A stretch of 64,000 nucleotides of DNA from an uncultured Bacteroidia bacterium (GTDB lineage Bacteria; Bacteroidota; Bacteroidia; NS11-12g; UBA9320), in the NCBI GenBank assembly GCA_943787465.1, contig CALSMN010000004.1, forward strand, positions 62,001 to 126,000. The letters are read 5' to 3'. Positions 1 through 64,000 of this stretch are shown piece by piece. Numbering within the stretch: the first letter of the stretch is position 1; each line of letters begins with the position of its first letter. The notes below the pieces were generated by a model that saw only the letters and a list, made by a program, of their open reading frames with translations, made no database searches and had not been told where the DNA came from. The translations under genes were made by a program, and so were the position numbers.

Positions 1-709
1 CATCTAACATATCGATATGTTTTTGAATGATGGATATATCCCCTCTCTTAGCTGGTCCGGTTTGCCAATTTTTTGGTTTATCATATTTTAATCGGTTAGC
101 CGTTTCATTTATGATTGGTAATAGGTAATTAAAATCTAATGATTGATTTTGTAGATACTCATCTGCAATAGTGTACATCAAATTTGTGAAATTATTTGCA
201 AATACAGCTGCCAAATGATACTTCTCACGCTCTTCTGAACTTACTTCTTTCACCACATTAGAAATAGAGTCGGCAAGATTAGATAGCGCATCCAAGTTAC
301 GCAACGAATTGGCCTCTATAAACAATGGGAGCGAATTAAAATTAATAATTTCTTCCTTTCGTAGGCTCTGTAATGGGTATAATACACCATAATTTTTAGC
401 ATATTTTGACAGAATATCCATAGAAACTGGTCCTGCAGAATGACAAACAATGGAAGATATATCTGGTGGAATATTTTCTAAAACGGAATAATAGGCTTCA
501 TCATTTACACCAATGATTACAAAATCTGCATGATCATCTAATTTGGCGATATCGGTTCCATAATAAGCTCCAAATTGACTGGCCAATAATTTTGCATGAT
601 CTTCGCGGGAACTGATGATTTGTAAAATCGTATGTCCTGCTTTATCCATGGCATGGGCTAAATTTGAAGCTACATTACCACTACCTATAAAAGCAATTTT
701 ATATCCCAC
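1..709 (-). CDS. Rossmann-fold/DUF2520 NADP-binding protein (3' end cut off)
   Basis: Reading the minus strand from a GTG at 709 gives an N-terminal dinucleotide-binding motif (IAFIGSGNVASNLA), then VCHSAGP and YPLQS, which are typical of the F420/NADP-oxidoreductase-like family with a C-terminal DUF2520 domain. About 236 residues are visible and the frame runs off the window edge, so it is partial. The GTG overlaps the last codons of ccmF (stop at 699-701), which argues for translational coupling and for this start. The substrate is unknown. The family resembles pyrroline-5-carboxylate and ketopantoate reductases. Its place as the last gene of a cytochrome c maturation unit does not by itself show a role in that pathway. 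Confidence 0.75.
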   Translation of the reverse strand, partial: MGYKIAFIGSGNVASNLAHAMDKAGHTILQIISSREDHAKLLASQFGAYYGTDIAKLDDHADFVIIGVNDEAYYSVLENIPPDISSIVCHSAGPVSMDILSKYAKNYGVLYPLQSLRKEEIINFNSLPLFIEANSLRNLDALSNLADSISNVVKEVSSEEREKYHLAAVFANNFTNLMYTIADEYLQNQSLDFNYLLPIINETANRLKYDKPKNWQTGPAKRGDISIIQKHIDMLD

Positions 710-3200
710 GTTTATACTCTATTCGATGCCAAGTGGCTATTCCAAATCCTAATACCATAAGTATCGTTCCTAACCACAGCAAATTTATATATGGGAAAAC
801 AATACCTTTCATTACAATAAATTGCGGCTGAGGAGTAGTTTCTGCAATCTCCAGAACCGCCGTTGGCTCCTCAGAATCTGAAGGTCTAATTTCAAAACCA
901 AAACGTAATCCAGCTTCAGCATTCTCATCTCGAATACTAAAATAGGTATTCTCATTAATCCCAAAAATAGGAGCAGATTTGAGTATTTTATTTCCTTGCT
1001 TGATGGTCAGTAATGCTCTAGCCAAAGTTGTATTTTTCAGTCCAATAGACTTCCCATCACTTTTTTCTACGCCCTCAAAAATTACTAAGCCATTATTTGT
1101 TTGAATACTATCCCCTTTCACAATAGGATACTCTTTGACATTTTCCCATGCTATACTATCTGTATTGGGTTTGGGTAAAGATGTAATATGGGTATATACA
1201 TCATATGTCAAATAATGCCGTGTATCTGGATTCGGTAATATCCCTCCCATTTCTTCATTAATTTGTGTATTGGGTAATAAGGTGAAAGATTCTTCGCCAT
1301 CAATGGATTCATAGTTAACTTTAAAATAGATATCATCGCCATCAATGCTATCGCCCTGATAAGTCACCATATAATCACCCAAACGTGTAGGTTCGTCTTT
1401 GATTAAAAGCATATTCTCCCGACGAGCTTTTTCATCAAAATTGCCCATTTGACCACTAAAATCAGCAGTAATCACTTGTTTCTTGGCACTAGACACTAAA
1501 ATTCCCAACAACATCAATCCAAAACCCATATGAGCGATAGATGACCCAGATAGCTTGATAGATCGTACATATAGGATAATATAAGCCATATTCCCAACCA
1601 AGGCGTAGAAACCTGCCAACATGAATATAATATACATTGGATTAGAAATCTCAAAGAGAAAAATGCCACCAATTGTGAGGGCTACCGATAGAAAAAGAGT
1701 GATCAAAATTTCTTTGAAAAGTTTTGCTAAATCCGGCGTGTTCTTGTATCTAAAAAATTGTGTCACAGCCATCAGCAACGCAATGACAATGGCAATGGGC
1801 ATTTGATACATATTATAATACCCAATCACATCCTCGGGAGGCACGAGACTTGTACCAAAAATTTTATTAAAAACAGGTTTTGACGTTCCAACTAATACTT
1901 GAATAGCTGATAAAACTAACATCAGTGAACCGATAAACATCCAAAATTCTCTGCCCGATACATTATCCTCACTAGCGTGGTTAGCAATATTCTTGTTAAG
2001 ATTTAAAACAAACCAAATAATACCCAGAATCGATAAAATCAATAATGGATAAAAACTAATCTTGGTGTAAAAAGGTAAGGCAAGCACTAATAAACTAACA
2101 GGCAAAATCATATACCAACGTTTAGACATACTTGGCGTGACAGCGATAATGGGCAGCCAAATAAATAATACAACAAACTGCATGAGTTGTCCAGCTAAAC
2201 CTAAATCGGTAAAAGAATGCACGGAAGTTTCTCCTAGCACACCACTGCGGGTAAGAAAACTGGCATACAATACCATAATATATGTGGAAATAACTAAGGT
2301 ATAAGCAGCTATAGTAGACCCATTGGTCGCCTTCTTAATAAGCATTAAATGTATACCAGAGATGAGAAGTAACCAGGGTACTAAAGATGCATTTTCTACT
2401 GGATCCCAAGCCCAATAACCTCCAAAACTTAATGATTCATAGGCCCAAAACCCTCCCATAATAATTCCAGCTCCGAGAACCATACCTCCGGCTAACGCCC
2501 AAGGCAAGGCGGGCTTGATCCAACCTCTATAATCATTTTGAAAAAGTGATGTTACGGCAAAAGCAAATGGGACAATTGTTAAAGCAAATCCCAGGAACAA
2601 CGTAGGTGGATGAATAACCATCCAATAATTTTGAAGTAACGGATTCAAACCCGTACCATCAACTATTCTTTCTAGATAATTAGGCAAACTAAAAATAGGT
2701 GCCTGAAGTTTATCTCTAAGCAATTCGAAAGGACTGCTGCCCAGGGTGTAGACATCTAAAATATTAATTCCTAAGATCATAGCAGTCAATACTACTTGAC
2801 TTAAAGCTAAAATAGCCAATACCCCTCGCTCCCATCGTTTTGCAGTAAAAATAAGCACAATACCTAGTAGGGCATTCCATACCATCCAGAGCAGAAAGCT
2901 ACCTTCTTGTCCTTCCCAAAAACAGGAAACCATATACCGAAGAGGTAATGAATTACTGCTATGCTCATAGGCATATGCATATTCATAATAGTGCCCTTGA
3001 ATAATTACAAAAAGGGTTGAAAATATTCCAATTACCGAAGCCGCATGAATACTAAAAAATAACCTGCCAAGGAAATTGTTTGATGAAATTCTAGTATAGA
3101 AAATAGCACTGAGAAGAGCTGTTACGAAGGAAATAACCACAAACGTGTGACCCAGATTCCCTAAAAATAAATTTTCGCCTAAGTAAGTTATTTCTTGCAT
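699..3200 (-). CDS. ccmF: Cytochrome c haem lyase subunit CcmF
   Basis: An 833-residue polytopic membrane protein of the CcmF/CcsA haem-handling family, which attaches haem to apocytochrome c outside the inner membrane. Visible signatures: WEGQEGS at residues 95-101, a conserved His in VIHPP (about 196), the tryptophan-rich haem-binding segment GGYWAWDPVEN at 260-270, and SVHSF and AHMGFG further on. A large soluble periplasmic loop (about residues 590-800) precedes the last membrane helix. It starts 6 bp after ccmE ends and overlaps the DUF2520 gene downstream. Length is near the upper end for the family. The assignment is firm; partner specificity is inferred from the neighbouring ccmC, ccmD and ccmE. 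Confidence 0.95.
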   Translation of the reverse strand: MQEITYLGENLFLGNLGHTFVVISFVTALLSAIFYTRISSNNFLGRLFFSIHAASVIGIFSTLFVIIQGHYYEYAYAYEHSSNSLPLRYMVSCFWEGQEGSFLLWMVWNALLGIVLIFTAKRWERGVLAILALSQVVLTAMILGINILDVYTLGSSPFELLRDKLQAPIFSLPNYLERIVDGTGLNPLLQNYWMVIHPPTLFLGFALTIVPFAFAVTSLFQNDYRGWIKPALPWALAGGMVLGAGIIMGGFWAYESLSFGGYWAWDPVENASLVPWLLLISGIHLMLIKKATNGSTIAAYTLVISTYIMVLYASFLTRSGVLGETSVHSFTDLGLAGQLMQFVVLFIWLPIIAVTPSMSKRWYMILPVSLLVLALPFYTKISFYPLLILSILGIIWFVLNLNKNIANHASEDNVSGREFWMFIGSLMLVLSAIQVLVGTSKPVFNKIFGTSLVPPEDVIGYYNMYQMPIAIVIALLMAVTQFFRYKNTPDLAKLFKEILITLFLSVALTIGGIFLFEISNPMYIIFMLAGFYALVGNMAYIILYVRSIKLSGSSIAHMGFGLMLLGILVSSAKKQVITADFSGQMGNFDEKARRENMLLIKDEPTRLGDYMVTYQGDSIDGDDIYFKVNYESIDGEESFTLLPNTQINEEMGGILPNPDTRHYLTYDVYTHITSLPKPNTDSIAWENVKEYPIVKGDSIQTNNGLVIFEGVEKSDGKSIGLKNTTLARALLTIKQGNKILKSAPIFGINENTYFSIRDENAEAGLRFGFEIRPSDSEEPTAVLEIAETTPQPQFIVMKGIVFPYINLLWLGTILMVLGFGIATWHRIEYKRGI

Positions 3201-3206
3201 GGTATA

Positions 3207-3608
3207 CTAGTAAGACGATTGCGCAGTTTTATTGTTTTGCTCGTCCTTATATTTAGATGGACATTTAGGCATCACTTTCGAAGCTCTAAATACATCCCCA
3301 TCTGATTTACCATACATATTGACCGTTTCGGCACGCTCAAAGTCTTGTTGTTTTGGCTCTAAAGATACCACTTTCCGAATATTCCCCGCTTTATCTTTTA
3401 TAAAAAAACTAAAGTAATTAGGATCAATTTGGGGATTATACTCCATTGGCATATCCTTCATTAAAAACCCAGTAATATGAAAAGTTTCTTTCGGATTATC
3501 GTCTGCTTCTTCAAAAGTAGCGCTCTTTTCAGCTCCAGCATAAGTTGTCATAATTCCAGCTATAGCTACAGCAAGAATCACTAATAGAATGATAACTTTA
3601 GGCTTCAT
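3207..3608 (-). CDS. ccmE: Haem chaperone CcmE, cysteine-type (CxxxY)
   Basis: 133 residues: one N-terminal membrane anchor (about 5-23) followed by a small beta-barrel domain, the size and layout of CcmE, which carries haem from CcmC to CcmF in the periplasm. In E. coli the haem is bound covalently by a His in an HxxxY motif. Here the aligned motif is Cys116-Pro-Ser-Lys-Tyr120, that is CxxxY. Cys-type CcmE is known from archaea and some sulphate reducers. Its start overlaps ccmD by 11 bp and its stop lies 6 bp before ccmF. Identity rests on architecture, the C-terminal motif and operon position. Confidence 0.85.
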   Translation of the reverse strand: MKPKVIILLVILAVAIAGIMTTYAGAEKSATFEEADDNPKETFHITGFLMKDMPMEYNPQIDPNYFSFFIKDKAGNIRKVVSLEPKQQDFERAETVNMYGKSDGDVFRASKVMPKCPSKYKDEQNNKTAQSSY

Positions 3609-3798
3609 TTTTTTCTTTTTCTATTTTTGAAATTTTTTTGTCCAAACGGAATAAGTATGCTGCCAGTATGCAAAAAATAATAACTAGAACAGCAACCACC
3701 ACATAAAACTTACCCTCTTGATAAAAGAATTCATCTAGATTTGTCTGAGCCATGGCCTCATGCCCCATTAAAAAAAATATCCAACTATAATTCCTCAT
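3598..3798 (-). CDS. ccmD: CcmD-like small membrane protein
   Basis: 66 residues with a weak N-terminal hydrophobic stretch, one clear membrane helix (about 31-51) and a charged, lysine-rich C-terminus (KKISKIEKEKNEA). This is the shape of CcmD, which in other bacteria helps release holo-CcmE from the CcmABC complex. Sequence conservation in this family is low, so the call depends on length, topology and position: it overlaps ccmC by 14 bp and ccmE by 11 bp. Confidence 0.65.
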   Translation of the reverse strand: MRNYSWIFFLMGHEAMAQTNLDEFFYQEGKFYVVVAVLVIIFCILAAYLFRLDKKISKIEKEKNEA

Positions 3799-4453
3799 TT
3801 TTTCTAGTTATTTCAGTTATTCTAAATTTTAGCGTTCCAATCCATACTCCCAATAATATCCAACCAATACTAGCGATATAAAACACCTTTCTGAGATTAT
3901 TATCTAAGTCTAATGAACTAAAACCAATAGTATCCCCACTCGCAGGATGTAGACTTGTTTCAGCCATGCGTGGATATATAATGATTAAAACAATATAGAT
4001 TGGAAACGCGAACAAATTATATACAGATGTAATTTTGGCACGCTGTACATCCTCTTCAATACTGTTCCTTAAAATATAATAGGCCAGATATATCAGCATT
4101 CCGATAGCAGCTCCGTTAAGCTTCGCATCTTCAATCCACCACGTGCCCCAAGTAAATCTTGCCCAAAAAGAACCTGTTAGGAGCCCCATCAGACCAAAAA
4201 GCAAACTCACCTTTACAAAACTACTCGATAAACTATCGTACTTGAAATTCCCTTTGGATAAAAACCGAATACTATACACATAGGATACCGAAAGTAATAT
4301 TATCATAGAAAACCACATTGGTACATGGAAATGAAGATTTCGTATAGTTTTAGCTAAAATACCTATGTCATCTGGTGCAGGCATAAAAAAACCACCTATG
4401 ATTGCATATACAATACATAAAATTGCCGTTATTTTCCACCAATATTTAGTCAT
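3785..4453 (-). CDS. ccmC: Haem handling protein CcmC
   Basis: 222 residues, about six membrane helices. It carries the tryptophan motif WGTWW (102-106, continuing to EDAKL), flanking His41/His43 in NLHFHVPMW and His169 in SLHPASGD, which match the haem-ligand histidines of CcmC. CcmC loads haem onto CcmE. It heads the local unit ccmC-D-E-F-DUF2520, with a TAACTTTG element just upstream. The usual partners CcmA and CcmB are not adjacent: ccmB lies at 11865-12530 and no ccmA is in the window. Confidence 0.93.
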   Translation of the reverse strand: MTKYWWKITAILCIVYAIIGGFFMPAPDDIGILAKTIRNLHFHVPMWFSMIILLSVSYVYSIRFLSKGNFKYDSLSSSFVKVSLLFGLMGLLTGSFWARFTWGTWWIEDAKLNGAAIGMLIYLAYYILRNSIEEDVQRAKITSVYNLFAFPIYIVLIIIYPRMAETSLHPASGDTIGFSSLDLDNNLRKVFYIASIGWILLGVWIGTLKFRITEITRKNEEL

Positions 4454-4463
4454 AATTCAAATG

Positions 4464-4471
4464 CAAAGTTA
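4464..4471 (-). promoter_or_regulatory. Putative -7 element for ccmC operon
   Basis: Minus strand reads TAACTTTG, matching the Bacteroidota -7 consensus TAnnTTTG, 10 bases before the ccmC start codon at 4453. It lies in the 70-bp gap after the preceding same-strand gene. Confidence 0.6.
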
Positions 4472-4523
4472 GCTTAATTATACCAAATGGATGGGTATCA
4501 TGCTGTATAAAAAGTTTAATTCT

Positions 4524-4733
4524 TTAATCAAATTTACCATCCTTTTTTTTCTGAATAAACTGCTTTCGTCGAAGCATAAAATAGCGAAAAAATGCAAACA
4601 TCATTAACCCAGAGAAAAGATACACCGTATTCATATCTGGATTGGGAGAGGTAAAACTTGTGTATGCCTCAATAAAACAAATTGCTCCAACAACCATCCA
4701 AATTATCTGTAATACTCGTGATAAATTCTTCAT
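4524..4733 (-). CDS. Small two-helix membrane protein, unknown function
   Basis: 69 residues with two hydrophobic segments (about 7-24 and 38-52) and a basic tail (RRKQFIQKKKDGK), so probably both ends face the cytoplasm. It begins 7 bp after lptC and ends 70 bp before ccmC, so it is likely the last gene of the birA-lptC unit. I do not recognise a named family. Codon use and tight spacing support that it is real. Confidence 0.6.
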   Translation of the reverse strand: MKNLSRVLQIIWMVVGAICFIEAYTSFTSPNPDMNTVYLFSGLMMFAFFRYFMLRRKQFIQKKKDGKFD

Positions 4734-4740
4734 ATTCTAT

Positions 4741-5322
4741 TTATTTGCTATCATTCAAATCCTCTTTTAAGTATATCACTCCTGTAACACGGGTGAATTT
4801 ATAGTTTAAGAAATCTTCGTCACTTTCAAATCCCTCTGCATTAATTATTTTTTCATCTCTTACTTTTACGCTTACTGATTTATTTGATGTGACTCGTCTT
4901 TTTTTCTTGTGCCATATCAGTTCATCGGTTTTTATTTCTTCATCGTTTCGATTTAAAACACAAACACTATCGCGTATTTCAATTCGATCTTCCTTCTCAA
5001 AATGAGTAGCATTTTTTGATGTCAATACACTTGTTGTATCTCCAATATTATCATAAAATATCGCACTTACACCTTGACTCATCTCTAATTTTGGATTACT
5101 CTCATCGGGATATCTTTTCAATATTTCAACCCGAATGGTAGCTCTTAATTGAGCAGAATCGGTATAACTTATGATCACATTTCTGGCTTCTTCAACACTT
5201 ATACTGTCTATATTTTTGCTAATTTGAGAGAGTTCTTCAACGGAAAGGTTAGGGTTGCAACCCAACAAAAAAGCGACAATCATGATGATTATCGCTTTAA
5301 GAATATTTACGTTATTTTTCAT
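4741..5322 (-). CDS. lptC: LptC-like LPS export lipoprotein
   Basis: About 193 residues from the ATG at 5322 (an upstream ATG at 5331 adds MIC only). A signal peptide ends in a lipobox with Cys22 (FLLGC), so the protein should be lipid-anchored. The body is beta-rich with repeated short strands (ATHFEKEDRIEIRDSVCVLN, then TDELIWHKKKRRVTSN), the pattern of the OstA/LptC jelly-roll that passes lipopolysaccharide from LptBFG toward LptA. Bacteroidota LptC is commonly found just after a TPR protein, as here. No lptA, B, F or G is in the window. Confidence 0.8.
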   Translation of the reverse strand: MKNNVNILKAIIIMIVAFLLGCNPNLSVEELSQISKNIDSISVEEARNVIISYTDSAQLRATIRVEILKRYPDESNPKLEMSQGVSAIFYDNIGDTTSVLTSKNATHFEKEDRIEIRDSVCVLNRNDEEIKTDELIWHKKKRRVTSNKSVSVKVRDEKIINAEGFESDEDFLNYKFTRVTGVIYLKEDLNDSK

Positions 5323-5331
5323 GCAGATCAC

Positions 5332-6741
5332 TTATCTGCTGATTGTTCTTACGGTTGTTGATTCTCCAATCCAGCATTCTACTGTGTAGCTATCCCCATC
5401 TTTAATATTTTTAAAGAATGCGTCCTCTTTACCAGGGAAGTATTCAGAGTATTTTTTAATCTTTGAATTTGCTTCGCTAGCTACGGAAGCATCCACGCTC
5501 TTTGCTTTAATATATTTATCCACCGCTACCAAGTATACTCCACCTCTACCTAAATCTCCTGAACTGCAATTGTTAGCACTTGCAGCGTATGCATCTCCAA
5601 TAAGGATGTATGCCTCTCCACTATTCCCTTTAATCGCTAAAGCCTTTCTGGCATATGAACGAGTTGAAGAAAATTTACCATTGTTTTTAGCTGTTTTAGC
5701 TAATTTTATCCAAATGTCATATTTCTCATCTTCTGATGAAGATAATTCAACTGCTTTTTCGTAATAATTAGAAGCTTTTGCATCATCGTCTTTTTTACCA
5801 AAGGCTTTAGCTAGAGAAATAGCTGCTTCTGCAGAAGGCTCCAAGTTAAATAATGCTTCAGCACATTGGAGGTAAAAAGTTTCACCTTCACAACCACCTC
5901 TATCTAGAAGCTTAACCGTTGAAGATAACCATGAAATATTCATTTTATTTTCTTCAAAATAGGGCTTTTTAAGGTCTGTCAATTGATCACAATCTAGGTA
6001 TGGCTTCAACATTCCTATAATCGCATTCTGAGTTTTTATCCACTTTAAACCTATCATTGAATCCTTCTGAGAAAGACCAGTTGCAGTATATTTTGCAATA
6101 TTAGCATCCACAATTGGAGATACTTGATCCAGAATCAGAAATAAACTATCTAAAGTTAGTTTATTTTTCTTAAATTCTTTAACACCAGCATAAATGTAAT
6201 CCAAGGGTACATCATGTTTTGTTTGGTCACCTTGAAGGCGAATAGATTCATCAAACATCATTAATGCTTTGTTCCGATTTTTAGGTTGCAACTTAGCCAT
6301 ATCATCTGCCCATTTTCCTTTGACATACCCTTCGTTCCCAAAAAAAGAAATTCGCATCTGATGACACAATAATAGCGTATCAACTAACCCATTAAACCTA
6401 GGTTTGTATGCCTCATCACGGATTACTTGTTTGATAATATAAGGACCCGAAAATGTAATTCTCTTTTGAATACATGGAGCATTCTCAAATAAATATTTCC
6501 AATATGGAAAAGATCCTATGTAGTTTTTTTCTTGGTAGTATTGATTGAATAGAGATAATTTTCGAGCTGTCTCTGCACTATCCACACCCCACTTATTTTC
6601 ACAAGGTGAATTTGTTTCTGAATCCTCGTCATCCTCTCCTTCATCTTGTGCAAGAATAGCTGTAGAAAAAAATGAGAAAAAAGCAATTAATAAGTACGTT
6701 ACCAATTTAATGTTTAGCGATATTTTCTTTTTGTAAACCAT
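5332..6741 (-). CDS. Secreted tetratricopeptide-repeat protein
   Basis: 469 residues with an N-terminal signal peptide (cleavage after AILA, about residue 31), an acidic stretch (DEGEDDEDSET), and tetratricopeptide-like helical repeats, clearest around 285-400 (PSAEAAISLAKAFGKKDDD, then YDIWIKLAKTAKNNGKF and SGEAYILIGDAYAAS). Probably a periplasmic or outer-membrane-associated scaffold. Its first 28 bp overlap the end of the upstream outer-membrane gene and lptC follows after 9 bp, so a role in envelope assembly is a reasonable inference. No catalytic motif is visible. Confidence 0.8.
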   Translation of the reverse strand: MVYKKKISLNIKLVTYLLIAFFSFFSTAILAQDEGEDDEDSETNSPCENKWGVDSAETARKLSLFNQYYQEKNYIGSFPYWKYLFENAPCIQKRITFSGPYIIKQVIRDEAYKPRFNGLVDTLLLCHQMRISFFGNEGYVKGKWADDMAKLQPKNRNKALMMFDESIRLQGDQTKHDVPLDYIYAGVKEFKKNKLTLDSLFLILDQVSPIVDANIAKYTATGLSQKDSMIGLKWIKTQNAIIGMLKPYLDCDQLTDLKKPYFEENKMNISWLSSTVKLLDRGGCEGETFYLQCAEALFNLEPSAEAAISLAKAFGKKDDDAKASNYYEKAVELSSSEDEKYDIWIKLAKTAKNNGKFSSTRSYARKALAIKGNSGEAYILIGDAYAASANNCSSGDLGRGGVYLVAVDKYIKAKSVDASVASEANSKIKKYSEYFPGKEDAFFKNIKDGDSYTVECWIGESTTVRTISR

Positions 6742-8039
6742 TTGTCATTTAAATTTAAACCTATACCAATTTTAAAATAATCTTCTTGAATAAAATCATT
6801 ATTCGACGACCCTCTTTTGATGTACTCTGCCGATAAATTTACTCGACTTACTACAGGTACTTTTTCTTCTTCTAATCGAACAGATTTTATTACGGGTAGA
6901 CCTAATCCAAAACTAATGCCAAACTCTTTGAAGGATTGGTCATTAAAATTATAATATAAATTTTCGTGTCTTAATCCAATGCTATATCTTACCTGTTTAA
7001 AGAAAGCTCTCCTATCTCCAAAATTAGGCGATGGTACAATCCAAAATCCTGCTGAGTATCTTACATTATCATTGTAGCGTGAACCATTCACATTATTTTT
7101 AACACCAGAAAATAAAATTTGTTCAGTTTCCATAGATAGTGCCCATTTCTTGTCTTTGGCTATGGTATAACCAATAGCAAAACTTACTGGCTTATATGCT
7201 GTATCAATCTTGTTATCTTGAAAAATTAAAGTATCGATAGGCACAATATTACCTCTACTAAAAGAGGACCCATAAAAAGTTTCAGCATAACGATAACCGT
7301 CCCCATAAAGTGACGAACCTCCGTGCATAACAGCTCCTATGACATGATCTAAACTGCCTTGAGATTTTGAGCTGTTTTGTATAGAATACTGAACACCTAG
7401 GTCGTAATCAACTCCTGAATATGCAAAGAATGTTTCATCGCTAAAACTATACACCTTGTCCGTGTTAGAGTAAACTCTATATTTTCTAGATTGTATGTTC
7501 CCAAAATTCATATTAAGGTTAGCACCAATACTCAGATTTCTGAGCACATCAAAAGCATATCCAAGATAGAATCGATTAATACCTCCATTGCCTTTATATA
7601 AATTAAAGTACGATGGAGTATCTGAACTAACGGTATTTTTTATCTCATACCCAACATCACTGTATTGATTTACACCAAAACTTACTCCCATTGGTTTGGA
7701 TGTATTTAGTGGAAATGCCATGGCAAAATGGCTAAAATTACCAGAATTTACCTTTGATTCCGAAACTTGATCCGTAATTTTACCATTAGTTAAATTTGCT
7801 CCTGCATTATAGACGGTAAATTTTATTTTAGAATAGCTTGCAGGATTAGAAAACGAAAAGTTATTCCTATCTCTATATGCTACGGATGTTCCGCCAGCTC
7901 CTAAATGTTGAGTAAAACCTCCAGATTTTAACTCTCCTAATCCAAATATACTGTATGGGGAACTTGTACTTGTTTGGGCATCCGCAGTTACTGTTAAAAA
8001 TAAAAGAGGAATGATCCAACCAAAAATTGATTTAAACAT
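6714..8039 (-). CDS. Outer-membrane beta-barrel protein (FadL-like)
   Basis: About 441 residues from the ATG at 8039, chosen because a signal peptide (MFKSIFGWIIPLLFLTVTADAQ) follows at once; the longer frame from 8069 would overlap coaX further. The mature protein begins SPYSIFGLGEL and has alternating strands ending in a basic, aromatic-rich tail, typical of a Bacteroidota outer-membrane barrel related to the FadL/OMPP1 family. It overlaps coaX by 8 bp and the TPR gene by 28 bp. The cargo is unknown. Confidence 0.75.
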   Translation of the reverse strand: MFKSIFGWIIPLLFLTVTADAQTSTSSPYSIFGLGELKSGGFTQHLGAGGTSVAYRDRNNFSFSNPASYSKIKFTVYNAGANLTNGKITDQVSESKVNSGNFSHFAMAFPLNTSKPMGVSFGVNQYSDVGYEIKNTVSSDTPSYFNLYKGNGGINRFYLGYAFDVLRNLSIGANLNMNFGNIQSRKYRVYSNTDKVYSFSDETFFAYSGVDYDLGVQYSIQNSSKSQGSLDHVIGAVMHGGSSLYGDGYRYAETFYGSSFSRGNIVPIDTLIFQDNKIDTAYKPVSFAIGYTIAKDKKWALSMETEQILFSGVKNNVNGSRYNDNVRYSAGFWIVPSPNFGDRRAFFKQVRYSIGLRHENLYYNFNDQSFKEFGISFGLGLPVIKSVRLEEEKVPVVSRVNLSAEYIKRGSSNNDFIQEDYFKIGIGLNLNDKWFTKRKYR

Positions 8040-8724
8040 GATGTTGTATGATATAATTAAGCCCTTCAAGCACTAAATTTGGGTGCGCGAATATCTCATT
8101 TTTAGTTTCTTTATCAAAATCTATCCATTGATTGTCGCAAAAGATAATTTTCAAATCTGGATTAGTCTTCATTAAGTCACCAATATATCCCATTATTTCA
8201 TATTTAATTGAAAGACTAACTCCTATCTGAATCGCTTGCTCTGTGGATTTACCAGGGAAACTTACATTCTCATCATGTTCAACTAAGGGTAATCCGGCTG
8301 TATACTCATGCATCGCTTTGTATCTCATTGAAATTCCCGGAGAAATCATACCCCCTAAAAATCTATCATATCTCAATAAATCCATGGTGAGACATGTACC
8401 CATATCTATTATTAACCAAGTTGATTTAGCATTCAAGGCAAACGCACCGACAGCAGCTGAAATTCGGTCTGAACCTAATGTTTCTGTAGTAATATATTCT
8501 AATTCGATAGGAAGAGATGTTTTGTCTGTTAAATACACTTCTTCGGTTAAAAGTTTTTCAAGTTCAGTATTTCTGCCAGTTTTTGAAACTAGAATACGAA
8601 AATTTTCTGGTTTTATTTTTTTAAAATCATCAGCTGTAAATGGCTTGAAAAATTCAATCAAAACGTCATCCTTGAATATCGCTGCTTTTGTTGTTGTATT
8701 ACCGATGTCAATGCATAAATTCAT
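8032..8724 (-). CDS. coaX: Type III pantothenate kinase
   Basis: About 230 residues. CoaX phosphorylates pantothenate, the first step of coenzyme A synthesis. Motifs: DIGNTTTK near residues 6-13 (phosphate-binding), GSDR at 84-87, IIDMGTCLT at about 105-113, and GGMISPGISMRYKAM, all of the acetate-kinase/Hsp70 fold of type III enzymes. I take the ATG at 8724, which overlaps the birA stop (ATGA); a start at 8733 adds three residues. Pairing with birA is common because both serve cofactor metabolism. Confidence 0.93.
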   Translation of the reverse strand: MNLCIDIGNTTTKAAIFKDDVLIEFFKPFTADDFKKIKPENFRILVSKTGRNTELEKLLTEEVYLTDKTSLPIELEYITTETLGSDRISAAVGAFALNAKSTWLIIDMGTCLTMDLLRYDRFLGGMISPGISMRYKAMHEYTAGLPLVEHDENVSFPGKSTEQAIQIGVSLSIKYEIMGYIGDLMKTNPDLKIIFCDNQWIDFDKETKNEIFAHPNLVLEGLNYIIQHHV

Positions 8725-9437
8725 TTTACCCACTTCACTTTATGATGTTCTAATGCTAGTTTACTATCAGATGAGATAACATTTAATTTCCCATCTAATC
8801 CAATATTATCGATAGTAAATGACCGTATATCGTCACCCACTTCGAAGTTCACTATCTCTCCTTGTTTATATAGAGAAGAATTCATTTGTTGATTCAAATA
8901 GGCATGATCTTCATTCAGGTTTGAATAGAATTCAGTGTAAAGAATTTGCAAAAATTCAATTACGCTTATTGAGTAGCCTAGTTCACGTATTACTGAAGTT
9001 GCTTCGAGTGGTCCAAAATTTTGTTGATTAATATTTACACCTATACCAACAATAGCTGTTTTGATGATTTGGTTGGATACAATATTTTCAATGAGTATAC
9101 CCGCTATCTTTTTATCTGAAATATAAACATCATTTGGCCATTTAACTAAGACATGCTTTACATCAAATCTTATTAATGTATTTACAACGGAAATTATAGC
9201 CGCATTATTTAGATGAGACAATTTTTGAATAGGGCCTATATCTTCAGCTAAAAAACTAGATAATATATTGTCGAACGGTTGACTTTCCCATACTTTAGAT
9301 CGTTGTCCTCTGCCAGCTGTCTGTGCGCCTGCATATACACAGTATGGAGCGCAAATTCCTTTATTCTTAACTAGTTCTTTAAGATAAGAATTAGTGGATG
9401 TAAGCTCATTAACAAATTCTATATTATAGTTACTCAA
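8721..9437 (-). CDS. birA: Biotin--protein ligase (no repressor domain)
   Basis: 238 residues. It activates biotin to biotinyl-AMP and transfers it to the biotin carboxyl carrier protein. The GRGQRSK adenylate-binding loop is at 42-48, KWPNDV at 99-104, and the conserved Lys110 in KKIAGILIE. There is no N-terminal winged helix, so unlike E. coli BirA it should not repress transcription. It is the first gene of a six-gene minus-strand unit. A biotin carboxylase lies at 13014. Confidence 0.93.
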   Translation of the reverse strand: MSNYNIEFVNELTSTNSYLKELVKNKGICAPYCVYAGAQTAGRGQRSKVWESQPFDNILSSFLAEDIGPIQKLSHLNNAAIISVVNTLIRFDVKHVLVKWPNDVYISDKKIAGILIENIVSNQIIKTAIVGIGVNINQQNFGPLEATSVIRELGYSISVIEFLQILYTEFYSNLNEDHAYLNQQMNSSLYKQGEIVNFEVGDDIRSFTIDNIGLDGKLNVISSDSKLALEHHKVKWVK

Positions 9438-9462
9438 AAGACCCCTATTTGAACTATTAAAC

Positions 9463-9481
9463 TAATTTCGTAGCAAAGTTA
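9463..9481. promoter_or_regulatory. Divergent promoter pair birA / rsfS
   Basis: The minus strand has TAACTTTG (9474-9481), 36 bases before the birA ATG. The plus strand has TAATTTCG (9463-9470), 20 bases before the rsfS ATG at 9491. Both resemble TAnnTTTG. The second has one deviation and is weaker. Confidence 0.5.
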
Positions 9482-9490
9482 TTTCAATTA

Positions 9491-9862
9491 ATGGCAAAAA
9501 AGAGTAAAATCACAGATGCACTTGCAGATATCATCATTAAGGGTATGCAAGAAAAAAAAGCAAAAAATATTTTAAAAATTGATCTTACTTCAATTAATGA
9601 AGCTGCTGCTGATTATTTTGTGATTTGTCATGGAGAAAGTGATCGACAAGTAAAAGCAATTGCTGATAGTGTTGAAAATGAAACGATAAAAGCCATTAAA
9701 GAAAAACCATATAGTCGTGAAGGCCAAACTGAAAATCAATGGGTTCTTTTAGATTATTTAGATGTAGTAGTTCATGTCTTTCAAAAAGATATACGTGAAT
9801 TTTATGGTATTGAAGACATTTGGCATGATGGTAAAATTACCACCTATCCAGAAACACTATAG
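9491..9862 (+). CDS. rsfS: Ribosome silencing factor RsfS (Iojap)
   Basis: 123 residues, the full length of the family. Signatures: DYFVICHGESDRQVKAIAD in the first half and WVLLDYLDVVVHVF with EFYGIEDIW in the second. RsfS binds ribosomal protein L14 and blocks subunit joining when nutrients are short. It is divergent from birA. In many Bacteroidota rsfS is followed by ftsH; here a convergent Smr gene takes that place. Confidence 0.93.
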   Translation: MAKKSKITDALADIIIKGMQEKKAKNILKIDLTSINEAAADYFVICHGESDRQVKAIADSVENETIKAIKEKPYSREGQTENQWVLLDYLDVVVHVFQKDIREFYGIEDIWHDGKITTYPETL

Positions 9863-9869
9863 CTATCAT

Positions 9870-10250
9870 TTAAAAGCTAATTTTTAGTGTATTCCCAAAA
9901 TAAGGTGGGTCACTAATAATTGAATGAGTTATATTTTTTTTATTTAACTCTTGAATAGTATGTTTCAAAAGCACACCCTTTCCTCTCCCAACTATTATAT
10001 ATGCTGAACGAATATTCGTAGTTTTTGCATCTTCTATAAAGTCATTTAGTACATCCAATTGTAATCTTAATTTTTCTTTGGAAGGTAAAGATGCTTTTGT
10101 AGGAAAAAGTTTTTCGAAGTGTAAGTCAAGCTCTATTCTGCGTTTATAATTTGTAGGCTTACACTCTAACTTATCCTGCACTAGACTTGAAAACTCACCC
10201 ATCATCATGCGTTTCAATAAATTGACATCAATGGGATTATCATCTTCCAT
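9870..10250 (-). CDS. Smr-domain protein
   Basis: 126 residues. A short N-terminal part (about 1-36) is followed by an Smr domain: RIELDLHFEKL with the conserved DLH at 42-44, and YIIVGRGKGVL at 84-94, the glycine-rich loop that in MutS2-type Smr nucleases reads HGxGxG. The first residue of that loop is not His. Smr domains nick DNA or RNA; the usual role of stand-alone proteins is unclear. It is convergent with rsfS, 7 bp apart. Confidence 0.8.
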   Translation of the reverse strand: MEDDNPIDVNLLKRMMMGEFSSLVQDKLECKPTNYKRRIELDLHFEKLFPTKASLPSKEKLRLQLDVLNDFIEDAKTTNIRSAYIIVGRGKGVLLKHTIQELNKKNITHSIISDPPYFGNTLKISF

Positions 10251-10352
10251 AGTGCAAATTTAAATAGTATAATCACAAACTCAGCGTATGTCACTTTTAA
10301 TAATAGTTTACGGGACGATAGACTAGGAACCAAATTATTGATTCTAACCGAT

Positions 10353-10360
10353 TAGATTTG
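10353..10360 (+). promoter_or_regulatory. Putative -7 element for proS
   Basis: TAGATTTG matches TAnnTTTG exactly and lies 25 bases before the proS ATG at 10386, in the 135-bp gap between divergent genes. Confidence 0.55.
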
Positions 10361-10385
10361 CATACTAAATAAAATTTTTTGCACG

Positions 10386-11864
10386 ATGGCATTTGATAAA
10401 GTAAGTAGAGCTGATGACTACTCCAAGTGGTACAATAATTTAGTTGAAAACGCTGACCTTGCTCAGCATAGTAGTGTACGAGGGTGTATGGTAATTAAGC
10501 CCTATGGCTATGCTATTTGGGAAAAAATGCAAGCTGAATTAGATCGTCGTTTTAAAGAAACTGGCCATGAAAATGCGTACTTTCCATTATTCGTACCTAA
10601 AAGTTTATTTGAGGCCGAAGAAAAAAATGCGGAGGGATTTGCCAAAGAATGTGCTGTTGTTACCCATTATAGGTTAGAGAATGATCCAGAAAATCCAGGT
10701 AAACTTCGTGTTGATCCAAAAGCTAAGTTAGAGGAAGAATTAGTTGTAAGACCCACAAGTGAGGCTATAATATGGAATACTTACAAAGGATGGATCCAAA
10801 GCTATCGTGATTTACCTATTTTAGTTAATCAATGGGCAAATGTAGTTCGATGGGAAATGAGAACTCGACTTTTTTTGAGAACCGCAGAATTTTTATGGCA
10901 AGAGGGCCATACCGCTCATGCCACCAAAGAAGAAGCATTTGAAGAAACAAATCAAATGATTCAAGTTTATGCAGAGTTTGCCAAAACTGTGCTAGCTATA
11001 CCGACGATAATGGGGACTAAAACTGAAAGCGAGCGTTTTGCAGGAGCAGATGAAACATTATGTATAGAAGGATTAATGCAAGATGGAAAGGCTTTGCAAA
11101 TGGGTACATCTCATTTTTTAGGTCAAAATTTTGCAAAAGCATTTGATGTGAAATTCACTAATAAAGAAGGGAAACTTGACTACGTGTGGGCAACTAGCTG
11201 GGGAGTGAGTACACGACTTATGGGAGCTCTTATTATGACTCACAGCGATGATGAAGGACTCGTATTGCCTCCCAATATTGCACCCATACAAGTAGTGATC
11301 GTACCTATATATCGTGGTCTAGAACAACTTGAACAGATATCTACGACTATAAAGCCAATGATTGATAAATTGAAAAAAAGAGGAATTAGCGTGAAATATG
11401 ACCAACGAGATACGCACAAGCCTGGATTTAAATTTGCAGAATGGGAATTAAAAGGAGTACCTATAAGAATGGCAATTGGTCCTCGTGATATTGAAAATGG
11501 AACAGTAGAAGTTGCTCGAAGAGATACGAAAGAAAAACAAATTCTAAATCTAATAGATATTGATCATAAAATAGAGCATTTATTAAGCGCAATGCAGGAA
11601 GAAATTTATTTGAATGCATTAAATTTTAGAGACAATCACATCACCCTAGTAAATACCTGGGATGAGTTTGTGGATGTATTGGAAAACAAAACCGGATTTG
11701 TTGCTGCACATTGGGATGGCACTGCAGAAACAGAAGATAAAATCAAAGAACTGACCAAAGCTTCTATAAGATGTATTCCACTTAATAATCCTAAAGAAAA
11801 GGGAACTTGCATTCTCTCTGGTAAACCAAGTAGAGAAAGAGCCTTATTTGCCAAAGCTTATTAG
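10386..11864 (+). CDS. proS: Prolyl-tRNA synthetase, short (type 3) form
   Basis: 492 residues, class II synthetase that charges tRNA-Pro. Recognisable parts are [27 protein letters not shown] (class II motif 2 region), the [10 protein letters not shown] segment, the motif 3 region, and the C-terminal zinc-fold-like domain ending in KAY. The length and the absence of the YbaK-like editing insertion found in long bacterial ProS place it with the archaeal/eukaryotic-like short form usual in Bacteroidota. The stop codon directly abuts the convergent ccmB stop. Confidence 0.95.
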
Positions 11865-12530
11865 TTATTCTCTCCAGATATAACTAAAAAGAGAAATAGA
11901 TAAAATGAGCTGAATAATCAATAATAAAATCAAGACCCCCCAATCTGGATAAAAATTGAATGAGGAAACATGAGTTAATGCCTTTGAGGATGATTTCAAA
12001 CTAATCAACAAACTGGGTAAAAGTAAAGGCATACTTAAAATTAAAGCAACTAAACTACTATTTCTTGCCCCTAATGATAAAGCTGAGTTAAACGTAAAAA
12101 CAATGCTACAACTCATGGTAAACAGAAAAGCAGTTACTCCATACGGAACAAGCTGAGGAATTTCCTGTGGAAGCCAAAAATTCATCACTATAAAGAGAAT
12201 GAAAAGAAAAATCAAATTGATTAAAAACTGATATAGAATTTTAGCGATGATAATCGCTTTACTATTTACTAGGAACCTATAATATAACAATGTTCCTCTC
12301 TTTTCATTTAAAAAACTTCGAGTGATATTTTGAACTACCCCTAAAATTAAAACAACATAAAACAAACTATGCCAAACCAGATTTTCTGCTTCTTTTTGTA
12401 TACTATAAATAATAAAAACTGTAACCACTAATAAGAGAACCAGAGACCAAAAGGCATATTTATTTTTCATCTCAACTCGAAGTTCTTTTAGAAAAAGTTG
12501 TTTTATCTGCTTAGTTATTTGCGATTGCAT
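11865..12530 (-). CDS. ccmB: Haem exporter membrane subunit CcmB (detached)
   Basis: About 221 residues with six predicted membrane helices. FLKELRVEMKNKYAFWS near the start and QNITRSFLNEKRGTL in the first cytoplasmic loop are typical of CcmB, which with CcmA powers release of holo-CcmE. I choose the ATG at 12530 (MQSQITKQ); the frame extends to 12554 but would overlap a divergent gene. It lies about 7.4 kb from ccmC-D-E-F, and no ATPase gene is beside it. Confidence 0.88.
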   Translation of the reverse strand: MQSQITKQIKQLFLKELRVEMKNKYAFWSLVLLLVVTVFIIYSIQKEAENLVWHSLFYVVLILGVVQNITRSFLNEKRGTLLYYRFLVNSKAIIIAKILYQFLINLIFLFILFIVMNFWLPQEIPQLVPYGVTAFLFTMSCSIVFTFNSALSLGARNSSLVALILSMPLLLPSLLISLKSSSKALTHVSSFNFYPDWGVLILLLIIQLILSISLFSYIWRE

Positions 12531-12557
12531 AAATTTGCTGCAGCAAAAGTACATTTA

Positions 12558-13017
12558 ATGTTATATCAATTACAGAAGTTATCATCAGAAGAGCAAAATA
12601 GTATTCGACAATCGCCCATTTGGGTGACACTGCTAGTCGCATGTGCAGACCATGACATTCAAGAATCAGAGATTGATCGAGCCAAAGAAATTATTCATAT
12701 TAAATCATATGCCCTTCAAAATGATTTAAGAGATTTATATAAAGAATTGGATGCTGATATCGATTCACTAATAGACGAAACATTAAAGAGCATCCCTGCA
12801 GAAGGCACTGAAACGTATCATTTATTTAGAGGACAAAATCAAAGAGTTAAATGCTATTTTCACTAAACTAGATGAGACCTTCACCAAACAACTTTATGCA
12901 AGTTTAAAAAGCCTTGCATTAGCTGTAGCTCAATCTGATGGTGGATTTTTTGGTATCGGAAGAATTAGTGAAGAAGAAGAAAAGTTCATCAGCCTCCCTA
13001 TGCTTAACAAACCGTGA
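12558..13017 (+). pseudogene. TerB-like protein, interrupted by a frameshift
   Basis: From the ATG at 12558 the frame reads MLYQLQKLSSEEQNS, then WVTLLVACADHDIQESEIDRA, a helical protein of the TerB-like type. It goes out of frame near 12810-12813 and would stop after about 100 residues. Skipping one base there (GAA-A-CGT) restores an open frame (ERIIYLEDKIKELNAIF, then SLKSLALAVAQSDGGFFGIG) that ends at a TGA at 13015-13017, overlapping the accC GTG. The two halves together make one protein of about 152 residues. It is either a decaying gene or a sequence error. Function is not known. Confidence 0.75.
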
Positions 13018-14483
13018 AAAAAATACTCATAGCTAATCGAGGAGAAATCGCTGTTAGAGTTATTAAAACTTGTAAAAAAATGGGCATATCTACGGTCGCT
13101 ATTTATTCTGAGGCAGATCGTAATTCCAAACACGTTCAGCTTGCTGATGAATCTTTCTGTATCGGTGCCGCACCATCTTCAGAAAGCTACCTCCTAGGCG
13201 ATAAGATAATTGCTATTAGTAAAGAATTAAATGTGGATGGAATTCATCCCGGATATGGATTCTTATCAGAAAATGCTGCATTTGTTCAATCAGTAACAGA
13301 CGCTGGTATCCAATTCATCGGTCCAAGTCCCGAAGCTATTCATCTTATGGGTAGCAAAATTGCCAGTAAGCAAGCTGTTGAAAAATATGGTGTCCCGTTA
13401 GTGCCTGGGATTAATCATGCAGTGATAGATATTGAAGAAGCTAAAATAGTGGCGGATAAAATAGGGTATCCTGTTTTGGTTAAAGCTAGTGCTGGAGGAG
13501 GTGGTAAAGGAATGCGAATCGTCCACAAACCTAGTGATCTATATAGCCAAATGAAAACAGCTCAAAGTGAAGCTCAAAGTGCCTTTGGTGATCAATCCGT
13601 TTTCATAGAAAAGTTTGTTACCAAACCTAGGCATATTGAAATCCAACTTATTGCCGATAATCACGGAAATGTCGTCTACCTTATGGAAAGGGAATGTTCA
13701 ATTCAACGTCGACATCAAAAACTCATTGAAGAAGCTCCTAGTGTTGTATTATCAGACGAGCTTCGTAAAGCTATGGGAGAAGCTGCTGTCAATGTTGCTG
13801 AAGCTTGTAATTATAGTGGAGCTGGTACCGTTGAATTTTTATTGGATGCAGACCACAAATTCTACTTTTTAGAGATGAATACTCGACTACAAGTTGAACA
13901 TCCTGTTACTGAACTTATTACGGGATTAGACTTAGTAGAGCTTCAAATACGAGTAGCTAGAGGAGAACAACTTAGCTTTACTCAATCAGACATTAAACCC
14001 CATGGTCATGCCATTGAATTACGTTTAACAGCAGAAGATACAACAGCAGACTTTTTGCCCGCTATTGGCACTATAGAAGTATATAATCCTCCCAAGGCAG
14101 AGTATATTCGTTTGGATGATTTTGTGTATCCTGGATATACCATTCCCATTTACTATGACAATATGTTCGCCAAATTAATTGTGTGGGGTGAGAATAGAAA
14201 TCAGGCTATTCAACGCATGATTGAGGCTATTAATCATTTTGAAATTGAGGGAATCCCAACTACCCTAGACTTTGGTCGCTTTGTAATGCAACACCCTAAG
14301 TTTGTAGATGGTGACTTTGACACCCATTTTATTGCTACTCATTATAATGCTGAAGAAAGAGCAAATCAAGATAAAACATTGTTTGAGGCAGCTGCTTTAT
14401 TTACGTATATTGAATTTAATGATAATAAAATACCCGTAATAGCTAATAATTCATCTGAAAATTGGAAAAAAAGAAAAGAATAA
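13014..14483 (+). CDS. accC: Biotin carboxylase subunit (acyl-CoA carboxylase)
   Basis: 489 residues. It carboxylates biotin using ATP and bicarbonate. Carbamoyl-phosphate-synthase-like N-domain (KKILIANRGEIAVR at 2-15), ATP-grasp glycine loop GGGGKGM at 161-167, EMNTRLQVEHPVTE near 290-303, and a biotin-carboxylase C-domain. It starts with GTG, overlapping the TGA of the frameshifted gene upstream. The tail is about 40 residues longer than E. coli AccC. No accB (BCCP) or carboxyltransferase is adjacent, so whether it serves acetyl-CoA or another acyl-CoA carboxylase cannot be settled here. Confidence 0.9.
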   Translation: MKKILIANRGEIAVRVIKTCKKMGISTVAIYSEADRNSKHVQLADESFCIGAAPSSESYLLGDKIIAISKELNVDGIHPGYGFLSENAAFVQSVTDAGIQFIGPSPEAIHLMGSKIASKQAVEKYGVPLVPGINHAVIDIEEAKIVADKIGYPVLVKASAGGGGKGMRIVHKPSDLYSQMKTAQSEAQSAFGDQSVFIEKFVTKPRHIEIQLIADNHGNVVYLMERECSIQRRHQKLIEEAPSVVLSDELRKAMGEAAVNVAEACNYSGAGTVEFLLDADHKFYFLEMNTRLQVEHPVTELITGLDLVELQIRVARGEQLSFTQSDIKPHGHAIELRLTAEDTTADFLPAIGTIEVYNPPKAEYIRLDDFVYPGYTIPIYYDNMFAKLIVWGENRNQAIQRMIEAINHFEIEGIPTTLDFGRFVMQHPKFVDGDFDTHFIATHYNAEERANQDKTLFEAAALFTYIEFNDNKIPVIANNSSENWKKRKE

Positions 14484-14539
14484 AACCATTAGTTCTATTC
14501 TCTAAATAATTCACATCGTGTGATTGCAAAAGCTTAGTT

Positions 14540-14547
14540 TACCTTTG
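14540..14547 (+). promoter_or_regulatory. Putative -7 element for the DEAD-box helicase
   Basis: TACCTTTG, 12 bases before the ATG at 14560, in the short gap after accC. Confidence 0.55.
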
Positions 14548-14559
14548 CAACCCATAATT

Positions 14560-15900
14560 ATGCACTCATTTCAAGAATTTTCGATTAAAAATTCATTGCA
14601 AAATGCGATCTCAGATCTTGGTTTCGAGACACCTACACCTATTCAGATAAAAGCTTACCCCAAAATATTATCGGGTAAGAATGTCGTTGGAATTGCTCAA
14701 ACAGGTACGGGGAAAACTTTAGCCTATATGCTACCTATACTTCAGGATTTAAATTATTCTAAGAGTTATAAACCTCGTGTTATAATCATTGTACCCACAC
14801 GTGAATTAGTCGTTCAGGTGGTCGAACAAATTGAAAGTTTCACTTCATATATGACCCTCAGAATTCTTGGCATCTACGGGGGGGTAAACATTAAAACGCA
14901 ACAGGCAGCCCTAACTCAAGGTACCGATATTGTAGTAGGCACACCAGGGAGATTATATGATTTAGCCGCGAATCGATCATTACTGCTCCAAGATGCTAGA
15001 AAGCTAGTTATTGATGAAGTTGATGTGATGCTGGACCTAGGATTTCGTTTCCAATTGAATAATATATTCGAACTCCTTCCAGAACGAAGACAGAATATTA
15101 TGTTCTCTGCGACTATGACAGAGGAAGTACATAAGCTGATATTGGATAATTTCATTGATCCCCAAAATATCACCATATCGGTCAGTGGCACACCATTAGA
15201 AACTATATCTCAATCAAGCTATGCTGTACCGAACTTTTATACTAAAGTAAACCTACTCACCGAGCTTTTAAAGGAAGATCATACATACAAAAAAGTTGTC
15301 ATTTTTATCGATTCTAAGAAAAAAGCGGACCGCTTATTTGAATCTATTGAATCAGATTTTTGGAACGAATTGGGAATTATTCACAGTAACAAAAGTCAAA
15401 ATAATAGACTATCAACTATTGAACGATTCAATGACGGACACACCCGAATATTAATCGCAACTGATGTAATAGCTCGAGGATTAGATTTAGATAATATCTC
15501 TCATGTGATAAATTTTGATACGCCAAAGTTTGCAGAAAATTATATCCACCGTATAGGGAGAACAGGAAGGGCACAAAAAAATGGGAAGTCGATTCTTCTA
15601 TTTACTGAGGATGAAAAAGAATGGAAAGAACAAATTGAAGACTTAATGGGACAAAAAATTCCACTTCTAAAATTACCAAGTACAGTTAGAATAAGTACGC
15701 AACTCACACTGGATGAACAACCCCGAATTATTGAAAAAAACCCACAAAAAATAAATAAACTACCAAAAGGAGATAGCTTTCATGAGAAAAAAGATAAAAA
15801 TAAAAAACACTATAACTTGGGTGGTGGGCAGAAAATAAAAATAAAAAAAGCCAAAAAATATAAAAAACCCATCACTCGTGGCTCCAAAGGAAAAAAATAA
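14560..15900 (+). CDS. DEAD-box RNA helicase (DEVD variant)
   Basis: 446 residues from the ATG at 14560 (an in-frame TTG at 14524 is upstream of the promoter element). ATP-dependent RNA helicase with motif I AQTGTGKT, motif Ia PTRELV, TPGR, motif II VIDEVD (Val in place of the usual Ala of DEAD), SATM (motif III), ARGLD, and HRIGRTGR (motif VI). The last about 60 residues are very lysine-rich and probably bind RNA. It sits just before a cold-shock protein gene, a pairing that fits RNA remodelling at low temperature, though co-regulation is inference. Confidence 0.93.
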   Translation: MHSFQEFSIKNSLQNAISDLGFETPTPIQIKAYPKILSGKNVVGIAQTGTGKTLAYMLPILQDLNYSKSYKPRVIIIVPTRELVVQVVEQIESFTSYMTLRILGIYGGVNIKTQQAALTQGTDIVVGTPGRLYDLAANRSLLLQDARKLVIDEVDVMLDLGFRFQLNNIFELLPERRQNIMFSATMTEEVHKLILDNFIDPQNITISVSGTPLETISQSSYAVPNFYTKVNLLTELLKEDHTYKKVVIFIDSKKKADRLFESIESDFWNELGIIHSNKSQNNRLSTIERFNDGHTRILIATDVIARGLDLDNISHVINFDTPKFAENYIHRIGRTGRAQKNGKSILLFTEDEKEWKEQIEDLMGQKIPLLKLPSTVRISTQLTLDEQPRIIEKNPQKINKLPKGDSFHEKKDKNKKHYNLGGGQKIKIKKAKKYKKPITRGSKGKK

Positions 15901-15925
15901 AAGAACCAATCAGGATATAAACACA

Positions 15926-15933
15926 TACCTTTG
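15926..15933 (+). promoter_or_regulatory. Putative -7 element for csp
   Basis: TACCTTTG 21 bases before the csp ATG at 15955, leaving a short A/T-rich leader. Confidence 0.55.
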
Positions 15934-15954
15934 TGGTTTAATTAATATAATACA

Positions 15955-16146
15955 ATGAATAAAGGAACAGTAAAATTCTTCAATGATGAGAAAGGCTATG
16001 GTTTTATCACACCAGAAGATGGAAGTAAAGATGTTTTTGTTCACAAAACAGGAACAAGAACTCGAATCAATGAAGGAGATCAAGTATCTTACGAGGTAGA
16101 AGACGGTCAGAAAGGACCGAGTGCTGTAAATGTAAGTCTAGTATAA
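15955..16146 (+). CDS. Cold-shock protein (CspA family)
   Basis: 63 residues, a single cold-shock domain that binds single-stranded nucleic acid. RNP1 is KGYGFITPE (about 13-21) and RNP2 is DVFVHK (about 26-31). It has its own promoter-like element and a strong terminator, so it is probably monocistronic. Confidence 0.95.
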
Positions 16147-16172
16147 TCATTTACAGATAAAATTTACAAATT

Positions 16173-16204
16173 AAAGGCTATCACTTGTGTGATAGCCTTT
16201 TTTT
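16173..16204 (+). terminator. Rho-independent terminator after csp
   Basis: A perfect 12-bp stem (AAAGGCTATCAC pairing with GTGATAGCCTTT) around a TTGT loop at 16185-16188, followed by a T tract. Confidence 0.9.
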
Positions 16205-16237
16205 ATGTTAAAAATCAACGGTACTATTGTATTTAAT

Positions 16238-16486
16238 ATGAAACGAAATGAAGAGGAATTAGAGGAGCAACCCAATAATCCGTTACATGGAATTAAATTA
16301 AAAGAAATACTTGAATTTTTAATAACGTTCTACGGGTGGGAAAAACTGGGTAAGCAAATTGATATTAATTGTTTCATCAGTAATCCATCGGTAGGTAGTA
16401 GCTTAAAATTTTTAAGAAAAACACCTTGGGCAAGAGAAAAAGTAGAAAAACTTTATATTGCTTCTATACCAAATTTTAAAAAATAG
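16238..16486 (+). CDS. VF530/DUF2132 family DNA-binding-like protein
   Basis: 82 residues from the ATG at 16238; the longer frame from 16205 starts inside the terminator T tract and is unlikely. The text NNPLHGIKLKEILEFL, YGWEKLGKQI, INCFISNPSVGSSLKFLRKTPWAREKVE is the hallmark of the small helical VF530 family, some members of which are described as DNA-binding. The last base of its TAG is shared with the next gene's GTG. Confidence 0.88.
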   Translation: MKRNEEELEEQPNNPLHGIKLKEILEFLITFYGWEKLGKQIDINCFISNPSVGSSLKFLRKTPWAREKVEKLYIASIPNFKK

Positions 16487-16959
16487 TGAAAACTCAATCC
16501 ATTCACACTATCAAAAAAGAACTGCATCATAATTCCAAAGAGGAGTTAATTCAATTAGTCCTTCGATTGGGTAAATATAAAGTTGAGAACAAGGAATTGT
16601 TGAGCTATCTGCTATTTGAAGCTGCTGATGAAGATGGCTATATAGCCTATATCAAAACAAATATGGATCTTCAGTTTGAGGTTATCAATCGAGAATCCTA
16701 TTATTACATAAAGAAAAGTGTTAGAAAAATATTACGCCTAACAAAACGATTCATCAAATACAGTAAAAAGCTAGAAACAGAAACTAGCCTATTAATTCAT
16801 TTTTGCGAAAACTTAAAAAAAATGGAACCTTCATATTTAAATAATCAAGTATTGATGAATATGTTTTCAAGACAAATAAGTCTCATTGAAAAAAATATTG
16901 ATAAAATGCATGAAGATTTGAGATATGACTTTGAAAAAGAAATCTCAACACTTAAGTAA
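16486..16959 (+). CDS. Conserved hypothetical helical protein
   Basis: 157 residues, mostly helical and rich in Lys and Glu, with no signal peptide or membrane helix. It starts with a GTG that overlaps the stop of the VF530 gene, so the two are probably translated together. A segment YYIKKSVRKILRLTKRFIKYSKK (split as YYIKKSVRKILRL and TKRFIKYSKK) could bind nucleic acid. I recognise no family or function. Confidence 0.65.
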   Translation: MKTQSIHTIKKELHHNSKEELIQLVLRLGKYKVENKELLSYLLFEAADEDGYIAYIKTNMDLQFEVINRESYYYIKKSVRKILRLTKRFIKYSKKLETETSLLIHFCENLKKMEPSYLNNQVLMNMFSRQISLIEKNIDKMHEDLRYDFEKEISTLK

Positions 16960-16964
16960 TCATA

Positions 16965-18398
16965 TTATTCTACGTTTGGATTAATTCTTTTGATTTTGTA
17001 ATGAATTGCTGCAAAAAGTAAAGTCATAAAAGGGCTGACGTAGTTGAAAATTGCATAAATAAAATATTCACCAACTCCTACACCCAAAACACTACTTTGG
17101 TACGCCCCACATGTATTCCAAGGCACAAGAACCGATGTAACGGTTCCACTATCTTCAAGAGTTCTACTTAAATTTTCAGGAGCTAAATTGTGATCCTTAT
17201 ATGCTTTAGAAAACATTTTTCCCGGGACTACAATAGCCAAATATTGATCACTTGCTGTAAGATTAATCGTTAGACAACTTCCAACAGTAGCTGCAAATAA
17301 GCTAAATATTGAATCTCCTATACTTAAAAGAAAAGAACTCAGTTTAGTTAAGGCTCCAATAGACTCCATCACACCCCCAAAAACCATAGCACAAATGATT
17401 AACCAAATGGTGGATAGCATTCCCTCCATCCCACCAGACATAAATAAATCATTCAATATGATATGTGAACTTTCAATAGAGACACCCGTAGTTACAGAAC
17501 CCAATATAAATTTATATTGAGAAAAAAAATCACCCGAAACCAACATAGGTTGAAAAAAAATTGAAAAACACATGCCCAAAAGTGTGCCAGCAAACAAAGC
17601 AATCAGCGGGGAAACCTTATATATAATCATGCCTATCACTATCACTGGAACTATAAAAAGCCATGGAGTGATAAAAAAAGAACGTTCAATCGCTAATAAA
17701 ATAGTTGACGTACCTGCTATCGTTCCAGAGTTTATTGAAGAACTCAGTATCGAAAAAACAATAAGCGTTACGATCAGGCTTGGAACAGTTGTAATCAACA
17801 TATAGCGAATATGATCAAATAAGGAGGCCCCTGACATTGCCGAAGCTAAATTTGTCGTATCGCTGAGTGGACTTAATTTATCACCAAAATAAGCACCACT
17901 TATAACAGCTCCCGCAACCATACCCGCAGAAATATCCATTGCTTTACCGATAGCTATTAAAGCAATACCAATCGTTGCACTTGTAGTCCAAGAGCTACCA
18001 GTAGCAAGAGATACGATAGCTGAAATAATAACAGCTGTAGGTAAAAAAAGGGTAGGATTTATTAATTTAATGCCGTAATAAATCATTGCAGGAATTATTC
18101 CAGAAATTAACCAAGAAGCCGCAAGAGATCCAACCAACAATAAGATGAGAATGGAGCCTGAAACGGATTTAATATTTGTAGCTATATTCTCAATCATGAA
18201 ACTAAAAGGTATTTTATAAAAATAGCCAACGATACAAGCCATCACTCCACCCAATAATAAGATAAATTGATTACTACCCTCAATTGCATTATCCCCAAAT
18301 ACAAAAACATTAAAAGCAAGCATTATGATCAAGCCTAATAAGGGTATTAAAGCAGCAAATAATGAAATAGAAGGATTATTCCTTTGAAGTGAACACAT
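16965..18398 (-). CDS. nhaC: Na+/H+ antiporter, NhaC family
   Basis: 477 residues, about eleven to twelve membrane helices. Segments SLATGSSWTTSATIGIALI and ISGAYFGDKLSPLSDTTNLA are characteristic of NhaC-type antiporters, which exchange cytoplasmic Na+ for H+. It is convergent with the upstream small gene (5 bp apart) and is preceded by an intergenic region holding a 20-bp inverted repeat. The substrate cannot be confirmed from sequence; some relatives move malate or lactate. Confidence 0.88.
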   Translation of the reverse strand: MCSLQRNNPSISLFAALIPLLGLIIMLAFNVFVFGDNAIEGSNQFILLLGGVMACIVGYFYKIPFSFMIENIATNIKSVSGSILILLLVGSLAASWLISGIIPAMIYYGIKLINPTLFLPTAVIISAIVSLATGSSWTTSATIGIALIAIGKAMDISAGMVAGAVISGAYFGDKLSPLSDTTNLASAMSGASLFDHIRYMLITTVPSLIVTLIVFSILSSSINSGTIAGTSTILLAIERSFFITPWLFIVPVIVIGMIIYKVSPLIALFAGTLLGMCFSIFFQPMLVSGDFFSQYKFILGSVTTGVSIESSHIILNDLFMSGGMEGMLSTIWLIICAMVFGGVMESIGALTKLSSFLLSIGDSIFSLFAATVGSCLTINLTASDQYLAIVVPGKMFSKAYKDHNLAPENLSRTLEDSGTVTSVLVPWNTCGAYQSSVLGVGVGEYFIYAIFNYVSPFMTLLFAAIHYKIKRINPNVE

Positions 18399-18759
18399 GC
18401 AAGCAAATTAACTTAATTTTTGAGGTAATTGGTGTGAACTACATAAAATTTAAAAATAATTACAAAATATTTAGCTGATTATCAGTATGTTATGAAAATA
18501 TGATAAAAATCATATCGATTTATGATTTTCGTCATATTTTGAAAATGAAATCCATGCTAACATTGTACTATGCTTTTGTGATAAACAAGAGAGAATTGAA
18601 ATAAAATGTAAATTATACGGTGAAGCGAGGAAATGCGTTTCTACAGTAAATAAAAAAATTGAGTATCTCAGTATTAGTAAGTTACGTTCAAATACAGCTC
18701 AATGCTTAGTTTAGGGTGGATTGAATTCTAAAAAAAACGCTTAAGATTGTTATTGACCT
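18399..18759. other. 361-bp intergenic region upstream of nhaC
   Basis: A/T-rich and without a supported gene. It holds the inverted repeat at 18495-18540. A plus-strand frame stays open from about 18527 to 18714 but has no start codon, so I do not call it. Confidence 0.6.
18495..18540. repeat. 20-bp inverted repeat upstream of nhaC
   Basis: Left arm AAAATATGATAAAAATCATA (18495-18514) and right arm TATGATTTTCGTCATATTTT (18521-18540) around a 6-base spacer, 18 of 20 positions complementary; one of the two misfits is a G-U pair in RNA. It lies about 100 bp before the nhaC start. Candidate operator or RNA hairpin. Confidence 0.7.
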
Positions 18760-19773
18760 TCAATCTGCCCTTTTAATTAATCCAAATATAAGTACTTTGT
18801 CCGCAAATAAGCAAATTTTGTAAAAGAGTGTATTCGTGTTTTTATTAAAAAAACTACTTGCCATTGCATGAGATCCTGCATCTTTAATATTTTGAACATG
18901 AAGTTTCTCACTTTTCGTTCCCAATTCAGAAGACATTTTCAGAATTGCATCAACTGAAACTACTTTATCTTGATGATCTTCATCTTTATAATAATAGCCA
19001 ACAAATACGGGCACTTGAACTTTTTTAAAAACTTCAGTTTTCATTGTATTCTCAACAAAAAACTGCAATTCAACCAATGATTCTAATCTATATTTGGTAT
19101 GCCAGAATGGTCTAGCCGCTTCAGGTGCCCACCAGCTATGATAATTACCCCCTTTTACCGCTCGAGCAATTTGAAGACCCCATGGTCTAGATAATAGAAA
19201 AGATTTAGAATCTGCAATTTTTATATTCGGCGAAAAACAAATTAGGCTATGGATCTTGTTTTGATCATTTGAAGCTAAATACAGAGCAGCAGTACTCCCT
19301 GTACTCGTACTCATAATAATTAACGAATCACCCATAGCACGAGCTATTTTTACCGCATCTTTAGTCGAGTTTAGAAATTTTTGGCCTGTGAAATTTATCA
19401 TTGCCTCTGACTCATTCAAACCATGATCTGCCAGAAGTGGTGCATACATGTTCATATTGTATTTTTTTGCAAATTCTAAGTGGATAGGGTCTCCCTCCAT
19501 GGGACACGCAGAGAAACCATGTAAGTATAACAAAACATATTTTGTTTTTTTACCTACAGAATCATTCCAATAGATTAAACTTTGATTTCCAGGTTTAATT
19601 CTAGTAGATTTATTGTTTGCTCTGACAATAGAGTCAACCTCAAAAACACGTATTGGATTTTCAGTATAATCGATCATACTGGAATACTGAATAGTTGTTT
19701 TAGATGTCCATGAGAAATAAATAAGACATATAATACCCATTGACAATGACCCATATAAAAGTATTTTTTTCAT
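18760..19773 (-). CDS. Membrane-anchored alpha/beta hydrolase
   Basis: 337 residues with one N-terminal hydrophobic helix (about 4-22) as anchor or signal. Alpha/beta-hydrolase fold: LLYLHGFSACPMEG (oxyanion region, HGFSA at 85-89), nucleophile elbow STSTGS at 155-160 with Ser157 as likely nucleophile (the usual first Gly is Ser), an acid in YKDEDHQDK, and His in DAGSHAMAS near the end. Probably an envelope esterase or lipase. Substrate unknown. No close operon partner. Confidence 0.8.
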   Translation of the reverse strand: MKKILLYGSLSMGIICLIYFSWTSKTTIQYSSMIDYTENPIRVFEVDSIVRANNKSTRIKPGNQSLIYWNDSVGKKTKYVLLYLHGFSACPMEGDPIHLEFAKKYNMNMYAPLLADHGLNESEAMINFTGQKFLNSTKDAVKIARAMGDSLIIMSTSTGSTAALYLASNDQNKIHSLICFSPNIKIADSKSFLLSRPWGLQIARAVKGGNYHSWWAPEAARPFWHTKYRLESLVELQFFVENTMKTEVFKKVQVPVFVGYYYKDEDHQDKVVSVDAILKMSSELGTKSEKLHVQNIKDAGSHAMASSFFNKNTNTLFYKICLFADKVLIFGLIKRAD

Positions 19774-19876
19774 GGTTCGATATTACATTTTATAGGGGAG
19801 TTAATAATAATTTTATTGCCAATTATTTTTATATCTTATTTTCGAATATTACTTACCTAATAAAAAGCTATCTATC

Positions 19877-22746
19877 GTGTTTCATTTTTTATTTGAACCA
19901 TTTGCTAAAAAGGCAACTGCTATCGCTCTAATTATCCTATCATTTTCTTCGCTATCTAACGCTCAAACTCTTAGTGGTATGGTTATCGATAAAAATAATG
20001 ATCCTCTAATTGGAGCATATATTACTGTTCCAAAAATAAAAGGAGTCGGTACCATAAGTGATGAATTTGGCAAATTTAGTTTAGATATAGAATCATATCC
20101 AGTTTCCATTTTAGTATCCTATTTAGGATATGCTAATCAAAACATGACTGTAAAATCTCCGATTTCTGATCTTAAAATCATCATGTCTGAAACCAAAATA
20201 GATGTATTGACTGGTGCTGTTGTCAAGGCGAGTAGGGTTTCTGAAAAACAAAAAGAAACACCACTTACCGTTGAATCTATTGGGATGAAAGCTATAAAAG
20301 ATGCTCCTTCCGCTTCTTTTTATGAAAGTTTAGGAAATTTAAAGGGTGTAGATGTAACAGCTGCAAGTTTAGGATTCAGAGTTGTCAATACGCGAGGTTT
20401 CAATAGTACTAGTCCGGTAAGATCTCTACAACTCATCGATGGAGTAGACAACCAATCCCCTGGATTAAATTTTAGTTTAGGAAATTTTCTTGGAGCTAGT
20501 GATATTGACATTCAAAGAGTGAACGTGATTGCTGGAGCAAGTAGTGCTTTTTATGGACCTAATGCTTTTAATGGTGTAATAAGTATGGAAACTAAAAGTC
20601 CTTTCCTATTCCCTGGAGTTATGGCAGAAGTAAAGGTTGGTGAACGCCAAATGGGGCAGGTTCAGTTTAGACTAGCTGATTATTTTTTGAATGATGAAGG
20701 TAAGCAAAAGTTTGGCTATAAACTAACCGCTAGTTACATGCAGGCTAATGATTGGAAAGCTGAAAACTACCAAGCCACCCAAGATTCTGAGTTTGATGAA
20801 ACAAACCCGGGCGGATACGATGCAGTAAATATCTATGGTGATGAAAATTATGAAGATCGACTTAATCCAAGTGGGCAATTGGACTACCCTGGATTGGGAG
20901 CATTTTATAGAACAGGATACCGTGAAGTTGATCTTGTTGACTACCACACTGATAATATTAAAATAAATACAGCATTTTTTTATAAAATCAATGATGAATC
21001 AGAATTAGAGTATGCATTCAATTTTAGTGGGGGGAGTACCGTTTACCAAGGCGATAACCGCTATAAATTAGAGAATATTCGTTTTTGGCAAAATAAAATA
21101 GAGTGGCGAAAAAAAGGAAAATATTTCTGGAGAGCTATACTCTACTAATGAAGATGCTGGAGATACGTATGATATTGTTGCTACTGGTTTTGAAATGAAT
21201 AAGAGAGCCATTGATAATAATCAGTGGTTTACTAGTTACGCAAATTGGTGGAGACAACCTTATTCTGCAGGATATAAAGTAAAACAATTACCTAATTACC
21301 CTAATTATTCTCAGTCTGTACATCAAGATGTTCCCAACTGGATTATAAATTATTTGAATCCATTTTTAAATCAAAACCAAGACTCATTGATAAAATGGCA
21401 TAATGACATTAGATCACGAAATGATGCTTCAGGAGGAGGCATATTCTCCCCCACGATTTATGCCCGGAACTGCTTCATTTGACAGTGTATACAGCATTGT
21501 AACTTCTCAACTTTTTACTAATGATGGTACTCGTTTTTTTGATCGATCAGCTTTATACCACACTCAAGGAGAATATATCTTTACACCTGAAATTGGTAAA
21601 ATAACATTAGGAGGTAATGCTCGTTTATATAGACCTAACTCTCGTGGCACTATTCTTAAAGATACTGGAGATGTGGTTATCACTAACTACGAAGCGGGCA
21701 TGTATAGTGGAATTGAAAAAAGATGGCTGATGGATAGAATCATCGCTAATGTAACTGTTCGAGTAGACAAAAATCAAAACTTTGATTTCTTGACCTCACC
21801 AGCCGCCTCCTTTATATATAAATATAGAACTAATCATGTATTCCGTGCCTCATTTTCGTCTGCTATCCGAAATCCAACCTTAGCCGACCAGTATTTGTAT
21901 TACGATGTAGGAAGAGCTCGATTAATTGGAAACTTGGAAGGATATGATTCATTGATTGATATTCAATCATTTTTAGATTACAGTGCCACCACATTTAAAC
22001 CCTCCTTACTCAAATATTACAACGTTGATCCTATTCGACCTGAACAAGCTAAAACCATTGAAATTGGCTATAAGGGAAATATTTTAGATCAATCCTTATT
22101 TATTGATGCTGGTTACTACTTTACCTCCTACACGGATTTTATTGGCTATAATATTGGTATAGATGCCTACATTGACCCAATTAATAAATTCCCCACCAAT
22201 ATTGGCATATACAGAGTCGCTGCTAATGCTCAGAATAAAGTCACAACTCAAGGAATAGCCATTGGTCTAAATTATTATTTTAATAAAATGGCTTTGGGAG
22301 GCAACTATTCCTGGAATCAATTAAACAAAAAAGGGACTGATGATCCGATTATTCCAGCTTTTAATACACCTGAACACAAATTCAATATCAGCCTATCTGG
22401 AGATAAAATAAAATTTCCCTTGTTTGATGGTGAAAATTTTGGATTTGGAATCAATTACAAATGGATACAAGGATTTGTATTTGAGGGATCTCCTCAGTTT
22501 ACAGGCAATGTACCTACCTATGATATGGTCGATGTACAAATAAACTATCAAAACCAAAAGTTAAAAACTAACTTTAAATTGGGTGCCTCAAATATTTTAG
22601 GAATTATGCCCCTTTTTGATGGGGTAAATGAAAATACGCAACGCTCCGTATTTAATAATTTAAATTATCAAGTATACGGTGGTCCATATGTTGGAAGAAT
22701 GATTTACTTCTCTGTTCAAACTGATTTAAAATTTACTAAAAATTAA
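19877..22746 (+). pseudogene. TonB-dependent receptor, two frameshifts
   Basis: Starts at a GTG (19877) with a signal peptide ending LSNAQ, a carboxypeptidase-regulatory-like domain (TLSGMVIDKNNDPLIGAYI, about 35-115), a plug domain (SLQLIDGVDNQSPG, VIAGASSAFYGPNAFNGVI) and a 22-strand-type barrel. The frame breaks twice: near 21137 (first part ends RAILY at 21148; the continuation reads YSTNEDAGDTYD) and within the GGAGGAGG stretch near 21431-21438 (continuation AYSPPRFMPGTASF). Each break is undone by dropping one base. The barrel then runs intact to the C-terminal DLKFTKN. It is either a broken receptor or an error-bearing sequence. It precedes a T9SS-exported protein by 45 bp. Confidence 0.85.
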
Positions 22747-22791
22747 TTTTTAAAATTAAACTATTATCTTGCAAAATAAAACCAATTAAAA

Positions 22792-24471
22792 ATGAAAAAA
22801 CAATACTTAATTTTTACCCTTCTATTATCTTTCTTATCAAGCTCATTGTTAGCTCAAAAAAGATATTTAGATCCTGTATACTCAAATACAGACATCGAAG
22901 TAACTAGCAATGTAAAATATGCGACTAACATTGATTTTTTAACTTCTACTTTAGATAATCCAATGCAAATTGGAGCAGATATCACTGAAATCAAAACTGC
23001 TATTTTTACGGGACAAGCCATCCCTGGAAAATTCTTTGACCCAACTGACGGTTCAACCGATGTAAAAGTTACCGATTTGAAAATGGATATTTATCGTGCT
23101 AAAAGTAGCGTGGATTCAAAAACAGATCGCCCTGTTATTGTATACTTACATACTGGTAATTTTTTACCTCCGCCAATTAATGGTTCACCAACAGGTTTGA
23201 AAACAGACAGTTCTGCAATTGTACTATGCACGGAGTGGGCTAAAAGAGGATATGTTGCTGTTTCTGTTGATTATCGTTTAGGATGGAATCCTTTAGCCGG
23301 TACAGAAGAAGAACGAAAAGGACAATTGTTAAATGCCGTATACCGTGCGATTCATGATGTAAAACAGTGTATTGCTAATTTAAGGACAGATGCAGCAGGA
23401 AGTAATTCCTATGGAATCGATGGAAGTAAAATTACTTTATATGGAGAAGGTACTGGCTCCTATATTGCTCTTGGGTATGCTACCTTAGACAAGTATACAG
23501 AAATGGAGTTACCTAAATTTTTAAACCCTTTATCAAATAAATCCTACATCGATACAACAACAGTAGGCCGAATTGATGGATCAGGTGGTCTTTTAAATCT
23601 ATATGGTGCTCCATCTACAGATGTAGCGGTACAATCGGTAGTAAATGCAGGTGGTGCCTTAGCAGATACCTCATGGTTGGAAGCAGGAGATGCTCCAATG
23701 GTAACTTTCCATGCGGTTCGCGATCCTTTTGCTCCATTTAATGAAGGTATTGTCGTTGTACCGACTACCAATGGAAATGTAGTTGAAGTACAAGGGGCCA
23801 ACTTATTTATTCAAAAAGCGAATTCTATTGGAAATAATGACGTTATCAAAAATATGCCTGCAGGAAATGCATATAACATAGTTGCTCGTTCACATTATGG
23901 TAAAACCGTTGACTACATATACCCTTCACCTGGTGATAAAATGACTATCAATAGTGATGTTGAAAATTTATTTCCAATTTTAAGACCTGTAGCTTCAAGT
24001 GTATTTACTAATCAAGCAGGACCATGGCAATGGTGGGATCCTCAATCACCCCTTGCAACTCATGAATTAGCCCCTGGAATAACTACTCACATGAATAGTT
24101 TACAGTCAAATCCAGGAATGTCACCCGAACAAGGAAGAACGTTCATAGATACTATTATGGGTTATATGTGTCCTCGTATTGCAGTAATTAATGGTGCATA
24201 TACCGTAGATCAATTATCTACAGATGACAAACTACCTCTTAATGCCGCTTCAATTTACCCAAATCCTGTTAAAGATGAAGTAACTATCACTGTAAATAAT
24301 CTATATCGTGTTGAATCTATATCCGTAATGGACCTAACCGGTAGAATTTTGAAAAATATATCCGCTTCAAATAGTACACAGATAAATTTATCCGATTTAA
24401 AATCTGGTTATTATATCATAAATATTAAAACATCTGAAGGTGTTTTATCTTCTAAATTAATGAAACATTAA
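22792..24471 (+). CDS. T9SS-exported alpha/beta-hydrolase-fold protein lacking the nucleophile Ser
   Basis: 559 residues. A signal peptide (cleaved after LLAQ, about 22) is followed by an alpha/beta-hydrolase domain: VIVYLHTGNFLPPP (oxyanion strand, 115-128), GYVAVSVDYRLGWNP, and the elbow ITLYGEGTGSYIALG (214-228), where the nucleophile position of GxSxG is Gly220. The C-terminus from IYPNPVKDEVTI to SSKLMKH is a type A T9SS sorting domain, so the protein should be secreted or surface-bound. Without the Ser it may bind rather than hydrolyse. It directly follows the TonB receptor and is followed by a terminator. Confidence 0.85.
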   Translation: MKKQYLIFTLLLSFLSSSLLAQKRYLDPVYSNTDIEVTSNVKYATNIDFLTSTLDNPMQIGADITEIKTAIFTGQAIPGKFFDPTDGSTDVKVTDLKMDIYRAKSSVDSKTDRPVIVYLHTGNFLPPPINGSPTGLKTDSSAIVLCTEWAKRGYVAVSVDYRLGWNPLAGTEEERKGQLLNAVYRAIHDVKQCIANLRTDAAGSNSYGIDGSKITLYGEGTGSYIALGYATLDKYTEMELPKFLNPLSNKSYIDTTTVGRIDGSGGLLNLYGAPSTDVAVQSVVNAGGALADTSWLEAGDAPMVTFHAVRDPFAPFNEGIVVVPTTNGNVVEVQGANLFIQKANSIGNNDVIKNMPAGNAYNIVARSHYGKTVDYIYPSPGDKMTINSDVENLFPILRPVASSVFTNQAGPWQWWDPQSPLATHELAPGITTHMNSLQSNPGMSPEQGRTFIDTIMGYMCPRIAVINGAYTVDQLSTDDKLPLNAASIYPNPVKDEVTITVNNLYRVESISVMDLTGRILKNISASNSTQINLSDLKSGYYIINIKTSEGVLSSKLMKH

Positions 24472-24488
24472 CTAAAATAAATGTATTG

Positions 24489-24529
24489 AAAGCCCGAAAT
24501 CCAAAAATAGATTTCGGGCTTTTTTTTTT
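24489..24529 (+). terminator. Strong Rho-independent terminator
   Basis: A 13-bp perfect stem (AAAGCCCGAAATC with GATTTCGGGCTTT) with an 8-base loop, then a T run, 17 bases after the stop of the T9SS-exported protein. Confidence 0.93.
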
Positions 24530-24624
24530 CATTATTTTATCCAGATTAAATACGTTTTTGAGACTAATAGCGATAGGATAAACCAAAAGAACTAAACCTA
24601 AGGAAAGAGGAATTGATACGTAAA

Positions 24625-25149
24625 TTACTGGATATATTTTTTTTGTAACGCTTTTAGTAGGTTCTTGGATAAAGAAGAATCCTTCTTCAAAACTGCAGAT
24701 GAGATGAAACCATCAAAATAAGACAAAATAAGCTCAGCTTCTGTATTCGTATCAGGATACCGCAATGCTTGTAGTGCTTCAATTAGTATTATTTTCATCG
24801 AAGTTGCATGATTATGCATTAGATCTAAATTTTGCCATTTAAGTGCATAGACCAACTGCCAATATGGAAATTGAATTTCAGGGATAGAAAAGGGCAATTC
24901 CATTATACGCTGAATTCGTATTTGAGGAGATTCTATGTTACCGATATCCTCCAATATTTGATTAAAATCTAACTTCCATTGAGTTAATGTCTGATTAAGT
25001 AGGCCTTTTTTGTCTTTAAAATGTTTAAATATTAGACCTTCAGAAACCCCTGCGTGTTTAGCTATTGTATTGGTCGAAACTCCATTATAGCCTTTATATG
25101 CAAATAAATATAAGGCCGAATCTAAAATTGATTGCTTTTTATTGGTCAT
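24625..25149 (-). CDS. TetR/AcrR family transcriptional regulator
   Basis: 174 residues. The N-terminal helix-turn-helix (SILDSALYLFAYKGYNGVSTNTIAKHAG, split here as SILDSALYLFAYKGY and NGVSTNTIAKHAG, then VSEGLIFKHFKDKKGLL) is classic TetR. The C-terminal part would bind an inducer. Three paired TAAGT...ACTTA-like half-sites lie just upstream (25155-25235), which suggests it represses its own gene. No efflux or metabolic target gene adjoins it. Confidence 0.92.
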   Translation of the reverse strand: MTNKKQSILDSALYLFAYKGYNGVSTNTIAKHAGVSEGLIFKHFKDKKGLLNQTLTQWKLDFNQILEDIGNIESPQIRIQRIMELPFSIPEIQFPYWQLVYALKWQNLDLMHNHATSMKIILIEALQALRYPDTNTEAELILSYFDGFISSAVLKKDSSLSKNLLKALQKKYIQ

Positions 25150-25154
25150 GTAAG

Positions 25155-25235
25155 TAAGTAATTGCTTACAAATATATATAAAACTAAAAAACGGTAAGTA
25201 AGCTGGACTTATAATAAATTGTAAGTACTCACTTA
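25155..25235. promoter_or_regulatory. Operator cluster upstream of the TetR gene
   Basis: Two sites share the layout TAAGT-N4-(A/G)CTTA: 25155-25168 and 25222-25235. A third pair, TAAGT at 25195-25199 and ACTTA at 25207-25211, has a 7-base spacer. The first site begins only 5 bases before the start codon, so binding there would block initiation. Confidence 0.6.
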
Positions 25236-25336
25236 TTTACGAAACATATTTACTGACATGATCAAAACAAAACAGTATCTAGTAATCCTGCTTTCTAAAA
25301 TTTCTTATTTTTATAAAATATGATAGTAGGTAGAAA

Positions 25337-25756
25337 TTAGCCGTAATACTCTACAAATTGATTTTCAGTTTCAAATAATTTTATGCAATGTAATTGCACA
25401 TCCTTGGGCAACTCTGACTCTAATTGTTCCCAAATTTTAATTGCAATATTTTCAATACTTGGCATAATATTTCTTAAAAAATCAACATCTAAATTAAAAT
25501 TTTGATGATCTAGTTTTGAAACTACACGGTCTTCTAATATTAATTTCAATTTTTTTAAATCCATAACAAACCCAGTATCCTTATTTGGCTGTCCTTTGAC
25601 CGTGACATATAAATCAAAATTATGTCCATGCCAATTTTTATTGGCACAACGACCAAATACTTCTTCATTTTTTGCTTCACTCCAAGAAGGATTATACAGT
25701 TTGTGTGCACCATTGAAGTGCATTTTTCGGGTTACAAAAACCAACTTATTTGACAT
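25337..25756 (-). CDS. 6-pyruvoyl/6-carboxy-tetrahydropterin synthase family enzyme
   Basis: 139 residues. Contains FNGAHKLYNPSW with the first zinc-ligand His, FGRCANKNWHGHNFDLYVTVKG with the Cys and the HGH zinc ligands, GFVMDLKKLK, LDHQNFN and the C-terminal ETENQFVEYYG. The six-residue spacing between Cys and HGH (CANKNWHGH) is like the eukaryotic PTPS form rather than the short CxxxHGH of typical QueD. It probably makes 6-carboxytetrahydropterin for queuosine, or a tetrahydrobiopterin-type pterin. Other queuosine genes are not in view. Confidence 0.85.
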   Translation of the reverse strand: MSNKLVFVTRKMHFNGAHKLYNPSWSEAKNEEVFGRCANKNWHGHNFDLYVTVKGQPNKDTGFVMDLKKLKLILEDRVVSKLDHQNFNLDVDFLRNIMPSIENIAIKIWEQLESELPKDVQLHCIKLFETENQFVEYYG

Positions 25757-25854
25757 CTAAATTTCTTTGATGATGCAAATTTAATCTTAAGTTTAAGTAC
25801 ATACTAACTCATAACAAAGAAATATGGGTATGCATCCAATTTCATAATTAGCCT

Positions 25855-25862
25855 TAAATTCG
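25855..25862 (+). promoter_or_regulatory. Putative -7 element, 5 bases before hldD
   Basis: TAAATTCG (one deviation from TAnnTTTG), then TACCC and the ATG at 25868. The geometry predicts an almost leaderless mRNA. Confidence 0.45.
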
Positions 25863-25867
25863 TACCC

Positions 25868-26827
25868 ATGGCCATTGTTGTAACAGGAGCTGCAGGATTT
25901 ATAGGGAGTTGTCTTGTAGGGTATCTCAATTCGAAAGGATATAGAGACCTTATTTTGGTAGATGATTTTAGTCATAAAAAAAAATATCCAAATCTTCAAA
26001 ACAAACACTTCATTGCAAAAATTGATCGTGGTATTTTTTTACATGATCTACATCGATACCCCATCGAATTTATTTTTCATTTGGGTGCAAGAACAGATAC
26101 AACTGAATTTGATAATTCAATTTTTGAACAACTCAACTACTCGTATTCAAAATTACTTTGGACACATGCTACAGAAAATAATATTCCTTTTCTTTATGCA
26201 TCTTCGGCTGCTACATATGGCGATGGAGAAAATGGATTTGATGATACATCTGCTATTCGTAAACTTACTCCTTTAAATCCATATGGACACAGCAAACACA
26301 AATTTGACCTATGGGTAGAAAAACAGAAGAAACACCCCCCTTTTTGGGTAGGTCTTAAATTTTTTAATGTTTTTGGGCCCAATGAATATCATAAAGGACG
26401 AATGGCTAGCGTGGTCATGCATGCTTACCATCAAATTAGAGAAAATGGCCAACTCAATTTGTTTGCCTCACATCATCCAAATTACAAAAATGGTGAACAA
26501 ATGAGGGATTTTATTTACATCAAGGATCTGCTATCAATCATGTGGTTTTGGTTTGAAAACCCTGATCAAAGTGGCATTTATAATGCAGGATCAGGGAATG
26601 CACGTTCATTCAATGACTTGGCTTTTGCAATATTTACTTCGCTTAATATAGAACCTCAAATTAATTATGTCCCAACACCAATAGATATCCGAGACAAATA
26701 CCAATACTATACTCAGGCCACGATGAATAAAATATCGAGTGCGGGATATAAAAACTCTTTTTATACTTTAGAAGAAGCAGTTGATGAATACATAAACGAT
26801 TATCTAATTGATACAAAAATATTTTGA
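25868..26827 (+). CDS. hldD: ADP-L-glycero-D-manno-heptose 6-epimerase
   Basis: 319 residues of the short-chain dehydrogenase/epimerase type: IVVTGAAGFIGS (NADP-binding, 3-14), HLGARTDTTE (73-82), catalytic YGHSK near 138-142, and FFNVFGPNEYHKGRMAS. This set matches HldD (RfaD), which makes the heptose for the lipopolysaccharide inner core. Its stop overlaps the TTG start of the sensor kinase, so the two are coupled. No other heptose genes are in the window. Confidence 0.9.
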   Translation: MAIVVTGAAGFIGSCLVGYLNSKGYRDLILVDDFSHKKKYPNLQNKHFIAKIDRGIFLHDLHRYPIEFIFHLGARTDTTEFDNSIFEQLNYSYSKLLWTHATENNIPFLYASSAATYGDGENGFDDTSAIRKLTPLNPYGHSKHKFDLWVEKQKKHPPFWVGLKFFNVFGPNEYHKGRMASVVMHAYHQIRENGQLNLFASHHPNYKNGEQMRDFIYIKDLLSIMWFWFENPDQSGIYNAGSGNARSFNDLAFAIFTSLNIEPQINYVPTPIDIRDKYQYYTQATMNKISSAGYKNSFYTLEEAVDEYINDYLIDTKIF

Positions 26828-29800
26828 ATAAAATCACTAAAGTAGTATGGATTATTGGGGTGGTATTAATTGCTACTTTTAGTTTTTTTTGTTTACAGCC
26901 TAATATTAAAAACCCAACCTATGAATCTATTGATTTAAATTCTTTTGCTCAAGAATTATATAGCGAGGCAAATGAGATATTTAATAATATAACTCCAATA
27001 CAATTTAATACTCGGGAGGATTCTATTGCTCAAGACCTCAAAAAAGATAAATGGTACTTACTTTCATATTCCAATCGTGAGTTAACATACTGGAATAGTA
27101 ACAAACTTTCTTTTGATTCCAGCATATTTAGCCAACAAAAATTTCCTATTCGTTACACTTTTGGCGATGATATCTATTTAGTATTTAAACAGAGAAACTC
27201 TTTTTTAGCATATCGTATTGTAAATGGTGGGGAGATCTGTCCACGACTAATTAATTATAATATTGCTTTTAAAAATAAGATTATTAATACATCATTGGTA
27301 AAAGAGACAACCTCGGATCTTTTTATTTTAGCCAAACAAAAAAACACCCATAAGAATCAAATTTTTATATTTACCATCATTCTAATTCTTCTGTTCCTTG
27401 GTCTTTTTTTTTATCACTTGAAGCAAAAACAATTTGGGATGTATGCTACAACATTATGTGTACTTTTTATTAATTTTTTACTATTTATTGCCTTACATCT
27501 CCCCTTTAAAGATTATTTTTTTATTTCGATAAACAGCTATGATGTACTAACAAATGATCAGCTACTCTTTATCATTTTCATTCACCTCATTACGGTTACA
27601 TTAGTTACTCTAAGTATTATAAATGTTATTAATAATATTCATAAACCTCTGACTAAACCAATAATCATTAGTATTCTTTTATTTAATCTTGATTTTATAA
27701 TTACTCTGTGTGTCAATGTGGTCACTCATGCTCACATTTCACTTGATTTTAATCGCCTTATTGATTTAAATATAGCATCATATATTTTACTCCTATTTAT
27801 CTGTATAAGTTTTATTTTATATTGGATAGTTTGTTACTCTAGTCAATTCAAATTGAATTCTAAATCCATAAAACCGCTCATTTATTTCGTGATTGGTGCT
27901 GGAATATTTGTTTTGTTTCAATATTTAGATGCCAATCGAGATCTATTAGAACTAGCGCGTATCCCTCTTTTTCTATTGGCTTTTATTATAGCTAATACCT
28001 ATATCAAAAGTTTTAAACGATTGGTTTATGTTAATTTCAGCATTACTGCGATTCTTATAACGGGTATTTTATATTACGCTCAAAATAATCGGGATTCCAT
28101 CTACCTTCAACAATATGCTTCCAAACTCATAAGTCATAAAGATGAGGAAACTATTGATCGTCTTGTTAATATTGAAAACCAACTAGCATTAGAGTTTTTA
28201 ACGCCCGAAAATAATGACAATTTTAATCAGAGGAAAGATGAAATAGAGGGAAGAATAAAACAGCTATATTTTAGCAATTATCTTGAAAAATATGAACTTA
28301 AAATCATAAGTTTTGGGGCTGATGGTCGAAATATAAACCAAAATAAACAGTATACACAACAATACTTAGATAGCATCTACAACCATAGCACCCAAAGGAC
28401 AAATAGTGCTTATTTTTATGAGTTAGATATCCCAACTAATCGAAATGGATATATAGCCAAGTATGAAAATTGTACTGTGGAAGGCCATTTTGGTTCTACC
28501 TATATTCTTTTACAACCACGAATTATTCAATCCGATTTTTTATATCCAGAGGCATTTAAAAATCAACGGAATCCAATAGCCTATGATCTTAATCAATACT
28601 CTTATGGTATATATGCCGAAGGATATCTAATTAGCCAATTAGGCGAATTCCCGTATAAGCTCAATGCCTTGCCAAAAGAAAGCCCAATTCATCTTTTATT
28701 GGGTGGCACAAAACACACGTATATTTCAATTAATGAATATGAAATTATCCTAACTACACCCGTCCATCCCTTTAGAGATATTTTGACAATTTTCACTTTT
28801 GTTTTGATTGTAATTATACTATCAGGAATACTTTGTTCTTTCGTTTTTTTAATATTTTCTGAATCTAAGAATTCCATTACATATTTGTTTTTACCCAATT
28901 TATCTAAGTATTTAAGCTCAAGAATACAAGTATCTATCACCACAATTCTAATTTTTGGTTTGTTACTGTCTGTCTATACCATCGTACATTTTGAAAGTCT
29001 TAATTACAATAATGCTTTAGAGGATCAATTGTTAAATAAAGTAAAAAACATCAGTTCTCGACTGCAAAACCGAGTAAATTTGGCCGAAAAATTAAGCAAT
29101 GAAGAAGAGCGAATGCTCATACTCAATGAGGAGAGCACTACCTATCAAGTCGATATAAATTTATTTAATAATAATGGATTGCTACTTGGAAGCTCGAAAC
29201 CATACATAACTGATAATGAAATATTGGGTACTCAAATGAATCCCAAGGCTTTTATAAAACTAAAAATTGATGAAAATTCACAATTGCTTCTCCAAGAAGA
29301 ATTGGAAGGCTCCGATTACTTAAGTGCTTATGTGCCTTTATTTGGTGATAATAGCTCCGTTATTGGTTATGTTAATACGCCTTTATTTTCTAAAAACGAA
29401 TTGCTGAATAAGCAACTTTCTGACCTTATCATTAATATTATTAATGTATATTTTCTGCTTTTAATTGTGGGTGGCTTAATCGCCTATTTTGTTAGTAAAG
29501 AGATTTCTAAACCCATAGAATACATTCGAAGTAAAATTGCCAAAACTGCTCTGAAGGGCAGTAACGAACTTATAAAATATCATAGAGATGATGAGATAGG
29601 TCAGTTGGTTAAGCAGTACAATACAATGGCTATCGAGTTGCAAGAAAGTGTGGAACAAATTGCCAACGCTGAACGAGAAGTTGCCTGGAAAGAAATGGCT
29701 AAACAAGTTGCTCACGAAATTAAAAATCCACTGACACCAATGAAGCTAGGCATCCAACATCTCAAAAGATCTATTGGTCACAAAAGTCCTGAAGAGTTAG

Positions 29801-30354
29801 AGGAATTAATTCAGAAAACTTCAAATATACTTCTGAAGCAAATTGATAGTTTAAGTATCATGGCAGAGCAGTTTAGCACATTTGCTCAAATGCCTCAAGA
29901 TCAATTTGTTTTATTCGATTTATCTGCCCTAACTTCAGAAGTAATTGAACTTCATCAACAGGATGAATCCATAAAAATTATATCATCCATCCAACAAAAC
30001 ATTCAAGTATGGTCAGATAGTGAACAAATCAGAAGAGTCTTAATTAATCTTATCACAAATGCAGTTCAAGCTATCCCTAAAGATAAAGATGGGATTATAG
30101 AGATTACCTTATCTGAGGATTATGAAACTATTTGTCTTGACGTTTCAGATAATGGCACAGGAATACATCCTGAAAATTATTCTAAAATTTTTACTCCTAA
30201 ATTTAGTACTAAAAATTCTGGAATGGGTCTTGGATTAGCTCTTTCAAAAAAAATAATTGAAAATTCTAAAGGAGATATTCAGTTTACAAGTATTGTTGAT
30301 AAAGGCACTCGTTTCCGCGTAACACTTCCAAAGCCAGACCATGAAAATATATAA
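26824..30354 (+). CDS. Very large NtrY-like sensor histidine kinase
   Basis: 1176 residues, TTG start overlapping the hldD stop. From N to C: membrane helix 7-24; extracytoplasmic segment to about 178; about eight helices between 180 and 420; second outside region about 421-650; helices about 655-681 and 703-724; third outside region to about 870; helix about 872-892; HAMP-like region (ISKPIEYIRSKIAKT, DDEIGQLVKQYN); H-box VAHEIKNPLTPMK with His964; N-box NLITNAVQAI; DNGTGI; GMGLGLALSKKII. The HAMP-HisKA-ATPase part resembles NtrY. No response regulator adjoins it. rpoN is at 55559 but any link is speculation. Confidence 0.9.
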   Translation: MNKITKVVWIIGVVLIATFSFFCLQPNIKNPTYESIDLNSFAQELYSEANEIFNNITPIQFNTREDSIAQDLKKDKWYLLSYSNRELTYWNSNKLSFDSSIFSQQKFPIRYTFGDDIYLVFKQRNSFLAYRIVNGGEICPRLINYNIAFKNKIINTSLVKETTSDLFILAKQKNTHKNQIFIFTIILILLFLGLFFYHLKQKQFGMYATTLCVLFINFLLFIALHLPFKDYFFISINSYDVLTNDQLLFIIFIHLITVTLVTLSIINVINNIHKPLTKPIIISILLFNLDFIITLCVNVVTHAHISLDFNRLIDLNIASYILLLFICISFILYWIVCYSSQFKLNSKSIKPLIYFVIGAGIFVLFQYLDANRDLLELARIPLFLLAFIIANTYIKSFKRLVYVNFSITAILITGILYYAQNNRDSIYLQQYASKLISHKDEETIDRLVNIENQLALEFLTPENNDNFNQRKDEIEGRIKQLYFSNYLEKYELKIISFGADGRNINQNKQYTQQYLDSIYNHSTQRTNSAYFYELDIPTNRNGYIAKYENCTVEGHFGSTYILLQPRIIQSDFLYPEAFKNQRNPIAYDLNQYSYGIYAEGYLISQLGEFPYKLNALPKESPIHLLLGGTKHTYISINEYEIILTTPVHPFRDILTIFTFVLIVIILSGILCSFVFLIFSESKNSITYLFLPNLSKYLSSRIQVSITTILIFGLLLSVYTIVHFESLNYNNALEDQLLNKVKNISSRLQNRVNLAEKLSNEEERMLILNEESTTYQVDINLFNNNGLLLGSSKPYITDNEILGTQMNPKAFIKLKIDENSQLLLQEELEGSDYLSAYVPLFGDNSSVIGYVNTPLFSKNELLNKQLSDLIINIINVYFLLLIVGGLIAYFVSKEISKPIEYIRSKIAKTALKGSNELIKYHRDDEIGQLVKQYNTMAIELQESVEQIANAEREVAWKEMAKQVAHEIKNPLTPMKLGIQHLKRSIGHKSPEELEELIQKTSNILLKQIDSLSIMAEQFSTFAQMPQDQFVLFDLSALTSEVIELHQQDESIKIISSIQQNIQVWSDSEQIRRVLINLITNAVQAIPKDKDGIIEITLSEDYETICLDVSDNGTGIHPENYSKIFTPKFSTKNSGMGLGLALSKKIIENSKGDIQFTSIVDKGTRFRVTLPKPDHENI

Positions 30355-30868
30355 ATATATCCTCATAATATTTGGTTTTTTTATCTCGTGTAACTCTACT
30401 TCACAATCATCCAGTTTCAAAAATATCATCCAAAAAAGTGACTACTCTGTTTTTATGTTTTTAGCACCTGATTGCCCATTATGTCGAACTATATCTACCC
30501 CATTTTCAGAACTTTCTAAAGAATATCCAACAATCCAATTCATGGGAATTATAAGTGGTAAATATTACACACCCATGGAAATAAATCAATTTGCAACAGA
30601 AACAAAATTTGCAGGAAGACTATTCAGAGATTACGACTACCTCGTTGCCCATCAGTTGAATGCCACTGTTACTCCAGAATTTTATGTACTGAATAAGAAG
30701 GGTGATATTTTATACCAAGGGATGATGGATGATCGAATGGAAGAACTAGGGATATACAAACAGCAATGGAAAAACCACTATTTAATGGATGTTTTAGACG
30801 CATTGGTCAATAACAAACCATTCAAAATCAAGAAAACAAAAGCAATAGGGTGCAGCTTAGAATATTAA
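30341..30868 (+). CDS. Thioredoxin-fold lipoprotein with CPLC motif
   Basis: 175 residues. A signal peptide ends in a lipobox (FFISC, Cys about 17), then a thioredoxin/redoxin fold: SVFMFLAPDCPLCRTIS with a CPLC active site, the cis-Pro region ATVTPEFYVLNKKG, and GMMDDR. It overlaps the kinase gene by 14 bp, forming hldD-kinase-redoxin. Similar proteins sit beside or are fused to haem/copper monooxygenase-like proteins, one of which lies at 32697. It shares TTAA as stop with the convergent glsB. Confidence 0.8.
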   Translation: MKIYKYILIIFGFFISCNSTSQSSSFKNIIQKSDYSVFMFLAPDCPLCRTISTPFSELSKEYPTIQFMGIISGKYYTPMEINQFATETKFAGRLFRDYDYLVAHQLNATVTPEFYVLNKKGDILYQGMMDDRMEELGIYKQQWKNHYLMDVLDALVNNKPFKIKKTKAIGCSLEY

Positions 30869-31803
30869 CTATTAGGCACATAGCTACGGATATATCTTTC
30901 CTTTTTTTCATCATAGATGTCTTCAATTTTAACTAAGATCATCGTTTCTTCTACATTCCCAAAATCTTGGTTTTTAGCTGTACCAAAAGATCGCATAGTC
31001 GGAGAAAGACTCATGTACGAATTGATTAATGGAGGTATATTTTCCCCCCGATCTCTTACAAAACTATTCAGAACTTTATGGGCTTGCTTATAATCTAAAC
31101 CATCGATGTCTATTTTAAATTGTTCAATTTGAGTTGAACTTTTTACAGACTCAATTGGGAGTATAAGCTGATCTGGATCATTAAAGAAATACTCCATAAA
31201 GTACATCAATGCATCTCGAGCCTCTGAATTATAATCCGAGTACATCGTAACCTTGCCACTATAGTACTTGATATGCGGGTTGTCAACAACAATGGATCCC
31301 AATCCATCCCATAAATTATCCAATGCAAAAATACCCCTTCGAGAATCTTTGGAGGGTTGAAAATTAGGCTGTACCCAACTTCTTCCTAGTTCTACCGTAT
31401 ATGGGAGAAAGTCTTTCTTGAAAAGTTCAGAAAAGGTAAAATAGGCTCTTGTTGATAGCTCTAATGGATTGGTATGAGTTATTTTAGAACAATCGATAAA
31501 TCGATAGCCTCCAATTATTTCTTTTGCTTCTGGGGCCCATACAATCAATTGTTGATAGCAATTTTCACTCGTGTCAAAATCATCAATATCTAACGGTTTT
31601 CCTGTACCCCCTCCAGCTGTTGCAAAGGTTACTTCTCTTAACCTACCTATCTCTTGCATCGTATAGGGACTGTTATGATGATTCAGTATATATATTTCAT
31701 TCCCCCCTTTGTTCGTATGACGTATAAAACGTTCAGAAGTAAGTTCACTCTGGATTAAATCCAGAGGTACAGGAGCAGAAATATAATCCAAATTAAGATT
31801 CAT
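30865..31803 (-). CDS. glsB: GlsB-like amino-acid N-acyltransferase
   Basis: 312 residues of the OlsB/GNAT-type acyltransferase family: REVTFATAGGGTGKPLDIDDFD (split as REVTFATAGGGTG and KPLDIDDFD), IIGGYRF, and VELGRSWVQPNFQPSK are typical. In Bacteroides GlsB acylates glycine with a 3-hydroxy fatty acid, and GlsA adds the second acyl chain to make glycine lipids. The downstream position, one base after a PlsC-like gene, fits that pathway. Whether glycine, ornithine or another amino acid is used cannot be told. Confidence 0.82.
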   Translation of the reverse strand: MNLNLDYISAPVPLDLIQSELTSERFIRHTNKGGNEIYILNHHNSPYTMQEIGRLREVTFATAGGGTGKPLDIDDFDTSENCYQQLIVWAPEAKEIIGGYRFIDCSKITHTNPLELSTRAYFTFSELFKKDFLPYTVELGRSWVQPNFQPSKDSRRGIFALDNLWDGLGSIVVDNPHIKYYSGKVTMYSDYNSEARDALMYFMEYFFNDPDQLILPIESVKSSTQIEQFKIDIDGLDYKQAHKVLNSFVRDRGENIPPLINSYMSLSPTMRSFGTAKNQDFGNVEETMILVKIEDIYDEKKERYIRSYVPNS

Positions 31804-31804
31804 G

Positions 31805-32620
31805 TTATCCTTTCAAATTGAATGCTATATTTTTTATATATTGGGCCCAAGCATGATCTTTTCTTAAATTAGGATCTAAAGACTCAGGTTGAATCGCTTT
31901 TCCAAATATAATTTTTATACTGGAATTTTTTTGCTTAAATAATTCATTAACCAGATAGAGCATTTCAATATTTGCCTTAATCCCCAAAGCTTTTCTTATA
32001 GAACTCAATCGATAAAAAAAGGGAGATAACTCCCCATTAATATGAACCGGAACAATAGGAACTTTATGCTTTCTTGCTCGGGTAACGAACGTTTTTTTCC
32101 AATCCAAATCTTGCACTATTCCATTAATCTTTCTGCTAACTAAACCTGCAGGAAAAATTACCACAGATTCATCATTAGCTAGAACAGAATCAATATTTTT
32201 CAATGAAGGGAATTGAGTATTGCCATGCTTATTTACGCCAACAAAAATATCTCTCATCGGCTCTAGATTTAACAAAATATCATTGGCAATAAATTTAATA
32301 TCCGAGCGATAATGGGAAAATTGATCAATGAAAGCTAATGCATCAATACCACCCAATGGGTGATTGGATGCAAATGTCACACCTCCTGATTTAGGGGCAT
32401 TTTCTATGCCATCAATCGTAACCTTGATGTTAAATTCTCGGATAACATTTCTACAAAATTGAACACCAGAAACTCCTTTATTATCAACAATAATTCTGTT
32501 TACCTCATCTTCCCATAGTATCTTCTTAAGGTAACTTAATACAAATTTTGGAAGACGGTTATACAGTTTAGGATTTTTATCAAGAATAATTTTTTCTACA
32601 TCTATGAATTTATCATTCAT
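31805..32620 (-). CDS. glsA: GlsA-like O-acyltransferase (PlsC family)
   Basis: 271 residues. Lysophospholipid-acyltransferase signatures: SNHPLGGIDALAF (the HxxxxD-type motif), GNTQFPSLKN, VVIFPAGLVSRK and VPIVPVHINGEL. The HPLGGID form is the one seen in haemolysin-related/GlsA acyltransferases. It probably adds the ester-linked fatty acid to an N-acyl amino acid. It forms a two-gene operon with glsB (one base apart) and has its own promoter-like element six bases before its ATG. Confidence 0.82.
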   Translation of the reverse strand: MNDKFIDVEKIILDKNPKLYNRLPKFVLSYLKKILWEDEVNRIIVDNKGVSGVQFCRNVIREFNIKVTIDGIENAPKSGGVTFASNHPLGGIDALAFIDQFSHYRSDIKFIANDILLNLEPMRDIFVGVNKHGNTQFPSLKNIDSVLANDESVVIFPAGLVSRKINGIVQDLDWKKTFVTRARKHKVPIVPVHINGELSPFFYRLSSIRKALGIKANIEMLYLVNELFKQKNSSIKIIFGKAIQPESLDPNLRKDHAWAQYIKNIAFNLKG

Positions 32621-32626
32621 TCGTTA

Positions 32627-32634
32627 CGAAAATA
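32627..32634 (-). promoter_or_regulatory. Putative -7 element, 6 bases before glsA
   Basis: Minus strand TATTTTCG (one deviation), then TAACGA and the ATG at 32620. Confidence 0.4.
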
Positions 32635-32683
32635 AGGTTTTACTTTACTATTGAAACATTAACAAACTAAATTATCATCTGAT

Positions 32684-32691
32684 TAACTTTG
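32684..32691 (+). promoter_or_regulatory. Putative -7 element, 5 bases before the haem/copper lipoprotein gene
   Basis: TAACTTTG, then TAACC and the ATG at 32697. An exact TAnnTTTG match, predicting an almost leaderless mRNA. Confidence 0.55.
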
Positions 32692-32696
32692 TAACC

Positions 32697-34049
32697 ATGA
32701 AAAAGGTTTTGTGTATGGCACTTATTCTGTTTTTTATTTGGGCTTGTCAAAAATCAAATTCCTACACATACACCAAGGATATTGCTCCTATACTCCTTGA
32801 AAATTGCACTCCATGTCATCAGCCAAAAGGAGCTGCCCCATTTTCTTTAATTAACTACAACCAAGTATTTAGAAAAAAAAATACCATTGTCGAAGTAACT
32901 CAAAGTGGACTCATGCCTCCTTGGCCTGCAGATAGAGATTATACCCATTTTTTAGGGGAAAAATATTTAACAGCAGAACAAAAAGATATCATTAAAAAAT
33001 GGGTTGAAAATGGCGCACCAGAAGGGAATTACACGGATCTTCTCACACAAACATACCACCCCTATGTAAGCGCTATTGGAAAGCCAGATACCACCGTTTG
33101 GTTTGATAGTATTTTAATAAAAGGAAATAGTAGAGATCACTTCTTTATTGCCACTTTACCTATAAGACTTAACCAAAAAAAATATGTCCGTGCCATGGAA
33201 TTTATTCCTGGCAAAAACAATTTAGTCCATCACATGAATGGACGTTTACTTAACTATGAATTGGATAACAAAGCATCCATCACAACAGGTAAAAGACTTC
33301 TTGACTTAGAAGTAGACGAGCAAAGTTACATTCAACAGTTTAATGATCTGAAACTTGCTAATGATGACGGTTCTCGCCCAGCACAAATTAACTCTGCAGT
33401 GAATTATTTGCCGGGAGCAACAGGACAAATATATCCTCCTGGAATTGGTGGTTTTACCATAAATTCGAAATCTATTTTAGTGGCTGATGACATTCATTTT
33501 GGACCTATTCCTCAAGATAAATGGTCTACTGGAAAGGTAAATATATTTTTTAGTAAAACACCTCCCAATCGCCCCATTCGTGAAGTAATGATGGGTACAA
33601 ACGGTGAGAGTAAAATTATCCCCCCACTAATAATTCCCCCAAATCAGATTACCAATCACACCTCCTTTTTAAAAATCCCTGAAGATATCAGTGTATTAAC
33701 GGTTAATCCTCACATGCACCTTTTGGGAAAAAGTTTCAAAGCCTATGCTATAAATCCTTCTGGAGATACAATTCGTCTAGTTCATATTCCGAAATGGGAC
33801 TTTAGATGGCAGTATTTTTATACCTTCCCCAAAATGGTAAAAATACCCAAAGGAAGTGTCATTTATGTAGATGCCTGTTTTGATAATACCAAAGATAATC
33901 CAAACAACCCGTACAATCCGCCCCAACAAGTCAGCGAACGCTTTGAATTTGGTGGAGCAGGCATGCGTACCACTGATGAAATGCTCCAATTTATCATTAC
34001 ATGGTTACCCTACCAAAAAGGAGATGAACATATTTCTTTGGACCTTTAA
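32697..34049 (+). CDS. c-type haem and copper monooxygenase-like lipoprotein
   Basis: 450 residues. A signal peptide with a lipobox-like Cys17 (FIWAC), a c-haem site CTPCH (37-41) with MPPWP at 73-77, then a domain like copper type II ascorbate-dependent monooxygenases (PHM): HHM at 178-180 and His267 (DDIHFG) as candidates for one copper site, PHMH with His339 and His341 plus a later Met for the other, and YPPGIGG between. In PHM these sites hydroxylate C-H bonds. The electron donor and substrate are unknown. The window's own Ccm system could supply the haem. Confidence 0.8.
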   Translation: MKKVLCMALILFFIWACQKSNSYTYTKDIAPILLENCTPCHQPKGAAPFSLINYNQVFRKKNTIVEVTQSGLMPPWPADRDYTHFLGEKYLTAEQKDIIKKWVENGAPEGNYTDLLTQTYHPYVSAIGKPDTTVWFDSILIKGNSRDHFFIATLPIRLNQKKYVRAMEFIPGKNNLVHHMNGRLLNYELDNKASITTGKRLLDLEVDEQSYIQQFNDLKLANDDGSRPAQINSAVNYLPGATGQIYPPGIGGFTINSKSILVADDIHFGPIPQDKWSTGKVNIFFSKTPPNRPIREVMMGTNGESKIIPPLIIPPNQITNHTSFLKIPEDISVLTVNPHMHLLGKSFKAYAINPSGDTIRLVHIPKWDFRWQYFYTFPKMVKIPKGSVIYVDACFDNTKDNPNNPYNPPQQVSERFEFGGAGMRTTDEMLQFIITWLPYQKGDEHISLDL

Positions 34050-34081
34050 ACAAAATACCGCAAGGGCTTGTTTTCTAAGTG

Positions 34082-34720
34082 ATGCATCTTTCCAAAAGTG
34101 ATATTTTATCAATGTCAAAAGTAGAACGGCTGAATTTAATCAATTCACTTTCAGGCATAAAACCGGCTAACCTTGTGGGAACCACAGACAAAACTGGAAG
34201 AGAGAATTTAGCTATTTTTAGCTCGGTTGTTCATCTAGGTAGCAATCCAGCTCTTTTTGGTTTTATCCTGAGACCTCAAGGTGAGGTGAGAAGACATACC
34301 CATGAAAATATACTTACAACTGGCATCTATACCATCAATTTTGTGTCTACCACATTCACGCAGCAAGCTCACTATACCTCAGCAAAATTTGATTCCACTA
34401 CAAGTGAATTTCAAAAAAGCAACCTAACTCCTGAGTATTTCAGTGATTTCGGAGCACCTTTTGTTGCCGAAAGTCCTATTAAAATGGGTTTACGATTTAA
34501 AGAAGAAATAGCTATCCCATCCAATGGAACTTCACTGATAGTAGGAGAAGTAGAACATGTTCTTCTCCCTAAAGGCACCATGGATGATCTTGGACATATT
34601 GATTTAGGAGCACACCATATAGCTGGAATATCGGGATTGAATACCTACTATTCGCTTACCAAAACAGCACGATATCCATATGTTCGAAATCATTTTGAAT
34701 TGGATGATTTAACTGAGTAA
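34082..34720 (+). CDS. Flavin reductase-like, FMN-binding protein
   Basis: 212 residues from the ATG at 34082 (a GTG one codon earlier is less likely). PANLVGTTDKTGRENLAIFSSVVHLG and VRRHTHENI with TGIYTINFVS (each shown as short pieces) match the flavin-reductase-like split-barrel fold that binds FMN and uses NAD(P)H. It starts 32 bp after the haem/copper lipoprotein gene and may be cotranscribed, so it could be a reductant partner, but that is only suggested by position. Confidence 0.8.
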   Translation: MHLSKSDILSMSKVERLNLINSLSGIKPANLVGTTDKTGRENLAIFSSVVHLGSNPALFGFILRPQGEVRRHTHENILTTGIYTINFVSTTFTQQAHYTSAKFDSTTSEFQKSNLTPEYFSDFGAPFVAESPIKMGLRFKEEIAIPSNGTSLIVGEVEHVLLPKGTMDDLGHIDLGAHHIAGISGLNTYYSLTKTARYPYVRNHFELDDLTE

Positions 34721-34774
34721 AAATAGAAGATACTAAATCTTTACAAGCCTCATCTCAAATCCCAATCAAACCCT

Positions 34775-34782
34775 TAAATTTG
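34775..34782 (+). promoter_or_regulatory. Putative -7 element, 5 bases before aspS
   Basis: TAAATTTG, then CCCTA and the ATG at 34788. Exact consensus match and predicted leaderless geometry. Confidence 0.55.
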
Positions 34783-34787
34783 CCCTA

Positions 34788-36521
34788 ATGCACAGAACAC
34801 ATACTTGTGGCGAATTAAGATCTACCCACATTGGAGAAGAGGTGACCCTCAGTGGTTGGGTTCAACGAAGAAGAGATTTTGGAGCCATGACGTTTATTGA
34901 TCTTCGAGATCGATATGGGATTACTCAGCTGAGTTTCAATGAAGATCAAGACAAATCTCTGAATTCGGAAGCTCGATCATTGGGTCGTGAATTTGTCATA
35001 AAAGTGATTGGTTATGTGATCGAACGAAGTAATAAAAATCTCAATATACCCACAGGAGAAATTGAAATTCAAGTTACAAGATTTGAAGTATTGAATGCTG
35101 CACTAACCCCTCCATTTACCATTGAAGAGGATACCGATGGTGGTGAAGAAATACGATTAAAATATCGATATTTAGATCTTCGAAGAACCCCTATTCAAGA
35201 TAAGCTAATTCTTCGAAGTAAATTAAATAAAGCGGTGCGCGATTATCTTAATGAGGCTGATTTTATTGATGTAGAAACACCTGTTTTAATTAAGTCAACA
35301 CCCGAAGGGGCAAGAGATTTTGTTGTTCCCAGCAGAATGAATGAAGGGCAGTACTATGCCCTGCCACAAAGCCCACAAACATTCAAACAATTATTGATGG
35401 TCAGTGGATTTGATAAATACTATCAGATTGTAAAGTGTTTTCGAGATGAGGATTTCAGAGCAGATCGTCAACCTGAATTTACTCAAATTGATTGTGAAAT
35501 GAGTTTTGTTGAACGGGACGATATTCTATCCACATTTGAGGGTATGATTCGATCTGTTTTCAAACAAGTGAAGAACATCGAATTGGGAGAAATCCCCAGA
35601 CTAACTTATGAAGATGCTATTCGCCGTTTTGGTAGCGATAAGCCTGACATGCGCTTCGGGATGGAATTAATTGATATGGATACCGTTACAAAGGGAAACG
35701 GATTTGGTGTATTTGACAATGCAGATAGTGTTGTTGCTATTAATGTAAGTGGTGGAAACACCTATACCCGAAAACAATTGGACGAATTGACCGATTGGGT
35801 AAAACGACCTCAAATAGGAGCAATGGGCTTAATCTATTGCCGCATCAATGAAGATGGAAGCTTTAAGTCCTCCGTTGATAAATTCTTCTCCCAAGAACAA
35901 TTAGCTCAATGGTCCTTGGTCTGCGAAAGCAAACCTAACGATCTAATCCTACTATTAAGTGGTCAGAAAGATAAAGTCCGAAAACAAATGAACGAACTCC
36001 GATTATTTGTTGGTGAAAAAGAAGGGTTAAGACCCAAAACTAAGTTTAAAGCCTGCTGGATTATTGACTTTCCTTTAGTTGAAAAAGATGACGAAAGTAA
36101 TCGATGGCATGCCATGCACCATCCATTTACCTCACCGATTCCTTCCCACAGGGAGCTTATGCATACTGATCCTGGAAACGTAAAAGCAAATGCTTATGAC
36201 ATGGCTATTAATGGAATGGAAGTTGGAGGAGGAAGTATTCGTATCCATGACAAGGCACTTCAAAAACAAATGTTTGATTTATTAGGCTTTACAGAAAAAG
36301 AAGCCCAAGAACAATTTGGATTTTTAATGAATGCTTTTGAATATGGTGCTCCACCACACGGTGGTATCGCCTTTGGTTTAGATCGATTGACGGCTATTTT
36401 GGCTGGTACAGACTCCATTAGAGATGTTATCGCATTCCCTAAAAATAATATGGGAAGAGATGTCATGATTGATGCTCCTGCTTCTCTAAATAAAGATCAA
36501 CAAAAAGAACTAGGGTTGTAA
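34788..36521 (+). CDS. aspS: Aspartyl-tRNA synthetase
   Basis: 577 residues, the bacterial class IIb form. N-terminal OB fold ([21 protein letters not shown], as VQRRRDFG and FIDLRDRYG), flipping loop, motif 2 [20 protein letters not shown] (20 residues), an inserted GAD-type domain between, and motif 3 [13 protein letters not shown]. Because asnS is also present at 57074, it is probably the discriminating form. Its 3' end overlaps a convergent gene by 12 bp. Confidence 0.96.
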
Positions 36522-36887
36522 ATTATCATCCAATCTGCTCCCATCAAAAATTGCTTTTTGATACGTATTGATACAATCTAATATCACAGATAGCATTTCT
36601 TTTTCTTGTTCTGCTTGACTCAATTGTTCTAAATACTGATACTTGGATTTTGTATAATGAGTCGTAATCTCTTGCGTATAACAGGAACAATATGCTTCAC
36701 TTTCATTAGGAAATCTCACTGCACGCCCACCTAAATCATCTAAACAAGTCTGCGTTATTAAAACTTTATCATCTGTTGTCCATTCATCTGATTTTGAAAA
36801 ATAGCGCGCCAATACATCGATTAAACCCCAGATAATCAGCAATCCGAAGAATCCGATAGTCACCCATTTTGTTAATTTAGTTGACAT
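36510..36887 (-). CDS. Membrane-anchored Cys-containing protein, unknown
   Basis: About 125 residues from the ATG at 36887 (an ATG at 36902 adds five). One N-terminal membrane helix ([19 protein letters not shown]) and an exported part with a Cys pattern: TCLDDLGG, then YCSCYTQEI and LDCINTY. Such CxC plus two-Cys patterns usually form disulphides outside the membrane. I recognise no function. It is convergent with aspS. Confidence 0.6.
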
Positions 36888-36954
36888 AAAATTTGCATAC
36901 AAATTTGACCCTTTTTTATGGTTTATCGTTTAATTTTGAATAGTAATTCATTTC

Positions 36955-37410
36955 ATGAAAGAAATAGCAAATAGTCCAGGAGCCTATATGGATCAAATTC
37001 CAGAGGAACGAAAAACCGCTTTTACGCAACTTCGAAACCAAATTCTATCTTCTATTCCGTCTGGTTTTGAAGAATGTATCAGTTACGGTATGATTGGATA
37101 CGTGGTGCCAAAAACCCGCTATCCCGCAGGCTATCACTGCAATACAGAACTCCCTTTACCCTTTGTAAGCATTGCTTCTCAAAAAAATTTTATAGCTCTT
37201 TATCATATGGGGATATATGCAGACCCCGAACTTCTTCAATGGTTTCAATCCGAGTATCCCAAGCATTGCAAGTACAAACTAGATATGGGTAAAAGCTGTA
37301 TTCGTTTCAAAAAAATAGACGATATCCCCTATGCATTGATTGGTGAGCTTATGCAAAAAATGACGCCTCAAAATTGGATTGATCGATACGAAGCTGCCTT
37401 CAAAAAGTAA
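36955..37410 (+). CDS. DUF1801 family protein
   Basis: 151 residues with the YdhG-like pattern: YMDQIPEERKTAFTQLR, ECISYGMIGYVVP, FIALYHMGIY, GKSCIRFKKIDDIP and a C-terminal helix. Small soluble fold related to the frataxin-like/YdhG group; function is not established. It ends one base before the rdgB stop on the other strand. Confidence 0.85.
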   Translation: MKEIANSPGAYMDQIPEERKTAFTQLRNQILSSIPSGFEECISYGMIGYVVPKTRYPAGYHCNTELPLPFVSIASQKNFIALYHMGIYADPELLQWFQSEYPKHCKYKLDMGKSCIRFKKIDDIPYALIGELMQKMTPQNWIDRYEAAFKK

Positions 37411-37983
37411 CTAGCGTTGAGTCAAGAAAGTCACGAGTTTATCCATAGCCAATGCCCGATGACTGATTATCGCTTTCTCATCCAATGTCATCTCAGCAAA
37501 GGTTTTTGAACTCCCTTTTGGAACAAAAATAGGGTCATATCCAAATCCATAACTTCCCTTTTTTTCATGGATAATTTCCCCCTCGCAAATCCCTTCGAAT
37601 GTATAAAAAATACCCTCTAGACACAAGGATATCACTGTTCGAAATCTTGCTATTCTGTGAGTTTCTCCCTTTAAATTTTGCATTAAAAGATGCATATTGT
37701 CCTCTGCATTTTTTTGATCTCCAGCATATCTAGCTGAAAAAACCCCAGGTGCACCATTTAATGCCTCTACTTCTAACCCTGTATCGTCAGCAAAACAAGC
37801 ATGCTGTGTTTTATCCCAAACTTGCTGGGCTTTTTGCCTAGCATTTTCCTCTAAAGTAAGGCCGGTCTCTTTCAACTCATCGGGGAAAGTAGCGTTTGAT
37901 AATCCTGTAATTTCAAAGGCTGAAAGCTTTGACTGAATTTCTTTTAGCTTATTTGGATTTTGTGAGGCAAATATGATTTTCAT
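37411..37983 (-). CDS. rdgB: Non-canonical purine NTP pyrophosphatase
   Basis: 190 residues from the ATG at 37983 (the frame opens earlier, but this start gives the conserved N-terminus IIFASQNPNKLKEIQ and follows a promoter element). FADDTGLEVEALNGAPGVFS and ARYAG plus YGFGYDPIFVP and SHRALA are RdgB/HAM1 signatures. It hydrolyses dITP, XTP and ITP to keep deaminated bases out of DNA and RNA. Confidence 0.94.
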   Translation of the reverse strand: MKIIFASQNPNKLKEIQSKLSAFEITGLSNATFPDELKETGLTLEENARQKAQQVWDKTQHACFADDTGLEVEALNGAPGVFSARYAGDQKNAEDNMHLLMQNLKGETHRIARFRTVISLCLEGIFYTFEGICEGEIIHEKKGSYGFGYDPIFVPKGSSKTFAEMTLDEKAIISHRALAMDKLVTFLTQR

Positions 37984-37988
37984 CCAAA

Positions 37989-37996
37989 CAAAAGTA
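37989..37996 (-). promoter_or_regulatory. Putative -7 element, 5 bases before rdgB
   Basis: Minus strand TACTTTTG, then TTTGG and the ATG at 37983. Exact consensus match. Confidence 0.55.
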
Positions 37997-38063
37997 ATCA
38001 TCTTCTAACAGAATATTTTGACATTATGATCGATGAAAAAGTAGCATATTTGTGGTGCTATTA

Positions 38064-39358
38064 ATGACTTCACGCACATACCCCAACAACCACTTGCTGA
38101 ACGAGTAAGACCCCAAACTATTGAAGAATTAGTTGGACAGCAGCATTTGGTTGGCCTAAACAAGCCATTGCGAAAAGCGATAGAAGGAGGGACGATGTAT
38201 TCTTGTATATTCTGGGGACCACCTGGAGTAGGTAAAACAACATTAGCACAGATTATTTCCCATACCCTCCACACTCCCTTTTTTCAACTAAGTGCGATTA
38301 ATGCCGGAGTAAAAGATGTACGAGAAGCCATTGAAAAAGCAAAAAAAACTAAATTTTTAGGTAGTGGAGGAAGTGCTATTTTATTTATTGATGAGATACA
38401 TCGTTTCAACAAAAGTCAACAAGATGCTTTACTCGGTGCAGTAGAGCAAGGCGTGATCACCTTAATTGGAGCAACTACTGAGAACCCCAGTTTTGAGGTA
38501 AATGCTGCCTTACTCTCTCGATGTGAAGTTTTTGTACTTCAGCCTTTACAACTTGATGATTTAAAACAACTTGTGAAACAAGCGTGTTCCAAAGATAGTC
38601 TACTCCAATCCAAGGAAATCCACATCAAAGCATGGGATGCTTTAGTTAAAATTAGTGGTGGAGACGGACGAAAATTACTTAATGCTCTTGAAATCATTAT
38701 CCATTTTGATGGGGGACAACGTATCACGATTGACAACTCCTTGGTAGAGGAAGCTGTACAGCAACGTTTGGCCCATTTCGATAAAAATGGAGAACAGCAT
38801 TATGATATCATATCCGCATTTATCAAATCTATTCGAGGAAGTGATCCCAATGCAACTGTTTATTATTTAGCCCGAATGATTGCTGGCGGTGAAGACCCTA
38901 AATTTATTGCTAGACGTCTGATTATTGCGGCCAGTGAGGATATCGGAAATGCCAATCCCAATGCCCTTCTGTTAGCCAATCAATGCTTTAGTGCAGTAGC
39001 TAATGTGGGATATCCAGAATGTCGCATTATTTTATCCCAAACAGCCATTTATCTGGCCACTAGTCCCAAAAGCAATAGTGCATACTTAGCCATTAATCAA
39101 GCTCAGTCATTGGTCGAAAAAACAGGAGACCTACCGATACCTCTTAGCCTTCGCAATGCTCCTACTCAACTAATGAAAGATTTAAATTATGGGAAAGGGT
39201 ATCCCTATGCGCATGATTATCCCAATAATTTTGCTACACACGAATTTTTACCTGAAAAAATCGCAAATCAGGTCCTCTATACTCCTGGAGAAAATGCATT
39301 GGAAAATAAATCTCGAGATAGACTCAGAGCTTTGTGGAAGGATAAATATGGATATTAA
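38064..39358 (+). CDS. rarA: Replication-associated recombination protein RarA (5' end uncertain)
   Basis: An AAA+ ATPase of the RarA/MgsA/WRNIP1 family, acting at stalled forks. Walker [10 protein letters not shown], Walker [21 protein letters not shown] (sensor 1) and [21 protein letters not shown] (as [20 protein letters not shown]) near the C-terminus. The frame contains the expected N-terminus [22 protein letters not shown] but no ATG or GTG in frame before it; an in-frame TTG (38147) would cut this off. An ATG at 38064 is one base out of frame, and one more C in the run at 38081-38084 would join it ([14 protein letters not shown]). An ATT at 38060 is in frame. It shares TTAA as stop with the convergent gene. 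Confidence 0.85.
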
Positions 39359-40599
39359 TCCAAAAGAACCAATTGTACTTTTTCAATTTTTTGTTCGGCC
39401 GCAGCTAAAATTTTAATTTCAAACTGATCAATCACAAAAATTTCACCTTCCGAGGGTATTTCCTCTAGATTGGCTAGAATAAAACCACTGAGTGTTTCAT
39501 ATTCCCCTTCAGGAAAATTCAAATTGTATTTTTCATTGAGATAATCAATTTCAAGTTTGGCATTGAGTATAAGTTGGCCCCCATTTGTGATAATCTCATT
39601 TTCTTCCACTTCATCATGTTCATCCTCAATCTCTCCAAAAATTTCCTCCATAATATCCTCCACAGTGATAATCCCGGCTGTTCCCCCATACTCATCTACG
39701 ACCAGAGCGATACTTCGTTGTGACTTGGAAAACTCATTCAACATATCATTCGCACTTTTGGACTCATTGGTGATCAAAATTGGTAAAAGAATGGATTGAA
39801 TGCTATGTGGTTTTTTATGCAAATCCAAATGATGGACATAACCAATGATATGATCGATATTTTCCTTGTAAACTAAGATCTTGGAGTGTCGTGTTTCGAT
39901 AAAAAGTTTTTCTAATTCTTCTACCGAACTTTCAATATCAATGGCATTGATATCTGTTCGAGGTACAAGGCAATCTCTTACCTCTACATTGCCAAAATCC
40001 AATGCATTTTTTAGAATATCAGTATCTACCTCTGGCTCCTCACCATCCACCATTTTATGCGATGATTGGGAGATAAAGTGATCCAAATCTATTTTACTAA
40101 AAGCTGGCAATTGGTCTGAGATCTCCATTTTAAACAGTTTAGATAAAACAACATTACTTAGCCAAATTACGAGTTGTACAACTGGCCATAGCAATACATA
40201 AAATACCTGAAAGGGATATACTAGTACGCTTAAAATCCCGCTAGGATTTAATCGAAACATCGCTTTGGGAAGAAACTCAGCCGTAATCAGCACAATACCT
40301 GTTGAAATTATAGTGGCAAGAATCAAGGCTGGATATTGACCTAAGTATTCCAATTTGGGTCTAAAAATTTCTTCCATCGTCACCCCGTATACTACCAACG
40401 TTATATTGTTTCCCACTAAAATGGTACTGATAAATTTGGAAGGCGATTTGATATAATTGGAACATAATTTTGCCCAGTGTTTACCTTGATTGCTTTTGAG
40501 TTCAATTCGGAGTTTATTGACTGAAATAAATGCAATTTCTAAACCCGAAAAAAATGCAGATAAAACCAGCATTAAAATCACAAGCGTAATTGGAGCCAT
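39355..40599 (-). CDS. CNNM/CorC family membrane protein with CBS pair
   Basis: 414 residues. An N-terminal DUF21 membrane domain (about 1-150), two CBS domains (about 190-320: VRDCLVPRTDINAID, GTAGIITVEDIMEEIFGEIEDEHD as two pieces) and a C-terminal CorC/HlyC domain (YETLSGFILANLEEIPSEGE). Members move or sense Mg2+; the GldE gliding-associated protein of flavobacteria belongs to the same family. In Bacteroidota such genes often follow lptC, but here the gene stands alone. Confidence 0.85.
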   Translation of the reverse strand: MAPITLVILMLVLSAFFSGLEIAFISVNKLRIELKSNQGKHWAKLCSNYIKSPSKFISTILVGNNITLVVYGVTMEEIFRPKLEYLGQYPALILATIISTGIVLITAEFLPKAMFRLNPSGILSVLVYPFQVFYVLLWPVVQLVIWLSNVVLSKLFKMEISDQLPAFSKIDLDHFISQSSHKMVDGEEPEVDTDILKNALDFGNVEVRDCLVPRTDINAIDIESSVEELEKLFIETRHSKILVYKENIDHIIGYVHHLDLHKKPHSIQSILLPILITNESKSANDMLNEFSKSQRSIALVVDEYGGTAGIITVEDIMEEIFGEIEDEHDEVEENEIITNGGQLILNAKLEIDYLNEKYNLNFPEGEYETLSGFILANLEEIPSEGEIFVIDQFEIKILAAAEQKIEKVQLVLLD

Positions 40600-40697
40600 A
40601 AATTATTCCATACAAAAATACACGATATATCGATTTGGCAGACTATGAACCTCGCTTTGCGTCCCGATTATATTAATTTTGTTGAAAATAGATTATC

Positions 40698-41336
40698 ATG
40701 TGCCGCATTTATATTCGCCTTTCTGTCTTTTTTCTGCTCTCTGTTTTTTTATCGAGTTGTCAAGATCAAGATTGTGATTTTTGTGATGTAGAAACCCAAG
40801 AAGTACTCCAAATTTCTACCTCTTATGGAGATATCTATGTGAAACTCTTCGAGGAGACACCGCTACATCAACAAAATTTTGATAGTTTAGTGCGAGCTGG
40901 ATATTATGATTCAACTGAATTTCATCGGTGTGTAGATAATTTTGTCATTCAAGGGGGAAGCCCTACAAGTAAAGATGACAATCGAAATAATGATGGAAGT
41001 GGTGGCCCAGGTTATACTATCCCCGCTGAAATTGATACGAGTATTTACAAACATCACTTTGGCGCTTTGGCTGCTGCTCGATTGGGAAATATGACCAATC
41101 CTGAACGCCGTTCAAGTGGTTCTCAATTTTATATCGTTACAGATCCTGATGGGGCTTCATTTTTGGACAATGAATACACCGTCTTTGGTACTGTTTTGGC
41201 GGGGATGGATGTCGCCAAAATGATTGAAAAACAGCCAAAAAATGCAAACGGATTACCCAACGAGCGTATCCCAATGATCATTCGTTATGTATCCCTATCG
41301 CCTCAAGAATTGATTGATCGAGGTATTGTTTTGTAA
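40698..41336 (+). CDS. Cyclophilin-type peptidyl-prolyl isomerase lipoprotein
   Basis: 212 residues. A signal peptide with lipobox Cys21 (FLSSC), then the cyclophilin domain: STSYGDIYVKLFEETPLHQQNF (as STSYGDIYVKLF and ETPLHQQNF), FHRCVDNFVIQGG, SSGSQFYIVTD and YTVFGTVLAGMDV. It speeds proline isomerisation in exported proteins. The usual active-site Arg is in FHRC. An extra Cys-rich start (CQDQDCDFC) follows the lipobox. It is convergent with iscA, 21 bp apart. Confidence 0.92.
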   Translation: MCRIYIRLSVFFLLSVFLSSCQDQDCDFCDVETQEVLQISTSYGDIYVKLFEETPLHQQNFDSLVRAGYYDSTEFHRCVDNFVIQGGSPTSKDDNRNNDGSGGPGYTIPAEIDTSIYKHHFGALAAARLGNMTNPERRSSGSQFYIVTDPDGASFLDNEYTVFGTVLAGMDVAKMIEKQPKNANGLPNERIPMIIRYVSLSPQELIDRGIVL

Positions 41337-41357
41337 TGCAAAAACAAGGATAAAGAA

Positions 41358-41684
41358 TTATACCGAGAAACTCTCGCCACAACCGCAGGTACGATTGGCA
41401 TTGGGGTTATTGAACTGAAATCCTTTTCCATTCAATCCGTCCGTAAAATCGAGTTCGGTGCCACACAAATACAGAAAACTTTTCATATCACAAACTACCT
41501 TGTATCCGTTACTTTCGAAGATTTGATCTCCTTCTTGACTTTCATTATCAAAGTCCATTTTGTAGCTTAATCCCGAGCATCCGCCACCTACAACAGACAC
41601 CCGAATGAAATATTCATTATTCAAGCCCTCATTTTCCATAAGATTGTTGACTTGTTTTGCTGCTCTTTCAGAAACTGTTATCAT
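41358..41684 (-). CDS. iscA: IscA-type Fe-S assembly protein
   Basis: 108 residues of the A-type carrier family with the three ligand cysteines Cys36 (GGGCSGLS), Cys100 and Cys102 (TCGCGESF). It receives and passes on Fe-S clusters. It is the last gene of iscS-iscU-iscA, 20 bp after iscU. Whether it acts more like IscA or ErpA cannot be decided by sequence alone. Confidence 0.93.
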   Translation of the reverse strand: MITVSERAAKQVNNLMENEGLNNEYFIRVSVVGGGCSGLSYKMDFDNESQEGDQIFESNGYKVVCDMKSFLYLCGTELDFTDGLNGKGFQFNNPNANRTCGCGESFSV

Positions 41685-41704
41685 ATCTATTTAGAATATA
41701 GCGA

Positions 41705-42121
41705 TTAGTAGTGTTTTTTGGTATCCTCAATGGGTTCCAAGCCTTGTTTTTTACGGTAATCGTTGATCGCCATTTTAATGGCATCTTCTGCCAATACCGA
41801 ACAGTGAATCTTAACAGGAGGTAACGCCAATTCTTCCACGATTTCCATATTATCAATCTCCATCGCAGAGTCGACCGTTTTTCCCTTCAGCCATTCGGTA
41901 GCTAACGAAGAAGAGGCGATAGCTGATCCACACCCAAAGGTTTTGAATTTAGCATCTTTGATGATTCCCGTTGCATCGTCTACATCAATTTGTAAACGCA
42001 TTACATCCCCACATTCTGGGGCTCCCACTAAACCGGTGCCTACCGTTTTAGATTCTTTATCCAACGTTCCAATGTTTCTTGGGTTTTGGTAGTGGTCGAT
42101 TACTTTTTCTGAATATGCCAT
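41705..42121 (-). CDS. iscU: Fe-S cluster scaffold IscU
   Basis: 138 residues. Cluster ligands Cys37 (APECGD), Cys64 (FGCGSAIASS) and Cys107 (IHCSVLAEDAI), with Asp39 in the first motif. LPPVK at 100-104 is the recognition motif for the HscA chaperone in other bacteria, yet no hscA, hscB or fdx gene is in the window. It lies 28 bp after iscS. Confidence 0.96.
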   Translation of the reverse strand: MAYSEKVIDHYQNPRNIGTLDKESKTVGTGLVGAPECGDVMRLQIDVDDATGIIKDAKFKTFGCGSAIASSSLATEWLKGKTVDSAMEIDNMEIVEELALPPVKIHCSVLAEDAIKMAINDYRKKQGLEPIEDTKKHY

Positions 42122-42149
42122 ATCGTTTTATTAGTTTTAGTTCCTTGTT

Positions 42150-43361
42150 TTAATGTTCTGCCCATTCTATGGTTTTCAAATCGATGCCCTCTTGAAACAT
42201 TTCCCATAGCGGACTCATTTCTCTGAGTTTGTTAACAGCCGTTTTCACATGTTCTATCGCAAAATCTATTTCTTCGTCCGTCGTAAAACGTCCCAAACCA
42301 AACCGTAAAGAGGAATGAGCCAATTCATCGTCTAATCCTAATGATTTGAGCACATAACTGGGTTCTAGTGAGGCGCTGGTACAAGCACTTCCGCTGGATA
42401 CCGCAATATCTTTGGTGCCCATCATGAGTCCTTCCCCTTCTACAAATTTGAACGAAATATTGGCGACATGAGGAAGTCGATGAACTGTATTTCCATTCAC
42501 GTATGCTTCTTCGATGGTGAGTAATTCTTTTTCTAAACGGTCACGCATTGCGCTTAATCGAACGGCTTCATCTGCCATTTCATGCTGACATAATTCGCAG
42601 GCTTTTCCTAATCCTACGATGCCAGGCACATTGAGTGTTCCACTTCGCATTCCACGCTCGTGTCCGCCACCATCCATTTGAGATGTTACTTTAACTCTCG
42701 GATTTTTTCTACGTACATACAAGGCTCCCACACCTTTAGGTCCATACATTTTATGAGCGGTAAAACTCATCAAATCAATGCCATCTACTTGTACATCAAC
42801 GGGTATTTTGCCCACGGTTTGAGTAGCGTCCGTATGGAAGAGAATCCCATTTTTCTTGGCGATAGCAGAAATCGCTGGTATATCTTGAACTACTCCAATT
42901 TCATTGTTTCCATACATGATGGTAATGAGTATGGTTTTGTCCGTGATGGCTGCTTCAAGTTCCTGGAGGTTGATGAGTCCATCTTCGTTGGGAGATAAAT
43001 AAGTCACCTCTCCCCCCATTTTTTCTACTTTTTTGCAGGCATCCAATACGGCTTTATGCTCGGTAGTCACGGTAATGATGTGATTGCCTTGCGATCCATA
43101 CATCTCATACACCCCTTTGATAGCAAGGTTGTTGGCTTCTGTAGCCCCCGATGTGAAAATAATTTCTTTACTGGTACTGCCAATGAGATTAGCTACTTGC
43201 TCTCGAGCATAGTCTACTGCCTCTTCTGCACTCCAACCAAAGCTGTGATTTCTACTGGCCGCATTCCCAAATTTTTCATTAAAAAAAGGGAGCATTGCTT
43301 CCAAAACTCGGGGATCCATGGGAGTAGTCGCGTTGTTATCTAAGTATACAGGTAGATTCAT
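42150..43361 (-). CDS. iscS: Cysteine desulfurase IscS
   Basis: 403 residues, PLP enzyme that takes sulfur from cysteine for Fe-S clusters and tRNA thiolation. [12 protein letters not shown] at the start, [11 protein letters not shown], the PLP lysine in [25 protein letters not shown]-like text ([16 protein letters not shown]), and the mobile active-site loop [17 protein letters not shown] with the catalytic Cys. The operon starts here. No iscR regulator is upstream; instead there is the repeat-rich region. Confidence 0.96.
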
Positions 43362-43397
43362 GCCGTGTTCTATTTTTATTTAGACTTATTCTAATTG

Positions 43398-43405
43398 CAA
43401 ATATA
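43398..43405 (-). promoter_or_regulatory. Putative -7 element for the isc operon
   Basis: Minus strand TATATTTG, an exact TAnnTTTG match, 36 bases before the iscS ATG. Confidence 0.5.
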
Positions 43406-43489
43406 ACATGTAGCATTGAAATATGTTTGATGTTTTTTCGGTCATCTTTTTTGGGGATTTCTTTCTATGCGATCACCCTCTCTTTGTCG

Positions 43490-43510
43490 GTGCTAACTTG
43501 TAGCTAACAC
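43490..43510 (+). repeat. Dispersed palindromic motif, copy 1
   Basis: Form GTGCYARC-N4-AGCTRRC. Related copies are at 45568-45592 (minus strand) and 46274-46294 (plus strand). All three lie in the gaps flanking the mce-permease pair. Confidence 0.55.
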
Positions 43511-43546
43511 TGTTTTGTTTGTAATAGAATTTTATGTATTTTATAT

Positions 43547-43758
43547 TATCTTTTTCCTAGATGAAAAAGAAACAAAAAATCAATTCAAAAAAATGCTTCT
43601 ACGCTCTCTTCCTTGATCCCTTTAAATCTTTTCAAAAGAACAATCCTGTGACATCTTTTGCTATGCAACGTTTCTCTTATCTATTTAGGTTGATTTTATA
43701 TTTTACTTTCACTGACATACTAATCACAGGATTAAATGATAAACACTTTTGAAGATTT
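43547..43758 (+). repeat. 212-bp direct repeat, copy 1
   Basis: Matches 45705-45916 at 210 of 212 positions by direct reading. It contains an inverted repeat: AATCCTGTGA at 43642-43651 and TCACAGGATT at 43724-43733. A 63-codon frame inside differs between copies only by two amino-acid-changing substitutions, so it is probably not a gene. Similarity continues weakly past the end (GCCCGCTTTTTTGAATG and TTTTTTGAATCAACT are in both). Confidence 0.93.
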
Positions 43759-44017
43759 AATAGGAATCAGGAATTCACTCCTTCGCATGCCCGCTTTTTT
43801 GAATGGCCCACCCGCCTGTTCTTCATCCATTTTTTTGATCCTACTTTTAGATGTATGTCTTTTTTTGAATCAACTAATCAAATGACCTGCCCGCTTGTTC
43901 TACGATAGTTCTTTTGATTGAGCTTGCGTGTTATAATAAAGTTCCTTTTTAAAAGGTCCTTTTGTGTCTGTTTTTTGTAATCCAACCCCCAACCACCTAA
44001 ACACCCAAACACCTAAT

Positions 44018-44046
44018 CCCCCAACTCCCCAAACCCCCTGCCTCCC
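44018..44046 (-). other. G-quadruplex-forming tract
   Basis: The minus strand has four G runs (3, 5, 4 and 5 long) with loops of 5, 3 and 4 bases. It is the core of a tract (about 43982-44046) whose plus strand has a single G and is dominated by C and A. It ends 18 bases before the mce promoter element. Confidence 0.7.
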
Positions 44047-44063
44047 ATCAAATCAAAAAAATA

Positions 44064-44071
44064 TACCTTTG
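44064..44071 (+). promoter_or_regulatory. Putative -7 element, 5 bases before mce
   Basis: TACCTTTG, then TAACG and the ATG at 44077. Exact consensus, leaderless geometry. Confidence 0.55.
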
Positions 44072-44076
44072 TAACG

Positions 44077-44487
44077 ATGCAAAAAATTGAACATATTGGG
44101 ATCGCTGTCAAAAATCTAGAAGAAAGCAATGCCCTTTTTGCTAAACTCCTCAATACCGTGCATTATAAAACAGAGGAAGTGCCGAGTGAAGGAGTCATTA
44201 CCTCTTTTTTTAAGGTGGGTGAGGTAAAAATAGAACTCCTGCAGGCAACTCAACCCGATAGTCCGATTTCTCGATTTATTGAAACGAAGGGAGAAGGCAT
44301 TCACCATATTGCCTTTGCGGTAGATGATGTAAATACCGAACTTGCTCGACTCCAAGCTGCTGGTTTTGAGGCTATACACGATACGCCCAAAGAAGGTGCT
44401 GATCAAAAAATTATCGCTTTTTTGCATCCTAAATCTACCCAACGTGTCTTAACCGAAATTTGCTCCGATTCACATGCTACAAAATAA
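44077..44487 (+). CDS. mce: Methylmalonyl-CoA epimerase
   Basis: 136 residues, vicinal-oxygen-chelate fold with two paired modules: KIEHIGIAVKNLEES (His6 metal ligand) and EGIHHIAFAVDDVN, with KIELLQATQPDSPI and a terminal TEIC Glu. It interconverts (S)- and (R)-methylmalonyl-CoA in propionate metabolism. It overlaps the permease gene by 14 bp. Mutase genes are not in the window. It lies between the two direct repeats. Confidence 0.93.
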   Translation: MQKIEHIGIAVKNLEESNALFAKLLNTVHYKTEEVPSEGVITSFFKVGEVKIELLQATQPDSPISRFIETKGEGIHHIAFAVDDVNTELARLQAAGFEAIHDTPKEGADQKIIAFLHPKSTQRVLTEICSDSHATK

Positions 44488-45568
44488 AACCATTCGACTC
44501 ATCTTGGGTATTTTAGGGATACTCGTTCTGGGATATATTCTTTGGAATGTTCGTTCTATCATTTACTATTTCTTTTTTGCAGCCATCATCGCTTTTATAG
44601 TGAGGCCCGTTATGCGATTGCTAGGTCGGATAACGTTCAAATCATGGGTGATCCCCAATTGGTTGAAATCCACGCTAGTTTTAACCCTCATTATCACTAT
44701 CATGTACGGATCGGTCAGTTTTATTATCCCAACGGTGATGCACCAGGCTCAAATCATATCCAAAATTGGCCAAGAAAACTTAATGGAACTGGTGAACATT
44801 CCCCTAGATTCCGTTTCTTCTTGGATGAAACAGGCTAATATTGACGAAAAAGAGGTGCAAGCCGTTTTGCAATCTAAAATATCGTCGGTATTTAGTATGG
44901 GTGATTTGGGTAACTATATTTCTAATTTTTTAACGACCATCACGCAATCTGTTCTGGCCCTGTTTTCCATTTTATTTATTACATTCTTTCTGCTTAAGGA
45001 TGGTAGCATTGTCGACAATGTGATTGAAAGTCTGACTCCCGATCCCTATGTTCAAAAGATCCAAACCATCTTGTTTGAAACCAAAAATCTACTTTCTCGG
45101 TATTTTATCGGGGTATTGATTCAGGTGATTGTTGTGGTTCTGATCATTACCTTTGGGCTTACCCTGTTGGGTGTGAAAAATGCCTTGCTGATAGGCTTGA
45201 TTGCGGGGGTGTTTAATATTATTCCCTATATAGGACCATTAATGGGTGCTGCATTGGGCATCCTCTTGGCCTTGACCTCCCAATTGGAAATTTCTCCAGA
45301 ATTACTGATAGAACGTTTCGTATTGACCGCTGCTATCCCATTTGTTGTGGCTCAAGTACTGGATAATTTTGTATTGCAACCGCTTATTTTTTCGAAGAGT
45401 GTAAAAGCGCATCCCCTTGAGATTTTTATGGTGATATTGGCCGCAGGCTCTCTAGGTGGAATTGTGGGTATGATTGTGGCTGTTCCCTCCTACTCGTTTA
45501 TTCGTATACTCGCTAAAGAGTTTTTCAATGGGTATAAGGTCGTGCAAGGTCTGACCAAAGATTTGTAG
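44474..45568 (+). CDS. AI-2E family transporter (PerM-like permease)
   Basis: 364 residues, seven or eight membrane helices in the AI-2E/PerM layout: N-terminal helices IRLILGILGILVLGYILW and SIIYYFFFAAIIAFIVRPVM, a central soluble segment (about 90-150), then ITFFLLKDG, VFNIIPYIGPLMGA and PLIFSKSVKAHPLEIF, all conserved in the family. Some members export the AI-2 signal, others are Na+/H+ antiporters, so the substrate is unknown. It is translated with mce through a 14-bp overlap. Confidence 0.9.
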   Translation: MLQNKTIRLILGILGILVLGYILWNVRSIIYYFFFAAIIAFIVRPVMRLLGRITFKSWVIPNWLKSTLVLTLIITIMYGSVSFIIPTVMHQAQIISKIGQENLMELVNIPLDSVSSWMKQANIDEKEVQAVLQSKISSVFSMGDLGNYISNFLTTITQSVLALFSILFITFFLLKDGSIVDNVIESLTPDPYVQKIQTILFETKNLLSRYFIGVLIQVIVVVLIITFGLTLLGVKNALLIGLIAGVFNIIPYIGPLMGAALGILLALTSQLEISPELLIERFVLTAAIPFVVAQVLDNFVLQPLIFSKSVKAHPLEIFMVILAAGSLGGIVGMIVAVPSYSFIRILAKEFFNGYKVVQGLTKDL

Positions 45569-45592
45569 AACCAGCTACAAGCTGGCACTAAC
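45568..45592 (-). repeat. Dispersed palindromic motif, copy 2
   Basis: Minus strand contains GTGCCAGC-TTGT-AGCTGG, sharing the layout of the copies at 43490 and 46274. It forms a 6-bp hairpin (CCAGCT with AGCTGG) and begins at the permease stop codon, so it may also act in termination. Confidence 0.55.
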
Positions 45593-45601
45593 ATTATACT
45601 C

Positions 45602-45638
45602 CATCAACGTCTCCTGACGATAGGAAGGGACGTTGATG
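45602..45638 (+). terminator. Hairpin after the mce-permease unit
   Basis: CATCAACGTC (45602-45611) pairs with GACGTTGATG (45629-45638) and has an inner TCCT/AGGA pairing. The sequence after it is only moderately T-rich, so termination is likely but not certain. Confidence 0.6.
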
Positions 45639-45704
45639 TTTCCTGAATCTTTATTTCTCTTTCATACTTTTTTGAAAAAATAGTACAAAAACTTAATTCT
45701 CTTC

Positions 45705-45916
45705 TATCTTTTTCCTAGATGAAAAAGAAACAAAAAATCAATTCAAAAAAATGCTTCTACGCTCTCTTCCTTGATCCCTTTAAATCTTTTCAAAAGAACA
45801 ATCCTGTGACATCTATTGCTATGCAACGTTTCTCTTATCTATTTAGGTTGATTTTATATTTTACTTTCACTGACATGCTAATCACAGGATTAAATGATAA
45901 ACACTTTTGAAGATTT
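45705..45916 (+). repeat. 212-bp direct repeat, copy 2
   Basis: Same orientation as 43547-43758, offset 2158 bp, two substitutions. The internal inverted repeat is kept (45800-45809 and 45882-45891). Confidence 0.93.
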
Positions 45917-46072
45917 TGTCGAACTGTTCATTCCACCCCTCCACGCCCGCTTTTTTGAATGACCCACCGCTTGATATATGATGACTTTTTTGAATCAACT
46001 TTTGAAATGACCTTATCCGATAGATGGGTACCTTGTCGGTGAAGTTTGGGTTTAAAAATGAATCCTGTCTGA

Positions 46073-46184
46073 ATTCGCCCAACAGGCGAATGAGTTTATT
46101 CATTTTACCAAACAAACCGTTTCAAGGTCAAATAGCGGATACAGTCTTGACCTTTTGTTTCTTTTGGGTCAAGCCAAAAGAAAC
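46073..46184. repeat. Cluster of three hairpins
   Basis: ATTCGCC/GGCGAAT (46073-46091), AAGGTCAA/TTGACCTT (46124-46154), and an 11-bp perfect stem GTTTCTTTTGG/CCAAAAGAAAC with a 6-base loop (46157-46184). The last resembles a repeat I remember from other Bacteroidota genomes; that recollection is not checked. Confidence 0.75.
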
Positions 46185-46270
46185 ATAGATAATGCCTTTT
46201 AATCTTTTTCTCTTGTATCCATTTTTAAAAAATTATTGTAATTCACCAACAAATAGACATGATGATGGGA

Positions 46271-46299
46271 GATAGTGCCAGCACTCAGCTAACACTATC
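46271..46299 (+). repeat. Hairpin with dispersed motif copy 3
   Basis: GATAGTG (46271-46277) pairs with CACTATC (46293-46299) and encloses GTGCCAGC-N4-AGCTAACAC, the third copy of the dispersed motif. It sits 26 bases before the next promoter element. Confidence 0.55.
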
Positions 46300-46324
46300 C
46301 ATTCTGCAAATACGTTTGAAGAAT

Positions 46325-46332
46325 TATCTTTG
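46325..46332 (+). promoter_or_regulatory. Putative -7 element, 4 bases before a GTG start
   Basis: TATCTTTG, then CATC and the GTG at 46337. Exact consensus match; it supports the GTG as the true start of the outer-membrane protein. Confidence 0.55.
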
Positions 46333-46336
46333 CATC

Positions 46337-47239
46337 GTGAAACGATTAATCTACCTTTTCCTTTTATTTGGTTTTTCCTTCCAATCGATCATATCTAAAG
46401 CTCAGACTTACAAAAGTCATAATTGGTCAGGAAACATCTATCTGGGGGCCAGCAATATGATGGGAGATTTGGGAGGTAGTAATTTTATTGGAAGTCGAGG
46501 GCTTTTTGATTGGGATATGAAAGCCATTCAACCGGCCATTGGGTTCGGATTGGGTCTTCACCTGGGTGGTGTTTCACTGGCTACCCAACTCTTAGTGACA
46601 CGATTGGAGGGGAACGATGCTTTTTCTGCCCAGGATTTTCATACCGACCGAAATCTGAGTGTTCGCACCGATTTAGTAGAAGCTGATGTGTTGATCGAAT
46701 ACCGTCCTTGGAGCCGAAACGAAGGATTCAATCGTTTTTATATATACACCGGTGTGGGGGCTATTTATTATCAGCCCAAGGCCGAGTTAGATGGAGATTG
46801 GTACAAGCTCAGAACCTTGGGTACTGAAGGGCAATATTTAGCGAATGGCTCAGGCCCTTATGATGAATTATCCATTGTTGTGCCTTATGGATTGGGGTAT
46901 AAATTTCGATTGGCTAAAAGTACATCCCTTATCCTAGACTTGGGTTTCCGAAAAACATTCACCGATTATTTGGACGATGTGAGTACCTACTATGCCGATC
47001 CCGAACTCATTGCTGCCGAACAGGGAGATATAGCTGCACAACTTGCCGATCGATCCTTGACGGATAAAGCCATAGGCGATGAGCGTGGCAATGCAGAAAA
47101 AACAGATAGTTATCATGTGTTGTCGGTAAAATTGGAATATATTTTTGGCGGAAAATCAGGCGATGGCTGCTACTATAATCGGAATCCGCCCAAAAGCCGC
47201 AGTACACGCATCAATCAGCGGCGAATGTTCATGAAATAG
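46337..47239 (+). CDS. Outer-membrane beta-barrel protein (DUF6089-like)
   Basis: About 300 residues from the GTG at 46337, which gives a good signal peptide (KRLIYLFLLFGFSFQSIISKAQ as two pieces, cleaved at KAQ) and follows a promoter element. The mature protein has alternating amphipathic strands (NIYLGASNMMGDLGGSNF, GFGLGLHLGGVSLATQLL, FYIYTGVGAIYY, YGLGYKFRLAKSTSL) and an acidic loop about 230-260. It looks like the small outer-membrane barrels annotated DUF6089 in Bacteroidota. The C-terminus is unusually basic (PPKSRSTRINQRRMFMK). Function unknown. Confidence 0.75.
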   Translation: MKRLIYLFLLFGFSFQSIISKAQTYKSHNWSGNIYLGASNMMGDLGGSNFIGSRGLFDWDMKAIQPAIGFGLGLHLGGVSLATQLLVTRLEGNDAFSAQDFHTDRNLSVRTDLVEADVLIEYRPWSRNEGFNRFYIYTGVGAIYYQPKAELDGDWYKLRTLGTEGQYLANGSGPYDELSIVVPYGLGYKFRLAKSTSLILDLGFRKTFTDYLDDVSTYYADPELIAAEQGDIAAQLADRSLTDKAIGDERGNAEKTDSYHVLSVKLEYIFGGKSGDGCYYNRNPPKSRSTRINQRRMFMK

Positions 47240-47240
47240 C

Positions 47241-47849
47241 CTAACTGCTAAATTCGTTCATGGCTCCGGTGAGCCCTTTTATAATCCATGATTCAATAGC
47301 TTGGCAAGCTCTATCTTTTTGAAGAGCTACCTCGATGGCCTCTTTTTCTTCCCAAGTACCCAATACAAACTCAACTTGTCTGCCTCGAGGGAAATCCCCT
47401 TTGGCTCCAAATCGGATGCGATGATACTGATCCGTGCCCAGCTGCTGCTGAATGTCTTTCAATCCATTGTGTCCTCCCGCACTTCCTTTGCCACGAATTC
47501 TGAGTTTTCCCAAATCTATGGCTATATCATCGGTAATCACCAGAAAATTCTTGGGAGCTATACGCTCGGCACTCATCCAATGTTTGACTGCTTTTCCGCT
47601 TAAGTTCATGTAGGTTGTTGGTTTGATGCAAATGATTTGTTTTCCTCGAAACTTAAACTTGGCTACCTGGGCTAATCTACCTATTTCCCAGGAGGCTTCG
47701 TGCTGTTTTACCCATTGATCCAGAACCTCAAAGCCAATATTGTGTCGGGTTTGATCGTATTCTGATCCTATGTTCCCTAATCCTACAACCAAAAATTTCA
47801 TGGGGTCCGGTTGTGAGGGTTTAAAAAAAGATTTGATCCAGTGAAACAT
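47241..47849 (-). CDS. pth: Peptidyl-tRNA hydrolase
   Basis: 202 residues from 47849, or 186 from the ATG at 47801 (MKFLVVGLGN), which matches the usual family start; Bacteroidota members often carry a short N-terminal extension like the one here (MFHWIKSFFKPSQPDP). Catalytic His in TRHNIGFEVLD, KPTTYMNLSG, DDIAIDLGKLRIRGKGSAGGHNGLK (in pieces) and HRIRFG are present. It frees tRNA from stalled peptidyl-tRNA. It abuts the convergent outer-membrane gene. Confidence 0.93.
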   Translation of the reverse strand: MFHWIKSFFKPSQPDPMKFLVVGLGNIGSEYDQTRHNIGFEVLDQWVKQHEASWEIGRLAQVAKFKFRGKQIICIKPTTYMNLSGKAVKHWMSAERIAPKNFLVITDDIAIDLGKLRIRGKGSAGGHNGLKDIQQQLGTDQYHRIRFGAKGDFPRGRQVEFVLGTWEEKEAIEVALQKDRACQAIESWIIKGLTGAMNEFSS

Positions 47850-47862
47850 CGGGCAAACATGA

Positions 47863-49077
47863 CTAATTAATCGCTAAAATTGGGGTTTTGGAGGCTTTAT
47901 ACGCTGGGTACAAAGATATGAAAGAACCTAAAATGAAAATAGTACTTAAGGTCAATACGATATCTTGGCCTAATAACTCCACGGGGTATTCGGAGATGAT
48001 GGCATTCTCGATGGTAAACCAACCCAAAGCTTGTTGGGACCAAACCAGTATCATCGCCAGTAAAATTCCCACACCGCCACCTATAAGCGCAATGTAACTT
48101 CCTTGCCAAAAGAACACCTTAAAAATGGTATTTTCTGGCGCACCCATACTTTTTAGCACGCCTATATCTCGTTTTTTATCCAAAACCAACATGATGAGAG
48201 AGCCAAAAATATTGAACGAAGAAATGAATAACACGAGAGTGAGTATAGCGTAGGTGAACCATTTTTCACTACTAAAAATTTTATATAATACCTCATTGAG
48301 TTCTTTCCTTGTTTTTATCTCCCAATTACTTCCTAGTAGGGCACTCAAACGATGTTTGGCTTCTATAGGGTCTACACCGGGCCATAAGGTGACTTCCAAT
48401 GCACTCATGGCTTTGGGATAGGATAGTAGTTTTTGGGCAAAATGGAGGTTTGTAACGAAAACTTCATGATCTATTTCTTCATTGACCATGAAAGTTCCAC
48501 TCGATTTGAGATATAGCGTGTTCAAAGAGGCCGCTGGATCTAGCGAATTATAGTCTACATCTCGTCTAGGAACATAGACGGTGACCTGTTCAGGACTGCC
48601 TGGGAATAGATTTAATTGGTGTGCCAAGCCCGCCCCAAAAACACCAAAATTTTTGGAGGAATCTCCCAAATAAAATTCACCTAACACCATGATAGAATCA
48701 AATCGGGGCTTGGTTTTACTATATTCAACACCTTTGATACGAGCAATCTCTTGATGTTGGTCATATTTAATGACTACTTTTTCTTCTAATACTTGTCCAT
48801 AGAAAGCAATATCCGATGATTTTTCTAATTGCTTTTGTAACTCGAGCGTATGCGTAAATGTTTTTTGACCTTTCGATGTAATTTTGATGTCAGGATCATA
48901 CTTATTAATCATGCTCTCTACGATATTTTCAAACCCATTAAAAGTAGAGAGGATAATAATCATAGCAAAGGATCCTACCCCAAAACCTAGCATAGCAATT
49001 GCCGTAATCATGTTGATTGCATTGATTTTCTTTTTTGAAAAAAGATACCGATATGCCACGAACAGAGAGAAACTCAC
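47863..49077 (-). CDS. LolC/E-like ABC transporter permease
   Basis: 404 residues. An N-terminal helix (MITAIAMLGFGVGSFAMIII), a long periplasmic MacB-like domain (about 45-260) and three C-terminal FtsX-type helices with LDKKRDIGVLKSMGA, the cytoplasmic coupling segment. This is the layout of LolC/LolE, which extract lipoproteins from the inner membrane. No LolD ATPase is adjacent. It starts 10 bp after rbfA ends. Confidence 0.85.
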   Translation of the reverse strand: MSFSLFVAYRYLFSKKKINAINMITAIAMLGFGVGSFAMIIILSTFNGFENIVESMINKYDPDIKITSKGQKTFTHTLELQKQLEKSSDIAFYGQVLEEKVVIKYDQHQEIARIKGVEYSKTKPRFDSIMVLGEFYLGDSSKNFGVFGAGLAHQLNLFPGSPEQVTVYVPRRDVDYNSLDPAASLNTLYLKSSGTFMVNEEIDHEVFVTNLHFAQKLLSYPKAMSALEVTLWPGVDPIEAKHRLSALLGSNWEIKTRKELNEVLYKIFSSEKWFTYAILTLVLFISSFNIFGSLIMLVLDKKRDIGVLKSMGAPENTIFKVFFWQGSYIALIGGGVGILLAMILVWSQQALGWFTIENAIISEYPVELLGQDIVLTLSTIFILGSFISLYPAYKASKTPILAIN

Positions 49078-49087
49078 TGTTTATAAA

Positions 49088-49426
49088 CTAAAGATTTTCG
49101 AGTAAAGAGTTAATCCGTTCCGCATGATCCATAGTCGTATCTAAGTAGAAATTTAACGTAGGTATTTTTCGAATTCGTTTTCCAATGACATGGGCCAGTT
49201 CTTGTCTAATTTCTTTATGGTGTAACTCAATCGTATGCAGGCTTTTTTCTTTATCTTTAGCGTTGAGAATGCTGATATAAATTTTAGCTAATCCGAGGTC
49301 GGCTGTTGCTTTTACTTCAACAATCGTCACCAATTCTCCAGGAAGTATTCGCTGAGATACTCTGGAAAGTATCGGTGCTAAGTCGCGTTGCACAGCTCTG
49401 GATATTTTTTCTGTTCGGATAGACAT
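49088..49426 (-). CDS. rbfA: Ribosome-binding factor A
   Basis: 112 residues with the KH-like fold of RbfA: RTEKISRAVQRDLAPILSR at the start and LDTTMDHAERINSLL at the end are diagnostic. It matures 16S rRNA at the 5' end. Its ATG overlaps the stop of the coiled-coil gene by one base (TAATG). Position in this operon with a coiled-coil protein and LolC/E-like gene is unusual compared with the infB-rbfA order of other phyla. Confidence 0.92.
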   Translation of the reverse strand: MSIRTEKISRAVQRDLAPILSRVSQRILPGELVTIVEVKATADLGLAKIYISILNAKDKEKSLHTIELHHKEIRQELAHVIGKRIRKIPTLNFYLDTTMDHAERINSLLENL

Positions 49427-50349
49427 TATCGAAGGGTGAATGTAGTTGACTCCATTTTATTGGAATCAGAATAAACATGAACGGTATATGTACCCTCGGT
49501 CATGCCCTCAATTTTTGGAATTGAAAATTGGACTGATTCATTTTTATTTTGGAAATTTACTACTTTTTTAATGGTATACATGCGATCTCCTCCATCAAAT
49601 TTGAAAGTTCCTGAAGAAGTGTTATCGCTATGAAGCGTGCTTTTGTTCGGAGATATAATTTGGAAATACAGCGTTTTTTCACCTTCTTCAGCTAGGTCAT
49701 TGTTGGCCAGTGTACATGTGATTTCTAATTTGTCGAGTTTAGCTAGTTTGCTCGTTGTTTTGAAACCTCCAATCAATGCCTCGTGTAGTGGGTTGACGTC
49801 TATTGATTTTAGAAATATGCGTGACCCGACTTCAACTTTTTTGACTAATTCTGAATTTTCAGTTTTGATTGTTTTATTAATTTGCTTCTCTTCTTCCAGC
49901 TGTTTCTGCATGACATAATTTTCATCACGTAAATATTGATTTTGTTGGGAGAGCGTTTCTATTTCATTTTTTAGCTGGTCAACTTGATTCTCAAAATCAG
50001 AAAGTCGCTGCTTTGCTTTGGCTAACTCTGCTTTGGTCAGTTTTCCTTTTGCTAATATATTTTTTATCTCGTTAACTTGAGTTTGAATTTCTTGGTTTCT
50101 AAGTTCTATAATTGAGTCTAACTTTGCATTTTGGCCGGATTTTAGTTCTAGATTCACGCGTAATTCATCTTCAATCACTTTTAAATCTGTCAATTGTTGA
50201 GAGACATCCACCATCTCAACTTGGGTAGATTGAAGTTTATTGTTTTTGGTAACCAATTGATAAATTAAACCTGCGTTCAATAATACGAGGGCTATTATCA
50301 TTAAAAATAATAACTTCTTACTTCTTTTGTCGTTGTTGTGAAGACTCAT
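49426..50349 (-). CDS. Membrane-anchored coiled-coil protein
   Basis: 307 residues: an N-terminal membrane helix (LLFLMIIALVLLNAGLIYQLV, about 14-33), a long coiled coil (about 35-175, rich in Lys, Glu and Gln heptads), then a beta-rich C-terminal domain (about 185-307: KLEITCTLANNDLAEEGEKTLY as pieces, FQIISPNKSTL, EGTYTVHVYSD). The coiled coil probably spaces the beta-sandwich in the periplasm. I do not recognise a function. It is translationally linked to rbfA. Confidence 0.7.
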   Translation of the reverse strand: MSLHNNDKRSKKLLFLMIIALVLLNAGLIYQLVTKNNKLQSTQVEMVDVSQQLTDLKVIEDELRVNLELKSGQNAKLDSIIELRNQEIQTQVNEIKNILAKGKLTKAELAKAKQRLSDFENQVDQLKNEIETLSQQNQYLRDENYVMQKQLEEEKQINKTIKTENSELVKKVEVGSRIFLKSIDVNPLHEALIGGFKTTSKLAKLDKLEITCTLANNDLAEEGEKTLYFQIISPNKSTLHSDNTSSGTFKFDGGDRMYTIKKVVNFQNKNESVQFSIPKIEGMTEGTYTVHVYSDSNKMESTTFTLR

Positions 50350-50429
50350 GTCTTTTAGATACTTTGATTATTTAGAGAAATTGAGTTATCCCTATCCACA
50401 AAGATAGCGATTCCTCATTAAACGAAATT

Positions 50430-52706
50430 TTATTGATTTTGTTGTTTAATCAAATTTAATGCACTTCCAGACTTAAACCAATCTATTTGAGTTTGGTTGT
50501 AGGTATGGTTTACTTCAATTATATCTACACTCCCATCAGCATGATTTAGCTTTATTTGGAGGGGTATTCCTGGGGTAAACTGATCTAATCCAAGAATATC
50601 AATACTATCATTTTCCTGAATTTTATCATAATCTAGTGGATCGGCAAATGTTAATCCGAGCATTCCCTGCTTTTTCAAATTTGTTTCATGAATTCGAGCA
50701 AATGATTTTACAACCACCGCACGGACACCTAGATGTCGTGGCTCCATAGCAGCATGTTCTCGACTACTTCCCTCACCATAATTTTCTTCACCAAAAACAA
50801 TCGAAAAATCACCACTAGCTTTAATTGCACGAGCTACTTTGGGTACCCCTTCATAAGCATTTGTGTAGGGATTTAATACCTTATCAGCCTCTCCGTTGAA
50901 AGCATTGATTGCACCTATCAGACAATTATTAGATATATTGTCTAAGTGTCCTCGATAGGTTAACCACGGCCCAGCCATAGAAATATGATCGGTGGTGCAT
51001 TTGCCTTTGGTTTTAATGAGTAATTTTAATCCCGTTAAATTTTTACCATCCCAAGGCTGAAATCCCTCTAGTAATTGAAGGCGTTTAGAATCTGGATTGA
51101 CTTTAACTTCAATACTTGAACCATCTTCTAATGGAGCCAAGTACCCATTATCCTTTACATCAAATCCGAGTGGAGGTAATTCAAAACCAGTCGGCTCATC
51201 CAACATCACTTCCTCACCTGCTTCATTCACGAGGGTATCTGTCGCGGGATTAAAATCCAATCGACCGGCTATGGCAATAGCGGCTACAATCTCAGGAGAT
51301 GCAACAAAAGCATGCGTATTGGGGTTTCCGTCAGCACGTTTACTGAAATTTCGGTTAAAGGAGTGAATAATGGTATTTTTAGGCGCATTAATCGGGTCGC
51401 TATATCTAGCCCATTGACCAATACAAGGCCCACAAGCATTGGTGAAGATGGTCGCATCTAACTCCTCAAAAATATTTAATAGTCCATCTCTGTGAGCGGT
51501 ATATCGAACGGTCTCTGATCCAGGGTTGATTCCAAATTGAGCTTTTGTCTTCAATTTTTTATCGACGGCTTGTTTTGCAATAGATGCTGCTCTACTTAAA
51601 TCTTCATACGATGAGTTTGTACATGAACCAATCAATCCCCATTCAACATCTAAAGGCCACCCATTGGCTTCCGCTTTAGCTTTTACATCTCCCACTTTTG
51701 TATCTAAATCAGGTGTAAACGGACCGTTAATATGCGGTCTAAGTTCTGATAAATTAATCTCAATCACCTGATCAAAGTATTGTTCTGGATTTGCGTATAC
51801 TTCATCGTCTCCCGTAAGATGTTCTTTAACACTGTTGGCCAGCTCTGCTACTTCTGATCTTCCTGTAGCTTTTAAATATCGTTCCATGCTCTCGTCATAG
51901 CCAAAAGTGGACGTGGTAGCGCCTATTTCAGCACCCATATTACAAATGGTTCCTTTCCCTGTACATGAGATAGACTTAGCTCCTTCACCAAAATATTCCA
52001 CAATCGCCCCAGTTCCTCCCTTAACGGTAAGAATACCGGCTACTTTTAAGATAACATCTTTGGGAGCTGACCAGCCACTTAATCTACCGGTAAGTTTTAC
52101 TCCAATCAATTTCGGAAATTTAAGCTCCCATGCCATACCTGCCATAACATCAACTGCATCCGCTCCACCTACTCCGATAGCTACCATTCCTAGACCGCCT
52201 GCATTTACCGTATGTGAATCCGTGCCAATCATCATACCACCTGGGAAAGCATAATTTTCTAATACCACTTGGTGAATAATTCCTGCACCTGGCTTCCAAA
52301 AACCAATACCATATTTATTGGATACCGATTCTAGGAAGTTAAATACTTCATTGGATGAATTTAGTGCATTTTGCAAATCTTGATCGGCCCCAATTTTTGC
52401 TTGAATTAGATGATCGCAATGTACCGTTGTCGGGACAGCGACTTTCGACTTACCTGCTTGCATGAATTGCAACAAAGCCATTTGAGCGGTTGCATCTTGA
52501 CAGGCAATTCTGTCTGGGGCAAAATCGACGTAATCTTTTCCTCTGGTAAAGGCTGTGGTTGCATTTCCATCCCAAAGATGACTATATAATATTTTTTCTG
52601 ACAGGGTAAGTGGTCTTTGAAGCACTGAACGAGCAGCAGCCACTTTATGGGTCAAATTTTGATAGGTTTGTTGAATTAAATCGAGGTCAAATACTTGGTC
52701 TTTCAT
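50430..52706 (-). CDS. Aconitate hydratase (mitochondrial-type)
   Basis: 758 residues. It isomerises citrate to isocitrate in the TCA cycle. Cluster ligand Cys residues are in [12 protein letters not shown] and [10 protein letters not shown], with [26 protein letters not shown] and [22 protein letters not shown] (as pieces) in the swivel domain. The length and these segments follow the mitochondrial aconitase type usual in Bacteroidota rather than AcnA/AcnB of E. coli. A TATCTTTG element lies eight bases before the start. Confidence 0.95.
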
Positions 52707-52714
52707 CTGATTTG

Positions 52715-52722
52715 CAAAGATA
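52715..52722 (-). promoter_or_regulatory. Putative -7 element before aconitase
   Basis: Minus strand TATCTTTG, exact match, eight bases before the ATG at 52706. Confidence 0.5.
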
Positions 52723-52801
52723 AACGAAAGAAAATGAACCCCTAAATTATTCTGATATTTTGATTGTAAAAATCAAATCATTATTGAATGAATCGCTCCG
52801 A

Positions 52802-54109
52802 TTATGGATTAAAAATTACCTTTTGTGTCATTAAAACCTCCTGGTTTTTTTGGAGTGAACATACATAATACCCATGCAGATCAGAAAGATTTGATACATG
52901 CTGAAGGGACTGTGCTTGAAGCATAACGTTTCTCACTTTTTGTCCCAATATATTAAAAATTTCAAGGGTATAGGATGCATTTTCATCGACATCCGTAAGA
53001 TGAACGGCTAAGTCTTCAATCACTGGATTGGGATGCAAACCATACTCGGCAAACACTACAGGCTCAGGAAGTGGTTCTGGGTATCGAACCGAAGCAATTC
53101 CTGATCTAAATAACTTTAGATTTGCTCTCATTTGATCTACCTGTTGGGCCGTAAACATGTTTTGACAATTCCCATCTGAGTAATCCATATAATTTTCCAA
53201 CATATCGGGTAAATCACCTGGATTATCTATACAGGTATTTTGTGATTTATTACAGCCATTACTCGCCGCTCTACTATTGGGTGTATCCTCCATAAAATCG
53301 TCTACATTACAACCCTGATTGCGGGAACCATCGCCCCAAACGTGTCTTAACCCTAAATAATGCCCCACTTCGTGTACCGTAGTTTTTTCTGCAGTGGATA
53401 ACGAGAATGGGTTATTCTCTCCTACTACCTTATAATGAACGACCACTCCTTGCTTATTTTGAGTTGTAAAGGAGTTCGTATTCCAATTATCTGCATTGGT
53501 TGGCGGATATGCATATCCTAACAAAGCATCAAACCCATTGGAAGATAAATCACAAATCCAAATATTTAAGTATTGTTCGGTATCCCATGCGGGACTTCCA
53601 TAGGGTGACAATTTTACTCGATCTACGGCCGCTAAATTAATAGGAATAGTGCCAAATGTTTGAAGCGCTGTTTGTTTACGAATTATTCCTGTTGTAGGAT
53701 TACCCTCAGGATCCTCTTCTGCCAATTTGAATTCGATTCCCGCATCTGCGGCTACTGGCAGGAATACCGCACGAGTATTCACGGTGTCTGCATTGGTACG
53801 TCTAAAACAGGCATTGAGCACATCTAACTGTGATTCAATGTATTGGTCATCAATATTTTGACTCGAATTATTATAGAGAACATGGAAGACCACTTGAATG
53901 GTGTAAATGGTATCTTTTTTATTTTTATACTTGATTAAGGAATTTCTTTTGGCATTAAAAAAAGCTTCATTTATATCAGATGTAATTCCAGGTTGTTGGG
54001 TTTCCAGCCAAGAAATGTAATCTGTAGTAGCACACGGTACAGTTTGATATTGCGCTTTTACTTGAAAAGAAAATAAGCAAGCTAAGATAAAAAAAAGATA
54101 TTCTCGCAT
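52802..54109 (-). CDS. T9SS-exported M43 (pappalysin-type) metalloprotease
   Basis: 435 residues. Signal peptide ending VKAQ, a zinc protease domain with HEVGHYLGLRH at 246-256 (HExxHxxGxxH) and a Met-turn YMDYSDGNCQNMF around 305-317, placing it in the M43 family of metzincins. The stretch CNVDDFMEDTPNS between them is also typical. The C-terminus from LHPNPVIEDLAVHL to TQKVIFNP is a T9SS type A sorting domain. It should be secreted or surface-held. Likely a monocistron. Confidence 0.92.
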   Translation of the reverse strand: MREYLFFILACLFSFQVKAQYQTVPCATTDYISWLETQQPGITSDINEAFFNAKRNSLIKYKNKKDTIYTIQVVFHVLYNNSSQNIDDQYIESQLDVLNACFRRTNADTVNTRAVFLPVAADAGIEFKLAEEDPEGNPTTGIIRKQTALQTFGTIPINLAAVDRVKLSPYGSPAWDTEQYLNIWICDLSSNGFDALLGYAYPPTNADNWNTNSFTTQNKQGVVVHYKVVGENNPFSLSTAEKTTVHEVGHYLGLRHVWGDGSRNQGCNVDDFMEDTPNSRAASNGCNKSQNTCIDNPGDLPDMLENYMDYSDGNCQNMFTAQQVDQMRANLKLFRSGIASVRYPEPLPEPVVFAEYGLHPNPVIEDLAVHLTDVDENASYTLEIFNILGQKVRNVMLQAQSLQHVSNLSDLHGYYVCSLQKNQEVLMTQKVIFNP

Positions 54110-54123
54110 ATCATCAATTTAAA

Positions 54124-54131
54124 CAAATTTA
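54124..54131 (-). promoter_or_regulatory. Putative -7 element for the M43 protease
   Basis: Minus strand TAAATTTG, exact match, 14 bases before the ATG at 54109. Confidence 0.5.
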
Positions 54132-54176
54132 CATCATCCCGGTGTTAAATACGGAATTTATTCCATTTCAATTGAA

Positions 54177-54956
54177 TTAACACCCTTTAAATATCGGTGT
54201 ACGCTTTTCTAAAAATGCAGAAACACCCTCTTTGAAATCAAAAGTTTGTCCAGCCAATTTTTGATAGTTTGTTTCGTCAGCAAGCACCTCGTCGAGGGAG
54301 GAATGCATGGAGTCATTCAACATTTTTTTAATCATTCCTATAGCTTGAGTGGGAGCATTGGCATACCCTGTTGCCACTTTCATAACTTCCTCATCCAAAG
54401 CAACCGTATCTGCAACACGATTGATCATCCCCCAATCAAGGGCTTGGTCGGCTGTTAATTTATTGCCCATTGTCGCCAATTCAAAAGCTCTAGCACTGCC
54501 TACTAATCGAGGCAGGAAGTATGAAGATCCTGAATCCAACACAAGGCCTATACTTACAAAAGCTTCTACAAAACTTGCCTGACGATCTGCGATTATAAAA
54601 TCGCATGCTAAGGCTAAGGAACATCCTGCACCTGCAGCAACTCCATTTATTCTTCCAATAATTGGTTTTGGTAAATCGCGCATGTATTGAATGAGAGGGT
54701 TGTAGCCGTTTTTTAGAATCGAAACAAAATCTACCTGATCACCTTCAATATCCTTAAGGTCTTGTCCAGCACAAAAAGCTTTACCCTCACCCGTAAGAAC
54801 AATAACTCGACATTCTTTATCATCATTTGCTTTTTGTAATGCTGCTAATAACTCTTTTCGCATTTCTCCCGAAAAAGCATTGAATCGATCTTGACGATTT
54901 AACGTTATAGTGGTAATTCCAGCGTTTGTTTGATATAAAATAGTATTTAAATTCAT
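54177..54956 (-). CDS. Enoyl-CoA hydratase/isomerase, PaaG-like
   Basis: 259 residues of the crotonase superfamily: LTGEGKAFCAGQDLKDI (oxyanion hole), INGVAAGAGCSLALACDFI, and VSIGLVLDSGSSYFLPRLVG, where Asp at the position of the second catalytic residue is the PaaG mark (2-(1,2-epoxy-1,2-dihydrophenyl)acetyl-CoA isomerase). No other phenylacetate genes are nearby, so the physiological substrate could be another enoyl-CoA. It begins seven bp after the membrane protein gene. Confidence 0.85.
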   Translation of the reverse strand: MNLNTILYQTNAGITTITLNRQDRFNAFSGEMRKELLAALQKANDDKECRVIVLTGEGKAFCAGQDLKDIEGDQVDFVSILKNGYNPLIQYMRDLPKPIIGRINGVAAGAGCSLALACDFIIADRQASFVEAFVSIGLVLDSGSSYFLPRLVGSARAFELATMGNKLTADQALDWGMINRVADTVALDEEVMKVATGYANAPTQAIGMIKKMLNDSMHSSLDEVLADETNYQKLAGQTFDFKEGVSAFLEKRTPIFKGC

Positions 54957-54963
54957 GATATTT

Positions 54964-55557
54964 TTATAGTAATAAAGGGGTAGAAGCTAAAAACCCAATA
55001 ACGATACCCATTAAAAGTTCAAAAGGAGTATGTGCCTTGGACTTCCAACGGACAAAGCACACTATTAATAAAATAATTCCTAAAAGTTTTAGCGCTTCAA
55101 GCAACAAATCGTCGTTGGTTCCTGCTCGTTTAAATTGATAAAGCATCATTAAACCCGTGCCTAGAAGAAAACTCCAAATTGCGGTGTGCCAACTTGCTTT
55201 AAGTTCTATAAACGCGATACCTAAAAGAAAGATATGAAGAAGGCATGCCGCTAAATAAAAATAAATATAATCCTGAACTAGAAAAATGTTAACTATAGCA
55301 AAGCCAATATTAACAAGAGAATATGCTCTGAAAATGGATCTCCTTTCGTCTAAATTGGGTTGAGCTAAATTGATTTTGCGTACTTTCACAAAATAGACCA
55401 ACGGAAGTATAATATAAGCAAACGTTAGCCACCCTATTAACAAAGGAAGTGTTCCAATGCTATAAGTAGCAACAAGAGGATAGTAAATTAACAAACTAAA
55501 AAAGGGAAGGAATATAGGGTGAGTAATGATGGCTATACCATTTAGCAACTGTTTCAT
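54964..55557 (-). CDS. Polytopic membrane protein, PAP2-like
   Basis: About 197 residues from the ATG at 55557, chosen because an earlier start at 55650 would lie deep inside rpoN. Six hydrophobic segments. Possible acid-phosphatase-like marks are DERRS, KASWHTAIWSFLLG and KSKAHTPFELLMG, which are in PAP2 order but degenerate, so catalytic activity is doubtful. It begins one base after the rpoN stop region and precedes the paaG-like gene. Confidence 0.65.
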   Translation of the reverse strand: MKQLLNGIAIITHPIFLPFFSLLIYYPLVATYSIGTLPLLIGWLTFAYIILPLVYFVKVRKINLAQPNLDERRSIFRAYSLVNIGFAIVNIFLVQDYIYFYLAACLLHIFLLGIAFIELKASWHTAIWSFLLGTGLMMLYQFKRAGTNDDLLLEALKLLGIILLIVCFVRWKSKAHTPFELLMGIVIGFLASTPLLL

Positions 55558-55558
55558 T

Positions 55559-56998
55559 TTATAATTCTTTTCGTAAACGAGCCACGGGCATATTGAGTTG
55601 TTCTCTATATTTTGCGACAGTTCGTCTTGCAATAGGATAACCTTTTTCATGCAGAATAAGTTTTAGTTCCTCATCGGTTAATGGTTTTGATTTACTCTCA
55701 GCATCAATTGCTTCTTTTAGAATTTTTTTAACCTCACGGTTACTTACCTCCAATCCACTCCCTGTAGTTATCCCCTCAGTAAAAAAATCCTTGAGTAAAA
55801 AAATGCCAAAATCTGTTTCAACATATTTGCTACTTGCTACCCGAGATATGGTAGATATATCCATTTGTATGGCATCAGCTATATCCTTTAATATCATGGG
55901 TTTCAAATCTGCTTCATCACCACTCAAAAAGAATTCACGTTGCATATCAACAATCTTATTGATCGTCAGGAGTAAGGTGTTTTGACGTTGCTTTACGGAA
56001 TCTATAAACCATTTAGCTCCATCCAATTTTTGCTTGATATACTGAACGGCATCTTTTTGTTGAGATGATCTTTCTTTACTCACCTCATACGATTTTAATG
56101 TTTCACTGAAGGTTTTGCTAATTTTTAAATCGGGTGCATTTTTTGAATTTAGTGATATGTCGAATTTACCATACGATTCTTTGACGATAAAATCAGGAAT
56201 GATATAATCCTTACTTACATGACCTTCTGATCCAGATTGTGCCGGTTTGGGATTCAATTTGGCAATAAAATCTAAAGCCTCTTTGAGGTATGCTTCAGAA
56301 ATATCAAATTTTTTGATGATTCGAGAATAATGTTTCTTGGAGAAATCATCCATCATCTCATCAATAATTTTAAAAGCTAACTTGTAGACTGGATTGTTTC
56401 CCGATTTTTGTCTTCTCTCAATTTGAAGAAGTATACATTCTTTCAAGTCACGAGCCCCAATACCCGCTGGATCTAAACCATGTATTATTTTCAATATGCG
56501 GGCTAAATCGTCTACTGTAGTTTGAATATTTTGGGTAAAAAGTAAATCATTTTTCATGGAAGAAAGGGGTCTCCTAAGATACCCGTCATCATCCAATGTC
56601 CCAATAATTTGATCGGCCAATAGTTGGTCAGATGGTGAGGACAAAAGTCCAGAAATCTGTTCCATCAGCCTTTCTCTAAAAGAAGAAAAATAGACTACTG
56701 GCATAAATTCTTTTTCTTCTTCGGATGGGTAATAATCACCACTCAATTGAACTCCACCGTCATCGTCACTCACATAGTCAGAGAGATCAAGTTCATCGTT
56801 AGTTTCATGGATTATTTCTTCTGGTTCATCCTGATCAAAATCATCATCCTTCCCATTTTCAAGTGCGGGATTTTCAAGCAATTCCTCATCTACTCTCTCT
56901 TCAAAACTCAACGTATTTAATTGCAATAGTTTTATAAATTGTATTTGCTGTGGACTAAGCTTTTGAAGAAGTTTTTGATTGAGTTGTTGTTTTATCAT
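55559..56998 (-). CDS. rpoN: RNA polymerase sigma-54 factor
   Basis: 479 residues. N-terminal activator-interacting region (KLSPQQIQFIKLLQLNTLSFE), an acidic linker (about 50-95), core-binding domain, helix-turn-helix (MDISTISRVASSKYVE) and the RpoN box ARRTVAKYRE near the C-terminus. It directs core polymerase to -24/-12 promoters and needs an enhancer-binding ATPase, none of which is in this window. Confidence 0.96.
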   Translation of the reverse strand: MIKQQLNQKLLQKLSPQQIQFIKLLQLNTLSFEERVDEELLENPALENGKDDDFDQDEPEEIIHETNDELDLSDYVSDDDGGVQLSGDYYPSEEEKEFMPVVYFSSFRERLMEQISGLLSSPSDQLLADQIIGTLDDDGYLRRPLSSMKNDLLFTQNIQTTVDDLARILKIIHGLDPAGIGARDLKECILLQIERRQKSGNNPVYKLAFKIIDEMMDDFSKKHYSRIIKKFDISEAYLKEALDFIAKLNPKPAQSGSEGHVSKDYIIPDFIVKESYGKFDISLNSKNAPDLKISKTFSETLKSYEVSKERSSQQKDAVQYIKQKLDGAKWFIDSVKQRQNTLLLTINKIVDMQREFFLSGDEADLKPMILKDIADAIQMDISTISRVASSKYVETDFGIFLLKDFFTEGITTGSGLEVSNREVKKILKEAIDAESKSKPLTDEELKLILHEKGYPIARRTVAKYREQLNMPVARLRKEL

Positions 56999-57029
56999 AT
57001 TCGTATTTAAAAAACTAAGGAATTGACCT

Positions 57030-57037
57030 TACTTTTG
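57030..57037 (+). promoter_or_regulatory. Putative -7 element for asnS
   Basis: TACTTTTG, exact match, 36 bases before the asnS ATG at 57074. Confidence 0.5.
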
Positions 57038-57073
57038 TACTCCAAATTTAGTACGTTTTCTAGGATAATCAAA

Positions 57074-58588
57074 ATGAATACCAAACAACTCAAACACCAT
57101 ATAGGTCAATCTATAACCCTTAAGGGATGGGTCTCAAACCGACGCGAAAGCAAAACCGTTGTATTCATTAATTTACGTGATGGTCAAGGGGTGTGTCAGT
57201 GTATTCTGGGGCTAGAGGATTTGGGTGATGATCTTTTTAATATGGCCAAATCCTTAGGACAAGAAAGTTCTGTGTCTATTACTGGAGTAGTCATTGAAGA
57301 TCCACGTCAAGTTGGAGGTTTTGAGCTTCACGCAACCGATTTGATGGTATACCAAAATGCGAAAGACTATCCTATTTCAAATAAAGAACACGGTGTAGAA
57401 TTCCTAATTGATCATCGTCATTTATGGCTCAGAAGCAGAAGACAGTGGGCTATCATGCGTATACGAAACTGTATATCCTATGCCATTCACAATTTTTTTC
57501 AGAAAGAAGGATTTGTTCAGATGGATGCACCGATTTTTACAGGTAATGCTGCAGAAGGCACTACTGACTTGTTTGAAACAGATTATTATGGAAAACCTGC
57601 ATACCTTACTCAGTCTGGACAATTATATGGCGAAGCTATGGCTATGGCCATGGGAAAGATTTATACGTTTGGGCCTACATTTCGGGCAGAAAAATCCAAA
57701 ACAAGACGTCACCTATCTGAATTTTGGATGATAGAACCAGAAATGGCCTTTTGTGACATTTTTGAAAATATGGATACCATTGAGTCATTTTTGCGTTGTG
57801 TGGTTCAAGAAGTTTTAGAAAAATGTACAGATGAACTTCAAGTATTGAATCGAGACACAACCCAGCTAGAAACTATTTCTAAAACCTTCCCAAGGTTTTC
57901 ATATGATGAAGCAGTTGAAATTTTAAAAGGGGAAAAAGATGTGAATGGTCAGAACTCGCTATTGACTATTCAACAAGACATAGAGGACACATCAGCCCGC
58001 ATTGAGGAAATCAGAAAAGACATCCTAGAACGAGAAGCGGCTATAGCTGCCGGGGGTATGAAAAAAGGAGCTATTAATTTCAATCAAAATAAAATTGACA
58101 CACTCAAGCAAGAACTAAAGCAACTAGAAGAAGATTTACGTAATCTTCCTCAATGGTTAAATTCAGCAAAAAATTTCGAATATGGTAATGATTTTGGAGG
58201 TAGCGACGAGACCGTACTTACTCGATTATTTGATTGTCCTATCATGATTTACGATTGGCCACATGAAATCAAAGCATTTTATATGAAACGCAATCCAGAA
58301 GATCCACGATTTGCTAGAGGGGTTGATGTTTTAGCTCCTGAGGGATATGGTGAAATTGTAGGCGGTGGTGAACGAGAAACGAGCGAAGAATGGTTGGTAG
58401 AAAAAATTAAAGAACACCAATTACCCATGGATGTATTCCAATGGTACTTGGATTTACGCCGCTACGGAAGCGTACCTCATAGTGGATTTGGGCTAGGATT
58501 AGAACGTTTAGTGGCTTGGATTTGCAAGTTAGATCACGTTCGCGAAACCATTCCATTTCCAAGATACTATGGAAGATTAGAACCCTAA
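57074..58588 (+). CDS. asnS: Asparaginyl-tRNA synthetase with helical insertion
   Basis: 504 residues from the ATG at 57074 (MNTKQLKHH), which lies after the promoter element; an upstream frame from 57023 begins inside it. OB fold with LKGWVSNRRESKTVVF and INLRDG, PIFTGNAAEGTTDLF, motif 2 TFGPTFRAEKSKTRRHLSEF (20 residues) and motif 3 GFGLGLERLVAW. Between VEILKGE (about 286) and NFEYGNDFGGSDET (about 367) there is a roughly 80-residue insertion that reads as two helices forming a coiled-coil hairpin. Charges tRNA-Asn. Confidence 0.95.
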   Translation: MNTKQLKHHIGQSITLKGWVSNRRESKTVVFINLRDGQGVCQCILGLEDLGDDLFNMAKSLGQESSVSITGVVIEDPRQVGGFELHATDLMVYQNAKDYPISNKEHGVEFLIDHRHLWLRSRRQWAIMRIRNCISYAIHNFFQKEGFVQMDAPIFTGNAAEGTTDLFETDYYGKPAYLTQSGQLYGEAMAMAMGKIYTFGPTFRAEKSKTRRHLSEFWMIEPEMAFCDIFENMDTIESFLRCVVQEVLEKCTDELQVLNRDTTQLETISKTFPRFSYDEAVEILKGEKDVNGQNSLLTIQQDIEDTSARIEEIRKDILEREAAIAAGGMKKGAINFNQNKIDTLKQELKQLEEDLRNLPQWLNSAKNFEYGNDFGGSDETVLTRLFDCPIMIYDWPHEIKAFYMKRNPEDPRFARGVDVLAPEGYGEIVGGGERETSEEWLVEKIKEHQLPMDVFQWYLDLRRYGSVPHSGFGLGLERLVAWICKLDHVRETIPFPRYYGRLEP

Positions 58589-58595
58589 ATCAACT

Positions 58596-59093
58596 CTAAT
58601 ACTCCCAAATCTGGAAGTCAAAAGCAAACTCATTAACCTCACTTTTTTCAAAATGTAATTTCTTGACTAACTTCCAATTATCAAAAGTGACTTCTGGAAA
58701 AAAAACATCGGCATCAGGGAAATCGGCATATACTTCACTGATATACATTCGGTTTACAATTGGCATGGATTGGCGATAGATCTCTGCTCCACCTACAATA
58801 AAAATTTCATGGTGATGTTCTAGTAATTTGGCGAGATGAATAGCTTCATCTAAAGAAGTACAAACAAAGGCACCCTTAGCTTCATAAGACTTATTTCTAG
58901 TAACTATAATATTGGTTCGATTGGGTAACGGCTTCCCGATAGACTCAAAACTTTTTCGCCCATGAATTACCACATGATGAGATGTTAATTGTTTGAATTG
59001 TTTTAAATCATCTTTGATTTTCCATAGTAAGTCATTATCCTTACCTATGGCATTATTTTTAGCTTTAGCTACAATGAGAGAAATATCACACAC
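58596..59093 (-). CDS. folA: Dihydrofolate reductase
   Basis: 165 residues from a GTG at 59093 (VCDISLIVAKAKNNAIGKDNDLLW as the N-terminal core). The frame extends to 59180, but that part is upstream of a promoter element and not like the family. Trp in LLWKIKDDLKQFKQLT, VVIHGRKSFESIGKPLPNR, and FIVGGAEIYRQSMP are diagnostic. It reduces dihydrofolate to tetrahydrofolate. It is convergent with asnS (seven bp apart). Confidence 0.92.
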   Translation of the reverse strand: MCDISLIVAKAKNNAIGKDNDLLWKIKDDLKQFKQLTSHHVVIHGRKSFESIGKPLPNRTNIIVTRNKSYEAKGAFVCTSLDEAIHLAKLLEHHHEIFIVGGAEIYRQSMPIVNRMYISEVYADFPDADVFFPEVTFDNWKLVKKLHFEKSEVNEFAFDFQIWEY

Positions 59094-59098
59094 AGCTG

Positions 59099-59106
59099 CA
59101 AAGTAA
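59099..59106 (-). promoter_or_regulatory. Putative -7 element, 5 bases before folA
   Basis: Minus strand TTACTTTG (one deviation), then CAGCT and the GTG at 59093. Confidence 0.45.
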
Positions 59107-59166
59107 AATTTATTTGGTCGATATATACCAAACTCAATTCTTAATTTTGAACTTGATTCAATTGGA

Positions 59167-59796
59167 ATGAAAAAAATCATAGCTGTTCAACAAAAGACCA
59201 TTTATTATCGTGAGGGAGATGGCTCTAAATTACTATTTGTCCTTCATGGTTATGGTCAACTGGCTAAATTTTTTATTCGTCAATTCAAACATTTAACTCA
59301 TGAGGGGTATACCATTATAGCCCCCGAAGGACTCCATCATTTTTACCTTGAAGGCACATCAGGAAGAGTGGGTGCTAGTTGGATGACCTCAGAAAACAGA
59401 GAACAAGACATCCATAATTATTTAGCCTATCTGAAAGAGGTATTTCAACACATTCAATCCGAAAAAAAATGGGAAGAAATTTCAATTTTGGGTTTTAGTC
59501 AAGGTGTATCTACCGCATTTCGATGGATTGCAGAGGGGTATTTAAGACCGAAACAATTTTTAATTTGTAGTGGATTGATTCCTCCCGATGTGGATTTAGT
59601 TTTAAATAAAATGGTATTTAACCCTATAAAAATGACCTATTTTTCTGGCATTCACGATCCATACCGAACAGAAGCTTCCGTTAAACAATTCTATGAAGAT
59701 GTTACCAAAAATAAATTCGAAATGGGTCTTGTCAATTTTGAGGGAGTACACGAAGTATCTATTGCCGGAATCACTGAACAACTGATGAAAAACTAA
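59167..59796 (+). CDS. Serine esterase/phospholipase-like alpha/beta hydrolase
   Basis: 209 residues, cytoplasmic by lack of a signal. LLFVLHGYGQLAKFF (oxyanion region), nucleophile elbow ISILGFSQGVSTAFRW with Ser in GFSQG, Asp in SGIHDPYR and His in FEGVHEVS. This is the small carboxylesterase/phospholipase type. Substrate unknown. A TAATTTTG element lies at 59142-59149, 17 bases before the ATG. It is divergent from folA and shares CTAA as stop with the convergent nadC. Confidence 0.85.
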   Translation: MKKIIAVQQKTIYYREGDGSKLLFVLHGYGQLAKFFIRQFKHLTHEGYTIIAPEGLHHFYLEGTSGRVGASWMTSENREQDIHNYLAYLKEVFQHIQSEKKWEEISILGFSQGVSTAFRWIAEGYLRPKQFLICSGLIPPDVDLVLNKMVFNPIKMTYFSGIHDPYRTEASVKQFYEDVTKNKFEMGLVNFEGVHEVSIAGITEQLMKN

Positions 59797-60638
59797 AACT
59801 GTTTCAGACTTAAATCTAGGCTGCTCACTGAATGAGTAAGTGCACCCACAGATATAAAATCAACACCCGTTTCAGCGTAATATTGAATGGTAGACTCTGT
59901 AATACCGCCACTTGCTTCTGTCTCACATTGCTTATTTACCAATTGTACCGCTTTAACCATTTCTTCTGGTGAAAAATTATCAAACATGATGCGGTCTACT
60001 CCAGCAGAAAGTGCTTCTTTCACTTCATCTAAGTTTCGTGTTTCCACCTCTATTTTAATTTCACGATTCGTGGATTTTAAATAGGCTTTTGTTCGCTCAA
60101 CACTTGAGGTAATGCTCCCTGCATAATCGTTGTGATTGTCTTTTAACATGACCATATCGTACAAACCCATTCGATGATTCACACCCCCACCAACAGTAAC
60201 TGCATATTTTTCCATCAATCGTAATCCAGGAGTAGTTTTTCGAGTATCCAATAATTGAGCAGAAGTATGACTTATTTTATCTACCAATCGTTTGGTATAT
60301 GTGGATATCCCGCTCATACGTTGCATGAAATTAAGTACCAAACGCTCCGCTTGAAGAATACTATGTATCCTACCTGATATAGTGAAAATAATATCTCCTA
60401 CGCCAACTTCATCTCCATCTTTATAGCATATTTTCATTTCTAATGAGGGGTCTATTTTATTCACAATATACTTTGCTACCATTACTCCACAAAGCACCCC
60501 GGATTCTTTAACGATCAGACGAGCCTTCCCTTGCTCTCCCAAAGGAATGGCTCCTATACTGCTATGATCCCCATCGCCAATATCTTCTGCAATGGCTAAT
60601 TCTATCAGTTGTATAAACAGTGGGTTGGTAAAATCCAT
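59793..60638 (-). CDS. nadC: Nicotinate-nucleotide pyrophosphorylase (carboxylating)
   Basis: 281 residues. It converts quinolinate and PRPP to nicotinate mononucleotide in de novo NAD synthesis. EDIGDGDHSS near 15-24, LNFMQRMSGISTYTKRLVD (as pieces), LLDTRKTTPGLRLMEKYAV and VGGGVNHRMGLYDMVMLKDNH (as pieces) and EVETRNLDEVKEA are diagnostic. nadA and nadB are not nearby. Confidence 0.95.
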   Translation of the reverse strand: MDFTNPLFIQLIELAIAEDIGDGDHSSIGAIPLGEQGKARLIVKESGVLCGVMVAKYIVNKIDPSLEMKICYKDGDEVGVGDIIFTISGRIHSILQAERLVLNFMQRMSGISTYTKRLVDKISHTSAQLLDTRKTTPGLRLMEKYAVTVGGGVNHRMGLYDMVMLKDNHNDYAGSITSSVERTKAYLKSTNREIKIEVETRNLDEVKEALSAGVDRIMFDNFSPEEMVKAVQLVNKQCETEASGGITESTIQYYAETGVDFISVGALTHSVSSLDLSLKQF

Positions 60639-60642
60639 ACTA

Positions 60643-60650
60643 CAAAAATC
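60643..60650 (-). promoter_or_regulatory. Putative -7 element, 4 bases before nadC
   Basis: Minus strand GATTTTTG (one deviation from TAnnTTTG), then TAGT and the ATG at 60638. Confidence 0.35.
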
Positions 60651-60746
60651 AATATTAATTATTAGAAAATGATAATAATTGGTATTTACTTAATTTTGTT
60701 TTATCAATCCATCAAACTGATAGAAAATTGATTTAACTATTATTAC

Positions 60747-60953
60747 ATGAGTATGAGAGGTCTATTAAAAAACTTTTTATTCTTTGGGTTCATGTCTTTT
60801 ATTTTCTTTCTATTGTATAGTTATTTTGATCACGGTACGGTTATTCTTGATTTCAAGTGTATATGGAAAGCTATGGGTTCAGCGACTGGGCCTACTATTA
60901 TTGGAATAATATTGGATTACAAACTCAAAAAGAAGGGATTCAATAATCATTAA
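60747..60953 (+). CDS. Small membrane protein, unknown function
   Basis: 68 residues with two hydrophobic stretches (about 8-27 and 42-56) and a basic tail (DYKLKKKGFNNH). A start two codons further (MRGLL) is also possible. Not a family I recognise. Flanked by gaps of 108 and 62 bp (to the ATG at 61016), so probably transcribed with the following gene. Confidence 0.5.
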   Translation: MSMRGLLKNFLFFGFMSFIFFLLYSYFDHGTVILDFKCIWKAMGSATGPTIIGIILDYKLKKKGFNNH

Positions 60954-61002
60954 AAAACAAACGTGCAAGTATAAAAATAGTGTAGATTATCCCATTAAGG
61001 AT

Positions 61003-61010
61003 TATATTGG
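61003..61010 (+). promoter_or_regulatory. Putative -7 element, 5 bases before the HAD gene
   Basis: TATATTGG (one deviation), then CCTAC and the ATG at 61016. Confidence 0.35.
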
Positions 61011-61015
61011 CCTAC

Positions 61016-61705
61016 ATGCCCGACCATCTGTTTTTTGATTTGGATCATACTCTCTGGGATTTTGATACTAACGCTGAGGAAACCTTACGTGAACTATACG
61101 ATCACTATCAAATTCAATTTCTGACTCCGCACGGACCTGATACGTTTATTGCTATCTATACTCAGATCAATCATGACTTATGGAAATTATATCGCAACCA
61201 CCAAATCACCAAAGACAAACTTCGCGTAAAACGATTCGAAGACACTTTTAAAACAATGGGGGTAGCCCATAAAGATATTCCTATGAATATCGGAGAAAAG
61301 TACATCGAAATTTGTCCTACAAAAACTGCACTACTCCCCGGAGCTATTGAAACACTGGATTATTTATATGATCGATATGAACTCCACATCATAACCAATG
61401 GATTTGAAGAATCTCAACTCAAAAAAATGCATCATGCTAATCTCACTGCTTATTTTAAATCCATAACCATATCTGAACATGTAGGCAAGCAAAAACCTCA
61501 TCCTCTTGTATTTGAAACTGCTCTCAAAAATGCAAAAAGTACTACGATCAGTGGGACCTATGTTGGAGATAATTTAGATGCGGATATTAAAGGGTCGATA
61601 CAATCTGGATGGAAAGCTTTCTGGTTGACTGATGATCCGAGGGGATATAGCGATCCTAATTGTCAAGTTATCTCAAACCTTCGGACATTAAAAGACTATT
61701 TTTAG
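61016..61705 (+). CDS. YjjG-type HAD-family nucleotidase
   Basis: 229 residues from the ATG at 61016 (MPDHLFFDLDHTLWDFD); a TTG at 61007 adds three. HAD motif I DLDHTLWDFD, motif II ITNGF, Lys in GKQKPHPLVF, and motif IV VGDNLDADIKG. This combination matches YjjG/YfnB pyrimidine nucleotidases that remove non-canonical nucleotides. It overlaps a convergent gene by 18 bp. Confidence 0.85.
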   Translation: MPDHLFFDLDHTLWDFDTNAEETLRELYDHYQIQFLTPHGPDTFIAIYTQINHDLWKLYRNHQITKDKLRVKRFEDTFKTMGVAHKDIPMNIGEKYIEICPTKTALLPGAIETLDYLYDRYELHIITNGFEESQLKKMHHANLTAYFKSITISEHVGKQKPHPLVFETALKNAKSTTISGTYVGDNLDADIKGSIQSGWKAFWLTDDPRGYSDPNCQVISNLRTLKDYF

Positions 61706-62980
61706 CGTAAAAAAATCGACATACGCAGTCCAATCCCAATCGGATTGAGCTTGCCAACATCCATCAAAATTCCATTGACATAGAAACAAAAGAATGCCAC
61801 CAATAATCATGGAAGCTTGGATCACTCGAGTGGTGATCCCCGACATTTTATGGATATACATCCCTATAGGCAAGGCAAAAAAAGCGAGATGTTCTGTAAA
61901 CCCACGATGCCCAAAACCGCATCCAAGCTCAGGTGACCACCAACTAGCATAGGTAACACTGATAACTAGGAAGTAAATAAAATATACACGTATAAACGTA
62001 TCTGTTTTCCATGCTTGAAAGATGGAGATAAAAACAAGGATTAAAATAGGGCTATATAACAATGCACCATTATTTGGCGAAAACCATAATTTGATCAGAT
62101 CTATTCGTTTGATATTAGAAAAACTTTCATTTTCGTAACCATCTGCAAATGGTTTTCCGTAGGCATAATAATTATAGGCTAATTGTAAACCAATTGGAAA
62201 AGCTGCAAGCATCGTCCCCACTAACCAATTCCTATTAGCTACATCCAGGGTTATTTTTTTTATGATAATCCAGTTTGAAGCTATAATGTAGCTCAATGGG
62301 AAAATAACAAAAACTCCATTTAGTGGTCTTAGAACTATAAGTAGCGACCCCAAAATAAACCCTACATATACATCCTTATTCTGAATGGTTTGTTTTTTAA
62401 TACAGCCATAAATCAGGTATTGTATCCCAGCAAAAACTGTAAAAGAATACGCATGTGACATGCCGCAATCTCTCGTTGTATAATACAGTAAATTTGAAAG
62501 GAATAAAATGCCAAAAATCAGCATATAAGACTGCCCATACGAAAATCCCCAAAATCGAATAGCGGATAAGAAAATCAGAAGCAACCCAATACTTCCCCAT
62601 ACAGCTGTAGCCCAATTAAGGGCAATGTGATGATAGTTGGTAAAACCTCTATTCGTATGATTATCTAAAAAATAATCAGCTATAGCTGCAATTGAGGAAA
62701 AAGGGAATTGACAGATGGCTACTCCTATTGGATATTTAGTTATGATCTTATCATTTTTAATACTAAAACCTTGACCTGTTTTATTTATAATTGAGTCAGG
62801 CAGATTTTTCGGGTCCATAGCATAATAAAAATATGCTGGAAAATAGATATGATATCCTGCCTTATCCGCAAATAATTGCGAATGGTAGTTAAAGTTAGCG
62901 TGACGGGAGTGTCTATTTAAACTAATAAATAAAAGACTAAAGAATAAAATTACAAATATGAATTTATCTAACACTCGCAT
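61688..62980 (-). CDS. Polytopic membrane protein, possible GT-C glycosyltransferase
   Basis: 430 residues with about eleven membrane helices and a first periplasmic loop (about 25-80) containing HIYFPAYFYYAMDP and KYPIGVAICQFPF. The topology, with a large first loop and many helices, resembles GT-C type lipid-linked-sugar transferases or the hypothetical dolichyl-mannose-type proteins, but I see no clear catalytic acid pair. Function uncertain. It follows obg after a 26-bp gap. Confidence 0.6.
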   Translation of the reverse strand: MRVLDKFIFVILFFSLLFISLNRHSRHANFNYHSQLFADKAGYHIYFPAYFYYAMDPKNLPDSIINKTGQGFSIKNDKIITKYPIGVAICQFPFSSIAAIADYFLDNHTNRGFTNYHHIALNWATAVWGSIGLLLIFLSAIRFWGFSYGQSYMLIFGILFLSNLLYYTTRDCGMSHAYSFTVFAGIQYLIYGCIKKQTIQNKDVYVGFILGSLLIVLRPLNGVFVIFPLSYIIASNWIIIKKITLDVANRNWLVGTMLAAFPIGLQLAYNYYAYGKPFADGYENESFSNIKRIDLIKLWFSPNNGALLYSPILILVFISIFQAWKTDTFIRVYFIYFLVISVTYASWWSPELGCGFGHRGFTEHLAFFALPIGMYIHKMSGITTRVIQASMIIGGILLFLCQWNFDGCWQAQSDWDWTAYVDFFTLKIVF

Positions 62981-63006
62981 CTTTTATCTTCAAATTAGAG
63001 AATATG

Positions 63007-63999
63007 CTAGTTATTCATAATAGCCCAAAGTTTATCCTTTAATTCTTGTATTCCTTTACCCGATACCGAGGAAATAAATACGCAATTACAATCTACTTGA
63101 AGTTCTGCCTTCAATGCCCTTTCTAATTCATCATCTAAAATATCTGATTTTGTAATTGCAAGAATTCGCTCTTTAAACATTAGCTCCGGACTAAACTTTT
63201 CTAGTTCTTTCAGTAAGATTTGATAATCATGATTTATATCATCACTATCTGCTGATATCATAAAAAGTAGAGCAGCATTGCGTTCAATATGGCGAAGAAA
63301 GCGATGCCCTAGACCTTTACCCTCACTAGCTCCCTCTATAATCCCCGGAATATCCGCCATAATAAATGACTTATATTCTCTATAATTTACCATTCCCAAA
63401 TTAGGTGTAAGCGTTGTAAAAGCATAGTCAGCTATCTCAGGTTTTGCAGCAGAAACTACAGATAGTAAAGTAGATTTGCCCACATTAGGTAGCCCAACTA
63501 AACCTACATCTGCTAATACTTTAAGTTCTAGAATAAACCATTGTTCTCTTCCAGGTTGTCCCGGTTGAGCATATTTAGGGGCTTGATTTGTTGGTGATTT
63601 AAAATGTACATTACCTAATCCTCCTTTACCCCCAGGTAATAACACAAACTCTTGACCATCTTCCGTAATTTCACCAAGTATTTCAAAGGTTTCTGGGTGC
63701 TTTGCTACTGTTCCTAAGGGAACTTCTACTATTTGGTTTTGGCCACTTTTCCCGGTTTGATTTTTCTTCTTTCCTGGAGCACCATGTTCACAATAAATAT
63801 GCCTTTTATATTTTAAGTGCAATAAAGTCCATAATTGAGCATTACCTCTCAAAATAATAGATCCCCCTTTGCCCCCATCTCCACCGTCAGGTCCCCCTTT
63901 CGCGTTTAAGTTGTCGCGAAAAAAGCTATGGCTTCCCGCTCCACCGTTTCCACTTTTACCACAGATTTTGACATAATCTATAAAGTTTTGGTTGCTCAT
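63007..63999 (-). CDS. obg: Obg-family GTPase
   Basis: 330 residues, complete. The N-terminal Obg fold is glycine-rich ([15 protein letters not shown] near 33-47), followed by the GTPase domain: [11 protein letters not shown] (G1), [20 protein letters not shown] (G3, 20 residues), TKSD (G4) and SSVSGKG (G5). It lacks the C-terminal OCT domain, as in other Bacteroidota. It works in late large-subunit assembly and the stringent response. The ATG ends one base before the window edge. Confidence 0.95.
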
Positions 64000-64000
64000 G

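Follow-up and report, generated by a model that had tools for sequence, protein, structure and literature searches.

What does a predicted secreted hydrolase do once it has lost its nucleophile, and what ties it to the TonB-dependent receptor encoded next to it? This question is raised by a locus in the window, the whole stretch of 64,000 nucleotides from an uncultured Bacteroidia bacterium that was analyzed here. An initial annotation of this DNA had described a protein of the alpha/beta-hydrolase fold, exported by the type IX secretion system (T9SS), and had proposed that it is a surface binding protein handing a ligand to the receptor encoded 45 bp upstream. Below, F denotes the family of the window pseudo-hydrolase (profile A2, built from 11 members), and T denotes the receptor family (profile built from receptors adjacent to F genes). 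The features of the locus are as follows.

19877-22746, plus strand: partner TonB-dependent receptor with CarboxypepD_reg, plug and barrel domains; reading frame interrupted near 21137 and 21452 in this assembly
22792-24471, plus strand: pseudo-hydrolase predicted to be exported by T9SS, an ORF of 559 aa
22792-22857, plus strand: signal-peptide-like hydrophobic N-terminus, judged by eye
23083-23526, plus strand: BD-FAE (alpha/beta-hydrolase) domain, residues 98-245 (Pfam, 33.6 bits against a cut-off of 26.8, E 3.5e-8)
23443-23457, plus strand: nucleophile elbow GEGTG, residues 218-222, with Gly220 replacing Ser (read from the sequence; Gly220 codon at 23449-23451)
23722-23724, plus strand: Asp311, at the triad's former acid position, retained in 112/117 members
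24022-24042, plus strand: aromatic motif PWQWWDP, residues 411-417, specific to the F family (alignment)
24253-24465, plus strand: T9SS type A C-terminal sorting domain, residues 488-558 (Pfam, NCBIfam)
24488-24523, plus strand: intrinsic-terminator-like hairpin followed by a T run (terminator search)

The window protein is an esterase-type fold with a T9SS sorting signal

Translation of the window bore out the elbow that the initial annotation had read as GEGTG with Gly220 for Ser; the GxSxG nucleophile serine expected of a catalytic BD-FAE enzyme is not present. The sorting domain is intact, as had been claimed, with a Por_Secre_tail match at residues 488-556 (Pfam) and a TIGR04183 match of 54.9 bits against a cut-off of 23 (NCBIfam). 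Both TIGR04183 and BD-FAE (E <= 0.001) were found in all 46 F members scanned, and the SusD family was found in none of them. The first 145 residues of the window protein are free of Cys, and no lipobox Cys is present. By the features tested, F is neither a SusD nor a lipoprotein. SprA of the T9SS translocon is encoded in the same genome (2434 bits). A single terminator-like site was found in 19700-24700, the one 3' of the pseudo-hydrolase gene, and the 45-bp gap that separates this gene from the end of the receptor ORF at 22746 contains none.

Residues 22-474 were modeled from 17 alignment rows with a mean pLDDT of 78.9 and a pTM of 0.85; an earlier 11-row model was of low quality (pLDDT 62) and supports the fold only. 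The best Foldseek matches were the lipase Lip_vut4, the esterase Est2 and a gut carbohydrate esterase, and neuroligins were also among the matches. Superposition with VIA-align gave a Z of 23.1 and an rmsd of 2.8 A over 236 residues for 7bfr, and solved esterases including Est2 gave a Z of about 23 and an rmsd of 2.8-2.9 A over about 236 residues. Of the 453 modeled residues, roughly half are outside this shared core. Together with the BD-FAE match, these comparisons confirm that the fold elements are intact, and the window protein, as modeled, has an esterase-type alpha/beta-hydrolase fold.

The catalytic triad is lost throughout the F family

The initial annotation had suggested an alignment of homologues to see whether Gly at the elbow is family-wide. 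Gly220 is common to all 15 close relatives, the window protein counted in. In a first set of 107 distinct proteins, the 103 scoring above 240 bits carried Gly (98), Asn (3), Ala (1) or Tyr (1) at position 220, and the four under 240 bits all carried Ser. A clean bit-score split between the Gly and Ser forms was rejected, however, as it was apparent in the best matches per genome but fails for individual proteins, among which Ser forms reach 269 bits. In a 117-member alignment, comprising F proteins at 170 bits or more with the Ser-bearing members included, position 220 was Gly in 102 members, Ser in 5, Asn in 4, Ala in 2, Tyr in 1, another residue in 1 and a gap in 2, indicating that Gly at the elbow is indeed family-wide.

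Position by position in the alignment, no His lies within two columns of the canonical catalytic position in any of the 82 F rows of the tree described below; all 31 canonical hydrolase relatives in the same tree carry Ser, and 27 of them have His in the aligned column. The only invariant His in the F alignment is His120, in an oxyanion-type motif, and it is also present in most of the canonical relatives. An active triad rebuilt elsewhere in the protein, a case that the initial annotation had set against its own reading, was rejected because His120 is the sole invariant His; no residue for such a triad was found. The family is marked instead by Trp165, Asp453 and the PWxWW motif. By the features tested, F members are not working serine esterases, and their genes call for caution against annotation as esterases.

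The residues that F does keep raise the alternative of a changed active site, in which the hydroxyl has shifted to Thr/Ser 221, acting with Asp311 or Asp453, and F prepares a substrate for import by T. Consistent with this, 111/117 F members carry Thr or Ser at position 221, where 27/31 canonical relatives have Ala, and both Asp311 and Asp453 (115/117) are retained. However, the residue after the nucleophile normally contributes to the oxyanion hole through its backbone, which counts against a new nucleophile at this site, and the single invariant His, His120, is mostly shared with canonical relatives. We consider this alternative unlikely.

To place these losses in order, we used a tree of 113 rows below 80% identity with the elbow columns left out (SH-aLRT support only, quick search, midpoint root). 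The F clade of 82 rows was separated from the 31 canonical hydrolases with a support of 100. Four Ser-bearing rows and one Asn row branch outside the remaining F clade; the next branch is a group of four rich in Asn. Ser is found at the elbow of L158, L159, L162, L165 and L183 (189-269 bits), none of which has the canonical His. Because early-branching members keep Ser without His, the branching order suggests that the triad probably lost His before Ser, and these five proteins possibly represent the intermediate stage.

The partner is an uncharacterized TonB-dependent receptor

The TonB-dependent receptor that had been reported 45 bp upstream is found at that position; it is not one open frame in the window, being broken twice. 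In this assembly it consists of three successive frames, and relatives are intact at about 954 aa (one 954-codon ORF in L018). Compared with L018, the three receptor pieces gave a pN of 0.10-0.13 and a pS of 0.71-0.78, and the pieces and the pseudo-hydrolase gene taken together gave a pN of 0.10-0.16 and a pS of 0.68-0.78, indicating purifying selection. Because all pieces are still constrained, the breaks appear to be recent or an assembly error.

Five intact T proteins stayed below the cut-off of every NCBIfam receptor model. In the SusC/RagA comparison (cut-off 368 bits), four of them scored 87-136 bits and the fifth was not listed, and the SusC in L132 scored 665 bits. Among solved chains at E <= 1e-10, T matched N-terminal domains only, and for this reason we rejected T as an already known receptor. 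These results indicate that T is, by these tests, an uncharacterized receptor family.

F and T are usually adjacent

T lies directly upstream of F on the same strand in 101 of the 141 genomes with listed F positions. In the others it is downstream (3), farther along the same contig (4), on another contig (21) or not among the listed rows (12). At the protein level, T is directly upstream of F in 83/103 among the matches listed, and some of the remaining F proteins are tandem second copies or have T downstream (L088, L121). No T was found within about 1.3 kb upstream of five Ser-bearing early-branching F genes. Thus, of the question whether the receptor is always adjacent, the usual linkage stands, with co-occurrence even where the genes are unlinked, and strict adjacency does not. 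The opposite case named in the initial annotation, homologues mostly with GxSxG and no receptor partner, does not describe this family, in which Ser is rare and the receptor is the usual neighbor.

Clustering of 506 neighbor ORFs from 70 loci revealed no third widely common gene at the F-T loci, and a larger conserved gene cluster was rejected, the commonest neighbor gene occurring in just 8/70 loci. A divergent hydrolase-like gene lies beside the F-T pair in 8/70 loci, 7 of these 8 being the window or its close relatives; in the window it is found at 18760-19773 on the minus strand and encodes a 337-aa protein with the elbow STSTG and without a Pfam or NCBIfam match. By eye, a carbonic-anhydrase-like gene follows the pair shortly downstream in 4/70 loci (L009, L013, L018 and L078). 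Canonical-looking Ser hydrolases adjoin the receptor and a dead copy at L021:1397-3076, L022:430-2091 and L135:3388-4674; a T9SS tail was confirmed in L021 and L135, and the gene lies upstream of the receptor in L021 and L022.

A second alternative is that F serves as a neuroligin-like surface adhesin or structural cap, and that T anchors F or senses through it without importing a ligand bound to F. Loss of catalysis with retention of the fold fits such a role, as do the neuroligins among the Foldseek matches, which are serine-less adhesion proteins as far as the report cited below describes them. However, the neighboring T has a plug and a barrel, the usual build of an importer, and no third gene such as a sensing regulator recurs widely beside the pair in the 70 loci. 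This alternative seems to us improbable.

F and T co-occur across Bacteroidia

We surveyed 395 Bacteroidia genomes, scoring F as present at E <= 1e-57 and T at E <= 1e-170, with at most two T candidates scored per genome. F was present in 171 genomes, roughly two fifths of the sample, and T in 177; both were found in 165, F only in 6, T only in 12 and neither in 212 (Fisher p 2e-87, which is not a true probability since the genomes are related). In at least one of the T-only genomes (G332), a fragment of F is present at the edge of a contig. The 171 F-positive genomes include carriers of the Ser form, and T is therefore not strictly tied to the Gly form; the Ser form co-occurs with T, yet was not seen adjoining it. 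Presence of the T9SS as the sole cause of the co-occurrence was rejected: SprA was found in 385/395 genomes, and within the SprA-positive set the association was unchanged (both, F only, T only and neither in 164, 6, 12 and 203). Among 150 genomes of 15 families picked for differing members, the corresponding numbers were 87, 5, 4 and 54. In a draw across the phylum, 4/118 genomes had F at E <= 1e-55 among the matches listed, all of the same class; all 24 genomes listed in this draw belong to one class, and it says little on other classes.

That F and T merely hitch-hike, as genes common in shared lineages and neighbors through descent but with no joint function, is very improbable: related genomes are not independent and all carriers among the matches listed fall in the same class, but presence and absence shift jointly within families (4 genomes with both, 10 with neither and 0 discordant in f22), and the two genes co-occur even when unlinked.

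F and T co-diverge

Divergence was compared in 20 genomes with a full F and T pair and a listed SprA position, after removal of a few near-duplicate or faulty rows. The distance correlations were 0.70 for F-T, 0.44 for F-SprA and 0.42 for T-SprA. The partial correlation of F and T given SprA was 0.63 (permutation p 0.0002), and that of F and SprA given T was 0.22; for the difference between the two partial correlations, bootstrapping gave a 5-95% range of 0.03-0.79. F and T co-diverge beyond the SprA yardstick, which could be explained by co-evolution and by joint transfer of two linked genes alike.

Some F proteins are associated with glycan-related domains

Additional domains of F proteins and neighboring genes offer leads to the ligand. 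L131:840-4277 and L132:6836-10273 encode 1145-aa F proteins with starch-binding modules of the CBM20 type and with X25 and dockerin-like domains, L132 also having a CBM48-like domain, and both genes are divergent from an adjoining SusC/SusD pair. In L110:6824-8683 and L111:6809-8725, a SusE domain over the cut-off lies between the hydrolase and sorting domains; the two F proteins of L112:2176-6275 have a SusE-like domain just under the cut-off in the same place. At L129:6842-11635, two tandem F genes, the second with Tyr at position 220, are followed on the same strand by a GH13 alpha-amylase. These three groups of loci weakly suggest alpha-glucans as the ligand of F. None of the CBM20, SusE and amylase associations was found on the window protein (Pfam). 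Because the pair is present in 165/395 sampled genomes, the ligand is probably ordinary and important.

A candidate capture partner for TonB-dependent import

The reading we favor, with a probability of roughly 0.55, is that F is a non-catalytic BD-FAE-type surface partner of T, exported by the T9SS, that captures a ligand for T. It combines what was observed by computation (the hydrolase fold, the lost triad, the sorting signal, and the linkage, co-occurrence and co-divergence of F with T) with an analogy to SusCD, BtuBG and XusAB. F would be exported by the T9SS and retained at the cell surface, would bind a ligand within or close to the pocket of the lost active site, and would then dock on T and hand the ligand over for TonB-driven import. 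Several points speak against the capture-partner reading: T is broken twice in the window and lies on another contig in a share of the genomes (21/141), the Ser form is not seen beside T, and the near-fixed Thr/Ser221 may be a new active site.

For the family as a whole, we give an even chance that Bacteroidia possess an additional class of capped TonB-dependent transporters, in which the partner would be a T9SS-exported dead esterase derived from a secreted hydrolase that lost His and then Ser. As far as the cited reports describe them, the surface partners of TonB-dependent transporters in Bacteroidota are lipoproteins (PMC10404256, PMC13142918). A partner delivered by the T9SS, if true, would link two systems characteristic of the phylum, and would give a function to many genes now modeled in databases merely as T9SS proteins or esterases. 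F may represent a new type of partner that captures nutrients for uptake. In a literature search covering openly accessible journal papers, judged from their listings, no paper was recognized as describing the F-T pair.

Comparison with known systems

SusC/SusD (RagA/RagB) resembles T and F in that a receptor and its surface partner are encoded together, and T shares with SusC a CarboxypepD_reg domain ahead of the plug. By contrast, the partner in SusC/SusD is a lipoprotein of the SusD fold, whereas F has the alpha/beta-hydrolase fold and a T9SS signal, and T lies below both the family and the signature cut-offs of SusC/RagA. In BtuBG and XusAB, lids that are lipoproteins take up the ligand and deliver it to the transporter, according to the parts of the reports that describe them (PMC13142918, PMC10404256). 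There too the surface partner (BtuG for BtuB, XusB for XusA) is specific to one receptor family, as F would be to T; BtuG and XusB are surface lipoproteins, whereas the window F protein has a T9SS sorting domain in place of a lipobox Cys. F would act like SusD, BtuG or XusB but differ from them in fold and in export route.

The esterases BD-FAE, Est2 and Lip_vut4 have the same fold as F, which differs in having lost Ser and His and in its extra stretches, including the PWxWW motif. Neuroligin is, in the part of the report concerned with it, a serine-less cholinesterase-like binding and adhesion protein (PMC12931606), an extracellular hydrolase fold turned to binding after loss of the nucleophile, much as we propose for F; unlike F, neuroligins are animal cell-adhesion proteins without a receptor of the TonB-dependent type. 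For retention at the surface, T9SS cargo of P. gingivalis is described as attached to A-LPS in the relevant text of PMC10202324. Finally, NF052323 (NCBIfam) is another family of inactivated T9SS hydrolases, of the M6-like metalloprotease type, so that dead enzymes among T9SS cargo have a precedent.
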